Origin: Spinacia oleracea
Lineage: Eukaryota; Streptophyta; Magnoliopsida; Caryophyllales; Amaranthaceae
DNA length: 64,000 nucleotides
Direction of reading: 5' to 3'
NCBI RefSeq assembly: GCF_020520425.1
Contig: NC_079487.1
Coordinates: forward strand, 128,796,385-128,860,384
This document shows positions 1 to 64,000 of the stretch, piece after piece. A model generated the notes under the pieces. It was not told the DNA's origin. It did no database searches and was given only the letters and a program-made list of their open reading frames with translations. A program made the position numbers and the translations under genes. Positions within the stretch are counted from its first letter, which is position 1; every line of letters starts with the position of its first letter.

Positions 1-105
1 AAAAATAGGATCAACAATGTCTAGCCAAACATTGAAAATACACCGTTTATTTAGCGAGACGAGTAGACGACTTCATTACAATGTCCAAAACGAAAAGAGA
101 AATAA

Positions 106-214
106 GGCCCTGTTCTTTTTGGTTTAATTTCAGTTTCAGGACTTATATGGCAGTTCAGTTCAGTTCAGTTCAGTTTAATTCAGTTTAACTCAATTCAATT
201 TAATTTAATTTAAT

Positions 215-245
<31 letters not shown>

Positions 246-1152
246 CATTATTATTATTATTATTAATATTACTTATATTATTATTTATATTATTGTATTA
301 CTTATTATTTATATTTATATTTATATTAATATTATTATTTATATTATTATTTATTATTAATTATTTATTATTTATTATTTATTATTTATTATTTATTATT
401 TATTATTTATTATTTATTATTTATTATTTATTATTTATTATTTATTATTTATTATTTATTATTTATTATTATTATTTATTATTTATTATTTATTATTATT
501 ATTTATTATTATTATTTATTATTTATTATTTATTATTTATTATTTATTATTTATTATTTATTATTTATTATTTATTATTTATTATTTATTATTTATTATT
601 TATTATTATTATTATTATATTATTTATTATTTATTATTTATTATTTATTATTTATTATTTATTATTTATTATTTATTATTATTATTATTTATTATTTATT
701 ATTTATTATTTATTATTTATTATTTATTATTTATTATTTATTATTTATTATTTATTATTTATTATTTATTATTTATTATTTATTATTTATTATTTATTAT
801 TTATTATTATTTATTATTTATTATTTATTATTTATTATTTATTATTTATTATTTATTATTTATTATTTATTATTTATTATTTATTATTTATTATTTATTA
901 TTTATTATTTATTATTATATTATTATTTATTATTTATTATTTATTATTTATTATTTATTATTTATTATTTATTATTTATTATTTATTATTTATTATTTAT
1001 TATTTATTATTTATTATTTATTATTTATTATTTATTATTTATTATTTATTATTTATTTCGGTAATAAATATTCTGTTAAGTTCAGTTCAGTTCAATTCAG
1101 TTCAGTCCAGTTCAGTTCAGTTCAGTTCAGTTCAGCTCTAAAGAACAGGGCC
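106..1152. mobile_element. Tourist-like (PIF/Harbinger) MITE expanded by a microsatellite
   Basis: The element starts GGCCCTGTTCTTT and ends with its exact inverse AAAGAACAGGGCC. It is flanked by TAA on both sides (103-105 and 1153-1155), the 3-bp target duplication typical of PIF/Harbinger elements. Just inside each end are runs of 'cagtt' repeats. The centre is almost pure AT repeat. No coding capacity is visible; the long open frame through it is a product of the repeat. Confidence 0.75.
345..1058. repeat. AT microsatellite, 7-mer ttattta with 3-mer att interruptions
   Basis: About 700 bases of tandem 'ttattta' units interrupted by short 'tta' runs, forming the core of the MITE around it. 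The period of 7 gives a repetitive open frame on the + strand that is not a gene. Confidence 0.95.
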
Positions 1153-1301
1153 TAACTTGATTTGAAAGAAGGCTTTAACACTACCACGGCACCACCACAC
1201 GTTATCAATAATAGGTCATTTACTTTGACACTTTGTTACAATTGTTGTTGCAGTTCAATCAAATATCGAAGAGCTTGAGAAATGCAATAAACAAAGATCA
1301 A

Positions 1302-1914
1302 GGGCTTGTTTTTTGAGCTTTGACTGGCTGAACTAAATTAAGTTGAACTCAAGTTGAACTCAATCGAACTGAATTGAATGGAACTAAATGAAACTGAACT
1401 TAATAAAATGGAATGAATAATAAATAATAAGTAATATATACGAAGTAATAAATACAAAGTAATAAATAATAAGTAATTAATAAATAAAAAATAAATAAAT
1501 AATAAAAATAAGGATTAATAAATGAGTAATAAATAACAAATACGTAGTACTCCGGAGTAAATGAGTAATCAACTACGTATTTACTCCGGAGTAATAAATA
1601 ACAAATACGTAGTACTCCGGAGTAATAAATAACAAATACGTAGTACTCCGTTGATTACTCATTTACTCCGTATTATAACAAATAAATGAGTAATAAATAA
1701 TACGGAGTAAATGAGTAAATAATAAATAATGATTGTGAAGAAAAGAAACGAAAGAGAAGAGAAAAGAGAGAGGAGGAAAGGGAGATGCTTGATCAGTTGA
1801 TTACTTGATTGTACTGTGGAGAAAAGATGCTAGAGAAAATATGCTAGGAGAGGAAAGCTCTATTAAGTTCAGTTTAGTTCAGTTCAGTAAAAAAAAGCTT
1901 AGAAAAATAGGGCC
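1302..1914. mobile_element. Divergent relative of the preceding Tourist-like MITE
   Basis: The left end gggcttgttttttgagctt and the right end aagcttagaaaaatagggcc are imperfect inverses, and the right flank is TAA. The same 'cagttcagtt' sub-terminal motif occurs near the right end. The core holds several copies of the palindromic motif tactccggagta (about 1545-1675) among 'aataaataa' repeats. It is older and more degraded than its neighbour. Confidence 0.5.
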
Positions 1915-2114
1915 TAAATAAATAAAAAATGTGTTTGATGGATGACTTGATAAATTTGTCCATTATTCCGAATTATATTTCTTGTTCAATGTTTGTATAA
2001 AATTCTTGTATAAAATTCTAATTTTCTCACACTAAATTTTACTCATTTCATGAAAAGTAATTTTAGGGGGGAAAACAACAAGTTCAAGAAAAATATACAA
2101 GGGCTATCGAAATA

Positions 2115-2523
2115 CTCCCTCCATTTCTTTTGATGTATCCATTTGGAATCTGGTGTGGTTTTTAAGAAAATTGGAAAATTGGTTTGTATGGGTGTAAGTG
2201 TAATGATTGGGTGTAAGAGATTATAATAAATAAAGGAGTGAAAAAATAATAAAGAAATAAGGTAAGAGAGAGGAGTGATAATGATGGGTGATAAAGGAGG
2301 TGAGAGGGTGGGTATATGGAGAAGGGAAAATAATTAAATATTATGGGTGAGGAAAATTAGGTGGGAATATGAGTAGAATCTTTAGGTATTTTGGTAATTA
2401 GATAGAAATGTAAGGGTATTTTAGGATAAAATGTATGTCCAATAATAGAATAGATATTAAATGGATACAACAATATGAAACGCTTAAAATGGAAACGGAT
2501 ACAACAAAAAGAAACGGAGGGAG
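2115..2523. mobile_element. Stowaway MITE (Tc1/mariner type)
   Basis: The left end ctccctccatttctttt and the right end aaagaaacggagggag are inverted. TA flanks both sides (2113-2114 and 2524-2525), as expected for Stowaway. The 409-bp interior is AT-rich and non-coding. Confidence 0.85.
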
Positions 2524-2639
2524 TACAATTTACCATCATAATATGTTCCAATAAGTATAGACAGGTTCAGTTAAGTTTAACTTAGGTAGATATAATACGG
2601 ATTATTAATGTTATTTCTTATTCCTGTAAAACAAAAAAG

Positions 2640-2697
2640 AGATAATTTAGATAAGTTCAAGTAAGTACAGTAAAATCGGGTGAATAAAGCACACCCT
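2640..2697. mobile_element. Fragment of a Tourist-like MITE related to 7975-8144
   Basis: The segment ending ggtgaataaagcacaccct is nearly the inverse of the left end of the MITE at 7975, and 'ttcaagtaagtacag' recalls its interior. No left end is seen, so this looks like a truncated copy. Confidence 0.35.
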
Positions 2698-3572
2698 GAT
2701 TCAAAATAAGTTAATAAAATAAATTGAGGTTATTGTAAAAATAAGAGTTGCCCCATTCACCCTAAATTGTGTAATTAGTGATATTTCCATCTTTATGTTC
2801 AACTGCTAAATCATCCTGTCTACTTCAATTTACGACATGTTTACAACCCTATAGGTCTAGATCATACATGTATGTGATAGACCTAATGTCAACGTTAAGT
2901 TAACTTATTGACTCGCCGAATATTTTTGATCATTATTTTCTTATTACTACATACGGAGTATAATTTTCGTACAATATTGTTGATAATGAATCTATCAGAA
3001 AAATAATTTAAAAAATATATACAAGTAAAATTTAATTTGGCATAAAACTCGTTTTTCAAAGGTGGTTTCTAACAAATTTCCGGAAAGGAATTCCTCTCAC
3101 CGTGTCAATGTGTCACGGTTCATGAAATGGAGGATACGTACATCCTCCTTATCTCCACAGTCCACAGTTGAAAATGCGAACAATCATAAAGGCCAATCCG
3201 CAAAAGACCACTTCAGAACTTTCAAGAACAAAATTGAAAAAATTGGGGTTTACTTTACCAGTTTACCCACAATTATTAAAAAAAAAACAGATTAGGTTTC
3301 ATTGTTGTCAAAACACCAGGCTGTGACGCTGACTCATCAAACATACCAAACCAAACCCTTCCGAAAACTACCAAAGAAAAACCTCCATTTTTCTTCAAAA
3401 AAAAGCTCCATAAATTTTCAAAATTTTCAATTTATTTAGTCCATTTTCGTAAAATTAAAGGCCGAATCTTTTGTGGGTTTCCTTTAATTTGCATAATTTG
3501 GGCGTTTTATGCCTTATAATTGACTGAATTGGAGATAAAGAGTGAGCAATTGAGTTTTGTTTTTGCTCATCA
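2698..3572. other. Intergenic region and 5' flank of the RING gene
   Basis: AT-rich sequence with no credible coding region. The last 250 bases, ahead of the start codon at 3573, are purine- and T-rich and probably include the promoter and 5' UTR. I could not pick a convincing TATA box. Confidence 0.5.
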
Positions 3573-6500
3573 ATGGTGGGTTATCAGCTAGTAAAGTCCT
3601 CAACTTGCAATGAATCTCTCAAAGTCATCGAAGCTGATATTCAACATGCTAATATTCTGTAAAGTTTCTTCCTTTTTCCCCAATAATTTTTTTCTTATTT
3701 CTTTTATTTTATTTTATTTTGTTGTACTTGCTAACTTCATTTCTGGGTTTATTTGTTAAACTAATTTCTGCTGGTCTAATTTTGTGCTACATAGACATGA
3801 GTTGGACTTTTCTGATGTCAAATTATTGACTTTGTATTCAAGTTCATATTATTTTATGATGTTATTGACTTGTTCAAGGGGAGAAATAGTTTTCAAGTTC
3901 AATTTATTGATGAAAATGTGTGACCATTAAATTTCAAGTTCATGAAATTTGTGAGAATCATAATAAGTTATACGTGGTAATTTGTAATTTTCTGTGGTTA
4001 TGATTTTGATGGCATAAACCAAAATGGAGGTTCATAGTAAGGTGAATGAAGTTAAATACATATGCTGCAGTACTTGATATTCTAAATTCAGAGTTTGTTT
4101 TTCCCGGTTCTTTGATGTTTGAGTTTGTTGTTATACTGTTATGACGTATATTTGTAGGCAGTAGGGTTGATTTTGAATCTGTGTTAAAAATTGAGATGTT
4201 TATGAATATTGGACTATGAAGGATTTTTGGAGAAAACATTGTATATAGTGATTCCTTTGGGTTTGATCATAGTTATCGTGTAAACAAGTGGATTTTCTGT
4301 GAATTATTTTGTTCCTTCTAAAACGCCGTTACCATTCTTTTGATTTGATTGTATGTAAAGGAAATAACTAAAGAATTTGCTGTTATAAGGTTCCTTACAC
4401 CTAAAGTTGATTGTAATTGTTGCCTGACCTGCTGTTTTTCCCTGTCCTAGGGCTGCTTCTATTCCAAGAAACAAAAGTGGGAATTGGCTTCAGATGAAAC
4501 TAGTTCACAATGACTTGGCACCCCTTATCCTTTACTTGCTCCAGTGGATTGATTGCTCTTGTACATGTCTACTTCCAAGCTGCTTGAATCTTTTCTATGT
4601 TGTAGTATACAAGGTTAGTTTTTCGGGTCTTGCTTTGTTGTTTTATGTTCGAGAAATAAAATGAATATGAAGTAGATGATTATGTTGCACCGAATAATAT
4701 GTTTTCATAGCTTACAGGTAAATTCAGATGGTAGACCAGATATCTCATCATATGGAAGGAGAGCAACACTAAGGGAATTCTATGGTATGTTCCCTACTCT
4801 TGCAGCGGCCAACTTTACGCTTCTTTTCTATAAGCACAATGGGAAATCTTCTCGTACTTCAGTTTCAAGTTGTCGTAAAGATACCAATTGAGAATTGTCG
4901 TGATATATAATGACAATCGTCATTCAGAAAACTATTGCTGAGTTTGGATTTTTCAAATATGGAATTCTTTTAACTGAGATAAATATGAGAATACTTTTCT
5001 TTACTATCTGTTGTATGTGTACAAATGATGACTCCTGACTTCTACTTACCCCCCCCCCCCCCCCGGGTCTATCCAAATGTTACCTATGACAGTTTGCTAC
5101 ATTTTGATATCTTGTTATAATTGGCACAGAAGATCTTATGGTGTTAATAATGTGTGCAAAATGTTATTTTCTCTCCTAAATAAGAACCGAAATTTAGGTA
5201 CAAATAAGCAATACAAAGCATAAGACAAGTTGTCTTTAATGAACTCGAATACTTATTGCCAGCCGAGGCTTTGAGAAAGTTCTTAAGCCTATGCCTCTCA
5301 CAGTTGCTTGATGTTTATCAATTTCCAGCTTTCTATGACTCTTGAATGGCAGGATATATTAAAATACTTGCTAACTTAAATCCAGAATTTTGTATAAGAG
5401 CTTGAGCCTGGTCGCCTTCCTGTTTTCGTTTTAATGTGAACTGGGCAAGTGTGTGTTGTGGGAAAAATCTCATCCCCTTTTACCCACTGTTCATGACTCT
5501 TAATATTAAGTTCCTTGGCAAACATTTGGCTCTGCTGCTCACTGTGTTACATTTTGAAGATCTGGGTACTAAGCCAAATTTGTTTCTTCTCTAGCTTGCC
5601 CTGCCTCTGGAAAATAAAAAAACCTATCCCCGTTTCTCTGTGAACTGCATCAACAAACTTACTAAAGGAAGTCATGTTTTCTGTCATGGTCTGTTTTCTT
5701 TCCTAAAGTCTTGGAACTCCTTTTTTTCGCTCACTTGTTTTACAATAAGCGTTGTTTTCATGTGTAATACCTATTTCAGGATGGCTTTCGACCTCAGTCC
5801 AACTCTGCTGACTTCTACCATTCTGTTTAGATTCAGCCTGCTGATCTCTTTGTTAGTCTTTATTAGATTCAAGACATAAGAAAGGACAAAGGAGAATCTT
5901 CATGTCTTCACGTCTTATCACCTACCTTTAAAGAGTATAAGTCTAAACACTTCTGTTAGGTGGATCCCCATGTATTTCCAACCTAGGGAAACCTCGTACT
6001 AGATCTCTCATCTACCAGGCAACTACTTCCTTTACCCTTCTCACTTCTATGTCCATTCTTCAAGATATATTCGAGTAATTGATGGCTGATTGTCAGGTGA
6101 ATTATTTGTCCAATTAGCTTGGTGTAATTTGAAGGGAGCAGAACTGAGATACACTCTGATCCTCTTTATGGATTGATGCTATTGCTTGTTGGGCTACTTT
6201 TCTTATTGCTTGCTTGAAATTGCTTAAACAATCTTCATTTGTTGCATCTAGAAAACCAATCTCACATTATTTTCATTAGTTTACACTTTACATGATATTT
6301 TCTTCCGTAAAAGCAAAATTAAAAAGTTATGGCAAAACTAGACATAGATGCTAAAGTATGCATTCTGCACTTTTGCAGTTGATTTAACACAACTTAATTA
6401 TATAGTTACTTTCTCAAACCTAAAAGGCAGCACAATACACCAATTTCCCCGTTAATAGCCAAAGATTTCCATATGTTTTGCGGTTGTTTGATAGAGAAAC

Positions 6501-7248
6501 ATATATCTGTTGGAGTAGTGCTGATGCTGGATGCCTGAACATGTTTTTTTATATAGGATGTTGCTTGTAAAACTGGCATCATGTTGCTTCTCTTACTTGT
6601 CACAAGAAATCATAATTACTTCCTGGTAGACACTTTCATATAGACTTTGCAAGAAGTCATAATTTCATCCTTGAATGTTTCTCTGCAGCTGTTATCTTAC
6701 CCTATCTTCAGCGACTCCATGGGAATTTATCTGAGCTAGACGATGTTGCAAATGTGAGTAACAGTTCAGAGTTGGCAGTTAGGAAGATTGCTCAGGAAAG
6801 TAGAAAGCTTTCAGACATTGATTTTGATAGGGAAGACGAGTGTGGAATCTGCTTGGAGCCTTGCACCAAAATGGTGTTGCCTAATTGCTGTCATTCAATG
6901 TGCATCAACTGTTACCGGGACTGGTAAGTTAATTTGTAAAAATAATTTTGCCTTTGAAAACCTGAATAAAGTGATAACAAATATTCCATGCTGGCATTGT
7001 CTAAGTAATTGGAATCCTCGAATTTTGCATATTGTAGGAATTTGAGGTCAGAATCGTGTCCATTCTGTCGGGGTAGTATAAAGAGAGTTCAGTCAGGTGA
7101 CCTCTGGGTTCTGACCTGCGGGACTGATGTGGTTGACCCGAAAACTGTTATGAAGGAGGATATATTGCGTTTGTATCTCTATATTAACAGTCTGCCAAAG
7201 GATGTTCCTGATGCTCTGTTCTTAATGTATTATGAGTACTTAATCTAA
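3573..7248 (+). CDS. RING-HC E3 ubiquitin-protein ligase, AIRP2-like family
   Basis: Five exons join in frame: 3573-3658, 4451-4613, 4718-4784, 6689-6923 and 7038-7248, all with GT-AG introns, giving 253 residues. The N-terminus (MVGYQLVKSS, then EADIQHANIL) and the QWIDCSCTC and GRRATLREFY segments match the plant AIRP2-like family, which is about this size. The RING finger is C3HC4: C157, C160, C172, H174, C177, C180, C191, C194, followed by SGDLWVL, a conserved family segment. Such proteins move ubiquitin from an E2 to substrates, usually in the cytosol; Arabidopsis AIRP2 acts in abscisic acid and drought signalling, but which paralogue this is cannot be told here. The start is the first ATG that yields the conserved N-terminus. 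Intron 3 is long (1.9 kb). The next gene is convergent, on the other strand. Confidence 0.9.
5049..5064. repeat. Poly(C) tract in intron 3 of the RING gene
   Basis: A run of 16 C. Similar runs recur at 19.6, 29.8, 41.3 and 49.8 kb. Confidence 0.9.
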
Positions 7249-7532
7249 TGATGCTAAAACCAGGAAGACATTTGTACAGAGTTAAAAATGAAAACGAATT
7301 CAAACAATTGTAAATATTGTTCAAAGGCTGTTTCATCAAAATGTAGAATAATGTATATGGTTCAGTGTACAATCAACTATCGGGCTGCATATAATTCATG
7401 CTTCATTGCTGAAAGTTCTGACACATGGTGCAAATCTTTGTTATACTTGCATATTCTGCATTTGAATTTGTACTATGTAGGTTTTTATCTTGAGTTCTTA
7501 GATACACTATATGATATGACAATTTTAGAATC

Positions 7533-7745
7533 AGGGATGGCTTGGTGGTTTATCCCGGCATCTCCCCTGTGGGTAAGACAAGATCATAATTAGATTCCCG
7601 TTAGCAGGTTGGCGGACTTGGTTCGGCTTTTTAATCAAGCCCGATTAATCCTTGCATGTGGCTAAACTGGCCCTAGCGGCCGAGCCCTTACCTCTGTGGT
7701 GAGGCGGGTGTTCAGTGTTCTAAGTTGGGGGTTAGATGGTTTTGA
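7533..7745 (+). mobile_element. Possible tRNA-derived SINE fragment
   Basis: 'gatggcttggtggttta' resembles a tRNA box A and 'ttagattcccg', about 45 bases on, resembles box B. This is the layout of a tRNA-derived SINE head. Downstream GC-rich sequence has no A-tail or clear target duplication, so the 3' end is unassigned. Confidence 0.35.
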
Positions 7746-7974
7746 TAAAACTGGAAGTAATTACCCCACAAAACGATATGTGAATTAGCCTTTCCATTTA
7801 TGTAAAACAAATTGCTCGAAAGAGATCAGCTTGGAGGCTGGGGCAAAACGTATGGGATTAGATGATCAGTCTGATCCTTGGTTCTTTGAGGCTTAAACTT
7901 GACCGGCTGGTGCTGTGGTGCAGAATACTGTCTCGCAGGTCCAAAGTGGTCCTCTTGATTCTGTAGCTACCTTA

Positions 7975-8144
7975 GGGTGCGTTTTATTCACCTGGTTTTC
8001 ACTTATTTTCCTGAACTTATCTTATCTGAACTTATTTGAACTTAGATTGTATTTGGTGAACCTTTATTTTTCTTGAACTTAACTGTACTTATCTGAACTT
8101 ATGTTTCCTAAAATAAGTGAAAATAAGGTGAACAGAGCAAAACC
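7975..8144. mobile_element. Tourist-like MITE, 170 bp
   Basis: The left end (gggtgcgttttattcacc, then ttttcacttatttt) and the inverse of the right end (ggttttgctctgttcacc, then ttttcacttatttt) match closely. TTA flanks both sides (7972-7974 and 8145-8147). The interior is 'ctgaactta' repeats. It lies between the convergent RING and GDSL genes. Confidence 0.7.
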
Positions 8145-8491
8145 TTAATGCCCTGTATGGTTGTATGCAAGAATAGGGTACAACTTAGACTAGGAGATGC
8201 TCACGCTACTCACGAGGGGAACTCTTAATGTGTCGGATACAAGAATAGGGTACGACTTCGAACAGTTACAGTAATGTTACTGCCCCTGGGAAGTTATACC
8301 TTTTAGTTATAGTCAAGATGTCTTAGAAAAATCTTCCTGTCCTTCACCTAACAAATCACTCTTATTTCTTTGATTCATATTGGAGTGTCTGGAAACAATA
8401 ATAATCCAAGTACAAGCTAAACTTACAAGGCCCCTGAACCCTAAAAGGCCCGAAGTGAATACTATTGGTAATATGTAAAACTCGAGAGAAC

Positions 8492-10278
8492 TCATACATG
8501 TCCCTTCTTATTAAGCAAGTCTAGAAACGAAGGATGAGAGTACCCTCCTTGCAGGAGCAATCCTGATACAGCCTTATTCATGGCTTCAGTCAAGTGTACC
8601 CCATCCCAATTTATGTACTGAGAAGGGTTGGGGCACGACTTTGCAGTGGCGGACCCACACACGGAGAAGAAACCGTAGTTGTAGGGGGGTTCCCCGGACC
8701 CACAACACACCTTGAAGGCCTCCTTGAACCCATACTTGCTCGAGCTCTTCATGATATCGCGGTATGCATTGTAGTAATCAGCGTAGATAATGTTCGACTG
8801 AGGGAACTTCTTTCTAAGGTTATGGATTTTGGCTTGGAGGAGGGTGTTGTGGGTGTAGCTCTGGTTGTTGGAGCTTCGAACACAGCCTAAGTCGTCTCTG
8901 TCATTTGTTGGAGCCAAATACATTGCTAGTGTTAGGCATCCTGTAGGAGGTAAGCCTTGTACGACTACATGTTTTGCTCCTTTCTTTAGTATTGCCTGCA
9001 GTTTGCATAAGATACAGGAATTTAGTATGATGTAATCAATAATGTTAGACCTGGTAATGAAATTGATACCCTTTTCCCGGAAACTGATTTGGCACACTAC
9101 TTTGTGAACAGAGTACGGAAAACTAACATAGTGGGTGTGCCAAAATCATTTCCCCCCACTTACAAATACAGGCGGGTAATGGGTTACTTCAGTCTGAATT
9201 TAAGGTTATGTTTACGCCTAACCGAACCCACCCCGATAGTTGGTCCCATCTGACTCGACTCAGACCCGGAGCTGAGCCTTGCTCAACTACTTTTACTTAT
9301 GTTATGTGTTCATGTATTCCTATTAATGAGCAAGTTGTCTGACATTTATGAGTTTCATCACTTAGGCAGTTGGTAGTAGTTGGACAGTGATTACTTCTAC
9401 AAGTTGTGCTGAAAGTTAGTTGATGTTTGAAAATTTTGCCATACTCCCTTCGTCCAGATTTAATAGTCGCCGACTCGCCGCATTATACGCATTGATAGTG
9501 TAATTTGAACTAGTTAACGTGACAATTAAATTCTGACACATGAATTGAGGTCTCAGGAATGATAAGTGGTAGATCAAGATTATGAGTAATTAATTACCTC
9601 AAGGAAGTTAGAAATCCTTGTAATGGCCAAATTCTGAATGAGACTCTTGCTTACGCCAGTCTCAGCAGAATAAGCATAATCATTGGCTCCGATTTCTCCA
9701 ACCCAAATCAGTGCATCATTAAACAATGCAACGCATCTCACCGGATCATTCCCACTACACCCACCTTGCTTTTCCAAATACTTGTTAAACCAGCTCAACT
9801 GAGTCCCAAGTGACTCAGGGGTAATGTCAAAGGTGAGATTGTTCTTAACAAAGAATCTATGCTCTATCGCTGTCGACCCTGCCACCGCGAAGTTTACACC
9901 GTTGGAGAATCCCCCGCCGGAGCGATAAGCGGGGAGGAACGGAAGGGATAGGGTTTGGGTAACGAAGTCGATGACTAAGCGGCCATCGGAGTAGCGGTTG
10001 GTGGGGTGGTGGAAGTATGTGACGCCATAAGGAAGGTTAGAAACGAAGTTGAACCCTGATGGTCCTGTCGCTGATACTGTGTTGCCAGTATCGGTGTAGG
10101 AGTCGCCAAAGGCGTAGACTTTGGCGAATGGTTTTCGGTGGGTTGGTTGTGATCCCTTTTTTGGTGGTGCGACGGAGGCGGATGATTGGGTGGATGAGAG
10201 GAGGAAGATGAGTAGTAGTGTGATGAGTGTTGGGAGAGGAATGTGGGAATAGTGAGAAAAAGAGAGTTTTGAAGTCAT
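8492..10278 (-). CDS. GDSL esterase/lipase, secreted (SGNH hydrolase)
   Basis: Two exons, 9598-10278 and 8492-8995, join in phase 0 through a GT-AG intron to give 394 residues, a usual length for plant GDSL lipases. A hydrophobic N-terminal segment (about residues 13-35) is a likely signal peptide. Block I is FGDSYTDTGN with nucleophile Ser60; block III is GANDY (G197, N199); block V is DGVHLTEA with catalytic Asp358 and His361. The family hydrolyses ester or acyl bonds of lipids and other substrates, usually in the wall or extracellular space; the substrate here cannot be inferred. The sequence recalls the Arabidopsis At3g48460 type. The start chosen is the first ATG of the exon, directly before the signal peptide. 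A TATA box lies about 90 bases upstream. No breaks are seen. Confidence 0.93.
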
Positions 10279-10368
10279 TTTTTGTTATTGTTTGTTGGAT
10301 TTGAGAGTAATAGTGTGGAATAGTATTAAAGTTATGGAACTTGTGTGGGGTGTTTGGGTGGATTTATA

Positions 10369-10376
10369 CTTTTATA
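10369..10376 (-). promoter_or_regulatory. TATA box of the GDSL gene
   Basis: TATAAAAG on the minus strand, about 90 bases before the start codon at 10278. This is a normal spacing for a plant promoter with a short leader. Confidence 0.65.
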
Positions 10377-10379
10377 GGA

Positions 10380-11870
10380 CCTCCCTTCTCTTGTAGTGAA
10401 CGCATTCGGAGTGATTAGAGCTACTTTGTGAGTAAGATACCCATAAGACCATAATATTTATACACGTACATACATAACATAAATAGCCGGGTTTGAATAA
10501 ATGCACTCGTCTTTTTTTAACTTTTTTTGTGATTTATCACCTAATAATAATGTTTTATCGTATCAGATAGGTAATCTATTTATTAATCATACCCTAAGTC
10601 CCTAACAACTTAACAAGTACGTAGTACGAAGTAATAAAGTTTCATTTCAATCTTTCATAAAAATATGTCCTCCCATTTTGTGCCATTATCAATACAAGTT
10701 CACTTGCATTGCATTTCCATAATCATAATAAATAAAAATACTCCATAAATGCACTTTTTAAATGTTAATCTTTGTTCTTAAAACAACGATTAAATTATTA
10801 CAATTCTACAGCTACTAAACTAGTTTCATCAACAATCTATTCTTTAATTAGACTATTTGAACTTATCTAGCTAAATTTACTTTTTTCTGAAATAAGTGAA
10901 AAATATGGGAACATACATAATGCATCTTTTAGTGAATTACTATGGTTTATTTTCTTTTCGTTAATCATTTGAGGGCTAATTTTATGGTACTTCGGTAAAA
11001 TTTTTAGGTAAGTAAAAAATATTTATTTCGTACTCAGTAAAAGAATTGAAGTTGCAGGGCAAGCTAATGAAAACAGTAATGCATGTATTCCATCTGGTAG
11101 GTTGCAAATTGCATTAGAAGCTAGTATTAATTGTGAGCCGCAAGTAATTGCTACCAAGTACTAATATTTTACTAATCATAAATGCCTTGTCTATTGTCTC
11201 CCATAAAATCCTTTTTTCCTCATCTCTTGAGCAACCCATTTACCCAGGAGATGATCAGGCGCCACCCGCACCACAGCACCCGATCAAAAGGATTCCGGGA
11301 CGGAGGGAGTATATTGCATGTGTAGAGTATTTTTTGTTGGTGAGAAAATCAATTAGCTCCGAAAAGAAATAACGAAACTATTCTGTAACGGACAGAAAAT
11401 CAAGATTATTTTTAAACCAAAACAAAACATCCGGGTAGTAAAAACGGCTACAACCACTAACCATCGGTTATAGCCACCTCTCTTGTCTTTGTTTTCTACT
11501 AGTAAGAGAATGAATACGTGGGGGTAACTCCAGAATTTTGTCATTGTGAGATAAAAGAGCTTTTTAGCCGGTTTTAAAGAAAACACTCATATGGAGAAGA
11601 AACTCCAACCCTCATCAACACTATTTATTGCCTTATTGGTACAACATTAACCATTACTTATTGTCCCACTTAATTTCAATTCACACCCAGACCCTTCTTC
11701 CTTTGTGCAAATAGCAACGTGTAAAGAATGTTGGAAGTGTAGGAAGCAAAGTAGCATAACATTATTAACGAAGACACATCGTCCCATCATTATGTCCATT
11801 TCGAGATGGATGGAGTATTTTTCGGAGGTATTGTCAAAATAACTTAGGACCAAGAGCAGATATAACGTAA
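10380..11870. other. Intergenic region, no gene seen
   Basis: AT-rich DNA with scattered stops in all frames. A right-hand Stowaway terminus (gggacggagggagta, near 11297-11312) has no visible left partner. Otherwise nothing recognisable. Confidence 0.5.
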
Positions 11871-11963
11871 CCCGACGAGCATATTACCAAAGTGTAAACG
11901 GCATTCCCGGGTACGTTGAACATAGATGGTTGTAACAACGTACGCCCACCGTGAAAGTCAGAA
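11871..11963 (-). pseudogene. Relic duplicate of the ACD6-like C-terminus
   Basis: This stretch aligns with 12326-12396: both contain 'atattaccaaagtgta' and a downstream 'cgcc(c/a)(g/c)c(c/g)' block. On the minus strand it carries stops and frame breaks. It is an older partial copy of the neighbouring pseudogene, offset by about 450 bases. Confidence 0.5.
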
Positions 11964-12120
11964 GACGTACTAGTGTAGAAACGTAGATGGAATGATTGAG
12001 ACGGGGGGTAAATTAATTATATGTGTATGATATGCTTAGAAACAATGTTGCGCAACAACAAAAGCGTGTATACAACCATAATACATAAATACATGTAGGT
12101 ATGTAACATAACATACATTG

Positions 12121-12605
12121 TCAAATTACTATAGACGTGGTCTCATAATTGATGAGACGGAGAAAGTATATCATCATGTGGCCTATCAAATCCTTCTTTT
12201 TTACGAAGTATGATTTTCCAGGAACCGAAAAATAGATGAACAAAAGAATAAACAACTCAATCGAACAATAGGTCCAAGAAATTAACTTGAGGACAAGATA
12301 CTTCTGCATGAGTAACATGAGCAAAGAGTATATTACCAAAGTGTAGACAGCAATCCAGGGTTGAACATGGATGGTTACGTAGACGCCCGCCATGAAAGCC
12401 AATAGAGTAATATTGAATGAAATCGAGAGTAATAAGATACTAAAATCAGTCCACCAGGAACTGTGAATGCTGCTGTAAATGTTATTGTCGTCAAAAGTGC
12501 AGCTATTACGCCCATTGTCACATAATCTTTCATGTCTCTTGTTGAAATACCATACACACTTCGGTAACCTACCAATTTTGGATTGTTACCCACTATTTTT
12601 TCCAA
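12121..12605 (-). pseudogene. Last exon of an ankyrin/PGG membrane protein (ACD6-like), frameshifted
   Basis: On the minus strand a splice acceptor (cag before 12605) opens an exon encoding STRDMKDYVTMGVIAALL then TITFTAAFTVPGG, the PGG domain of plant ankyrin-transmembrane proteins related to ACD6. After PGG the frame runs out of homology. A shifted frame (12121-12402) then reads hydrophobic segments (LLAFMAGVYVTIHVQPWIAV) typical of the membrane-spanning C-terminus. The normal spacer after PGG seems missing as well. No ankyrin repeats occur upstream, so this is a truncated, broken copy. Family members span membranes and affect immunity and cell death. The conserved PGG stretch makes the family call fairly safe. 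Confidence 0.7.
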
Positions 12606-12990
12606 CTGCATTAAAATGAAATTCAACAAATTTATCAATCTAAATAGAAAATACTGATGCTCAAATAATTGGCCATTGGAAACTGTTAGTTTTTTTTTTT
12701 ATATATATATATATATATTTATCACTTTTTTTAATCTTAGTTTTTGTACCATTAAATAAATTTTAATTTCATATTTTTCACCTTAATTTTATGAAACGTT
12801 TTATATTCAGCCCTTCTTAACAAACTTCATCCAACTTTCCGTTCACGTGGATAAAAATTGGATTAAGTCCGTTAAAAGATAGTGATTGAATACAAAATGT
12901 TTCATAAATTTAGAGTGGTAAATATGCAATTACATTTTATATAAGATGGTGAATATAAACTTAAAAGTTGGTAAATATTTGAGAAAATGT
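12606..12990. other. AT-rich intergenic DNA
   Basis: It contains a T-run followed by an (AT)n run near 12690-12720. No gene or element boundary was recognised, and no ankyrin-coding sequence that could complete the adjacent pseudogene. Confidence 0.5.
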
Positions 12991-13243
12991 CACTACAAGA
13001 AATCGTACCATTAACGATGGGAAATCCTGTCGTTAAAGGCCAATAATCGTTGATTAACACGAGATTTCCTGCCGCGAACCCGTTATAAAAGGGGGCCGTT
13101 ATTAATGGAAAATACGGTTGTTAACCCGTCGTAAAAGACATTTGCGACGGTTGTTAGCCCCGTCGCAAAATTAAAGGCTTTGGGGACAGGATTTTTGACC
13201 CGTCGTTATTAGGTTGTCATTAAAGATACAAATTCTTGTAGTG
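12991..13243. mobile_element. CACTA-type MITE, 253 bp
   Basis: It begins CACTACAAGAAAT and ends ATTCTTGTAGTG, inverted termini of the CACTA (En/Spm) group. Flanking trinucleotides are tgt and ggt, so the 3-bp duplication is imperfect. The interior is rich in 'cgtcgttaa'-like motifs and non-coding. Confidence 0.75.
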
Positions 13244-13439
13244 GGTAGATGTAACAAACAAATTTTTTAAAAGAAAATGAATAAAGTAAATGAGTGGAAT
13301 TAACATGTAAATTTTTGTGGAGTAAGAGAGAAAAGATACACACGTTTTTGTCCAAATTAAACGAAAATGATAAAGGTCATCAAATGCGACCTTTAAGTCT
13401 TGTAACAATGATGACTTTATTTTGGGTACTACATATTAG

Positions 13440-13618
13440 AATTAGTGTGAACAGGGTACCCATCAGGGTACCCGTTCCAAAACATTTAGAACCCGAACCG
13501 GATTCTGTTGTTTGTTACCCGGAACCGGAACCTGTTGTACAGGTTCCGGTTCTAAAACCGTATATATGTTATGAATTCGATTCAGAGTACCCTAATTGTT
13601 TGCTCACCCCTAATTTTA
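13440..13618. mobile_element. GC-rich repeat related to the hAT-type MITE at 26.4 kb
   Basis: 'Gaacccg', 'ccggaacc' and 'gggtaccc' motifs alternate, as in the element at 26415-26937. The right end tgctcacccctaa resembles that element's terminus; the left end (attagtgtgaacag) is degenerate. No clear target duplication. Confidence 0.4.
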
Positions 13619-13746
13619 GATACTAAATTCGGAAGGGTTATATTTGTTATAATACGTAGTATATGATAGAGATTAAACATATTCTTATAAGAAATGCGTT
13701 CAGAGTAGTTCATAGAAAATATATTGCAAGATGGCAAACTATACAA

Positions 13747-13774
13747 GGCTACTAGTTTGATCAAACTAGTAGCC
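13747..13774. repeat. Perfect 28-bp palindrome
   Basis: The arm ggctactagtttga is followed directly by its inverse, with no loop. Confidence 0.9.
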
Positions 13775-14001
13775 AACCATCAAATACACATCGATCGTTT
13801 GATTGAAGAAAGATCACAAATAAATGCAAATACAATATTGGTTGACCGATGCGGGGTTCCGACCTGATAGGCCTTTCGGTCTCACCTAAAAAAACAGGAA
13901 AAAAAAAAAAACGAATACAAGATGGAAAGTAATAACCAATCAAACAAAATACTTGAAATTATAATATTATATATAGCTGAACCTGATGGGTCGTCGGCCC
14001 A

Positions 14002-14886
14002 TCATATTATGGAGAATGCAAGATTATTGCTGTTTAGGTCACTACATCCATCATTTGTACACACACTTTTTCCACAACAACTACCAGCCCAAAAACCGCA
14101 TGGTTGTCCTAAATGCCTGCATGGTGAGTAAGGATCTGCCAAAAAAATAAAAGTATAAAAACACCTTCTTCAAATATCTACAATCAGTTGCAATTTTATG
14201 CGGTACAACTAAATCCATCTCATACAATCGTTCAATCAAATTAATCATTATTGAAGTTAATAGATAATATATTAATTTTCCTGATCGAATTTCTTCTTAG
14301 ATTTAGAATATGTATAATATGATCATTATCACGTCAAGTTTCATATCACTATTAGGAATTTAGGATTATAGTATTGAAACCATTTGCAAATTAGGATATT
14401 TATACAATACAATATAAGATGGTGTCAGATCGAGCAAGACTACCCATTTATCGTTGTAATAATAAAATAAACAAGGGTTATATAATTTCAATCACATACC
14501 ATGAACACATGTTCCTGCACTAAAAGTAGATGTGCATTGCGTTCCAGGACAACAAGGGTGTACCCCATCACAGTATTCGCCGTAATAAGGACATGACAGT
14601 GGTTTTCCGAGCAACATTTGTGGAGGGTAAAGTTTCGCAGCCGTCGTTAATTGCACTGTAAAGTAAACAATTTCCAAAACAAATGTTGTAAATCATTAAG
14701 AAATGAGAATTAGATAGATAGATAGATAGATAGATATATAAATAAAGATCTACGGAGTATATCATCAAATTATAAGGCTTAGTTTTATTTATAAGCAAAA
14801 ACTATAATGCAAATGGCATAATTACCTACGGAAAGGATGAGAACAACTGCAAAAAAGGACTTGTTAGAAACTAGCTTGCCTTCCAT
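14002..14886 (-). CDS. Small secreted cysteine-rich protein with two knottin-like modules
   Basis: Three minus-strand exons join in frame: 14826-14886, 14500-14655 and 14002-14135, all with GT-AG introns, giving 116 residues. Exon 1 encodes a signal-peptide-like start (MEGKLVSNK, then FFAVVLILSV). Exon 2 carries six cysteines spaced C-x6-C-x5-CC-x4-C-x8-C. Exon 3 carries six more spaced C-x6-C-x6-CC-x4-C-x4-C, then a short tail ending at TGA (14002). The spacing with a central CC is the inhibitor-cystine-knot pattern. Plant knottins include amylase or protease inhibitors and antimicrobial peptides; nothing here decides the role. One module per exon suggests exon duplication. A pattern of 12 cysteines kept in frame over two splice junctions argues that it is real. 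I do not recognise a named orthologue. Confidence 0.78.
14711..14738. repeat. (taga)n microsatellite in intron 1 of the knottin gene
   Basis: About six tandem 'taga' units, followed by 'tatata'. Confidence 0.9.
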
Positions 14887-15229
14887 TTTTTGCTATAAAA
14901 TCTAATGTTTTTCTTATGAGATATATGTTGATTGAATGATTGGTAACATTTACACCCTATTTGTAGTAGTTTACTGACATGGAAATCCAATATTATAATT
15001 AAGTATTTAATTAGTGAATAGCCAATAATGCATGAATCATGAGTCATGATATTTACCCAAATTCATATTTAAATGTGGTGTACAATAAATACTTAAAAGT
15101 TTGTATTACGTTGTAAAAGTTATTTAATTACTTTTTTTGGGATAAAACTTTTCGCTTGAATACAAATTATCCTTTCCAAATCACTAATAATCTAATATAT
15201 ATATTTAAAAAGGAGGCATATTTGTTCAA

Positions 15230-15450
15230 TTATTAGAGCGCCACCTTTGAAATCTAATTGTTTCGTCCAGTGAAAAATAAGATTTCTAATTTATTTTTGA
15301 ATTAAAAAAATCAAGTGTCTTGTAGATAATTAATTATGTACCACATTGATATTTTAATTAATTAATTACTAATAATTAAAACACTCTAATAATTGAAACT
15401 AATAAAATTCAATCCAAAATCAAACACTAATCTAAAATAATATACGTATA
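15230..15450 (+). repeat. Dispersed direct repeat, copy 1
   Basis: It shares long stretches with 17935-18195, e.g. 'attcaatccaaaatcaaaca', 'ttaattaattact' and 'aaataagattt', in the same orientation 2.7 kb away. No coding potential. Confidence 0.7.
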
Positions 15451-15664
15451 CACCATGTAGCGCCATGTAGGATTTCCACGTCATCATATACATATAACTA
15501 ATACTTCGTATTATTTTAGATTTATTAAAATAAAAATAGAAATAAAGACCCGGTAAAAGATAATAACATATTAATAGATAAATAAGTACTTAATAAAAGA
15601 TAAGAAGAGATAATTTAATAGGAGTCAACTACTGGTAAAAGATAATAAGAGATAAATTTTGCTA

Positions 15665-17576
15665 CAAAAGCTTTTGTGTCAGGCGGCCTGACACGCGCGT
15701 GGGCGTCAGACCACGCTGACGTCAGCACACTTCCCCACGCGCAGGTGAATCACGCGCGTATAAATGCCCAATTTCATTACTCTCCTGCTCGGTTTCTCCG
15801 TGACCCAAACTCTCTTCCTCCTCCCACTTCATTTTCTCTCTCTTCCTCCCCCACCCCATTTTCTCTCTCTACGTCCTTCCACGCAACCACACCTCCTGCG
15901 GTGGTCTTACACCCTCGCCACCGTCCCAGACTACAACCTCACATCGTCAACCTCGATTCTCCAGGTTCGGGGTCGGATCAACAAATCGGGCCAAACTCTT
16001 CGATCTAGAGGAGATTAATCCACCGCACTCCTAACCCTAACCCTACCTCGACTTCTTGTGACGGAGACGGAGAGGAGTTGATGGCGACAGCGGCAAGGAG
16101 GCGATGAGACTTGAAATTGCCCGGGTGGGTCGCTTATCCAGACACTCCATTTAGGCTTTGCCGCTCAACGAGCTCGGGAAGTAGAATTATGTGGTCAAAG
16201 AGTCGTAACTATTAGAGGCAAACAATTGAATCTTGACTTGAATGTTTTTTACTGGTGATTTTTGAAATTGCGGTAGCCATAGATGCTGAATTCCAATGTG
16301 AAGGGAATCAAGTCAACAGTGGAATTATTGTTTTATGTGTAATACATTAATAATTACACATAAAACAATACAAATCTTCTTATTAGTCGTTGAATCACAA
16401 TCTGATTCCAATATCAAAGCAACCAAGTAAAACCAACATCATCTGTCCCACTGTAAGCCTACGCAAGATTTGTGAGGTGCAGCTGATGTTCCTTCGCAAC
16501 GCAGCCACCAGCAGGGGATACACCAGGCCACACTAACAAGTAACAACGCAGCAGCCAAAGTATTTTCCTTCACTGACGAATTGCAACAGCTACTCCAATT
16601 CTTAACTAAAGCTAAAAAATTATTAACTAAACCCTCATCTAACTGAAAACTCAGAAACATGAAACTAAAAGTAAGAAAATCTTAACTATAACTCAGAAAT
16701 CCATAACTAAACTTCAAAATTATAATCTTAACTAAATTAGAAATATTCTTAACTAAAACTAAATTATCCCTAACTAAAACCAATTTATTCATAACAAATA
16801 ATAAATAAACAAAATTGTTTTAATTTTACAATTACGATATATACTGGAAATCAAATTACAAGATGATTTGTCCTCCAATTAACCACCACCGCCGGTAGTA
16901 GCAGCATCAACAACAAGAGACCACCGCATCCAAACTCATCAAAGCTTTTATTATCCCAATCACCTACTTGTACCACCTGACCTCTATTCCAGAAAATTAA
17001 GATGCGACGCCGGCGGCTTCAACGATGCTTCCACCTCCGACATCCTCCTCCACCTCTTCTACGACCCCGATTCTCCCTCTTTCGTTGTCGAAACCTACGA
17101 TTTATCATGAGAAATTGAAAAATAAAAAACCTAAACAGAATTGAAATTTCTAGAATCTAAAAGAATTGAAGAGAGGAGGAAAGAGATGGAAAACTTAGCC
17201 GCCGGCGCTCCTCGCCGAATCAACCGCATTCCAACTTCAATGCCGCCGAATTCTTGTTCTCGAACCTTGCCGGAGGAAAATTTGAGCGGCGAGGTTGAGG
17301 AGAGGGAGGGAGGCAGAGACGTTGAGCGGTGAGGTTGAATAGAAAAGGGGAGGCGGATAGAGTTTGAGGAGAGAGAAAGAAGCAGGGAGTTTAGGAGAGA
17401 GGGAGGCAGAGAGCTTGAGGAGAGAGGGAGAATTAGGGCTTCGAAATAGGCTAAAAATAGATATTTATATGACCCGTAAATAAAACCCGCGAATTCTTAC
17501 GACCCGCGGACTGATCCGCGAGAGACCCATGGATAGGTAGGTCTGACGCGTCAGACCGTCTTATTAAAAAATTTAT
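15665..17576. mobile_element. MULE-like element with gene-like fragments (Pack-MULE candidate)
   Basis: The 10-mer aattttgcta occurs directly on both sides (15655-15664 and 17577-17586), which could be a Mutator-type target duplication. Sub-terminal regions are inverted relatives built on gtcagac/gtctgac motifs. The interior is far more GC-rich than its surroundings. It holds a TATA-like box (tataaatg, about 15758), a CT-rich leader-like stretch, and near 17000-17110 a frame reading CDAGGFNDASTSDILLHLF with codon-like composition. No transposase was seen. The captured source genes are not recognised, and the ends are imperfect. Confidence 0.45.
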
Positions 17577-17934
17577 AATTTTGCTAAAATTCCAAAAAGA
17601 TAAATACATAACTAGTAAAAGATAATAAGAGAAAAAGTTTACTAGGAGTCAACTACCATGTTATATTTAATGCAATGAGGTCGATTATGACGACCCTCTT
17701 TCAATCTTTTAAGTAAAACACTATCTAATTATCAGTCTTTTAAGTTAAACATTATCTAATTACCGACATTATCTAAACATAATAAATTATGACGACCCAT
17801 GTTGTAATTGTTCTTTTAGCAAATCCCGTCGTTAATACTTTTACCCCATAAAAAGTAACAAATTATTCATTAATTTCCTATGTAAATTATACTTTATTGA
17901 TTGATGCATCGAACGTCAAACACTAATCCAATAT

Positions 17935-18195
17935 TAGAGAGCCGTGTAGGAAATCTAATGGTTTTGACCAATGAAAATAAGATTTCGAGATTACTTATGA
18001 ATTATAAAAGTCGAGTGCCACGTAGATAAATAATTAGGTGGCACATAGATATTTTTATTAATTAATTACTATACTGTATTACAACTCCATCCAAAATCAA
18101 ACACGATAATAATTAAAAAAATAAATCTAAAATAAAATTCAATCCAAAATCAAACACTAATCTAATATAATATAGAATATAGCAGTGAGTACGTA
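17935..18195 (+). repeat. Dispersed direct repeat, copy 2
   Basis: Partner of 15230-15450. A shorter shared stretch (gtaaaagataataagaga with aggagtcaacta nearby) lies at 15615-15655 and 17610-17655, so related blocks bracket the MULE-like element. Confidence 0.7.
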
Positions 18196-18636
18196 TATCG
18201 GTATATGTAGGAGTTTTTTTTTTAACTTAACAATTTAATAGAATTCGAAAATCTAGTTTATATATAAAAGTAACTATGTAACTCTTAAAAACATTTATCT
18301 AGCAAAAAAATATAATACTACGTATAAAGTTACCAAAAAAGTGGATAAAAGTTACTTCGATGTACAATAATATTATTGTACACCTTATGCGTACAGAACC
18401 TTTTGCATGATATTTGATCTGATTTAATTTCGTATGATCTATTTTGATATGATTTGATATTTTTTACTTTTTCAAATAAAGATTTGAATAAAAAATATTA
18501 TTATTATCAATAATTTATATGATTAATATCATAATCATTGTTAAAATAATTTTATTCAAACCTAATCCAACAAACAGAAAAATAATCTTAATAACATCAA
18601 CTAGGCAATTACAGAGTATGACTTTAATCATTGTAC

Positions 18637-18745
18637 CACCACAATTTGAATTTTAATAATCAGTACTCCTATGAGGTGTTTGTCCATAATTGGAATTTTA
18701 ATAATCAGTACTCCTATCAGTTGATTGTTCATAATTGGAATATTA
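18637..18745 (+). repeat. Short tandem repeat, unit about 48 bp
   Basis: Two full units and a partial third contain 'gaattttaataatcagtact' and 'ataattggaat'. The open frame through it is repeat-driven. Confidence 0.8.
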
Positions 18746-18831
18746 ACGCTGGTTTTTCTTTTTCGTTTTTCTTTTTTCTTTTTCGACATCAGCTAACGTT
18801 GGTTTTTCGATCCTTGTACGTACTAGTTGTT

Positions 18832-18857
18832 GGACCGCGCGCTAGCGCGCGCGGTCC
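18832..18857. repeat. GC-only hairpin
   Basis: Arms ggaccgcgcgc and gcgcgcggtcc with a four-base loop, in otherwise AT-rich DNA. Confidence 0.85.
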
Positions 18858-18859
18858 CC

Positions 18860-19904
18860 CAAGATATCGAAATCAAATGGCAAAACGAACTAAACAAATA
18901 GATAGAACAATTAATATAACAATAAGCTATTAGTTGAGTTTCAAGAGTCCTATTTGCAAAAGGCATTAGTAAAGAACATATATGTAGCATATAGCTACTT
19001 ATTCTTATAGAAATTCTCAAAACTAAAGAAAGTTTATACACAACAATTAGTTCGTGGTATACTAAACAAATGGAAAGGTTTACTGACGTTCCAAAATGCT
19101 CTTCTGCTTCTTCATGAACAAATGTCTTGAGGCGCAATTGCAGAACAATGTTCCTAGAAAGAGTCGTCGCTAGGTTAATTTTGATTAGGAAGTAGAACGT
19201 GCCTAGTGTTTCGAGCACATCTTTGAAGTCGTTTTGATCAACCTGACAATAGACATGCTTCACCAGTTGGTAAGTATATCACAAAATTAAATTTTAGAAG
19301 TAAATTGAAAGTATAAGTTCGAGAATAGGTTAGAGGGCAGATCTTGTATATTCTAAATATTTTTTTAGAATTTTTAGAGAACGTGTTAAAAAGGCATTGT
19401 GTCGGTATGCCAGTTCCATCACAGAATCGAAGTTCAAAGTATCTTCCCTTTCTTATGTCTTGTGTGGGTTGACAAGTTTTAAAGGTTCTTTTTAATTGCT
19501 TGAGAAATAATTGTTTTTGGATAAATAATAGCATACTAAAAGCTCTTATCCTAACTTAAACTGGTATCCCTATACCCCCCCCCCCCCCTAATTTTTAGAT
19601 CATATCACAGTGAGATGAGATTATACACTTCCTTAATTTGTTCCCAAAGGAGTTTCAATATATCTGTTTTCAGGGATTCCAACGAATATATACCAAACTA
19701 TAATTTCATTCCTTTCCATCTCTCCCTCTCCTTCCCAATCCCCTTATCTTCTTCTCTATTTGTGTTTTATGGTTTGTGAATTCTGAAAGGTTTCTTCAGA
19801 ATTGCCTATGCGTTTTGGTTATGTATGCATTGAGGTTGCGAGGAGTGATCAGGATTATTTTTGTGTCAACGGAAGTATACTCTTGATATTATTTCGGAAG
19901 CAGG
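18860..19904. other. Intergenic region, no gene recognised
   Basis: Moderate-composition DNA with two overlapping minus-strand open frames (18823-19263 and 19238-19534) that I do not recognise and that lack conserved motifs. A run of about 14 C lies at 19576-19589. Confidence 0.4.
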
Positions 19905-20664
19905 TTTTGCGGCTTTACCATTGAACAAAATCATCGTCTTGGCCTAGCTGATGGGTCGTTAATGAAGGAGCCTGAGGCTTACCGCCGGCTTGTAGGCCGC
20001 CTGGTCTATTTAGTTGTGACTCTTCCGGACCTTGCTTATTCGGTCTATATCTTATCACAATTCATGCAGGAGCCTCGAGTTGACCATTGGGATGCAACAT
20101 TGAGAGTTGTTCGGTACTTGAAGGGTACACCAGGGCAGGGTATCCTATTACGTGCTGACAGTAATTTAACTTTGCAAGGATGGTGCGACTCAGATTGGGC
20201 AGTGTGTCCCATCACTCGTCGTTCTTTAACAGGTTGGTTTGTGTTTTTAGGTCATTCGCCTATTTCATGGAAGACAAAAAAAACCAACACACTGTTTCTC
20301 GCTCTTCCGCAGAGGCAGAATATCGCTCCATGGCCGCGATTACATGTGAATTAAAATGGTTAAAGGGATTGTTGTTGAGTTTAGGAGTTCATCATCCTAA
20401 AGTTATTCCATTATTTTGTGACAGTTAGTCCGCTTTGCACATGGCTAAGAATCCGATTTTTCATGAGCGCACAAAGCACATTGAGGTTGATTGTCATTTT
20501 GTTCGTGATGCTATAGTAGATGGTGTAATTGAACCATCTTATGTATCCACTTCCTCACAGCTCGCTGACATGTTTACTAAAGCTCTTGGGAAGCAACAAT
20601 TTGATTTTCTTTTTTCCAAGTTGGGCATTTTTAATCCCCACACATGCTCCAACTTGAGGGAGGG
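19905..20664 (+). pseudogene. Ty1/copia polyprotein 3' remnant (RT end and RNase H)
   Basis: The frame reads the end of reverse transcriptase (RRLVGRLVYL, YSVYILSQFM, VVRYLKGTPGQG) and then the RNase H domain ([43 protein letters not shown]). It is broken by a frameshift near 20277 and by an in-frame stop at 20426-20428, just before SALHMAKNP. The 5' part of the element is absent. A polypurine tract (gagggaggg) ends it, directly before the LTR. Confidence 0.9.
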
Positions 20665-20929
20665 TGTTACGAAAATTAAATGTTATACCTAATTAATTAA
20701 GAAAGTAATAATGTTCTAGCTGTTATGTAAGTTACAAAGTATTAAAAGTATTAATGTTGTAGTTGTTACGTAAGTTAGAAAGTATTAGGAAGGTTAGTGG
20801 GTTTAGGAAACTCTTTGATTTTCTTATCCTAGTTGTTTCGTACGCCCTGCTTGGAAATTGTGGGTGTATAAATACTCTTGTTCATCAATAATATTGGGGG
20901 AAAGCTTTTCCCTTATATAATATTTATCA
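20665..20929 (+). repeat. 3' LTR of the copia remnant
   Basis: It follows the polypurine tract, starts TGTTACG and plausibly ends at tatttatca. It contains a TATA-like tataaata near 20867. No 5' LTR exists in the window. Confidence 0.7.
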
Positions 20930-22034
20930 CTTATGAATCAGAAAACAGAAAAGAGAGAAAGTGAAAAAAAAATGTGGAAATTTGTTGCTTACAAGGTTTG
21001 AACCTTAGTTGATTGAAGAAGTATGATAGAGCTTGCAAAGGGAAGGAATGCAAAACATTTCCTTAGGAATAGTGAATTTCATGAATTTGTGACTCAAAAC
21101 ACTATTGATAAGCATAGTGTTGCAAATGTGAGTATTTTAAAGGTTAGAGATGCGCATATATCAAAAAGTTTTAAATATGATTTTCACAAAATCTTGTTTA
21201 TAATGGGTGTACATTAAATTATTGTACACCAAGCCCATATAACAAACTTGGTTGGACTCACATGTGTGAGTATGAAAGAACACTTTTCTTTTTTTCACGC
21301 TTCTCTAGTCATTTTCTGTTCATTCATCCTTTCTCTCTCCTCTCCCTCTCCCTCTCCCTCTCCCTCTCCTCCTCTCTAGCTTGGGATTGTTCTGCGATTT
21401 TCTGTGATTTTTGCGGCGAATTTCTCTGCGATTTTTGCGTACTATTTTCTCTGCAATTGTTGTTAATTGATTCCACTCCATAATCAGGGTTAGTTTTCTA
21501 CTTTTGTGTGTGTTTTCCTGAATATTGATTCCACTCATTGTTGATTAATGTTTTTGATTATTCCACATATTTTGTTTTAAGGATGGATTAATGAATTTGT
21601 ACAATAGATTGGGGAGAAAGGACTGGATTCAATCGCATGATTCCACTGTTTAATAAGATTTCACAATAATTAATGGAAGATGCTTTTGTTCGTTCAAACC
21701 CTAAATACAGGTAATGAACTACTGCTCGCTCTTCTTATCAAACTAATGACTAATCCATCCATCCTTGTTTCATTGTCTAAGTCTCTTATTATGAATTATG
21801 CGTTATCAATTATGAAGAAGTATTATATATTGGGTTTCTCTTGTTTTGAGTTTTGATGTTGCGCGCATACTTAGTACTCGGCAAACTTATTCAGAGCTAA
21901 ATACTTTGCTACATTCTTTGTGGTTCGTAGGGAGTTAGATAATGAGCTGCAAGATTCACTTTATGAATTCTTGGAAGAAAGACAAATAGATGATTTACTT
22001 TACCCAACCTTTAGTACATAAAAGTCTTATGTCA

Positions 22035-24540
22035 GTGAAGAATTATTGATATAAAATAATACCGCGTAACAGTTAAAAATTTCAATGTAAAAGTTAACTC
22101 TGTTGTAGTAAAAGTTAAGAAAAGTCTTATATCAGTTTAAATAACTTTTACTACATGAACGCTAACTTTTAATGCAAAAAGGCTAACTTTTACTCTCTTT
22201 ACTCAAAAAGGCTAACTTGGGTTCACTTAAGTGAAGAAATAGGGATATAAATAATACCCCGTAAAAGTTAAAAATATCAATGTAAAAGTTTACTCTGTTG
22301 TATTAGTAAAAGTTAAGAAAAATCTTATATTAGTTTACCTAACTTTTACTACTTGAACGCTAACTTTTTCATTTGTTAAAGTTGTGGTTATGTTGGTTAA
22401 AGTTATGTAAATTGTTCTAAAAGTTAAGACAGTCTTCCGTCGACTCAAACCTAACTTTTACTTTTAATAACTTAACTTAACTGCTAAAAGTCTGACTTTT
22501 ATATTTTTACCTTTCTTCAGCTAATGTGAGTCGTGCATTATTTTTATTTCACATATTGTAATTTTATGTGTTAAAGTTGTAGTTATGTAGGTTAAAGTTA
22601 TGAAAATTGTTCTAAAAGTTAAGGCAGTTTTTCGTCGTCTCAAACCTAACTTTTACTTTTATTAATTTAACTTTAACTACTAAAAGTCTAACTTTTTATA
22701 TTTCTACCTTTCTTCGGCTAATGTGAGTCATGCAATCTGTTTTATTTCACACCTTGTAATTTTATGTGTTAAAGTTGTTGTTATGTTGGTTAAAGTTGTG
22801 GAAATTGTTCTAAAAGTTAAGACAGTCTTCCGTCGACTCAAGCCTAACTTTTACTTTTAATAACTTAACTTTAACTGCTAAAAGTCCGACTTTTATATTT
22901 TTACCTTTATTCAGCTAATGTGAGTCGTGCATTATTTTTATTTCACACATTGTAATTTTATGTGTTAAAGTTGTGGTTATGTAGGTTAAAGTTATGGAAA
23001 TTGTTCTAAAAGTTAAGGCAGTTTTTCGTCGTCTCAAACCTAACTTTTACTTTTATTAATTTAACTTTAACTACTAAAAGTCTGACTTTTATATTTCTAC
23101 CTTTCTTCGGCTAATGTGAGTCATGCAATCTGTTTTAATCCACACTTTGTAATTTTATGTGTTAAAGTTGTGGTTATGTTGGTTAAAGTTATGGAAATTG
23201 TTCTAAAAGTTAAGACAGTCTTCCGTCGACTCAAGCTTAACTTTTACTTTTAATAACTTAACTTAACTGCTAAAAGTCTGACTTTTATATTTTTACTTTT
23301 CTTCAGCTAATGTGAGTCGTGCATTATTTTTATTTCACACATTGTAATTTTTTGTGTTAAAGTTGTGTTTATGTAGGTTAAAGTTATGGAAATTGTTCTA
23401 AAAGTTAAGGCAGTTTTTCGTCGTCTCAAACCTAACTTTTACTTTTATTAATTTAACTTTAACTACTAAAAGTCTAACTTTTTATATTTCTACCTTTCTT
23501 CGGCTAATGTGAGTCATGCAATCTGTTTTATTCCACAACTTGTAATTTTATGTGTTAAAGTTGTTGTTATGTTGGTTAAAGTTATGGAAATTGTTCTAAA
23601 AGTTAAGACAGTCTTCCGTCGACTCAAGCCTAACTTTTACTTTTAATAACTTAACTTTAACTGTTAAAAGTCTGACTTTTATATTTTACCTTTCTTCAGC
23701 TAATGTGAGTCGTGCATTATTTTTATTTCACACATTGAACTTGTCTGTGTTAAAGTTGTGGTTCTATAGGTTAAAGTTATGGAAATTGTTCTAAAGGTTA
23801 GGGCAATTTTCCGTCGTCTCAAACCTAACTTTTACTTTTATTAACTTAACTTTAACTACTAAAAGTCTGACTTTTATAATTCTACCTTTTTTCTGCTAAT
23901 GTGAGTCATGCAATCTGTTTTATTCCACACCTTATAATTTTATGTGTTAAAGTTGTGGTTATGTTGGTTAAAGTTATGGAAATTGTTCTAAAAGTTAAGA
24001 CAGTCTTCCGTCGACTCAAGCCTAACTTTTAGTTTTAATAACTTAACTTTAACTGCTAAAAGTCTAACTTTTATATTTCTACCTTTCTTCAGCTAATGTG
24101 AGTCGTGCATTCTTTTTATTTCACACATTGTACTTTAATGTGTTAAATTTGTAGTTTTATAGGTTAAAGTTATAGTAATTGTTCTAAAAGTTAAGGCATT
24201 CTTCCGTCATTAATGTGAGTCGTGAATTCTTTTTATTTCACACATTGTACTTTTATATGTTAAATTTGTAGTTTTATAGGTTAAAGTTATGGAAATTGTT
24301 CTAAAAGTTAAGGCAGTGTTCCGTAATCTCAAACCTAACTTATAATTTTAATAACTTAACTTTAACTGCTAAAAAAGTGTGACTTTTATATTTTTACCTT
24401 TCTTAAGCTAATGTGAGTCATGCATTATTTTTATTTTCACGCATTGTACTTTTCTGTGTTAAAGTTGTAATTTTATAGGTTAAAGTTATGGAAATTGTTA
24501 AAAGTTAAGAAAAGTTTTGTACCAGTCTACCCAATATGCA
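22035..24540 (+). repeat. 196-bp tandem array with two alternating monomer types
   Basis: Monomers begin with gttaaag at 22375, 22570, 22768, 22964, 23161, 23356, 23554, 23749, 23946, 24142, 24259 and 24458. Spacing is 195-198, except one truncated unit of 117 and a last of 199. Odd monomers have aagacagtcttccgtcgact and 'gagtcgtgcatta'; even ones have aaggcagtttttcgtcgtct and 'gagtcatgcaatctg'. The true repeat is thus a dimer of about 392. Two related, more divergent units (22035, 22231) precede them at the same 196 period. All reading frames are closed. Confidence 0.92.
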
Positions 24541-24555
24541 ATTGTTTGAACACTA

Positions 24556-24626
24556 AGGCTATTAGCTCAAATGGTAGAGCAATGTGCATATATGTACATG
24601 GTGTGGGTTCAAGTCCCATATAGCCT
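24556..24626 (+). other. tRNA-like sequence 1
   Basis: 71 bases fold as a cloverleaf: acceptor AGGCTAT/ATAGCCT (7 perfect pairs), D stem GCTC/GAGC, T stem GTGGG/CCCAT with loop TTCAAGT. The anticodon stem (ATGTG/TACAT) leaves an 8-base loop, so a functional tRNA is doubtful and no anticodon is assigned. Confidence 0.6.
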
Positions 24627-24744
24627 ACATACTATTAGGTTGTGTTTTGGTTCGATATAGTGAAAAATGACTAACAGTATAAAGTCATCCCAAAATAGGT
24701 AAAAGTTACCCAAAATGTCGATATTTTTTTCATAATAAAACAAT

Positions 24745-24815
24745 AGCCTATGTAGGATTTGAACCTACATCTCCGCGCAAGGTGCACGGTGCTCGGCCTG
24801 TTGAGCTAATAGGCT
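24745..24815 (-). other. tRNA-like sequence 2
   Basis: Minus-strand 71-mer: acceptor AGCCTAT/ATAGGCT (7 perfect pairs), D stem GCTC/GAGC, anticodon stem CCGTG/CGCGG with loop CACCTTG, T stem GTAGG/CCTAC with loop TTCAAAT. The stems are complete, but position 33 is A where tRNAs have U. A nominal CCT anticodon should therefore be treated with caution. Confidence 0.65.
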
Positions 24816-24928
24816 TACAAAAATAAATACACACAATGTAGAACATATTTCAAACTTTTTAAGTTCCAAAGAGTTCAAAGCACACAATAAGGTTTACCTA
24901 TTGTAGTTTTCCCCCCTGCTCATTAATG

Positions 24929-25001
24929 AGCCCAAAAGAAGGATTTGAACCTACATCTCCGCACAAGCTGTACGGTGCTCGACCAATTGAACTAATAGGC
25001 T
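24929..25001 (-). other. tRNA-like sequence 3
   Basis: A diverged copy of tRNA-like sequence 2: D arm TAGTTCAATTGGTCGAGCA, anticodon arm CCGTA/TGCGG with loop CAGCTTG, and T loop TTCAAAT. There are mismatches in the acceptor and T stems. Confidence 0.6.
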
Positions 25002-25964
25002 TATAAAAATAAAAACACACAATGTACAACATATATAACCATCAAACAGATTATGCAGGGGAATACAACCCGGCCAACTAGTAACAAGTTAAATGTTTAC
25101 TGATGAAGCACATTTTATCAACGGTAAGAACTAAGAAGGAACACAATTTTCTATGTTGATTGCTAGATAAGCATCACCACTTAGTCACTTGCTACATTCA
25201 TTTAACGATATGAACTCACCTATTATCATATTGGGCCACAAATGTCTTGTACTCTTGTTCCAGCCACCACTGCCCATGTTATCACCAACCATTTTGGGAT
25301 TACGAGTGTCACAACAGGTCGTATTATGACAGTATGTGGGGAAGAAACAGAGGATAATTTAGAGGGCTTGATTATAAAATACTAAAGTATACGGTGATGT
25401 AAAACTTGCGACCTAATGAAGCTCCCAGAACAACACTAATCTAATTCAATAGAAAACAACTTTTTTTAAAGAATATGTTACGATTCTTACAATTTCTTAT
25501 AAAACATCTGATCTCGAGATTAATATACACAATTAAGTAACTAATACCCAAAAAAATTATGAAATTTCCAAATCTAGGTCTTTGATTGTGTAGTTCAAAT
25601 AAACCACAAAAAAATTATTCATTTGCAGATGATTGAAGATAACAAAAAAAAATAGATGTAAAGTTTGATATTCGCAAAGAAAAGATCGCATACAGTAGAA
25701 ATTTCTCATAGAATTGAAAGAATTTTCACGATTTCAAAGTTTTTCCCCCAATTTTCTCACCTGAATTTTGCAGCTTCTCTCTCCTATGGTTTTGCGGCTT
25801 CTAGTTCTCTTTCCTCTGTTCTGCGTTTTGTTCTCTCTCTTCAATTGAGTTGTTTTTTTCTTCTATTAATAATTTCGCACGTGTAAAACTTTGGTGTACG
25901 TTAATATTAATGTACACCTGTTGCGCGCAAGACCGATTGTATGATTTTTGGGAAAAAGCTATAT

Positions 25965-26125
25965 GTACGCTTAGTGTACAAGATTCTCTTGTACATCACC
26001 ATTAATTTGTTGACGCATAATCAAATCCACTAAAAAATGAGAATGAAAGACAATAAATATGTCATTTAAACCAATAGAAAATCATGATGTACAAGATGAC
26101 TTGTACACTAGGTGTACATGTAGTA
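25965..26125. mobile_element. Small MITE with gtgtac-type inverted ends
   Basis: 'Gtgtacaag...cttgtacatca' at the left and 'tgatgtacaag...cttgtacac' at the right form inverted arms of about 40 bases. The ends resemble those of the 4.7-kb element next door and a lone hairpin at about 18359-18387 (gatgtacaata/tattgtacacc). Confidence 0.6.
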
Positions 26126-26335
26126 GGATCCTGATTTTTGTGTTAACAATGCTTGGTGGAAATATATACGGGTATTAAGAAGAAGAATTGAATGAAATAA
26201 ACTAATAAAACAAGTGGGGTTGAGTAGATATTTTAATAGGAAAAACAAGTGGGGGCCATGTCATTTTAGGGAGTGGAAGGTGGGGTGTAGATGTATTATT
26301 TAATTAGATTGTAGGGTTGATAAGTTAATAAAAAT

Positions 26336-26397
26336 AACAAGTGTATCTCTTAAATAAATACGGCCGGAAAAAACAAGTGTATCTCTTAAATAAATAC
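26336..26397 (+). repeat. Two 26-bp direct repeats before a Stowaway end
   Basis: 'Aacaagtgtatctctt' continuing to 'aaataaatac' occurs at 26336-26361 and 26372-26397. It is followed by cagagggagta, a Stowaway right terminus with no left partner seen. Confidence 0.8.
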
Positions 26398-26414
26398 AGA
26401 GGGAGTACTGTATT

Positions 26415-26937
26415 TAGGGGTGTTCATCGGTCCAAACCCGACCCGGACCGGACCGACCCGGACCGGAACGAAGGCCGAAATTTGATAATTTGAGACCCAA
26501 AGACCGGACCGATTATGCTTGGACCGAACCCGGACCGGACTGATAAAATCGGTCCAAAACCCGGACCGGACCGATTTGGACCGGTTGTAGACCTTTTTAT
26601 TTTTCTAAAAATTATGGTAAAAAAGAAAAAATATATATAAAAAAATAAATTTTTTAAGGCCTTTTTTGGAAGCTAAAATAAAACATATCACAATATAATA
26701 ATATTTACAACATATTAAAGGAGAGAATTAACTTTTTAAGTATTTTATAATATATTTTATTAAGAAAAAATCGGTCCGGTCCAAAATCGGGTTTTGGACC
26801 GGACCAGACCGAAGACCAGAAATTGATATTTCTCGACCCGATGACCGGACCGATTGTCTTCGGTCCGATCTGATCCGGTCTGGGTCGGTCCGGTCCGGTC
26901 CATTTTTTCGGTCCGGATCAATTTTTGCACACCCCTA
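26415..26937. mobile_element. hAT-type MITE with perfect 8-bp target duplication
   Basis: The termini TAGGGGTGTTCA and TGCACACCCCTA are inverted. The 8-mer actgtatt flanks both sides (26407-26414 and 26938-26945), the duplication size of hAT elements. Both arms are built of 'ggaccggaccg' motifs around an AT-rich centre. Non-coding. Confidence 0.88.
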
Positions 26938-27053
26938 ACTGTATTGGGTTCCAAAAATGCAAAACTACACGTAGGAACCAGCTAGGAAAGTAGGATCCAC
27001 CTATACTTTTATAATGCGTAATTAAGAAGTAGTAGTATATAGCCAATCAATTA

Positions 27054-27177
27054 GTGGGAGTGATGGATAGCTCAGTTGGTTAGAGCTTCCATCCCGGTTC
27101 CAGGAGATCCTGGGATCGATTCTCACCCCCGCCCCTGTGGCTCATTTGCACCCAAAAAAAAAATAAAAAAAAAATAG
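27054..27177 (+). mobile_element. tRNA-derived SINE with 13-bp target duplication
   Basis: The head contains box A (tagctcagttggttagagc) and box B (gggatcgattctc) and the tail is A-rich. The 13-mer agccaatcaatta flanks the unit (27041-27053 and 27178-27190). It is short, and both duplications are identical, suggesting a recent insertion. Confidence 0.88.
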
Positions 27178-27835
27178 AGCCAATCAATTAACAACGTACA
27201 TAACACAACTGAGTACAATAGATATTAATCAATCAGAGGGCTAATGTTTGAAATCAATTATAATCGAACATCAAATTAATCAACCAATCCCCATCTTTTA
27301 CCAAACATGATAGTCGAGGGGATAATGGATTGCTTCAGTAAGAGAACATTTCACCGTTGATGGTGGCACATCTAACATAAACAGGATGAATCAGGATTTG
27401 CATAAGAATATCGATCACAGTTCCAACGATCTGTATCATCTACGAAGTAGTATATTTCTGGCTCCAGCACCGCAACGTGACCATTTCGTGATGAACCTTT
27501 AGTTTTAACCCAAAAGTCGAGGGAAAGTGGTGCTCAACCCAAAAACCAGAGAATAAAAATTGAGATGAAATTAGTGGAATTGTATTTTGAATGAAGATTT
27601 CGGTGTAAATTGAGTAAGAGTTGGTAAAGAAATTGAGTTAGGGTTGGTATCTTTGGTGGAATGGATTGTGAATCTTAGGATAAGAGGTGGGTATGGGATT
27701 TCATGGGTGTTGGGGGAGATAAAACCCCCTTGGTACGAGACTTCATTCCAAACAATAAAATGGATGGAATGGATTCTAACTGCATTCCAACCCATTCCAA
27801 AATGTCCAACCAAACGATCCCTAAAATAATGGGAA

Positions 27836-27866
27836 CTAGTTTTTGGGCTCGGACTATGCCCCGGGT
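27836..27866 (-). mobile_element. Possible Helitron 3' terminus
   Basis: On the minus strand the hairpin-like ccggggcatagtccgagccc precedes CTAG and a host T. This matches the two complete Helitrons at 31.8 and 33.9 kb, but no 5' end was found. Confidence 0.35.
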
Positions 27867-27930
27867 TAGTACATTAATGACATTCACATATACTTATGTA
27901 TAATTTTTTTTGCAATTGTAACATCAAACA

Positions 27931-28222
27931 TCTAATAGCTTAGTGGTAAAAGCTTTAATGTTTAAACTCAAGGTCAAGGGTTCAAACCTTATGCAAAACA
28001 TGTTTGACATTTTTATTATGTACATGGAGCGAACGATGACTCATAAGCAGAGTGCCACGTGTCACGTAAACTTTCGATTGAGGCTGAATTTGGTAGGGAT
28101 GACCCCGTGTTCGATCCTTCCCAACAACAATTGAGAGGGAACTGGAACCCTATCCATCTAAAACTCGTACCGAATTCGGATTAGCGCTAAAAATGAATCG
28201 AGTGGTTACACCAAAAAAACAA
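27931..28222 (+). mobile_element. SINE-like sequence(s), tRNA-like head and A-tailed body
   Basis: A box A-like tagcttagtggtaaaagc and a box B-like gggttcaaacc head the segment. A second box B-like stretch (tgttcgatccttccc) and a GC-richer body end in caccaaaaaaac. It may be two overlapping insertions. No target duplication was resolved. Confidence 0.45.
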
Positions 28223-28447
28223 ATGGACAATCAAGAGGCTATTATGATCTCGAAGTGGTCCCATCTTTGAAGCTATGATGTATTTTACATGAAGTTAGCC
28301 TAGGATTGGCTTTGCCACATATTACTGTTATTTAGTTTGTTTGTTTTTTTTGTTGGGGTTTTCCCCTTTTTGCACCAAAAAAAAACTAGCATATAAGCTT
28401 AATGCCTCATTTAGCCCAATAATTTAGGCCCATCTCAATACAATATA

Positions 28448-28697
28448 CTTCCTCCGTTTCGGAAATATCGCACCATTTAGTTTTTACACTATTCACTCTA
28501 CGAATTTGGCCATTTTTTGTGATTCGTACTTAAGATTTTAGTCATGTGGGGTTATGTTAGATCCGTATCGACATATATTTCCTAAATAATATTTTTTTAT
28601 AACTTTTAGTTGCACACGATTTGAGATATTAAGAGTCAAAATAATGGTTTGAGGAGTAAAAGTCAACCATGTTGCAATATTTTCGAAACGGAGAAAG
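28448..28697. mobile_element. Stowaway MITE, 250 bp
   Basis: Ends cttcctccgtttcg and cgaaacggagaaag are inverted, with TA on both sides. It sits beside the 3' tail of the LINE fragment. Confidence 0.8.
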
Positions 28698-28702
28698 TAT
28701 AT

Positions 28703-29700
28703 ATTTTTTTTTTTTGTGAAGATGAGGGGCATATCCCTAAATAAAAAGGCAACCAAATAATGTAAACAACGTCATACAAAAAACAAAGCAAAATGTAAGC
28801 AAGAAAATTACAACTATTGACTCCATGCCTCCTCGAGTTAGCCTCCTCCAACTGGCACCAAGTGAGATTGGGTCACTCCACACAATTCCTCCAATAAAAC
28901 GGCTTGAAGATTCGTCGGGACCGCCTCGAGAATCACCATTTTTTTATCCCAATTGACTCCATAGGTGGCCAACCAATCAACCGCTCGGTTAACTTCCCTA
29001 TAACAGTGAGTAATAGTAACTTCCCATTCTCGTCGGCGAATGAGAGCCTTGCATTTTTTATTAATATGATTGTACGGAGAATGTGGTGGGACCGCCTCCA
29101 CCAACATACAAATTACTACTTCCGAGTCAACTGTCAATTGGACTCGCGATGGCCACCATTCCAAGCAATAGTTAGGTCCCGAAGAACTCCAAACAACTCA
29201 GCCTTAGTACACGAACATATACCACAATTAGTAGAGAAAATTTCATGCTGTTCACCCATGTGTCCTCTAATAATATCACCAGCACCACTGCACCAGCACT
29301 CCCGGCATTACCCTTCGATGCACCATCCGTATTTAGACGTACCCGACCTTCACGTGGATGAGACCATCTAATAAACTACTCAACTCGTTTCCTCTTCCTT
29401 TCGCCATACCCAATCAGGTTGTTCTCCATACCTCACATAATATCTCTCATTCTAGACAAAATAAACACAACTTGGTCTAATGGTATACTAGTCTCCCTCT
29501 TAAAGCATCTCCCGTTTCGCCATCGCCATAACCACCATGTTGTGACATTAGATCGATAATACAATACCTTCCTCATTAGACAAAGGATTGTCCGCGTCAA
29601 TATTAATTGTGAGCCACTCCTTAATAGACGCTTAAAGATTGTTATCCCTCTAATATATAGCACATGCAAGAACAATAAGGAACTTAAAACTAATGGACTG
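28703..29700 (-). pseudogene. LINE 3' fragment with RNase H domain, decayed
   Basis: On the minus strand shifted frames read WRWRNGRCFKRET, LNTDGASKGNAGSAG, KAELFGVLRDL, LTVDSEVVICML and HCYREVNRAVDWLA. These are parts of the RNase H domain of plant non-LTR retrotransposons, with the catalytic D, E and D positions still visible. At least two frame changes separate the pieces. A T-run at 28704-28715 is the poly(A) tail of the minus-strand element. Reverse transcriptase and upstream parts are not seen. Confidence 0.75.
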
Positions 29701-30020
29701 ACTCAAGAACGTAGAAACAAAACATTTTTCTTTTAAAACATTTTTCCTCTTAAACCAAATCTGCTGAAATGACTGTGAGAGTCATACAATTTGGAATGAA
29801 TGTTAAGATCTTCTTTAATTTTATAGTGTTGGAACTCCTAACCACCCCCCCCCCCCCTTAATCTCCTCAACTGGCGGCCATGTTGCCATGATTCTAGGCA
29901 TGGTCCCTTGACCTATTCAGTTGCTGAGAACGTAGAAGTCAATGCTAGACGTGCCTGAATTTTCTCAACATAAGTTCCTTTTGAAAGACCATAAATAGGA
30001 AAACATGATTAAATAAAAGG

Positions 30021-30673
30021 GAAATTCTCTTTGGTAACCCTAAGTTCCTTATTTTTCTCTTTGGTAAAATAAAAATAAGAATGTTCTCTTTGATAACCTT
30101 AAGTTTTTGTACATAATTAAACAATGACATTAATATAGTTTGACCAATTTGATTAACCGTGATTAACATCCGGATGTACCAAAGTATCCTCTTTAATGGG
30201 ATAGCACACCATTCACCTATACTCACTGGCTTTTCATCGATTGAAGCATTTCAAACAAAAACCGTGCAAATCAATGAAAGTGTTATCCGAATGAAAATGT
30301 GGGAAACTAAAGATGATTATTTAAAAACATTGCAAATTTAACATTTGTGATGATGTAAGCAACTACTTGGTTGCACAATAATGAGTTGGGTGTTAAGGTT
30401 TATCAGTTTGGGTTTATATAAGAGGAAATGATTGGGAGGGAAATACTATTTTCATCTGGGAGGGAAAACTACGTTTTAAGGGTATTTAGGTAACTTCATC
30501 GTTAATTAATTATAGATAACTACAGTTAGTATAATAATGTAGTTTTTAACCAAAAATAAGATAAAACCATCATTTAATTGTGTATACAAACTTGAGGCTA
30601 CCAGAGAGAAAATTTTTGTTTTCATTTTACCAGATAGAAAATTAAGAAAGTTAAGGTTACCAAAGAGAATTTC
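30021..30673. mobile_element. Fold-back element with inverted arms of about 78 bp
   Basis: The left arm (gaaattctctttggtaacc and on to about 30099) is the inverse of the right arm (about 30595-30673, ending ggttaccaaagagaatttc). The centre of about 500 bases is non-coding. The flanks give no clear target duplication. Arms of this length suggest a MULE-type MITE. Confidence 0.7.
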
Positions 30674-30922
30674 TCAATTAAGAACGTTAATTCACTATTT
30701 AGTAAGTCTTACGGTACTAAGATCCAATTCTACTAATCAAATTTCACCTCTTTATCGATCCAAGATATGATATCGATGTTGAAAATCTTGATTATATTAC
30801 TAGTACAAAGTTCTCAACTAAGATTGACATGGATGAGTCTAACTCACTTCCAATTATCTCCCAACAAAATTCTACTAACAACGTACAACGATTCTTATAG
30901 ACATGTCAAAACATATTTAAAG

Positions 30923-31232
30923 CACTACAAAATAATCATTTTGTAGAGATGATGAATTTTGTCTCTACATAGTCCAAATCCGTCACAAAATGATGATTAG
31001 AGACGGAATTGGGACGGAAATATGACGTCTTTATAGAAGGCGTCTCAAAATTTTTGAAACGGAATTTTGGCAAATCCATTACAAATTTGAGATGAAAATT
31101 TTGAAACTTCATATACAATTCCATCTCAATTTTAATTTAGAGACAAAATTTTAGTATTCCGTCTCAAAAATTAAAGATGTTTATAGTATCCGTCTCAAAA
31201 TTCGTCTTTTAATAATGCATTATTTTGTAGTG
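30923..31232. mobile_element. CACTA-type MITE, 310 bp
   Basis: CACTACAAAATAAT at the left and its exact inverse at the right, flanked by AAG on both sides (30920-30922 and 31233-31235), the 3-bp duplication expected for CACTA elements. The interior is repeated 'gagacggaatt' and 'cgtctcaaaatt' motifs. Confidence 0.88.
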
Positions 31233-31829
31233 AAGGTTACACCACCAAATATTATAACTTAAAAGTAAAGACATTTACGACCATGGTTATGACATTAATT
31301 TATGTAGCAATGTAACTACTACTAATTTAGTAATTTACTATCATATGTTGCATGAGCCATTCGAAAGCTTTAACCTTAATCAATCCTCTTAGTTTTCGCT
31401 TTCTCTCTACATTTGCATTAGCACTAACACATGAATAATTAAAGCAAATAGCCAAGTCACCCAAAGCCTTAAGACACACAAATCACTACGAAAAACAATA
31501 ATCTAACTAGTTAGTGGCTCGATCAGGTGATACCTCAGATAGTCAGATAATAGAAAATAGATCAGTTAATTATATAACCTGTTTTGAGTTTAGTTTAAAT
31601 TTAATTTGTTAGATCGTAGTATATCTTGCTTTGAGTATGCTTAAATTAATTTTATCCTGTAAGGATTAATAATTCGTAAAATGTAATGAGTAATTTAGTG
31701 ATGTGAGACTATTAAGTAAAGATTGAGATAACTTTCTAATTATATTGATTTAATATATTTTTGAACATATAAGAAATCACAAAATGACTTATGGCGGACA
31801 TGGTGGTTAGAATGGTTTTAATAATATAA

Positions 31830-32511
31830 CTAGTGTGTGTCTCGGGCGTTGCCCCGAGTTACATTATTGAATACATGCAAAATGTTTTTCTACTCACTGT
31901 TTACATGGATTGCATATATATGCGAGTTTGACTTTTTATATATATAATAACTTTACGAAAATCTTTTATTTTATTTGGATGTGATGTATTGTATATAGTA
32001 TCATTTTTCAGTAAGAGTGTTCTTCCTTTTTTGAGTTGTAAGTATTTGTAAATCATGTCTAATATCCAATAAATGTTTTGGATATATGTTATGGACCATA
32101 TATGCTAGCACAATTGTTGACTAATGAATGAAAAAACATGTTCTATTATATGTGGAAATGTACAAATTAAAAATGTAATAATTAGTCCAAACCATTTTCA
32201 ATAATGGTAACAAAATTAAATTTTCTTGCAATCATTATGTTCTGAAAATTAGCAAATAACATAAAACATGTGAAAAAATAGTATAAATACACATTAATCC
32301 TATCCCCCTTAAATATATTTAAATGGAGTTAAAAGGCATAAATGATAGTATAGTTAAGATGGTAAGCTTTCTACTGTATTTCTTGTTTGTTCCATGTTCG
32401 AACCCTAACAAAAACATTTTGTTCATCAATATGAAAAGCAAAAGCACATCCTTCATGTCATTGTTGAAGTGGCGCCTTGTCATCTTTAAAGATGGTGACA
32501 CATAGTATAGA
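31830..32511 (-). mobile_element. Non-autonomous Helitron, 682 bp
   Basis: Read on the minus strand it begins TCTATACTATGTGTC after a host A (32512). It ends with the hairpin ctcggggcaacgcccgag, then acacacactag, before a host T (31829). Insertion between A and T, a TC start and a hairpin plus CTAG end are the Helitron signature. No Rep/helicase is encoded. Confidence 0.8.
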
Positions 32512-32519
32512 TAGTGTTC

Positions 32520-33060
32520 CGGTGTTGAAACAATGGGCTTCGTATGAAGGCCCTTTCGTTAGTGTTGAAGATCTTGTTTGCTTGAGTGAGTTGTGTCCGA
32601 ATTTACCTGCACAATGACAATGTTACTAGCCTCGGGGTGTTTCCGAGGAAAGCCCCTTCCGATGCCTAAGTAAGAACGATGCTCGGATTCTAGAGAGAGT
32701 TCTCTAGAGAGTAGTCCTAAGGCAATAAATTGGACGTACCTTGAGGTGTGAGTCTTGACGGTCTATTTATAGTGTTTGTCTAATAAATGTCTATAGGTCA
32801 TTTATTGTAATTGGGCCTTGGGCCTTTGTTGGTGGCTGATAAGCCAAGTAGGTCAGAATGGGGTTGATGTTGTTGTGTAGAGCCAATGAGATTTGGACTG
32901 TTGGCCCAATTGATGTCCAATTGAGAGCCTGCAAACATATAGTATACATGTCATGAATTTGAGCAAAACGGAGAAAATTAAACGAAGGCATTCGAGTCCG
33001 ACATTTGACTAAGCACCCCAAATTAACTTTTAATGTCAAATTAAGCCTATCTCAATTGTG
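32520..33060 (-). repeat. Possible LTR-like fragment
   Basis: GC-richer DNA with 'gcctcggggtgtttccgagg' and a minus-strand ctataaatag TATA-like box (about 32762-32771) recalls an LTR in reverse orientation. No ends, primer site or coding region were identified. Confidence 0.3.
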
Positions 33061-33900
33061 TACTTATACTACTGCAGATGTTAAAACATAACCAACTAGT
33101 CTCCCTCAAACGAAACTTTATTAAGCAGATAATTCATGTTTCTATAAAAGTGATTTAGAGTTTAGGTCTATTTCCATACGTTATTTTTGTGACCGTGTAA
33201 TGTGCTCTATTTTTTTTGACATAAAAAGTACATTAATGTTAGGATGGTTTTATCTGAAAATTGTACTGTATTCTATTTTAATACTGATTACTGTTGATAA
33301 AAAGGATTAATGTTCTTCTTGTTTGACATTCTAAAGGATTAATGTTTTATTTTTTATAATATTTTTTTAGGTAAGAAGAAAAGACTCTCTGAGCCAACAA
33401 CTATTACATGTTAGTCAGCACAACTACGTAGGTCTATGCTTGAGCCACTCCAAACCATTTCGCAGCTGATAAGGTCCGACCATGTGACCTCCAAATCAAA
33501 ATGTTAGGGTTAGAAGGATCAACGTTTTAGTGGAACAGAATGTAATGATCAATGGCTGCAACATATGTAGAATACTGCACTTTTATCTCCTCGATAAGCA
33601 AATTATTATTTTTTAGGCTTTATTTGGTTCAACATTTGTAAAGGAAAGGAAGAGGAAAAAAAGGGAAGTGAAAAGAAACTAAAAGAAGGGAAAAAGGAAA
33701 AAGAGAAGAAATTTTTATTTTTCAATGTAAAGTTTAATGGAAGGAATGGAGTAAAAAGCAAAAAAGAAAAAAGAAAATGTAATTAACAACTTTTAATTTT
33801 TCTCTCTCCCCTCAAATTCTTTGAAAAAAGACTGATATTTTATTAGAGAAGTTTTCCACTTATTTCCTTTTGTCCATCAAATCTAAGTCATTTATTAAAA
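33061..33900. other. AT-rich intergenic DNA
   Basis: A purine-rich 'aaaagaaggg' stretch near 33640-33780, otherwise no gene or repeat boundary that I can support. Confidence 0.4.
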
Positions 33901-34338
33901 CTAGATTAGATCCCGTGGATGCACGGATTTTGATCATTTTTTCACAAAATACTTAACGGATTATCTTCCAAACTACTGCATAGTTATAACATTTTTAACA
34001 TACTAATTTAAATTTATTCATCTAATGTGCATATTTAAAATGCTAATATGGTAATTTGACCAAAATATTGAGTGATATATTTTCATTATTAATATAGCGA
34101 TTTGACTAAAATATTAACAATTTAGAATCATTATTATTACATTGTACTGTATCTATTATTGACATAATTTATAAACTAAATTTTGTTTCCATACATAAAT
34201 AGTTTATATAAAAAGAAAGAGAATAAAACAAAATAAAACAGATACACTTATTTGGGAGAGTGGTTTTTGGCGGGAAAAAATCACACCAGGAATTGACACG
34301 TGTCATTTCTGGTGTCTCTTCTAGTATACAGTAATAGA
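33901..34338 (-). mobile_element. Non-autonomous Helitron, 438 bp
   Basis: On the minus strand it begins TCTATTACTGTATACTAG, then aagagacacc, after host A (34339). It ends with the hairpin ccgtgcatccacgg, then gatctaatCTAG, before host T (33900). It lies about 500 bases upstream of the callose synthase start codon. Confidence 0.85.
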
Positions 34339-34466
34339 TTAAAATTAAACATAAAAGCATAATAAAAGTTTTTTTTTTTCTTTTCCTTCCTAATTCCATC
34401 GATTAAATAAAATGTTATAAGACTGGAGACCAATTGACCATGTCCATGTCATCATGAGGAGGAGAA

Positions 34467-34472
34467 CACGTG
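34467..34472. promoter_or_regulatory. G-box (CACGTG) upstream of the callose synthase gene
   Basis: A palindromic CACGTG about 365 bases before the ATG, in the interval between the Helitron and the gene. A 6-mer alone is weak evidence of function. Confidence 0.35.
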
Positions 34473-34834
34473 ACATGACTTATGTACTCGGAGTTGCACG
34501 CACCATACGTCCATACCCCAATTTCGACATTACCAACTCCCGCGATCTCCAATCTGAAACTGAAAACTGAAAAGCTTCAAGTCCACCATTACGTAATAAC
34601 GTGTGTTACCATTTCCTTAATTCTAATTTCACAGTTATTTGCCATTTTCTCTCTCCTCCATTCGCAATCTAAGTTTCGTATTCTGAGATTTTTCACACTT
34701 CAAACAGTTTAACCCTAATTCTCTCATTTTCATTCTCAATTACTCCAATTTCCCCCTTTTTCATCGATTGATTGCGCAATTGATTGTGGATTAAGCTAAG
34801 GTTTCGAATGTTGTAAGATAAGGGAGGAGAAACA

Positions 34835-37800
34835 ATGGCGAGGGTTCAAGAGAATTGGGAACGCCTTGTTCGAGCTACTCTCCGGCGAGAGCAGCTTCGA
34901 ACCGCCGGCCCCGCCCATGAGCGCCACCCTAGCGGTCTCGCGGGAGCTGTTCCGCCTTCGCTTGGCCGTGCTTCCAATATCGATGCCATTTTGCAAGCTG
35001 CTGATGAGATTCAGGACCAGGATCCCAATGTTGCTCGCATTCGTATGTTTTTCTTTCCCTTCTTCGTAAATTCTGGCAGTTTATGATTGAGAACCATAGT
35101 TTTACAGTGAACTTGTTAGAAAATTTTGACCATGAGTGATGAACAGTTGCTTAGAAGTAAATAAATTGTGGGATATTGTTGAAAATTCTCGTAGTTTGTA
35201 TGTTTAGGAAGGGTGAAATGGGAGGGGAAAGCTTCATTAACGGTTAAGAGATGCAAATAGTTGAACATGCTGCATAAAGTTTTTAGTGATTACATCCTCC
35301 ATAGGATTGTTCTATGTGTTGGTGATGGCCTCATGCATCGTGACCAGATGCCCAGCTGGTTTTTGCACCTGATTTCACATGATTTGGAGACAACAAAATG
35401 AAACGAGAAGCAAACAGATTAACATCATCAGTTTAGAGGTCCCATATTGGGTGATTCCAAATCAATAATGGATATTGATAAATAGTACAAATCACATTGC
35501 AAAATCATAAATAAATATACTTTTAAGATATACATTTAATTTCAATTTTTTTCCATTTAAGCTCACATTTTATTCTGTTAACTTCAAATTATGTTCTGTT
35601 AACCTCATATTTTATTCATTTAATTCTCTTTCTCGGTTTCTTTTTTTATTTCCACCTTTTTTTTTGCCTTTCCGTCGCATATTAGATAGGATCATAGCCG
35701 TGAGAGATGAATACAAAATTTGGATTTCCCCTAAAGCATGGCACGCTCAATATGAGCTGTTTTGCTACCCTAAAGCCATGCAAGGATCCTAAAGCTTTTT
35801 CCACCCTTACACTTAATGGCGCCTCCACCCTTTTAGGTTGCTCACTTTGAGTCTGCCTCCTTCATTCTTGATAGTCACACAGACTCACACCTTACCCCTC
35901 ATCTGACAAAATAGCAACATCCAAATTCGTTAAATGATGCGATGATTGCTCAAACTCTAAGTAGTACTTTTCTTGAATCACACTCTTTTGCGCCTGCTAA
36001 ATGAAGTGATGTTGATCTTAATATTGAGATTAAGTAGCTAATGTGCACGTTTTATAAGCCTTTTTCTTTTTCATTATACTGTTTAAACCAATTCCCGTAC
36101 ATTTTGAAATAAGAAAATAGGAATTTATATTTATACTTTAACTGTTGCTGCCGTAATGTCACGGTCCGAGTGTTTTGACACTGGATTGTGCGACGTGCAC
36201 TTGACTATGGAGCGCAAGGGAGAGAGTGTTAGAATCCAACCTTCCTTTTCATGTAGTTTTCTTATCTATTGCTTTCTAGGACCTTTTTAATAGTTTTCTA
36301 GGCTTTAGATATAATTATTATATTTCTATCAATCCAACGTTCACTGGAAATTTAAAGCTAACTCAAAATAAACCTTTATGAGGGGTATGGACCAATATTT
36401 CTCATCAGAAGTTGCTTTTGCTTAATTAATTGCTTTGTTATTAGCCTTTATAGATATTGTGTTGTCACATGTTTTTAAGTTTTTCAAGACTGAACAAAGT
36501 GCCGACAAAACAAATACGTTCTCGTTGTCAGTACCGCTTTTGCCTGCTGTGCGCACACAAGCGCCCCGATCGACCCTCGACCCTCGCTCTTGTCGCCAAT
36601 AGGCAAGAGTTCCCTTTATGAATCAAGCATTTGGTCGTGCCCCAAGCCTTGAGATTCACTTTCTGCACAAGGCTTGCGTCCTTGCCGCCTCATAGGCAAG
36701 AGCGTGCGCACAATCCGTTGTCAAAACACTCAGGCCGTGACAGCAAGCCTTTTGCGGTAAGTGTATCATATGACTCGTGGGGCACCAACGGGTGCTTAAT
36801 TCAAGATGGACACACTTGCCTATAGGCGACAAGAGCGAGTGTCGATCGGGGAGGTTGTGTGTGCACAAAGGCACAAGTGGGGCCTACGAAGAGAGTGTAA
36901 CAATTTTCGGAGACTTTGTTGAGTCTGAAAAGCTTAAGAACGTGCGACAAAATAATATCTTTAAAGGCTTACACCAACGCTAGTAATTAAGCAAAGACAA
37001 CTTCTGAGCGAGGGTCGACCGGGGAGGTTGTGTGCGCACAAAGGTACAAGTGGGGCCGGCGAAGAGAGTGTAACAGTTTTCGGAGACTTTGTTGAGTCTG
37101 AAAAGCTTAAGAACGTGCGACAAAATAATATCTTTAAAGGCTTACAACAACGCTAGTAATTAAGCAAAGACAACTTCTGATGAGAGGTATTGGTCCATAC
37201 CCCTCATAGAGGTTTATGTTGAATTAGCTTTGAACTTCCGGTGAACGTTGGATTGACAAAAACATAATAATTCTATCTAAAGCCTAGAAAACTATTAGAA
37301 AGTCCTAGAAAGTAATAAATAAACAAAGTACAAGTAAATGAAGGTTGGATTCGAACACGTAAAAATACTATCATGCAGTAGACAGCTGCACCATTGCTCT
37401 TCATATTGCTTCTGCATATGAAGTGATGATGTATAAAACACTATTTTATTGATCTTAGTATTTGAGATTAAGAAGCTAATGTGCACGCTTGATAAGTTTT
37501 TTTCTTTTTCATTGTACTTTTTAAACTGATTCCCTTACATTTCGAAACAAGGAAATAGGAACTTATATTTACATGATAATCGTTGCTGCCATAACATACA
37601 ACCATGCAATAGACAGCTGCACCGTTAGCTCCTCGTATTGCTTCTGCATATGGAGTTGTATGGTGTGGATTTTTGATTGATGCAACATTTCTCTTTTTCC
37701 TTGTATTTTTACTGTTAATTTTAGTAATGTGTAAAGTCTTATGGTGCAGAACTGATGCAAAACCAGCAACATGTCCTGTTTGCATTGTTTGTTGCCTAAT

Positions 37801-40800
37801 TATGTTTTGAATTGTCTTATAGTGTGTGAGCAGGCATATTCTATGGCACAAAATCTGGATCCAAACAGTGAAGGCAGAGGTGTCCTCCAATTCAAGACCG
37901 GTCTGATTGCTGTCATTAAGGTACCACCATCTATAATATCTTATCATATAGTTTTTTAACTAGTCTAGTTGTGATGCTACTGGTGTTTTCAAGATCTAGA
38001 AATGAGAGGTCAATTTGTCACTGTAAATATTCATCTGGATTTTTTCCTAGACTATTGTTTGAATTATGGAAACTGCTGGTGTCTGTAGCAAAAACTTGCC
38101 AAAAGGGATGGATCTCAAATAGATCGTAACCGTGATGTCGAACGATTATGGGAATTCTACCACCGATACAAGCAAAGACATAGAGTGGATGACATTCAAC
38201 GTGAAGAACAGAAATGGCGCGAATCTGGGGTATTCAGTACCAATGTTGGAGAGTAAGTGCAAAACCCCTCCTGTTTGCATTGTTTTATACTTCTTCCTTT
38301 TCCCTAAAGTTGCAGCCCTTGGGTTTTACACGTTTATTAGGACAAGAGGAGAGAGAATAAAAGTTGAGGTTTGACCATGTGATTACATAAAAAGCAAGCA
38401 CTTCACTTCTAATTAGTTTCTCTTTTCACTAACTAATTATGAAGTCGATAACTCTCTCTTTTCAGGTTTTGACGAGAAACTAAGTTTTAGTATTATGTTA
38501 TTTCAGATTGGTGGAAATGAGGAAAGTGTTTGCCACATTGAGGGCTCTGGTTGAGGTGATGAAGGAATTGGCCAAGGATGCCGCTCCTGAAGTGGGAAGA
38601 TTGATTTTGGAGGAAGTACGGTTCACTTTTTATTGTTCTAGATCATTGAATTTGCTGATAGCTCCTTTAATATATTATTCTTTGCACATGCGTAATGATA
38701 TTTGTGCTAATTGATCTTTTTACTAAGACTAATAATAGTAGAAGTGAACCAATTAGGATGGCTTTTAGTAGAAAATATTATTAAGGTAACATCGATACTG
38801 GTGCCTCCGTCTTTTTAGTTCTACTATAGTCCTTTTGGGGATGTTTTGAAGTAGCTCTACCATCTCTTGTATGTTAATATGTTTTAAATGACACCACTAC
38901 CTTTCCCCATACTTGCACGTGGTTTATTTCTAAAAGCAAGCTGTAGTCTCTCTCTACTTTCTAGGTATGGGAGTAAAGTGTACCTTAGTGATATATGTAG
39001 TTACAATCAAATCTCTTGATTTTTCTTCTAGCCATCCATTTAGTGTTTTTATCCGAATCCGAGTCCTTCCCGTAATGGCTCTCTCTACTATCCCTTTTCC
39101 CTATTTTCTTTTATCCCATAACCATCTTGATTGGTTTTTCTGGCGCTAAAGTTTCTCTTTAAGAGGTGTGAGAGTTTCTGAGACTCGTTCATCTTCTTTG
39201 TTGGATAGAGCTGAATAATAGCTGATAGACACTCTACCCTCGAATCCCTTTCTCTTCTCCTTTATCAGTTCTACTGTCATTTCCTTTTCACCCTTTCCTT
39301 GCTTGGATTTGTGGTAGACACTATCAGGAGGGCCTTGCGACAAGCGGGTTCTCACTTATTGCATCAAGGCACGTTAGTTGGTTCATAGGAGTTTTTGGAG
39401 TTAGATTGGGTGGTTGAAGGAAAGAGAAGAAAGAGAAGAGAACGGAGGTGAAAACAAGACTCTGAAAGGCCTTCAACTGATTTACACCACCTTGTCGGGA
39501 CTTCTGTTCAATAATTTTCTGTTAATATTTTGATATTTTCTGGGCACTAGTTCGTGATTTAGATAATTAATAGCTCTCAACCTATGTGTTGGGCACTAAT
39601 CAGTCCAGGAGAAAAATAAAGAAAAACCTTCAGTTTCCTTAGAGAATTTTGACCATCCTAGGCTATCTATTCATTATTCTCATAGTATAGTTTGGTGGGC
39701 AGTCTGGGCACTAATTTTGTGGATTTTGATAATTGCTAGCGGCTAACCTATAGTGGGGGTTACGTGGAGGGGATTTTTTCAATTTAATGGTGACAATCTA
39801 TTTCGACTGTCCGTGATTATCTTTGCTAATGGACGTTGTTTACTTGATCTTTAGATGTCAAAATAATCTTGCGCTATTCAAAGTTCAAAAGACTTTGAGC
39901 ATTACTTTGAGCGTGAGTGGATCATGTTATCTATTATCTTCTTTTATTTGCATTAGTTGTGCTGTAACAGGTAGTCAATGTGGATACTCGTACTTCCCTT
40001 TGGTGAGATCTCGGATGGGTTAGATGCTTGTATCCTCACTCCGTTGAATAGCAGAGATGCTCTTGTCAATACCAATTTACTTGTAGTAATAAGATTTTTA
40101 CCCAGTTAGCCAGTTAATTTCGATGATTTTATTGTTCTGTTATATGTCAAGCTAGATTTTATTGACGTTCTGAGTCTCTATAATCATGTGCTTGAGTTTC
40201 ATGCATTTATTTGCCGCAGTGGACCAATTGTGATTTGATAGAAGCAGAAATCCCTTTCCCTTCTTTTCCCAGTTTGACATTGTGAATATAGCTTAGGTTA
40301 CCATATTTTCTTCGTATTCATATTTCTTTGTTTGGCTTTGTTGCAGTTAAGGAGAATTGAAAAGTCAGATGCTACCTTGTCCGGTGAACTCACACCATAC
40401 AACATTATTCCCCTAGAAGCACCGTCTTTGACCAATGCTATTGGAGTTTTCCCAGAGGTAAAGACTTTTGGACTTGTTTCAAAATTTGTTCCCTCCCTCC
40501 TGTTCAAACATGTATGCATGTTGGAAGCTTGTGAGGTCATTGGTTTTTAACTTTGACTATAAAAGTAAAAAAATCTGCAAATGCTTAGGGAGGTAGGTTG
40601 TACAATTCTTTTCGTTAGTATTGTTCTTGTGTCTTGCTGCTTTTGTTTTCAACTTTTCACCCATGACGCCTTGTGCTAAGTCATCGATACAAGTTGTTGA
40701 AGCTCCTTTGTTCCTCTTGGAAGGTTGTAGGCAAAAACATTTTGTGAATTCTTTTTGTTAACATTATATGCAAATCAATATGTTCCTTTCTTTCCACATG

Positions 40801-43800
40801 ATGTAGTCTTTTGTTGTTTTTCTGGTTTAGTGTTTGAATTTGCAATTTTATGCTAGTAACTTGTGGGACATATTATGACTTAGACCAAATATTGCATGCT
40901 CTGATCAGGTTAGAGGTGCGATATCTGCTATAAGGTATATTGAAAGCTTCCCTAGACTTCCTGCTGCTTTTGAGATTCCTGGCCATCGGGATGCAGACAT
41001 GTTCGATCTTCTGGAATTTGTCTTCGGTTTCCAGGTTTCTTCAGACTTATATCTGTGTGTTATTCTGTTTTTCTCTGTTCAATGATGCAGTTAAGTTTGG
41101 GACTTTTGGTTTTCTTGTATACCTTTTAAAAAATTCAAGAGGCACACTCTTAGTTTTTTTTGTTCGTGTTGAGCTATTGACCTTTGTGTCATATGGGTAA
41201 ATATGTCTACTGTTTGGATCTCTTGGTGCACAGTCGCCAGGTTTTCTTATTTTGCACTTTAAAATAAGCAACATCAGCCTCCTCCCCCCCCCCCCCCCTC
41301 CCCCCCACCCTGTTTTTTCATATACCTTCTCTATCTTTTTTCTCTCTTCATCCTCATTGATTTTATTTACATTCAACAATCACTCTTTCGTGCCAAAATC
41401 AAATGGGTACTTTAAGGGCTTGTCCACGTTTTTCGAATAATTGCAATTGGGATATTGGCTTCCTGTATCTTGGTTTGTTACTCTGTAAGGGTTCTTTTCT
41501 GGCTTGTTATGGCCTTTTCTTTCCTGGTGGTGATGGACATTGATGTGGTTGGGCTCAATTTATTCAATCAACCTTACTTCTTTTATTTGTAAGATCATCG
41601 GATAAATGCCTAGCGCTGTCTTGCTGGCTCCATGATGCCATTTATTTGAGATGGATTGTAGTTTGTTAGCCGGTTTGAGCTGAGCTGTATATCTTTTTGG
41701 AATTTTATTGAGGGTTACCGTGAGGCTAACCATTCATGTGGTAACTTTTTCATTCGCCAAATGACCTTCCTAGACAGGTGTTGAATTCCGTCATAAAGGG
41801 GATTTTTTTCAGTAACCCCGAGGCATAGAAAATTTCTCAAAATTCTCAAGTAATGTTGAATTCATTAAGATCTCTTCAGTCGGTTCAAAGAGTTTTTGCT
41901 AGATCAAACCTGGTCAAATAGTTTTTTGTGGCAAACTTGGTTATTACTACTTATGACGGGGAGAAGCAGGTACACTGTGAATGCTTGGTGAAAGTCCTAC
42001 CGTGAGAAGTTCATGGTGCTAAAGAAGTGTCATTTTATTGGAATGCAGATATATGCTCTGTGCTGCTTTCTGATACTTCAAAGTTCAGACCACACTTATG
42101 CCCTTCTAATCTTGTAAATTCATGAAGAAACTTCTCCATTGTTGCATTTATATCTTCAGATATACTCCCTCTGTTCCATAGTAGTTGTTATATTTAGGGA
42201 ATGAGAAAAAAAATTAAAGGAACATCATTTACTATAATGTGTCCCACCATTTATATTGGTACCAACAAATAGCCATTTAGTTTTGTGGATTATTAAATGC
42301 TTTAGATTATTATTGAAATTTTGATAGCTATTTATGGATATCAAAAGAAGGAAAACTTGACTATTAAAATGGGACGGAGGGAGAGTGGAGTAGTGAACCT
42401 ATTCTGTCATGCTACACTGATTTATGCCTGTTTCCTATTTGTAGTGATTAAACTTATGTACTTCCCTGAAAATTCTCTTTTGCAGAGGGACAATATTAGA
42501 AATCAACGCGAAAATGTTATCTTAATAGTTGCAAATTCGCAATCTCGTCTTGGGTTCCCAGATGAACGTGATCCTGTGAGTATCTGTTTTAATTTTTTAT
42601 TTTTCTTTTATAAACATTTATGGTGTATTCTATGCCTCAGCAATCAGCATTTAAAGATTTTTTTTAATTTCCGAGTGCTTGCTATTTTGATCAATTTTTG
42701 TTTACGTATGTCTGTGGGAGGGGCGGTAAGGGAACAATCAATAAATTTCTTGACAAAAAGAAACTATATACTTGTTTCTCTCACTATTCCCCCGTGCACC
42801 GAAAGTGCTGTAGATTCAGGTATGTAGGCTTTGGGTGAAGTTTATTTGCCTTATGCATGCATGCATCCATATTCAAGTCAAGAGGACTTATGCTGGGATA
42901 AATGCTGCTTAATTGTCAAATGGTTAAATTTATCTGAACATGCTCAACTTGGATATGTTTGGCCTCCTTTTCCTTTGAGATAGCTTGTTATTGTAAGTAA
43001 CTACAATACGTTATGTTCTTGATTACTTATTCCCGACAAAATTGAAAATGAACAGTTTGTGGTTTCCTTAATCTTTGAATAGGTGTTAACTCATTCACCA
43101 ATGGTGACGTTAGACTTAATTTTTTACATCACTATAACTTGAGGTATGGCATTAAATGAATATTGGATCTTGGAGAGTTTGGGGTTTCCTTGTTTAATTC
43201 ATATTGTGCCTAATCATTGTGCTGGATTTCAAGTGTGGATAACAAAAAAATACGGAGAGAGAATTTGTATTGTTATACGGAGTATTAGTATTATTTAACA
43301 AAATTAGTTTACTATATTATATTAGTGTTACACAATATTATTCTTATTCATCATTATTTATAATTACAACTTAAATATAATCATTCAGCTTCCAAGATCA
43401 AATGACCCATCTAGCTTAGGACTCAGAAGCAGCTAGAACTCTAGAAGCCGTTGTTATAAACCTAATTAGTGTAGGTTTTCATTCGTTTTTATGTTGGCTG
43501 AAAAGCCATTAACCAAATGGTTTTGGTTGTTTGACCACATTAAAACATACGCCAACTAAAAACCTAACACAAAGCCGTTTGACTAGTCAAAGAATTATAC
43601 AGTATAGATAAAGCAGGAGAATATAAATAAATAAACATCAGAAAGATCTTCACCTCCAAGATCCCCTCCTATGTCATTGCCAAAAAAATTCCTTATTGTG
43701 AATGTTATGATACATAAAAATGAAATCAACAAAATATATGTAATAGTAAACTAATTTTTATCCTCTCTCTGTCCCTTTTTACGTTCTGCTTATCGGGATG

Positions 43801-46800
43801 ACATTTTTTGTCCGCACTTTAATCTTCATTCGTTTGGAGTATATGTTTTTAAAATATAACCTCCTTTTCTCTTTTTTTAACCCAGCAATAGCTATGACAC
43901 TGTCCATTCACGTCATGATTAATTCTCATCCATATCATCCTCCATTCATGTCTTATCTAAGGTCCCCACAAAAATTAAGCTGTGTGCAACAAAAACTTTT
44001 GTGATTTATATAAAACAAAAATTATCACGTGGGATCTTGTTAGATTTGTTTCAATGTGTAATATTCAAATATCAACTTTTCATACTTTAAATTATAGCGT
44101 AAATAAAAATATAATTAGTCAAACAAGTGCGTTGGAGACCGCATAGAATGCAATCAGATAAAACATAAAAGAACGGAGGAATTACTTTCTTACTATTATA
44201 AGATAAAGGGAACATCAATTAAAACGATAATAAGATAAAAGGGATTATTTTAGCAAAACATCAAAGCTGATTGCCAAATACGGCCCAAGTATTCTTGTTC
44301 TTTTAATTGCTGGCTACATATTCCAAGTTGGCTTTTTTAATTTATTTTTAGCTCAGTGTGCTTACTGATTTTCTCTTTGGCCTAAGTTGTTGCATTTCAT
44401 TGCAGGAATTACATAGTATGCTTGTATCTTTTACTTGCTGATTTTCTCCTTGGCCTGTGCAGAAAGTAGACGAGAAAGCTATATACGAGGTTTACAAGAA
44501 AGTGCTAGATAATTATTTTAGATGGTGCAAATATTTGCGGATACGGATGGCATGGAATAGGTTCTGCAACCATATGCAATTATGGATTTTTTTTTCTTGG
44601 TATCTCAAGGGGTGCTACTATCCTTTTTTAAACTTTATTATTGACATTTTTTTTTTCTTTTTTGTAATTCTTTTGTTTTCAGTTCTGATGCAATTACTCG
44701 GGAGAGGAAGCTTTTTTTGGTCTCGTTGTACTTTCTTATTTGGGGGGAGGCTGCCAATGTTCGTTTTCTCCCTGAATGCATTTGCTACATATTCCACAAT
44801 GTATGCTTCTACGCTTGAGTTACTTCTTTGCCTTGTTAATAGTCATGATTATTCTCCAACTTGGCTATCCTGGAAAGTTTGTGATTGAGTCATTAGATTT
44901 CATCTTTTTGGCCGTACATATAATTTTATGTTTGAATTCAGTTAACTTTGTGCTTCAGATGGCGAAGGAGTTAGATGCAATCTTGGACCATGGAGAAGCT
45001 TATCTTGCCGAAAGCTGTAAAATGGAAAATGGTTCAGTCAACTTTCTTGAGAAAGTTATTCAACCTATATATGATACAATGGTTGAGGTTAGTCGTTTCT
45101 CTGAATTGTTCCTATTTCTATGATCAAGTAGAATTTTCGCTTTCTTTTTACTTTTCGCTTTCTTTTTACAATGGTGGTGGTGTTCCGGCTGTGTAGATTT
45201 GGGTTTGGGTTAACTGTTAGAATTTTTTTCCCGGATAACCGTTAAATTTTGGTTTCTCTTTTTTACAAGCCTAAACCGTACCCGAGAAATCATTTCACCA
45301 GTTTATCGGTTAACCACACTTTCCAATTCGGTTATACAATTGTTTTGCCTACTTTTCTAGTTTGCTTAACACATTTTTCTCATGTAATGTGCTACTCCCT
45401 CTGTCCCATAATTATAGTCCCGTTTGACTAAAAACACGGATTTTAAGAAAAATGGAATATAGTATATGGAAAAGTGGAATAAAGTACAAATGATGATTGA
45501 GTTGCATGGAAAAGTGGAATAAAATACATGGGAAAGAGAATATAGTACATGGAAAAATGGAATATAGTACATGTGTGGGGTTTTCAATGCATTTTTAATT
45601 AATATAGTACATGGGAAAGTGGGGACCTTAATAGCCAAAATTAGAAATAGGACTATAATTTTGGGACGCCCGATTTAGAAAATAGGACAATAATTTTGGG
45701 ACGGAGGGAGTACATGACAATTGTACTTTATTAATTGGTGTTATTGGGGAGGCTACGAAAGTACCAAGTCTCTCATTTTCCGTAGAAGTTCCTTAAATAC
45801 TATTATCTCTAATTAGTAGAAAACTCGGAAACAACACTAGATTTTTTTTATTTTTTTTGTCAATTTTTTATTCTGTTGTTATTATCTGCTGGTTCTTATT
45901 TCGTTTACCTGCTATGCCTTTTGTTATTACCTTCGTTTTCCTGAGTTCTGCCTAGTTACTCTAGCAACATAAACCACGGATAGCAACATAAACCACAGAG
46001 AATTCAAAATTGGGACCACCAAGTGAGTACTTTTATATGTAGGAGAAGAGAAATAGAGAGTAAGAGAATTATTATATATAATTGGGTCCCACAAAGTGGG
46101 ATGAGAAATTATATATGGGATGAGAAATTATAAAATATAAACAAAAGGTTGATATCAATGGAATTAAGTAAAAGTGACTAGAACTTAGAAAAACACCTCA
46201 AAACAGAAAGTGAGTAGAACTTAGAAAAATGAAGTGAGTATAATATAAGAGAAAACGCAAAGGTGGAGAAAAAAGTGAAAAGGGTGGAGAGAGAAAGAGA
46301 AAAAGTAGGAAACATAATGCCATGCTCGTGGGCCTGCAGGGTATTTTTTTTGTATTTATTTATTCGGTTTTTTCATGAAATGCCCCTTAGGTTTCACGAA
46401 ATTCACCAAATACCCCTGCGCATTTCAAAATACATAATATACCCCTATTTAAACTTAAAGTGCACCAAATACCCTTGTATTTAACGACCGTTAGTTCTCC
46501 GTTAGCTTTAATTTACGATTATACCCTTATTTACCTAATATTCTATATTTTAACTTAAAAAAATAAATCTCATTTCTTCTCTCTCCTCTCATCTCCTAGT
46601 TCTAACCCATCTTCGATCTCACCCCCAATTCATCAATAGCCATTGATTCACCTCAAACTACCCAGAAATACAAGCCTCTTCTTCCGGTGATTGGGTAGTG
46701 CAGGTGGTGGGAAGTCCGGCGAATCCACCATTTCCGCCGATGAAGGTTGAAGACTTGAAGGCTGGCGGCGAGAAGAGATCGAGGAAGTCCGACGAATCCA

Positions 46801-49800
46801 TTTTACTGGACAAATTCATTGGGAGGAGAGGATTAAGCGCGACGGAAGAGAATGAAGGAGAAGACGGCGACGCCTTCTCAATTCTCTCTCCTCAAACCAC
46901 CTCCTCCTCCCTACCAAACTCCAGACGGAGGAACCCTGACCCGAATGCTTTCCTGGGTCGTTAATTTTTGCTTGAAGTGAGAAACAATGTCGCCTGTAGA
47001 AGGATCTCGGGAAGAGAATGTGTACTTGGCCAAATTGGCTGAGCAAGCTGAAGGTATAAGAAGCTTTTTGGTAATACATTGCGATCTAAGACCTTGCAAA
47101 TTGCAATTGCATTATTATAATTTCGAACGGAACCACTCAACACTATTTTGATCAAATATCACGTTCGAAAAGCTAATTGGTTTGCAAGGGATTGGCAGGC
47201 TTTTCAATGTCATTTTTTGTGTGTATTTTGCTAAAGGGATTGAATGATAATCCTCTGTGTGTATTTTGGGAAAAAACAGAATAAAAATGTTCAATGTTCA
47301 CTTTTTTTAATGTGAATTTCCTGATCAAATGACTTGCAGCACTTTGAGAAGATCATCAAGATCAAACAAAACATGGATTGAGTGTTAATCCTTTGTGTAT
47401 ATTTTGTTAAAATCAGAATAAAAGTGCTCAGCATTCACTTTTTTAATTTGAAATTTCTGGTCATATGAGGTGCAAGAAGTCAGTTCTTAAGAGTGAGATT
47501 TTGTTTTTTTTATAATATAAGGGATTGGGTGTCAATCCATTGTGTATATTTTGCGAAAAACAGATTAAAACTTTTAATGGGAATTTCTTGATCAAATGAG
47601 GAGCAGAACTTTGAGAAGATCAGAGTAAATCCTTAGTTTGCGTTTTCTCAAAAGAAAATGAAACTTCATCATATGTTATTCCATATAAATTTCCAACACA
47701 CTCTTGTGCGGCAAGTGAAGGATTAAACTAAAATAAAAGGCTTGCGATCTAGGACAAGGAATAACAGGGGTTTGTCAAGTTTGCAAAGTCATACAACCGA
47801 AGGCTTTCACAAGCATTGCCTTCTTCTAATACTTTTTGTTTGTAGCAAAGTGTTCACAAATGCGTTCTGCTCCCTTGATTTTTTTTCTTTATTCTATACT
47901 TCCAGTAGTTCCGTCTTCCGATATCAACCAACCATGGAAAAGTGTTTGGGACAGATTAGGGAAGCCACAAAAAGATGTGCCTCCAAAAGCCAGATTGCTG
48001 ATGTTTGTCCAGGAGACAAAGCTCATTGCAATATAAGTTGGACTGACCAAAATTCAGCTTTGATTCCTAAACCTTATGCACAAATAGATTATGGCAATCA
48101 AAGTTTTTGTAAAGTTACTATGCAAATTAATCATCTTTTATGGAATATAATCCCTATTTACTGCTCTAATTTGTTACAAACAGCTCTGATTAGAACTGCA
48201 AAGCCGTAAGATTTAAATTATGCAGTTTAAAAGCAGTTTGGGTATTTGGTGCAAACAAGTTTACAAATAGGTGTATATTGTGCAAAAAGTGTATAAATAG
48301 GTGCATTTGGTGAATTATAAACATGACTTAACGGAGGACTAACGGAAAGTCAAAATAGGGGTATTTGGTGAACAATAGGAAAAAAATAGGGGTATATTAT
48401 GTATTTTGAAACGCGCAGGGGTATTTGGTGAATTTCGTGAAACCTCAGGGGTATTTCATGAAAAAACCGTTATTTATTTATTATAAGGTGGGGAGAGTAA
48501 AGAAGTAGAAATAGAAAGAGAATTTTGTGTTCCAAAACAGAAAAGCAAGATTGTGCAGATTTAAGGAAACAGGTTAAAAAGGAAAGTGTATAAATTAAAA
48601 AAGATAAAGAATACTAGATTAATATAGTTTATTTGATAAAATACGGAATATCAAAAGAAATAAACCCAAAACATTTGATGATGGGTTAATAAATGCTTAA
48701 TTCGCTATTGCAGTTCACTAAATAAACCCATTATTGAGATGACCATCTAAAATAATCTTACCTTCTTGTAATGATAGATCAAATATGCTCTTCCAGTCAT
48801 TACTTCTTGATTATTTCGAGATTCTTTTTTTCTCTTTGTATTTTTTCAACTGCTACTTATATAGACCATTGTTCCAGAAACACAGTGCCTACAAAAATGG
48901 TTTTTATGTTAATAATTCTTTATTTAGAATTGGATAACATTATTTCATTAGGACAACTATATATCAAACTATGCTCTACCAGAAAAGCATTGTAGAAAGG
49001 TAGCATTCATACCGTGCTTTCAATCATCAAAGGACATACCCGAGACAACTCCTGTATTGCAGCTTTAGTGAAGCTGAGAAATATCCTGCTTGTACTCGCT
49101 GTATGTATTTGACTTGAAATCCTACCATTCCACTTCCCTTGACTAATGTGTTTTCCTCTTAGCCTTGAAGTTTGTTTTTCTCAGTACACATCTTCCTTTT
49201 GTAAGTGTGACCGTAGACAAAAAAAATGTTCAAAGACCGAGTTTGTATGACTCTAGACCTGCAGAGCTATGAATGGTGTTCGATTGTTTTAGCTAGTTGA
49301 TGAGCCTGATGGCGTAAATTAAATCTGCTAGCCTGGGACTAGGATCCGTGATGATTGAGAGCTGCTCAAATATGTATCTAGGTCAATGTATTCTTGTATG
49401 GTATTGTAAAAACTGATATTGCATGTGCAGGAAACTTTAAGAAATGACAATGGGAGAGCAGCACATTCAGCATGGAGAAATTATGATGATTTTAATGAAT
49501 ATTTCTGGTTTGTTGTATTCCAAATATTGTTTTTATTAGTTATGACCCATAGACATTATTTTATATCATTTATATATTTTCTCTGTGCCTCATAGGTCGC
49601 CAACATGCTTTAAGCTGGGATGGCCAATGGATAAGGATTCAGCATTTTTGAGGAAGCCTTTTAAAAATTGGAAAAGGGTAAGTATGGTGTCCCGGAATAT
49701 GCAATGTGAAACTTTATAAGTGCATGTTTTGTGTTTCTGATGTTTCAGTAGGGTGAGAATTCAGGGAAGGATGAGAGGATCCCTCCCCCCCCCCTCCCCC

Positions 49801-52800
49801 CCCCCTCCCCCCCCTCCCCCCCAAGTATATAGAATATATGTAGCATGATTTAGTTTTTTTAATTCCATTAAATATTCCCAGTCTCTTGTTTTTATGTAGA
49901 TTATGCATTCTGTACCGCAAATAGTTCAGATTATATTTTTCAAAATTCCAAAGTCCTGATTCTCGTTAATGTAATGGATACTTTATTTTTTAAATGTGTG
50001 ATAAAAGTAAGAATACTAAGAAAGTATTTCCCTCTCTCTGTTCGACTTCCATAATCACTGTAGCATAATCTGGGAGTATATCATTTTCTGTTGTCTTGTT
50101 TATATTTTGAAAATTTATAGTACTAGAAAATCACGCTTTTATGTTATTAGTTGTTTGCATAGTTCAGGCTGTTTTATGTAACTTTCTGTGTACTGAAATA
50201 AAATGTAAGACATGCTGCGGTTATTTAATCCTTCATGAAGAAAGAAAATAAGACTGCGTGAAAATGAATTTGGGCTTGCTGAAGCGAAGGCTGAGGTCCG
50301 ATTTGACCACTTAAGAGATGGATTATGGACAAGAAGCACTGACAGTTAGACTTAGATCGAATGCTTTCGTTACATCTCATTGAACCTCATTTTCGTTTCT
50401 CTTCCTATGCCATAACATTGCTGTATTTAGTTCCTTAGTGATGAGAGACTGGTGATTAGGAGTTCATAAACACTGTTTTCATGTCCCCTCGTTTCAGTGG
50501 TTTCTTTTATTTAATATTTTATCTGTCCTCTTTTTATCTGTAGCTTCAATTTTTCCATTCAGTTCCCTTTTTTCCCTAATGCAAGTAAGAGATACAAAAT
50601 TCCCTTCAATTATCTCTGATAGTGGGTTTATTGACTATATTTTAACTGGCTGCAAGAGTCCCTTACACTCCATCAAATAGAAGATTGTTAAACTTTTTAT
50701 CTGCTGTCCCAAATTAAGGTTTAATATGCATTGAAATTAGCGTATTTGGGGCCATTTGCATCCGAACCGCTTCTTTATATCACCTAGATAGGTCTATTAG
50801 TGAAAATGAAAACGTATTTTCTAGAAATAGTCCTTTTAAATTTTGGGCCAAGGGAAAAGGGAGGGGGGTTCCTGTTAGTTTCCACTTTGTTCTTAGACTT
50901 CTTACTTAGGGTTTTATGGATGGTTTGGTGAATAGGTTAGACGGACCAAGGTTAAGATTTTAAGTAATGAGCAAGTGTTTGAGGAATCATAGTTTTTTCT
51001 CTGTATTGATATTTATTTTGGTACTGCTGTGCCAAGTGCTTCATTTTGCGACAACCATTGGATGATTCTTAATTGAATGTTGTGCTGCTGCTGCCTTCCT
51101 ACCACAGTCTTCTGCTACTAATGTAGCATGTGTAATGTTCCATGTTGCAAAGAAAGTAGTTTTTTCTGTTTTTGTGTTTTTGTTCCTTGCTGCTTACATT
51201 GCACATCCTCACTCTGTCCCTTCCCATTAAAGCATACAATGAAACTAAGGGGGTGTTTTGTTCGCGGTGAAGGGAAAAGAATCAAGGGGTACATAAAGAA
51301 TGGATTGTTAATCCACCAATTCACCACCGTTATTTTTTTGTGATATTAGAAAGGGTATCAAATCCGAATTTATGTTTGGTTATACTTAGCACTGCACACT
51401 TATCTCTTCTTTACATACAATCACCACCCTCAACTCTTCAACCATTCATCGCCAATCTACAACTGCTGCCATCACTCAATCGACCACTCTACTACCTCCT
51501 GCTAGTGCCGCGGCCTCACAATTCTGTCTTCAAGTGAATCTCTCTTTCTTTCTCTTTTTGTTTCAGCTCTGGTGGTATGATGTGGGGTGGCGGATCAGGT
51601 TTTAGGTAATTAGGTCATGGTGTCGTGGGAGGCTGGTGAGTTATTATTGTTGGTTTGTGGTGGCAGTGGTGGGGTGGTAGTCGGTTTTGGTGGTAGTGTA
51701 TGAAGGTGAATGCAGGGATTTGGGTGGTCAAAAGCTGGCCAATGGGGAAAGGGAAAAGAAAAATACAGCTATAAGCATCCATTAAAAGGAAAGAAGCTTC
51801 TTGAAACCCTTTTCCGTTCTTGAATCCCCGTACCAAATGCCACCTAAGTGGTTCTTAGAAGTAGAGGAGACAAGTAGGTCATTTGATTAGATTCCTGTTT
51901 CAAAGTTCAGTATGTGAAATAGCCTTTTTCTGAACACAGTACTGTTAATGAATTGGGGTAAGGGTGTAAGGCATCGTAGGTTTGAACTTCTTTACCCATC
52001 TGGGGTGGAACCGTGGAACTTCATTTGAAAAATTGGGGTAATAATGACGTTAATATACTGAATATGCTACTATACTATGTATATTATTAGCTTGGGTTTT
52101 GCCTGTTTTCATGATTTCTTTCTCCATTTCTGCTTGATATTCTGCTTCGGTGTTGTTTATGTTTGTTTCTTGCTGGTTGTGAATTTGCAGACAGCAAAAA
52201 GCAGCTTTGTTGAGCACCGGACGTTTTTCCACCTATATCGTAGTTTTCATCGCATGTGGATATTTTTAGCTATAATGTTCCAGGTTCTATCCTTATTTCC
52301 ACTTTCAGCATAGTTATTCTTTAGTAAGGTAGATCTGGTGACAAAAAATAAAGTTCCTCCCTTTCAGGTTTTAACGATTATAGCTTTTCACGGTCGGCTG
52401 AATCTGAATACATTTAAGGTCCTGCTGAGCGTGGGGCCAACTTATGCTGTCATGAAATTTTTGGAGAGTGAGTATTTCATCAGTCTACCTCTTCTGTATT
52501 TCCATTTCAGTTCTTTTTTGTTAATTATTCAATGCTTTTCTTTCTTGTTTATTGTTTTAAAAAATTGATTTTCTTTTACTACAGGCAGCTTGGATATTTT
52601 GCTCATGTTTGGTGCATACACAACAGCAAGAGGCATGGCAATATCAAGGCTGGTTATTAGGTTCTTTTGGTGGTGTCTTAGTACTGCAGCCATTATCTAT
52701 TTCTACGTGTGAGTGTGAATGTCAACTGTGATAGTTTTATTATATCTAAGCTGTTGGTATCTGATTCTGGACATTGGTGAAACAAATTTAGGAGGCTTCT

Positions 52801-55800
52801 ACAGGATTGGAACCGGGAGCAAACTAGTTCATTATCTTTTCGCATTTACATCCTAATGCTGGGTGCTTATGCTGGTGCTCGGCTGGTTTTCGCTGTACTA
52901 TTGAAGATCCCGGGCTGTCATGCTTTGTCTCTAAAGTCCGATCAGTCATTCTTTCAATTTTTTAAATGGATATATCAGGTTAGTCTTGAAATATCACATT
53001 AGCATAGTATGTTCTTGTACATTTACTTATAAATGTTACTTTGGTACCAGGAGAGATACTTTGTTGGACGTGGTCTTTATGAAAAGCCCATAGACTATGC
53101 CAGGTTTGTTACATGCTATACGCTTTTATTTCTTTATTATTAACCCGCTAAAACCTGAATATTCCTACACAAGATGTCCTGTGAAGGGTCTTTAAAGTTC
53201 AAACTAAACTTCTTAACTGTCAAAGGGGTCAAAGGACTTTTCCTAGGTGGTTTTTCTTTTTCTTCATATTTTCTCTAAGACCTAGTTTTATTGGCTTACT
53301 TTCTTATGCCTTTTTTTTATATATATTTTAATATGCTCTCTGATACCTTGATGATCAGCATACTTTTTTTGTGTTCTTTAAATTTATATCTGTGGGAATT
53401 TAGGCCCTGAAACTCCTCTAGTCTAGCATGCTATTCGTTGGGATATCTCCCAAACTCCTCTAGGCATTCGTAAAATGACATCAACTTGATGTCTAAATTG
53501 TGACTTTTGAGCATGTTTTATAATCTTTGAATGTCAATATTTTCATGTACGTGTGGTTAAATTTGGGAGATATCTGTATTGGTCACATACTTCCTTTGCC
53601 TCCTGAATATTGCAATAGACTCTTGCATTATCTACTAACGCTAACCACATGGTTTTACTAATGTGTAAAAACCGAATGTTTATTGTGTAAGATGTTGGAT
53701 TTGTCTCAATGTATACTTTACAATGGTCATAGTTGCGCATTGGCAAATTTGCCAGTCAAACTGCTGCAATATTAAGGGAACGGAGGAGGTATATCAGAGG
53801 AATACATTATTTTGTGTCTAAGAAAGGGTAGACTTGCTGTAGACTTAGTAATGTTATTTATATCGGTTGTATGGGCTGTCTGTGCACCTTGTGTCGGTCT
53901 TGTAAAGTTTTGTGGGCTTTCTGTACCCCTTGTGTCGGCCATTTACAGGCATTAAACATTTGCTGTTCATTCTAAAAACTGATACGCATTAGCTCTATCT
54001 TTCCCGGGCTTCTCAATTTGACTTGTACCGGATAACCTAACAATTTTGAACTAAGATCACACAGGTTACTGTTAATTCAGTGTCTAGCTAATTTCTTTCG
54101 GATGGGATATAGTGTTTCTAGGCTCTCTTTAGCTCATTTTCCTGGAGTGTATTATAGGATGTGTTTGTTGGATGTACAGTGTGATTGGTGCTCCCATTGC
54201 TTTTGTTCCTTTTAATTTTAATTTCCTCTGAATTTTTTGCTTCCTAATTACAAAAGTATATTCTTTGGAAGAAATATTACATGGATGACTGATAATGTTT
54301 TTTTTACCTTTTCAATCTTAATCAGATATGTCCTCTATTGGTTGGTGATCTTTGCAAGCAAATTTACTTTTGCTTACTTCCTCCAGGCAAGCTCCTTGGC
54401 TCTTTTATCCCTTCAGTGAAAATTATATCCCGGTCTGGGGTCTAGGATGCACATCCTGGTCTGGATAAAGATACAATTTAAATATTATGAATATTTTGGT
54501 ACTCCATAAAAGATTTCGAACAGGGTTCTAATATTATTTATATACTGCTCTTTTATTTCTGCTACCAAAAATATCGACACATATTTCAAAAATTATGAAC
54601 ACAGCAAATATCTTCGTAATATTTTAACTTCATGTTCATAACGTTTGAACTACATGCATATTCTTGTACTTGTTTATTATCCAATATTGTTATTTATCTC
54701 TAGTAATGTCCACTACTTTGTTCTCTGTTCTAAGTTGTAACTATGAGCAATTATGCAGATTCAGCCTCTAGTGGAGCCTACAAGAATTATTGTGAATATT
54801 CGTTTTACTCAATACTCATGGCACGATTTAGTCTCAAAGAGTAAGCCAAATATAAATGATGTTTGAAACCATGATGTATTTGTAATAGCTCATTGTACGT
54901 TGCTTCTATCTACTGATGATGCATGGGTTGTGATATAATCTCCAGATAATTATAATGCGCTTACGGTAGCAAGTCTTTGGGCTCCAGTCGTTGCTGTAAG
55001 CTCCTCTAAAATTCCTTTGTTTTCCTTAGTTTTTTTTTCTTCTGTTTTTCTTTTGGCGTAAGTTTGGCAGAACATTTTGAGAGGGGGGTTGGACAGCCTC
55101 CGAAAAATGAATTAGCTTCTCCAAAATAATGTAGGAACGTTGAAGCGGATTTGGGTGTTTTGACTTTTGAGGCTTGCTGCAAATGAATTCATTTCATTAC
55201 TTTTTGTTTGTTGTGATGCTTTTGTGTAATTTTGTCGTGGAGTAAATATCTTTATATGCCCATGGTAATGTATCTCCATTCTACATTGGTTAAAAAAAAG
55301 AAGCTGATGACTCAGTCGAGATTTCATTTGTGTCTAAAATCTATGGTATTAGATAATACATCCTATGTTTCAAAATGATTGCAACATGGGGCATGCATAA
55401 GTCTAAAATTTATGCGAGGAAAGAGATAATGAAGAGACCTAGATGATGAGGAGAGAGAGTGCATACCGATTAGCCAAATACCCAATAGCATACTTTGAGA
55501 CTATCGAGGGTTGAGGCTGTAGATTCTTTTTTTTTTTTTTTTCGGGTGTCCCCCTCTAGCTCTCTCTCTCTTTCCTTTTTCTCCCCCTGTTTCCTGTCCA
55601 CCTCTTCCTCTTGTTTGAAACAACACTATGGATTTTTTAAAACAAACAAGAGTACATTAAAATGCTGATTGCTGACCCTTTTTAAGACATCAATTGCTGT
55701 GCTTTTGGTGTTTCAAGTGGTACTTCACGTCAGAATCTCCGACATTGAAATGGACATTGTAGTTGATGATGTGTTTTATCTATCCAAAATGCTTCATTGG

Positions 55801-58800
55801 TGTGAACTTCTGGAGGTCTCAATTTCGATGAGGTGAGGATAGGTGATCCTAAAAGACTGGGGGACTTGGCAGTTGTGTACAGCTAATGGTGTTAGTGGCA
55901 ATGGGGCTGGCTGGGGGTTGCAGGTGTTAGTGGTAGCGATGGCAACGGGTCAGAATCGGGCCAGTCTCCACAAGATCTGAGTCAGATCCGAGACATAAAT
56001 GGACTCAAAGTCCGAGTCCAATTCCGAGAACACTCAGTCTGACTTCGGATCCTACAGATGTCCACAACTCCGACTCTGACCCGGATCCGACAGGGTTGAG
56101 AAATATTTAATTCATTCTTCATATTTTATACATACAAAAATGAAAAAAGTCCAAATTCAAAGAAACTTTAAACAAATATTTCATGCTAACATTCAACCAA
56201 AAGTATTGTCCATTTTGATAAGTTTCAGATACATCAAGAAATATAAATAATTTGGCAACCTTAGATCTAGAAGAGAAAAGCATACACCGTAATTTAGAGA
56301 GAGGAAGGAGACAAATAACACATGTTGTCTTCAAATTTCATCTTTAAAAACTTGGAAAACCAGATATGCGAGTTGATGAAAGGAGTTTATGTAATAGATC
56401 TTCAATGAATCAATATTTTTTCCTTGATTTTCTTTTATTACAGAGCTGCCACTGCATGTAACTTGGAATTAGTTAAATTTTAAAGTAACAGCATCCCTTC
56501 TCAATAGAGAAGCAAGGCAAAATGTCTAAGCTCCTGATTAACAAAATTTAACTAGTTTAAAATTTGTGAAAGAAAAGGATTTCAAAATTTGTGATGATTA
56601 TTTCTGGGATAGTGAATTAAGTATTACAATGTCCGGCAATTGTATTTTTGCTATATAATTTGTGTCTTTATGTTGGACCTTTACTATACTGTGTAATGCA
56701 ATTTTTAATCCACTTGTGCTGACTTCTACTTGACCACTTAATGCAGATTTATCTGATGGATATTCACATATGGTACACGCTTTTGTCGGCTCTTGTTGGT
56801 GGTGTGATGGGTGCACGAGCCCGGCTAGGCGAGGTATCCGTTTATATATGAAGGCTCATCATTTTCTTACATAATTAGTCTCTTGAATGAAAAGAAGGCA
56901 ACATCTTCAGCTGAGCCCAGTTTTTTAACTTTACATCCGTCGAAATCCTTGTCTTCCTGTCTCCTCTTATACAGCCAATTTACAAGGTCCTTGCAAAATT
57001 TTGTTATTCTATTGCAGATACGTTCGATTGAAATGGTTCACAAACGTTTTGAGAGCTTCCCTGAAGCTTTTGTGAAGAATCTGGCATCTCCAAGAACAAG
57101 AAGGTCTGATATGTTGATGCCTATGTGGCATCATGCTTTGGTTTAACGTTTTTTCTTTCCAACATTGCTGGTTGTTAGTTAATCTGGAACATCCCCTTCT
57201 TTCTATCTTTTTTTCTTCTTTCTAGTTTATGTGCTTGTAAAGCTTATGTGCGCATGTTGGTGTTGTGCCAGAGAAATAGGAATTTTTAAAGTGTACCACG
57301 ACGGCGATGCTAGTATCCTTGTATACACCTTGGTCTGGTCATTCTTTTCTAGGTTCCCCATAAAAAGGATGCTACAAACTGTAGTTTTTTAGAAGGTTTT
57401 TTTTAAACAAAAGAACTACAGCAACAGGACAAGATGTCCTCATACGGAAACATAAGAAAATAATACAAATTAGCCCAGTTCCGTTGGAATTTCCCAATTG
57501 AGTAAGTTTTTAGTATCCTTGCTGCCTCAGTCCACAAGGATGCCCCGACAAAGTTACTTTTATCCCATAGTAAATCACGTGAAACTAATACTCCTATTCT
57601 GGTCCAGCTAAATTTCCCAAGGGATTGCCAATACAGCATTTCACCATAGTTCCTTCACCTTTTAAAAGGATTATACCCTATCCATTGTGAAAGGGGCATA
57701 ACGAATTGTGATGTGCTGTAAATAGAGTTTGGTCAAGGCTCTTGTTTCCTGAAGCGCTTATGTTAATGAAATTTAGGTTTTAGTTGCTAATTTTGAAGTG
57801 GCTTCATTTTCCGGAACCATTTGAAAGGATCATAACTTCCTTAAACGCTGAATTCAGGGTTGTCCCTGCCCATTATCAAATGTGAAGAGATCATAACTTC
57901 CTTAAACGCTGAATTCAGGGTTGTCCTCCATAGTGGCATGATGGCTCCTTATAAGCATTTTTTCAACTACAAAATTTCTGTCAAAGATAATTTTTAAATG
58001 TGGTGAGAATTTATCTTTTGTGTTATAATAGAGAAAATAACTAAGCACTATTCTCCTAACTTATGGACTTCTTGAGTTAATCAAAATAAAGAAGAATATA
58101 GCAAAAAAACTGAGGTCGAAAAGAAGAGTGATAAGGAGACCAAAAATTGAGGCCGAAAGAAAATGGGTCGAGAAGATTTGGGTAATATTTCTGCAGATTT
58201 TATTGTTCTCATTTTTAGTAGCTGCTCTCTGTATTGTTGAACGGAAACTATATATACTGGACATGGCTGTCTAACGAGTTCTGTGATATGAGTGTCATGA
58301 CATCTAACAGATATGTTTTTTGCTGCCTTGCAGAATAGTGGCTTTTGATCGACAAAATCCTGAGGTATGTTCTATTTTATTTTATTTCTGTAGTGACCAT
58401 CGGATCAATTAATATTGATATTAGTATGGCTAAAAATTTATGATGGATATTCATAGGTATACACCTTCGAATACCTTCCGCTTTCAGTTCTAGATGTATA
58501 ACATATACAACTAAAACAAGTGCTTCTATGCTTCTACCACTTCTTATTTTATGCTTCCTCTGCTCCAAAATTAAATGCAACATTCGGGTAGTGGCTGGCA
58601 CATATTTTTAGGAGAGGATAGGACACCGGAGTAGGGTCAAGGTCAACTTTTACTTGTGATTAGCGAGAGTTAAGGAGAGAATAGAAGAGGTTGGAATAGG
58701 GTCAATGGAAACTTTTACGAAGTATATTATTTTAGAACCACCCAAAATGTAAAATTTTGCATTATTTTGGAATGGAGGAACTGAGGAAGCAGATCGGTAG

Positions 58801-61800
58801 ATTCTTCCTTAATCTATGTTTTAGGTCTTGCTTATATTAAACGCCTAGAGAGGAACAGAACTAATAATAAAATTTACCAAAAATACACCCATTATTGAAG
58901 ATTCTACTCTATCTAACTACTTCCACAAAATAAATAAAAAAACTCATATTAGTCCCTTTATTTTGCTCTACAATTAGCTTTCTTATAGATATGTTGGAAA
59001 TTTACCCCTCCCCCTCAAAAAAGATAAAATGGTGAGGGACCTCTTCCCAGTATAACTTCGATGTGCAACATGCTTCTAGAAACACTCCTGTCTGTTTGGA
59101 AGTTGAAACTAAATGCCCGTAGCTACTTCTCCATTGCATAACAGAAGGTCATGTTTGACATTCTCTGTATTTTGGTCACTTTAATAGGCCCATCTATGTT
59201 CTTACCCAAATGAATGAACATCTTCTCTGAATAGTCATCGATAATTCCATGTTTTACAAATTATAACTGCATCCACAATATTTAAGTAATTAGTTTGCTA
59301 AGGACTTTATTTTGTCTTGATTAAGTCGGGAAAATTGATTTCTTGTAGATCTGGGGCCCCAAAAAAGTTAAATGACTTGGCATTTGTATGCTCTAATAGT
59401 TTATTTGTTAAACCTTAGATCATCTTTTTGTCTATTTTGAAACGAATGAGTCCTGATATTTAGCATTTGAGGTGAGGATTGGAATAGCACGGGTCTTATT
59501 GTGTTAATTCATTAATCGATCTGGTTGGGCTCTACATGGGCAAAGGATCGGGAATATTTTGGTATTGCTCATATTTTGTTCATCTATTATGTTCAGGCTA
59601 GAAGGAATGGGTCATTATTTTCCACTCCCTGTTGGAATTTTGGGCAGATGCTTATAAAAAGATCACTAACACTAGTAACACTAGATTTTTATTTTGAATC
59701 TACATTAGAATTAATTTGATTAGGTGCTCAGTTGTAAAATTGAAATTCCCCTTTCTTTTTTGACGTGTTTTTATTTAATTATTAAAACCTTATATAGATG
59801 GCTTCCAGAGCATTTCTTGTATCCATGCATGTTTTCCTAATGCATTTTTTATTACTTGCAGAACTCGCAAGAGAATAACAAGACATATGCTGCCATTTTT
59901 TCTCCTTTCTGGAATGAGATTATCAAAAGTTTGCGTGAAGAGGATTTCATCAGCAATCGGTATCAAATTAGTTTGACCCTTCTCTTCATATTTATTTATA
60001 GTCTTGCAGAAGAACAATCTAACTGGTTTACCTTCAGGGAAAAAGACTTGTTGTCTATGCCCAGTAATTCGGGCAGTCTTCCTCTTGTTCAATGGCCTCT
60101 CTTTCTTCTAAGTAGTAAGGTAAAATTTGGTTTGGTTACTCTTTTACCTTATTTTATTGTTCTGTTTTTGCTTGTCGTTGCTCTTCATTCTATTTGTTGA
60201 CGTTGCAGATTTTGATGGCTATTGACCTGGCTTTGGATTGCAAAGACACACAAGCGGATTTGTGGAACAGAATATGTAGAGATGATTACATGGCTTATGC
60301 AGTTCAAGAATGTTATTATAGTATTGAAAAGATCTTACACTCCTTAGTTGATGGTGAAGGGCGGCGCTGGTATGAATTTATATGTCAATCTCATTCACAT
60401 TTATCAAATCCCGCCTGTAAATTAATAGGTTATTGAGCCAAATAGAAAGAATTTTTTCAAGTAACGAACAAAACAGTGGGAAAACATTAATTGACTTTAT
60501 TTTCTTTTCCGTCATAAATATATATGGTCTACAAAATTTAGATAATGTAGCAGGCTCCTGGTTCTCTTTGCTGACTGGTATTTTCGCATAGGGTTGAGAG
60601 GATCTACCGTGAAATCGATAATAGCGTTAAGGAGGGTTCACTTGTTATAACCTTATTCCTGAAGAAGATTCCCTTGGTGCAATCAAGATTTACTGCATTG
60701 ACAGGACTATTGGTAAGCTGTTTTAAGTGAAGTATAAATCGGCAACGAATTCAAGTTTCGGTGATTTCTATGTATGCTAATGTCGATTCATATAAGTACA
60801 GATAAGGAACGAAACTCCTGAACTCGCAAAAGGTGCTGCAAAGGCTCTTTATGATTTCTATGAGGTGGTGACACATGATCTGCTGTCAACCGATCTCAGG
60901 TAAAGTTGCTTGATTTTCATATTTCCGACGATTGTACAATATTAACGCACTCTTTGTTTTGGTCGTTTCTCAATCTCCTAGGGAGCAAATTGATACGTGG
61001 AACATATTAGCTAAAGCAAGAAATGAAGGGAGATTATTTTCTAGGATAGAGTGGCCAAAGGATCCAGAAATCGTAAGCATATAACCCATCGTCATTAGTT
61101 CCCTTTTTAGTTATATCTTTTAGGTTTTGTTTTTAGTAAGACAATATTAACTTCTTCCTTTCTATTTGTTATTACTATTTTGCAGAAGGAGTTAGTGAAG
61201 AGATTGCACTTGCTACTTACAGTAAAGGATACAGCAGCTAATATACCAAAGAATTTAGAAGCTAGGAGGCGGTTAGAATTTTTTACAAATTCATTATTCA
61301 TGCACATGCCTCAGGCAAAACCTGTGTCAGAAATGGTGCCTTTCAGGTAATATAAATTTAATGGTTAATTTGTGAAGGAGCTGAATAGGTTGTTGCTTTC
61401 TGTTGCTGATATTATTCTTCATTTTCCTGACACAAAATTGTCAGTGTATTCACCCCCTACTACAGTGAGACAGTACTGTATAGCTCTTCAGATTTGCGGG
61501 TTGAAAATGAGGATGGAGTTTCTATACTGTTCTATCTCCAGAAGATTTTTCCTGGTTTTGTTTCTGTCCTCTCTATCGTTCTTTTTCAGCTTTCCTGTTT
61601 GTTGTAAATGAGTGGGAGAATTTCTTTGGGAAACTTCAGGAAAGAGTTGGGAACTTTTTTATTTACTTTTTGTGTTGTAGATGAGTGGGAGAATTTCTTG
61701 GAGCGTATCAATCGAGGAGAGTCCTCTGGTGATGTAGATTTTGAAGAAAGTTCAAGTGATAACTTGGAGCTGCGTTTTTGGGTCTCTTATCGTGGACAGA

Positions 61801-64000
61801 CATTGGCTAGGACAGGTCAGAATTGTCTCTTAAAAAAGTCTGCACCTGCATCTCTCTATCAATCCCCCAATATTGTCTTTTTTCTCCTCTGGGGAAGGGG
61901 GGCAGATGATCTTTTCTGGACATGTTCTTTATTTAATAAAAAAGGAAAAATTGCAAGAATTGGCGACTGTCGCTGGCAGAGCATTAACTTTTCTGCTCTA
62001 AATGCAGTGCGTGGTATGATGTACTACAGAAGAGCATTAATGCTTCAGAGTTTTATGGAAAGAAGGGGATTAATAGGTATCATGTCAAATACATTTGGAT
62101 TTGAAACTTGACGAGGCAAATGTGGTGATGTATCATGTAGTTGTTATGTGTGTATTTATCAGAAGAGGACACGCGTTTGCTTACAAATCAGTCGGCAAAT
62201 CTTGGATTTGAGTTGTCGAGTGAGGCACGGGCACAAGCAGATCTGAAGTTCACTTATGTTATCTCATGCCAAATTTATGGACAGCAAAGGCAGAGAAAAG
62301 CTCCGGAGGCTGCAGATATTAATTTATTGCTACAGAGGTATTATAGCATTTACACTTGGCCTTAACATTGTGTAGTAGTGCATTGATATCTTGCTTGTTT
62401 GTTATTGGACTCTTATTTTAGAAATCTCTAATTTTCAATCATGGAAGCACAGACATTCTACGAGAACTATACACTTATTTTTCTGTCTTACACCAATTTT
62501 ACGAAAGGGATACTGAATGTATTTCTGTAAGATTTGGTGCTCTTTGGATTTATGGTGAATCCACCCATGTATCTCTCTGATGAATAACAGTTTCCATTTG
62601 CAATAAGTAGGTGTTATTAATTGCGTTTTCGTGTCAGCAATTCAACATGGTAACATTGATAACTCCTTTGTCATCTTTCTGTAATTGTATTTCTGTAAGA
62701 AGTCTTTTATCTTCACAGGAATGAGGCACTTCGTGTTGCTTTCATTCACCTTGAGGAAAGTGCTGGGTCTGGACCTGATGGTTCTGTTTCAAAGGAATAT
62801 TACTCCAAGCTTGTCAAAGCTGATGTACATGGAAAAGATCAGGTATAACGCAAACTGTATTGGTTATGATTTTCATGATTGTCAAAGATTAAAGAATGTG
62901 GAATACTTGATGATGGAAGATTTATTTTTTCAATTTAGCTTGTTCTTTTATTATGTTGTATGCGACTGCTTCACATCTAAAAGAAGGGCTGGATTGTCCC
63001 TCAAAAAAACTTAGAAAAAAAGAATAAGGCTGGATTATGGAAGCCTGAAGCATAAGTAGATCTCGATGTTTATCTCATCCATCTCTTGCTCTGGCTTCTG
63101 CAATTTTATTCAAAGGTCTTCTTCAAACTGAAGGTATTCTATCATCATTTCAGGAAATATATTCAATCAAGCTTCCTGGAGACCCAAAACTTGGTGAAGG
63201 AAAGCCCGAAAATCAGAATCATGCAATTGTTTTTACTCGTGGAGAAGCAATTCAGACTATTGATATGAATCAGGTAAACGGTGGTCTTGTACCTTTGAGG
63301 CTTGATCTGTTTTCCTATTTGATGAATAGTTTCACTGCGATATGTGTAAAAGTCAGAAAATCTGATTCATCTAGTTTCCTTTTTGAAGGTAATTTTTGCT
63401 AGATTTGGCATGCTTTATATCTCCTATGTGGACTTGGAAGTGTATTTTTCTCCTCGGGGGTCGGGACTCGGGAGTGCATTTTGTTATCTTAGGTATATTT
63501 TGGATTTGTACTGCATTAGTCAATGATTTTTGTTTTGAATGACATGGGAGGGTTCTAGGTGAATATTGGCGAGAATACCCACGTCCAAGTGTTGACTGGT
63601 TGACATGAGTACTTGAGATAAAATTAAGAGTCACAGTATTTTAACATAGTGTGTGGATGAATCAAGAGTAACGAAAGAGGGAATAAAAAGTAGTGATGTG
63701 CTGGTATTGAAAATTCTCTATGGGAGGAAAAGGAAATGAAACACTGGTAGAATCATCCCAATCCCCACCCCGACCCTCTTTCTGTTGTAAAACAACCTCA
63801 TTCCTCATGCCAATACTCCATCAAGCAGATCTGTATCTATTCGGTTTGGAAGACGAGGACAAAAAGTCCATAAATCTTAGCTGTAATTGACTGGAGTTAA
63901 GGTTCCCTGAAGATAAACTTACCTCCTTAAAGTGGGGGAAAAAGGACAAATAAAACAAGGTAGAATTTGAATTTTATTACTTCGTATTTTTATCTCTTCT
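34835..64000 (+). CDS. CALS10: Callose synthase, GSL8/CALS10 type (5' two-thirds, runs off the window)
   Basis: It makes 1,3-beta-glucan (callose) from UDP-glucose at plasma membrane, cell plate and plasmodesmata; the GSL8 type is needed for cytokinesis. Start: MARVQENWERLVRATLRRE, as in GSL8. Exons: 34835-35042, 37823-37920, 38089-38252, 38507-38615, 40347-40457, 40909-41034, 42486-42575, 44463-44560, 44683-44800, 44959-45087, 49431-49507, 49596-49677, 52191-52283, 52368-52467, 52585-52708, 52792-52978, 53051-53103, 54326-54386, 54759-54840, 54946-54995, 56747-56833, 57018-57103, 58334-58364, 59862-59959, 60038-60119, 60209-60369, 60592-60712, 60802-60899, 60982-61072, 61186-61346, 61445-61554, 61681-61815, 62008-62076, 62163-62337, 62719-62842, 63154-63273. 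These give 1,303 codons with every phase matching. Seen: N-terminal Vta1-like region, FKS1 domain 1 (about 310-400), membrane segments (about 480-770), start of the GT48 region (from about 1040, with ELRFWVSYRGQTLART). The last third of a roughly 1,900-residue protein is missing. Intron 18 is GC-AG. CALS9 was considered, but the N-terminus fits CALS10. Confidence 0.96.
36227..37356. mobile_element. Large fold-back element (inverted LTR-like arms) in intron 1
   Basis: The left end tgttagaatccaaccttcc and the inverse of the right end tgttcgaatccaaccttca open arms of roughly 350 bases that match throughout (e.g. 'tagttttctaggctttagat', 'gaggggtatggaccaata'). Ends are TG...CA, as in LTRs, but the two arms face each other. 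No target duplication or coding region was identified. Confidence 0.65.
36833..37180 (+). repeat. Tandem duplication, unit about 174 bp
   Basis: 36833-37005 and 37006-37180 are nearly identical ('gagcgag(t/g)gtcga(t/c)cgggg' through 'gcaaagacaacttctga'). The repeat lies at the inner edge of the right arm of the fold-back element. Confidence 0.9.
41281..41310. repeat. Poly(C) tract in intron 6
   Basis: Runs of about 15, 6 and 3 C separated by single bases. Confidence 0.9.
42165..42383. mobile_element. Stowaway MITE in intron 6
   Basis: Left end ctccctctgttccatagt and right end aatgggacggagggag are inverted. TA precedes the left end; the right flank is AG, so one side of the duplication has decayed. 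It ends about 100 bases before exon 7. Confidence 0.7.
43752..44182. mobile_element. Degraded Stowaway-like MITE in intron 7
   Basis: Left ctctctctgtccctttttacg and right cataaaagaacggaggaatt are approximate inverses around an AT-rich interior. The boundaries are estimates. Confidence 0.45.
45395..45710. mobile_element. Stowaway MITE in intron 10
   Basis: Left ctccctctgtcccataatta and right taattttgggacggagggag are inverted, with TA on both sides. The right terminal motif is duplicated internally (about 45644-45668), giving a double right end. Confidence 0.85.
46365..48469. mobile_element. Pack-MULE-like element in callose synthase intron 10
   Basis: Inverted ends of about 100 bases or more: the left reads cggttttttcatgaaat, 'ggtttcacgaaattcacc', 'aaatacccctgcgc', and the right is the inverse. 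The 9-mer ttatttatt flanks both sides (46356-46364 and 48470-48478), the Mutator duplication size, although in a low-complexity context. The interior is gene-like: an 88-codon frame at 46698-46964, a 14-3-3 first exon at 46987-47053, and a frame near 47918-48036. No transposase. It sits in the sense orientation relative to the host gene. Confidence 0.82.
46987..47053 (+). pseudogene. Captured 14-3-3 first coding exon
   Basis: ATG opens MSPVEGSREENVYLAKLAEQ, ending in a GT donor (gaag|gtataag). This is the start of plant 14-3-3 proteins (SREENVYLAKLAEQAE), which bind phosphoserine/threonine motifs of clients. The rest of the gene is missing; the sequence lies within a MULE-like element, so it is a captured fragment. 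The codons are intact, so capture was recent or the segment is conserved. Confidence 0.85.
49781..49822. repeat. Interrupted poly(C) tract in intron 12
   Basis: C runs of about 3, 10, 10, 8 and 7 separated by single T. The minus strand is G-runs with single A spacers, fitting a G-quadruplex pattern. Confidence 0.9.
51249..51844. mobile_element. Tourist-like MITE in intron 12
   Basis: Left gggggtgttttgttcg and the inverse of the right end ggtggcatttggtacg are related termini of the PIF/Harbinger type. TAA flanks both sides (51246-51248 and 51845-51847). The interior of about 600 bases is non-coding. Confidence 0.72.
55935..56100. mobile_element. GC-rich repeat of 'gggtc/tccga' motifs in intron 20
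   Basis: Repeated 'gatccga', 'gagtccgag' and 'gactctgacccgg' motifs resemble dispersed plant repeats. The boundaries are unclear. Confidence 0.3.
57828..57926 (+). repeat. Two identical 38-bp repeats in intron 22
   Basis: 'Gatcataacttccttaaac' continuing to 'tcagggttgtcc' occurs at 57828-57865 and 57889-57926, offset 61. Confidence 0.92.
58555..58781. mobile_element. Degraded Stowaway-like MITE in intron 23
   Basis: Left cttcctctgctccaaaatta and right attattttggaatggaggaa are inverted. Flanking TA is not clear. Confidence 0.55.
61601..61700 (+). repeat. Duplicated exon-32 edge in intron 31
   Basis: gttgtaaatgagtgggagaa then tttctt (61601-61626) repeats the true acceptor and exon start gttgtag|atgagtgg...ttctt (61674-61700), offset 73. 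A at 61607 replaces the G of the acceptor, so the upstream copy lacks the AG. Confidence 0.85.

Follow-up and report, generated by a model that had tools for sequence, protein, structure and literature searches.

Closest described systems and placement of the element

Descriptions of Pack-MULEs usually centre on the element ends and the captured cargo, and what Pack-MULEs share is mainly their terminal repeats. The capture of host-gene fragments by rice Pack-MULEs is described in the accessible part of PMC13317346. In the VANDAL elements of Arabidopsis, which are non-TIR Mutator-like elements (MULEs), VANC acts on tandem-motif arrays, and AT9TSD1, an Arabidopsis element unrelated to VANDAL, carries VANC6 motifs and responds in trans (accessible parts of PMC5735166 for both and of PMC10398659 for VANDAL). 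PMC5735166 does not use the term 'tRNA' (0 occurrences). According to the accessible part of PMC9540200, plants have no reported homologues, with similar functions, of the barrier elements of animals or yeast.

Within a 64-kb stretch of Spinacia oleracea DNA (the window) lies an element of 4755 bp (21185-25939, + strand), which is best read as a real, non-autonomous MULE of the Pack-MULE type. We place it with Mutator-like elements and Pack-MULEs because of its 9-bp duplications, its host-gene fragments and what look like degenerate terminal repeats, and given these features the earlier note on this DNA went too far in proposing an undescribed family of no named kind. Pack-MULEs and the spinach element have in common the 9-bp duplication, the lack of a detected transposase and host-gene fragments between conserved ends; in contrast to Pack-MULEs, a non-coding core of ~2.5 kb is here also common to the copies, which have short, apparently degenerate terminal repeats. 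A literature search covering few subscription journals revealed neither a description of the layout, an array followed by a facing tRNA-like pair, nor tRNA-like pairs in MULEs.

Ends, copies and insertion sites

The element starts with CACAAAATCTTG, ends with CAAGACCGATTG, is co-terminal with other copies and lies between the two identical 9-bp copies of a target site duplication (TATGATTTT, 21176-21184 and 25940-25948). The left terminal region (21185-21244, +) was aligned in 13 of 13 compared copies with a mean identity of 0.90, as was, with 0.89, the bin 25865-25924 of the right terminal region (25865-25939, +). The terminal repeats, compared as CACAAAATCTTG against CAATCGGTCTTG and then the related palindromes, are short and imperfect and appear degenerate; the two end patterns of the family read CACAAAATCTTGTTTANAANGGKTGTACA and GTACACCTGTTGCGCGCAAGACCNATTG. 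Two near-perfect palindromes, GGTGTACATTAAATTATTGTACACC (21206-21230, 22/25 positions) and GGTGTACGTTAATATTAATGTACACC (25893-25918, 24/26 positions), sit ~21 bp inside the true ends and are subterminal, because the unit runs from 21185 to 25939 with TATGATTTT outside. The spaced pair TGTACA-N4-14-TGTACA occurred five times in the window against 0.05 expected. The earlier note had correctly seen inverted palindromes near the ends but took them for the ends themselves; its limits (21204-25919) were discarded, since the aligned copies reach CACAAA... and ...ATTG and the duplications lie beyond those. Breakpoints at other positions had been named there as evidence against the element, and this applies in part, the real ones lying ~20 bp further out.

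A search for copies with both ends, which had been proposed as a check, located 18 (17 of 25 fetched loci and the window copy), so co-terminal second copies exist. Perfect 9-bp duplications, a MULE feature, were found at the exact ends of 13 of these 18 copies, and the duplications of L012 and L014 match at 8 of 9 positions. One locus (L009) is 99.7% identical to the window element over its full length, at a different site and with a different duplication. The copies confirm one dispersed non-autonomous unit whose ends coincide between copies and which encloses an array together with tRNA-like sequences. A chance assembly of satellite, tRNA pseudogenes and unrelated palindromes that are merely adjacent is already refuted by co-terminal copies at independent sites, each with its own duplication, and nothing favoured it after the genome search.

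A comparison with empty sites had also been suggested. A 337-bp short member, which has no tRNA-like units, is nested in L014 with the duplication ATTATTGTA, and other copies align across the site as rejoined without the insert and thus provide its empty site; this part of the check succeeded, while the breakpoints fell outside the ends first proposed. The insertion target was the L014 palindrome that matches the left subterminal palindrome. No further empty sites for 13 elements were detected among the fetched loci. The window also contains the right end of a short, MITE-size relative (18315-18405, +), which displays AAAGTTA sites and a palindrome and was aligned to the 337-bp member. The hairpin at about 18359, suspected earlier of a relationship, does belong to the family, as 18359-18384 falls within this right end. 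The supposed MITE at 25965-26125 shows no visible membership: it has TGTACA in common with the family, but its ends differ and a 9-bp duplication was not seen, and the whole neighbour (25957-26125) was dropped from the family. Its match to Rfam mir-5014 reached 31.4 bits, far below the gathering score of 101.

Exchangeable arms around a common array

The ends and the core are common to the copies, whereas the arms around the core differ. In the 13-copy alignment of regions, which omitted the near-identical L009, the left variable arm (21545-22024, +) was aligned in 2-4 copies and the right variable arm (24845-25564, +) in 1-2, its T2-like copy excepted. A CT-rich leader-like stretch in the left arm (21290-21470, +) was aligned in 10-13 of the 13 copies with low identity (0.66-0.78). 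CT-rich stretches near both ends were noted correctly before, but by eye both are CT-rich on the + strand and do not form an inverted pair, so inverted leaders were discarded.

Among 31 open frames from members that were scanned, three encode host-gene domains, located in the arms inside conserved MULE ends as in Pack-MULEs. These Pfam matches are mTERF (3.3e-5, barely over the cut-off) in L028, of which both ends were seen, and DUF7895 (3.8e-20) in L041 and DUF7792 (1.2e-7) in L042, loci represented only by the 1.5 kb next to the right end. The absence of a protein from the unit, as claimed earlier, was borne out, with no open frame of at least 120 aa within the element; its single frame of at least 95 aa (98 aa) had no Pfam match, and no transposase of its own was found. 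The Pfam scan covered 33 open-frame strings, including 23 of the 37 frames of at least 95 aa in 15 copies, a selection that spliced or short pieces would escape. No transposase or VANC-like gene was detected in the strings scanned from members, and none matched the MURA-type transposase PF10551; no transposase-bearing partner was found among the loci fetched. The sole MULE match, a PF10551 protein at L013, was not assigned to the family because it lies outside the duplication-bounded member; a tblastn search of its frames against the 15 copies gave no match at 1e-3. Two further readings were rejected, a SWIM zinc finger in a string of L027 (no Pfam match and no significant tblastn match in another locus) and a PPR protein in a string of L026 (no Pfam match).

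The long tandem array described earlier was found at 22367-24208 (+), with a period of 197 or 393 bp, that is, a monomer of ~196 bp and a dimeric 393-bp order in the window copy. The surrounding region (22090-24708, no strand assigned) is rich in AAAGTTA/TAACTTT. The element holds 52 sites, 27 and 25 in the two orientations, compared with 25 in the rest of the window and ~2 in shuffles. All 15 copies carry the motif (16-68 sites per copy, against 1.3-3.4 in shuffles), an expectation that takes no account of repetition, as any word in a repeated array multiplies. Homogenisation of the array within copies is hardly visible (0.904 vs 0.891), and L026 has no regular monomers.

As far as the accessible VANDAL sources describe them, VANDAL elements likewise show degenerate terminal repeats and a short motif dense in non-coding tandem repeats, the copy number of which varies between elements; their motifs are YAGTATTAY, in the same orientation, or AGTTGTCC/AGTTGTAC, whereas the spinach motif is AAAGTTA in both orientations. 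VANDAL elements carry VANC, in contrast to the strings scanned from members, in which no VANC gene was found. The target motifs of VANC21 and VANC6 are not enriched (15 copies, with 0-1 site for each motif in every copy), and the array is therefore an analogue and not the same site. As a non-VANDAL element that, according to the accessible part of PMC5735166, has VANC6 motifs and responds in trans, AT9TSD1 offers a further likeness. The 9-bp duplication, the degenerate terminal repeats and the short-motif arrays in non-coding DNA would also fit a VANDAL element proper that has lost its VAN genes. We regard this as quite unlikely, in view of the VANC motif counts and of VANA, VANB and VANC not being seen in the copies read, all of which are non-autonomous.

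The tRNA-like pair and the possible role of the core

Two of the three cloverleaf sequences reported earlier hold up: T1 (24556-24627, +; 48.1 bits) and T2 (24744-24815, -; 51.1 bits) exceed the Rfam tRNA gathering score of 29 bits and are the only ones called by ARAGORN. The third (about 24938-25004, -) scores 23.7 bits, below that threshold; it represents a tandem copy of T2 in truncated form (24943-25004), present in the window copy, L009 and L010. T1 and T2 are convergent and face each other. Both show a box B and a TTTT run, 17 nt downstream of T1 and 3 nt downstream of T2. Box B was present in 17/18 T1 and 14/15 T2 sequences, and TTTT lay within 20 nt in 15/18 and 15/15 and within 45 nt in 17/18 and 15/15, respectively. 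The usual box A consensus is broader than the pattern applied here, so that its matches (0/18 for T1, 2/15 for T2) do not imply absence; CAA within 15 nt upstream was found in 0/18 and 1/15. T1 has no usable anticodon because its anticodon arm takes the form of a hairpin with 7 bp and a 4-nt loop, and the T2 loop (CAACTTG/CACCTTG) by eye has A at position 33, its cloverleaf thus lacking U33. Neither combines a cloverleaf with U33 and a usable anticodon, as a decoding tRNA gene does. That the conserved feature is one long inverted hairpin formed by T1 and T2 is less likely by reasoning on position 3 (G in T1, C in T2), which keeps each cloverleaf and breaks the T1-T2 pairing. With tRNA-derived SINEs and tDNA insulators the units share box B, the cloverleaf and the T-run; unlike those, they ride inside a DNA transposon.

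Both sequences were found in 15 of 20 fetched loci and at least one in 18 of 20. Rfam gave 28 above-threshold matches in 13 loci, each with at least one, and BLAST, with matches of at least 84% kept, detected T2, whole or partial, in 26 of 36 sources. Across 23 distinct sequences the acceptor, D and T stems are paired in 97.5, 98.9 and 97.4%, and the anticodon stem, where T1 folds in another register, in 54.8%. Two-sided changes at five pairs were equalled by 8/500 shuffles and the covariation score by 0/500, and further pair types were not above shuffles (77/500); most two-sided changes separate T1 from T2 and may therefore be few events. T1 and T2 are more conserved than both flanks in 85/105 and 88/91 copy pairs (15 and 14 copies), which is no clean rate comparison, since the low identity upstream of T2 reflects exchanged arms. 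L009, L026b, L026c, WIN2, L022, L016 and L017 were left out of it by choice, as near-duplicate, truncated, rearranged or without both ends. In ten contiguous-core copies the conservation excess is modest: 11/510 circular shifts equal it, the window at T2 comes only 186th among 439, and conservation is almost as high at the array end next to T1. This test omitted L009 and five split-core copies (L011, L019, L026, L027, L028), and the most divergent copies are therefore absent from it. The evidence for selection on the pair is mixed.

A modest excess and the rank of T2 would suit a core that is a passenger, in which a founder's satellite array and a duplicated tRNA-derived pair were inherited without function while arms were exchanged by ordinary Pack-MULE capture. 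A single founder may be the ancestor of the copies, neither unit seems capable of decoding, and the short member and L026 do without parts of the core. Against this, T2 remains 87-100% identical in the aligned part even where the sequence upstream of it is unrelated, the acceptor, D and T stems persist in both T1 and T2 although the two differ, and TTTT is retained next to T2 in 15/15. We take the passenger core seriously, at somewhat below even odds; the estimates for it and for a VANDAL element proper are not mutually exclusive.

The position of the arms raises another explanation, in which the tRNA-like hairpins bring gap repair or replication to a halt at the core edge and cause template switching, so that new arms start close to the T2 5' end. 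The common core indeed stops within ~30 bp of that end, the sequence upstream of T2 in L011, L019, L021, L028, L029 and L038 is by eye unlike the common one except for the last few bases, and L022 has a different sequence upstream of T1. Such a role in capture appears improbable, as 15-45 bp upstream of T2 are common to many copies, L019, L021 and L038 share an upstream sequence of their own, and left arms change at sites distant from the tRNA-like units.

We favour, with a probability of about one half, a non-autonomous MULE of the Pack-MULE type in which the core acts as a cis module and preserves the mobility of the element. The array and the facing pair are kept in most copies while the cargo changes, which suggests that these parts serve the element. 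Transposition, which left 9-bp target duplications, would depend on a MULE transposase from another element, and the ends with their subterminal TGTACA palindromes are probably the transposase-binding part. Between them lie the exchangeable arms and the common core, that is, the ~196-bp array dense in AAAGTTA followed by the two facing units. By analogy with VANC on VANDAL arrays, the array may be a platform for a sequence-specific protein of the missing autonomous element. The tRNA-like units are putative TFIIIC/Pol III docking sites, which might open chromatin or yield a short RNA; we infer this Pol III activity and any anti-silencing effect. More doubtful is the wider proposal of a MULE lineage in which the motif array and two Pol III-type units form a portable anti-silencing or spread-driving cis module, kept by selection while gene-fragment arms swap, that is, a DNA transposon with tDNA-like insulators of its own.

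For annotation, T1/T2-type sequences are a warning, as they score above the Rfam tRNA threshold, are called by ARAGORN and could lead to too many tRNA genes being counted. For the family, material between the ends is common to copies with differing cargo. Should the core prove functional, it would be the first case known to us of a DNA transposon with tRNA-like Pol III units among its working parts, would carry the findings on VANC over to a further plant group and would make it possible to test directly how non-autonomous elements evade silencing in trans.

Copies, ends and target site duplications

The palindromes, tandem array and tRNA-like sequences described in the earlier note are all present in the window element (21185-25939, 4755 bp), in which no open frame of ≥120 aa was found. 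Searches of the genome (894,210,420 bases, 242 contigs; window at C1:128796385-128860384) revealed at least 44 matches for the left end (297-base query; 40 of 93 candidates scored) and at least 40 for the right end (303 bases; 40 of 75 scored). Twenty-five genomic loci (L-numbers) were fetched, 20 stretches around left-end matches and five more. The suspected family was borne out by further copies with both ends in 17 of them, besides the window (L009-L014, L018-L020, L023, L024 and L026-L031).

A perfect 9-bp duplication flanks the exact ends in 13 of these 18 copies (window, L009, L010, L011, L013, L019, L020, L023, L024, L027, L028, L029 and L031). In L012 and L014, 8 of 9 positions match, the L012 site lying inside a T-run; L030 carries TTCACTTAA repeated with an offset of 3 nt, and L018, with both ends located, showed no target duplication. 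L009 is 99.7% identical to the window copy over the full length and lies on a different contig with a different duplication, so the movement is recent. A 337-bp member with the same end type is inserted within the left palindrome of the larger member in L014 (664-1000), with ATTATTGTA on each side; L007 covers this same genomic place. Here an empty-site comparison succeeded, as other copies without the insert align across the joined flanks; for 13 other joined sites, no empty relative (0/13) was found among the fetched loci. The family is mobile, with MULE-type duplications, fixed ends, a common core and exchangeable arms.

L026 (980-9880) contains a 3.37-kb member in head-to-tail tandem copies, with ends fused at the inner junctions (CAAGACAAATAAAATCTTG) and three sets of the tRNA-like pair. 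Directly left of the window element lies a Ty1-copia-like polyprotein remnant (19887-20670; translation, by eye). To its right, a near-perfect 169-bp hairpin (25957-26125; arms TGTACAAG) resembles the mir-5014 precursor family below threshold and is possibly a MITE resembling a microRNA precursor. The window also holds a 7-bp TTATTAT repeat (248-1057; ~117 copies, 93% matches), with a similar stretch in L040, as well as a 173-bp unit duplicated in tandem with 95% similarity (36833-37180).

Mosaic of core and arms

With the window copy as reference, the element's first 60 bp and its right end aligned in all 13 other copies compared. The 300 bp that follow the first 60 bp did so in 9-13 copies and less closely (identity 0.66-0.89). 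The core (22385-24844), comprising array and tRNA-like pair, aligned in 12-13 of 13 copies. Alignment was found in 2-4 copies for 21545-22024, 4-10 for 22025-22384, 1-2 for 24845-25564 (a T2-like copy excepted) and 4 for 25565-25864. A Pfam scan of 31 strings from members detected host-gene domains in three, within arms: mTERF in L028 (23.4 bits; cut-off 23.1), DUF7895 in L041 and DUF7792 in L042; two further strings lie outside members. L013 contains MULE transposase pieces (1300-3810, +; PF10551, E 4e-25) near a family member, outside its bounds.

The array monomer is ~196 bp long, in dimeric order in the window copy, with 0 (L026) to 14 spaced units per copy (18 copies) and unit identities of 0.904 within versus 0.891 between copies. 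AAAGTTA occurs on either strand at 16-68 sites per copy (15 copies); shuffling single bases, which breaks up the array's repetition, leaves 1.3-3.4 sites. The 337-bp member has AAAGTT five times.

The tRNA-like pair

The tRNA-like sequences T1 (window 24556-24627, +) and T2 (window 24744-24815, -) face each other. Among 20 fetched loci, ARAGORN detected both in 15, a single one in L013, L017 and L022, and neither in L015 and L025. Rfam gave 28 tRNA matches above threshold across 13 loci; of 36 sources searched by BLAST, ten of them 1.5-kb pieces, 26 contain T2, whole or partial, at a total of 31 places. Neither looks like a decoding tRNA. Among 24 sequences (23 distinct; both kinds pooled), the acceptor, D, anticodon and T stems are paired at 97.5, 98.9, 54.8 and 97.4%. 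Two-sided pair changes (5 versus 2.6 in shuffles, reached by 8/500) and covariation (0.174 versus 0.115, 0/500) exceed shuffles, a signal much of which is due to the T1/T2 split; further pair types number 16 versus 14.7 (77/500). Folding z-scores of four tRNA-like sequences are -3.2 to -4.5, and T-runs follow downstream at near-constant distances. Box A and CAA found no support with the patterns used.

Mean identity between copies is 97.2% for T1 (80-bp flanks 92.0 and 81.4) and 95.0% for T2 (54.6 and 78.5), the unit exceeding both flanks in 85/105 and 88/91 copy pairs, respectively. A value of 54.6 is what unrelated arms give, so this contrast shows retention of T2 beside a replaced neighbour, not a slower clock. 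That the tRNA-like units themselves act in acquiring such new arms seems improbable to us. The contrast is less marked among the ten copies whose core is contiguous (T1 0.978, T2 0.945, rest 0.881); 11/510 circular shifts matched this conservation, and of 439 windows seven ranked above T1's and 185 above T2's. The weak rank of T2 raises the odds of a core in which array and pair are functionless and simply inherited by descent, a reading that we regard as tentative yet serious, and lowers those of a functional one.

Proposed role of the core

Our best explanation, at a probability of about one half, is a non-autonomous MULE of Pack-MULE type whose core is a cis module. A MULE transposase would move the element in trans, the array may be bound by a protein of a partner element, and the pair could recruit TFIIIC/Pol III. 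The motif-array layout is like that of VANDAL21, whose arrays are bound by VANC21 according to PMC5735166 and PMC10398659; the VANC motifs themselves (VANC21 and VANC6) were not enriched in the family copies. The likeness is therefore one of layout, not membership. That the unit is itself a VANDAL element proper that lost its VAN genes is improbable. An insulator role is a bold proposal, since PMC9540200 states that, for the barrier elements of animals or yeast, no plant homologues with similar functions had been reported. The family might nevertheless, though we think this rather unlikely, represent a MULE lineage carrying array and tRNA-like units as a portable, selected cis module or tDNA-like insulators.
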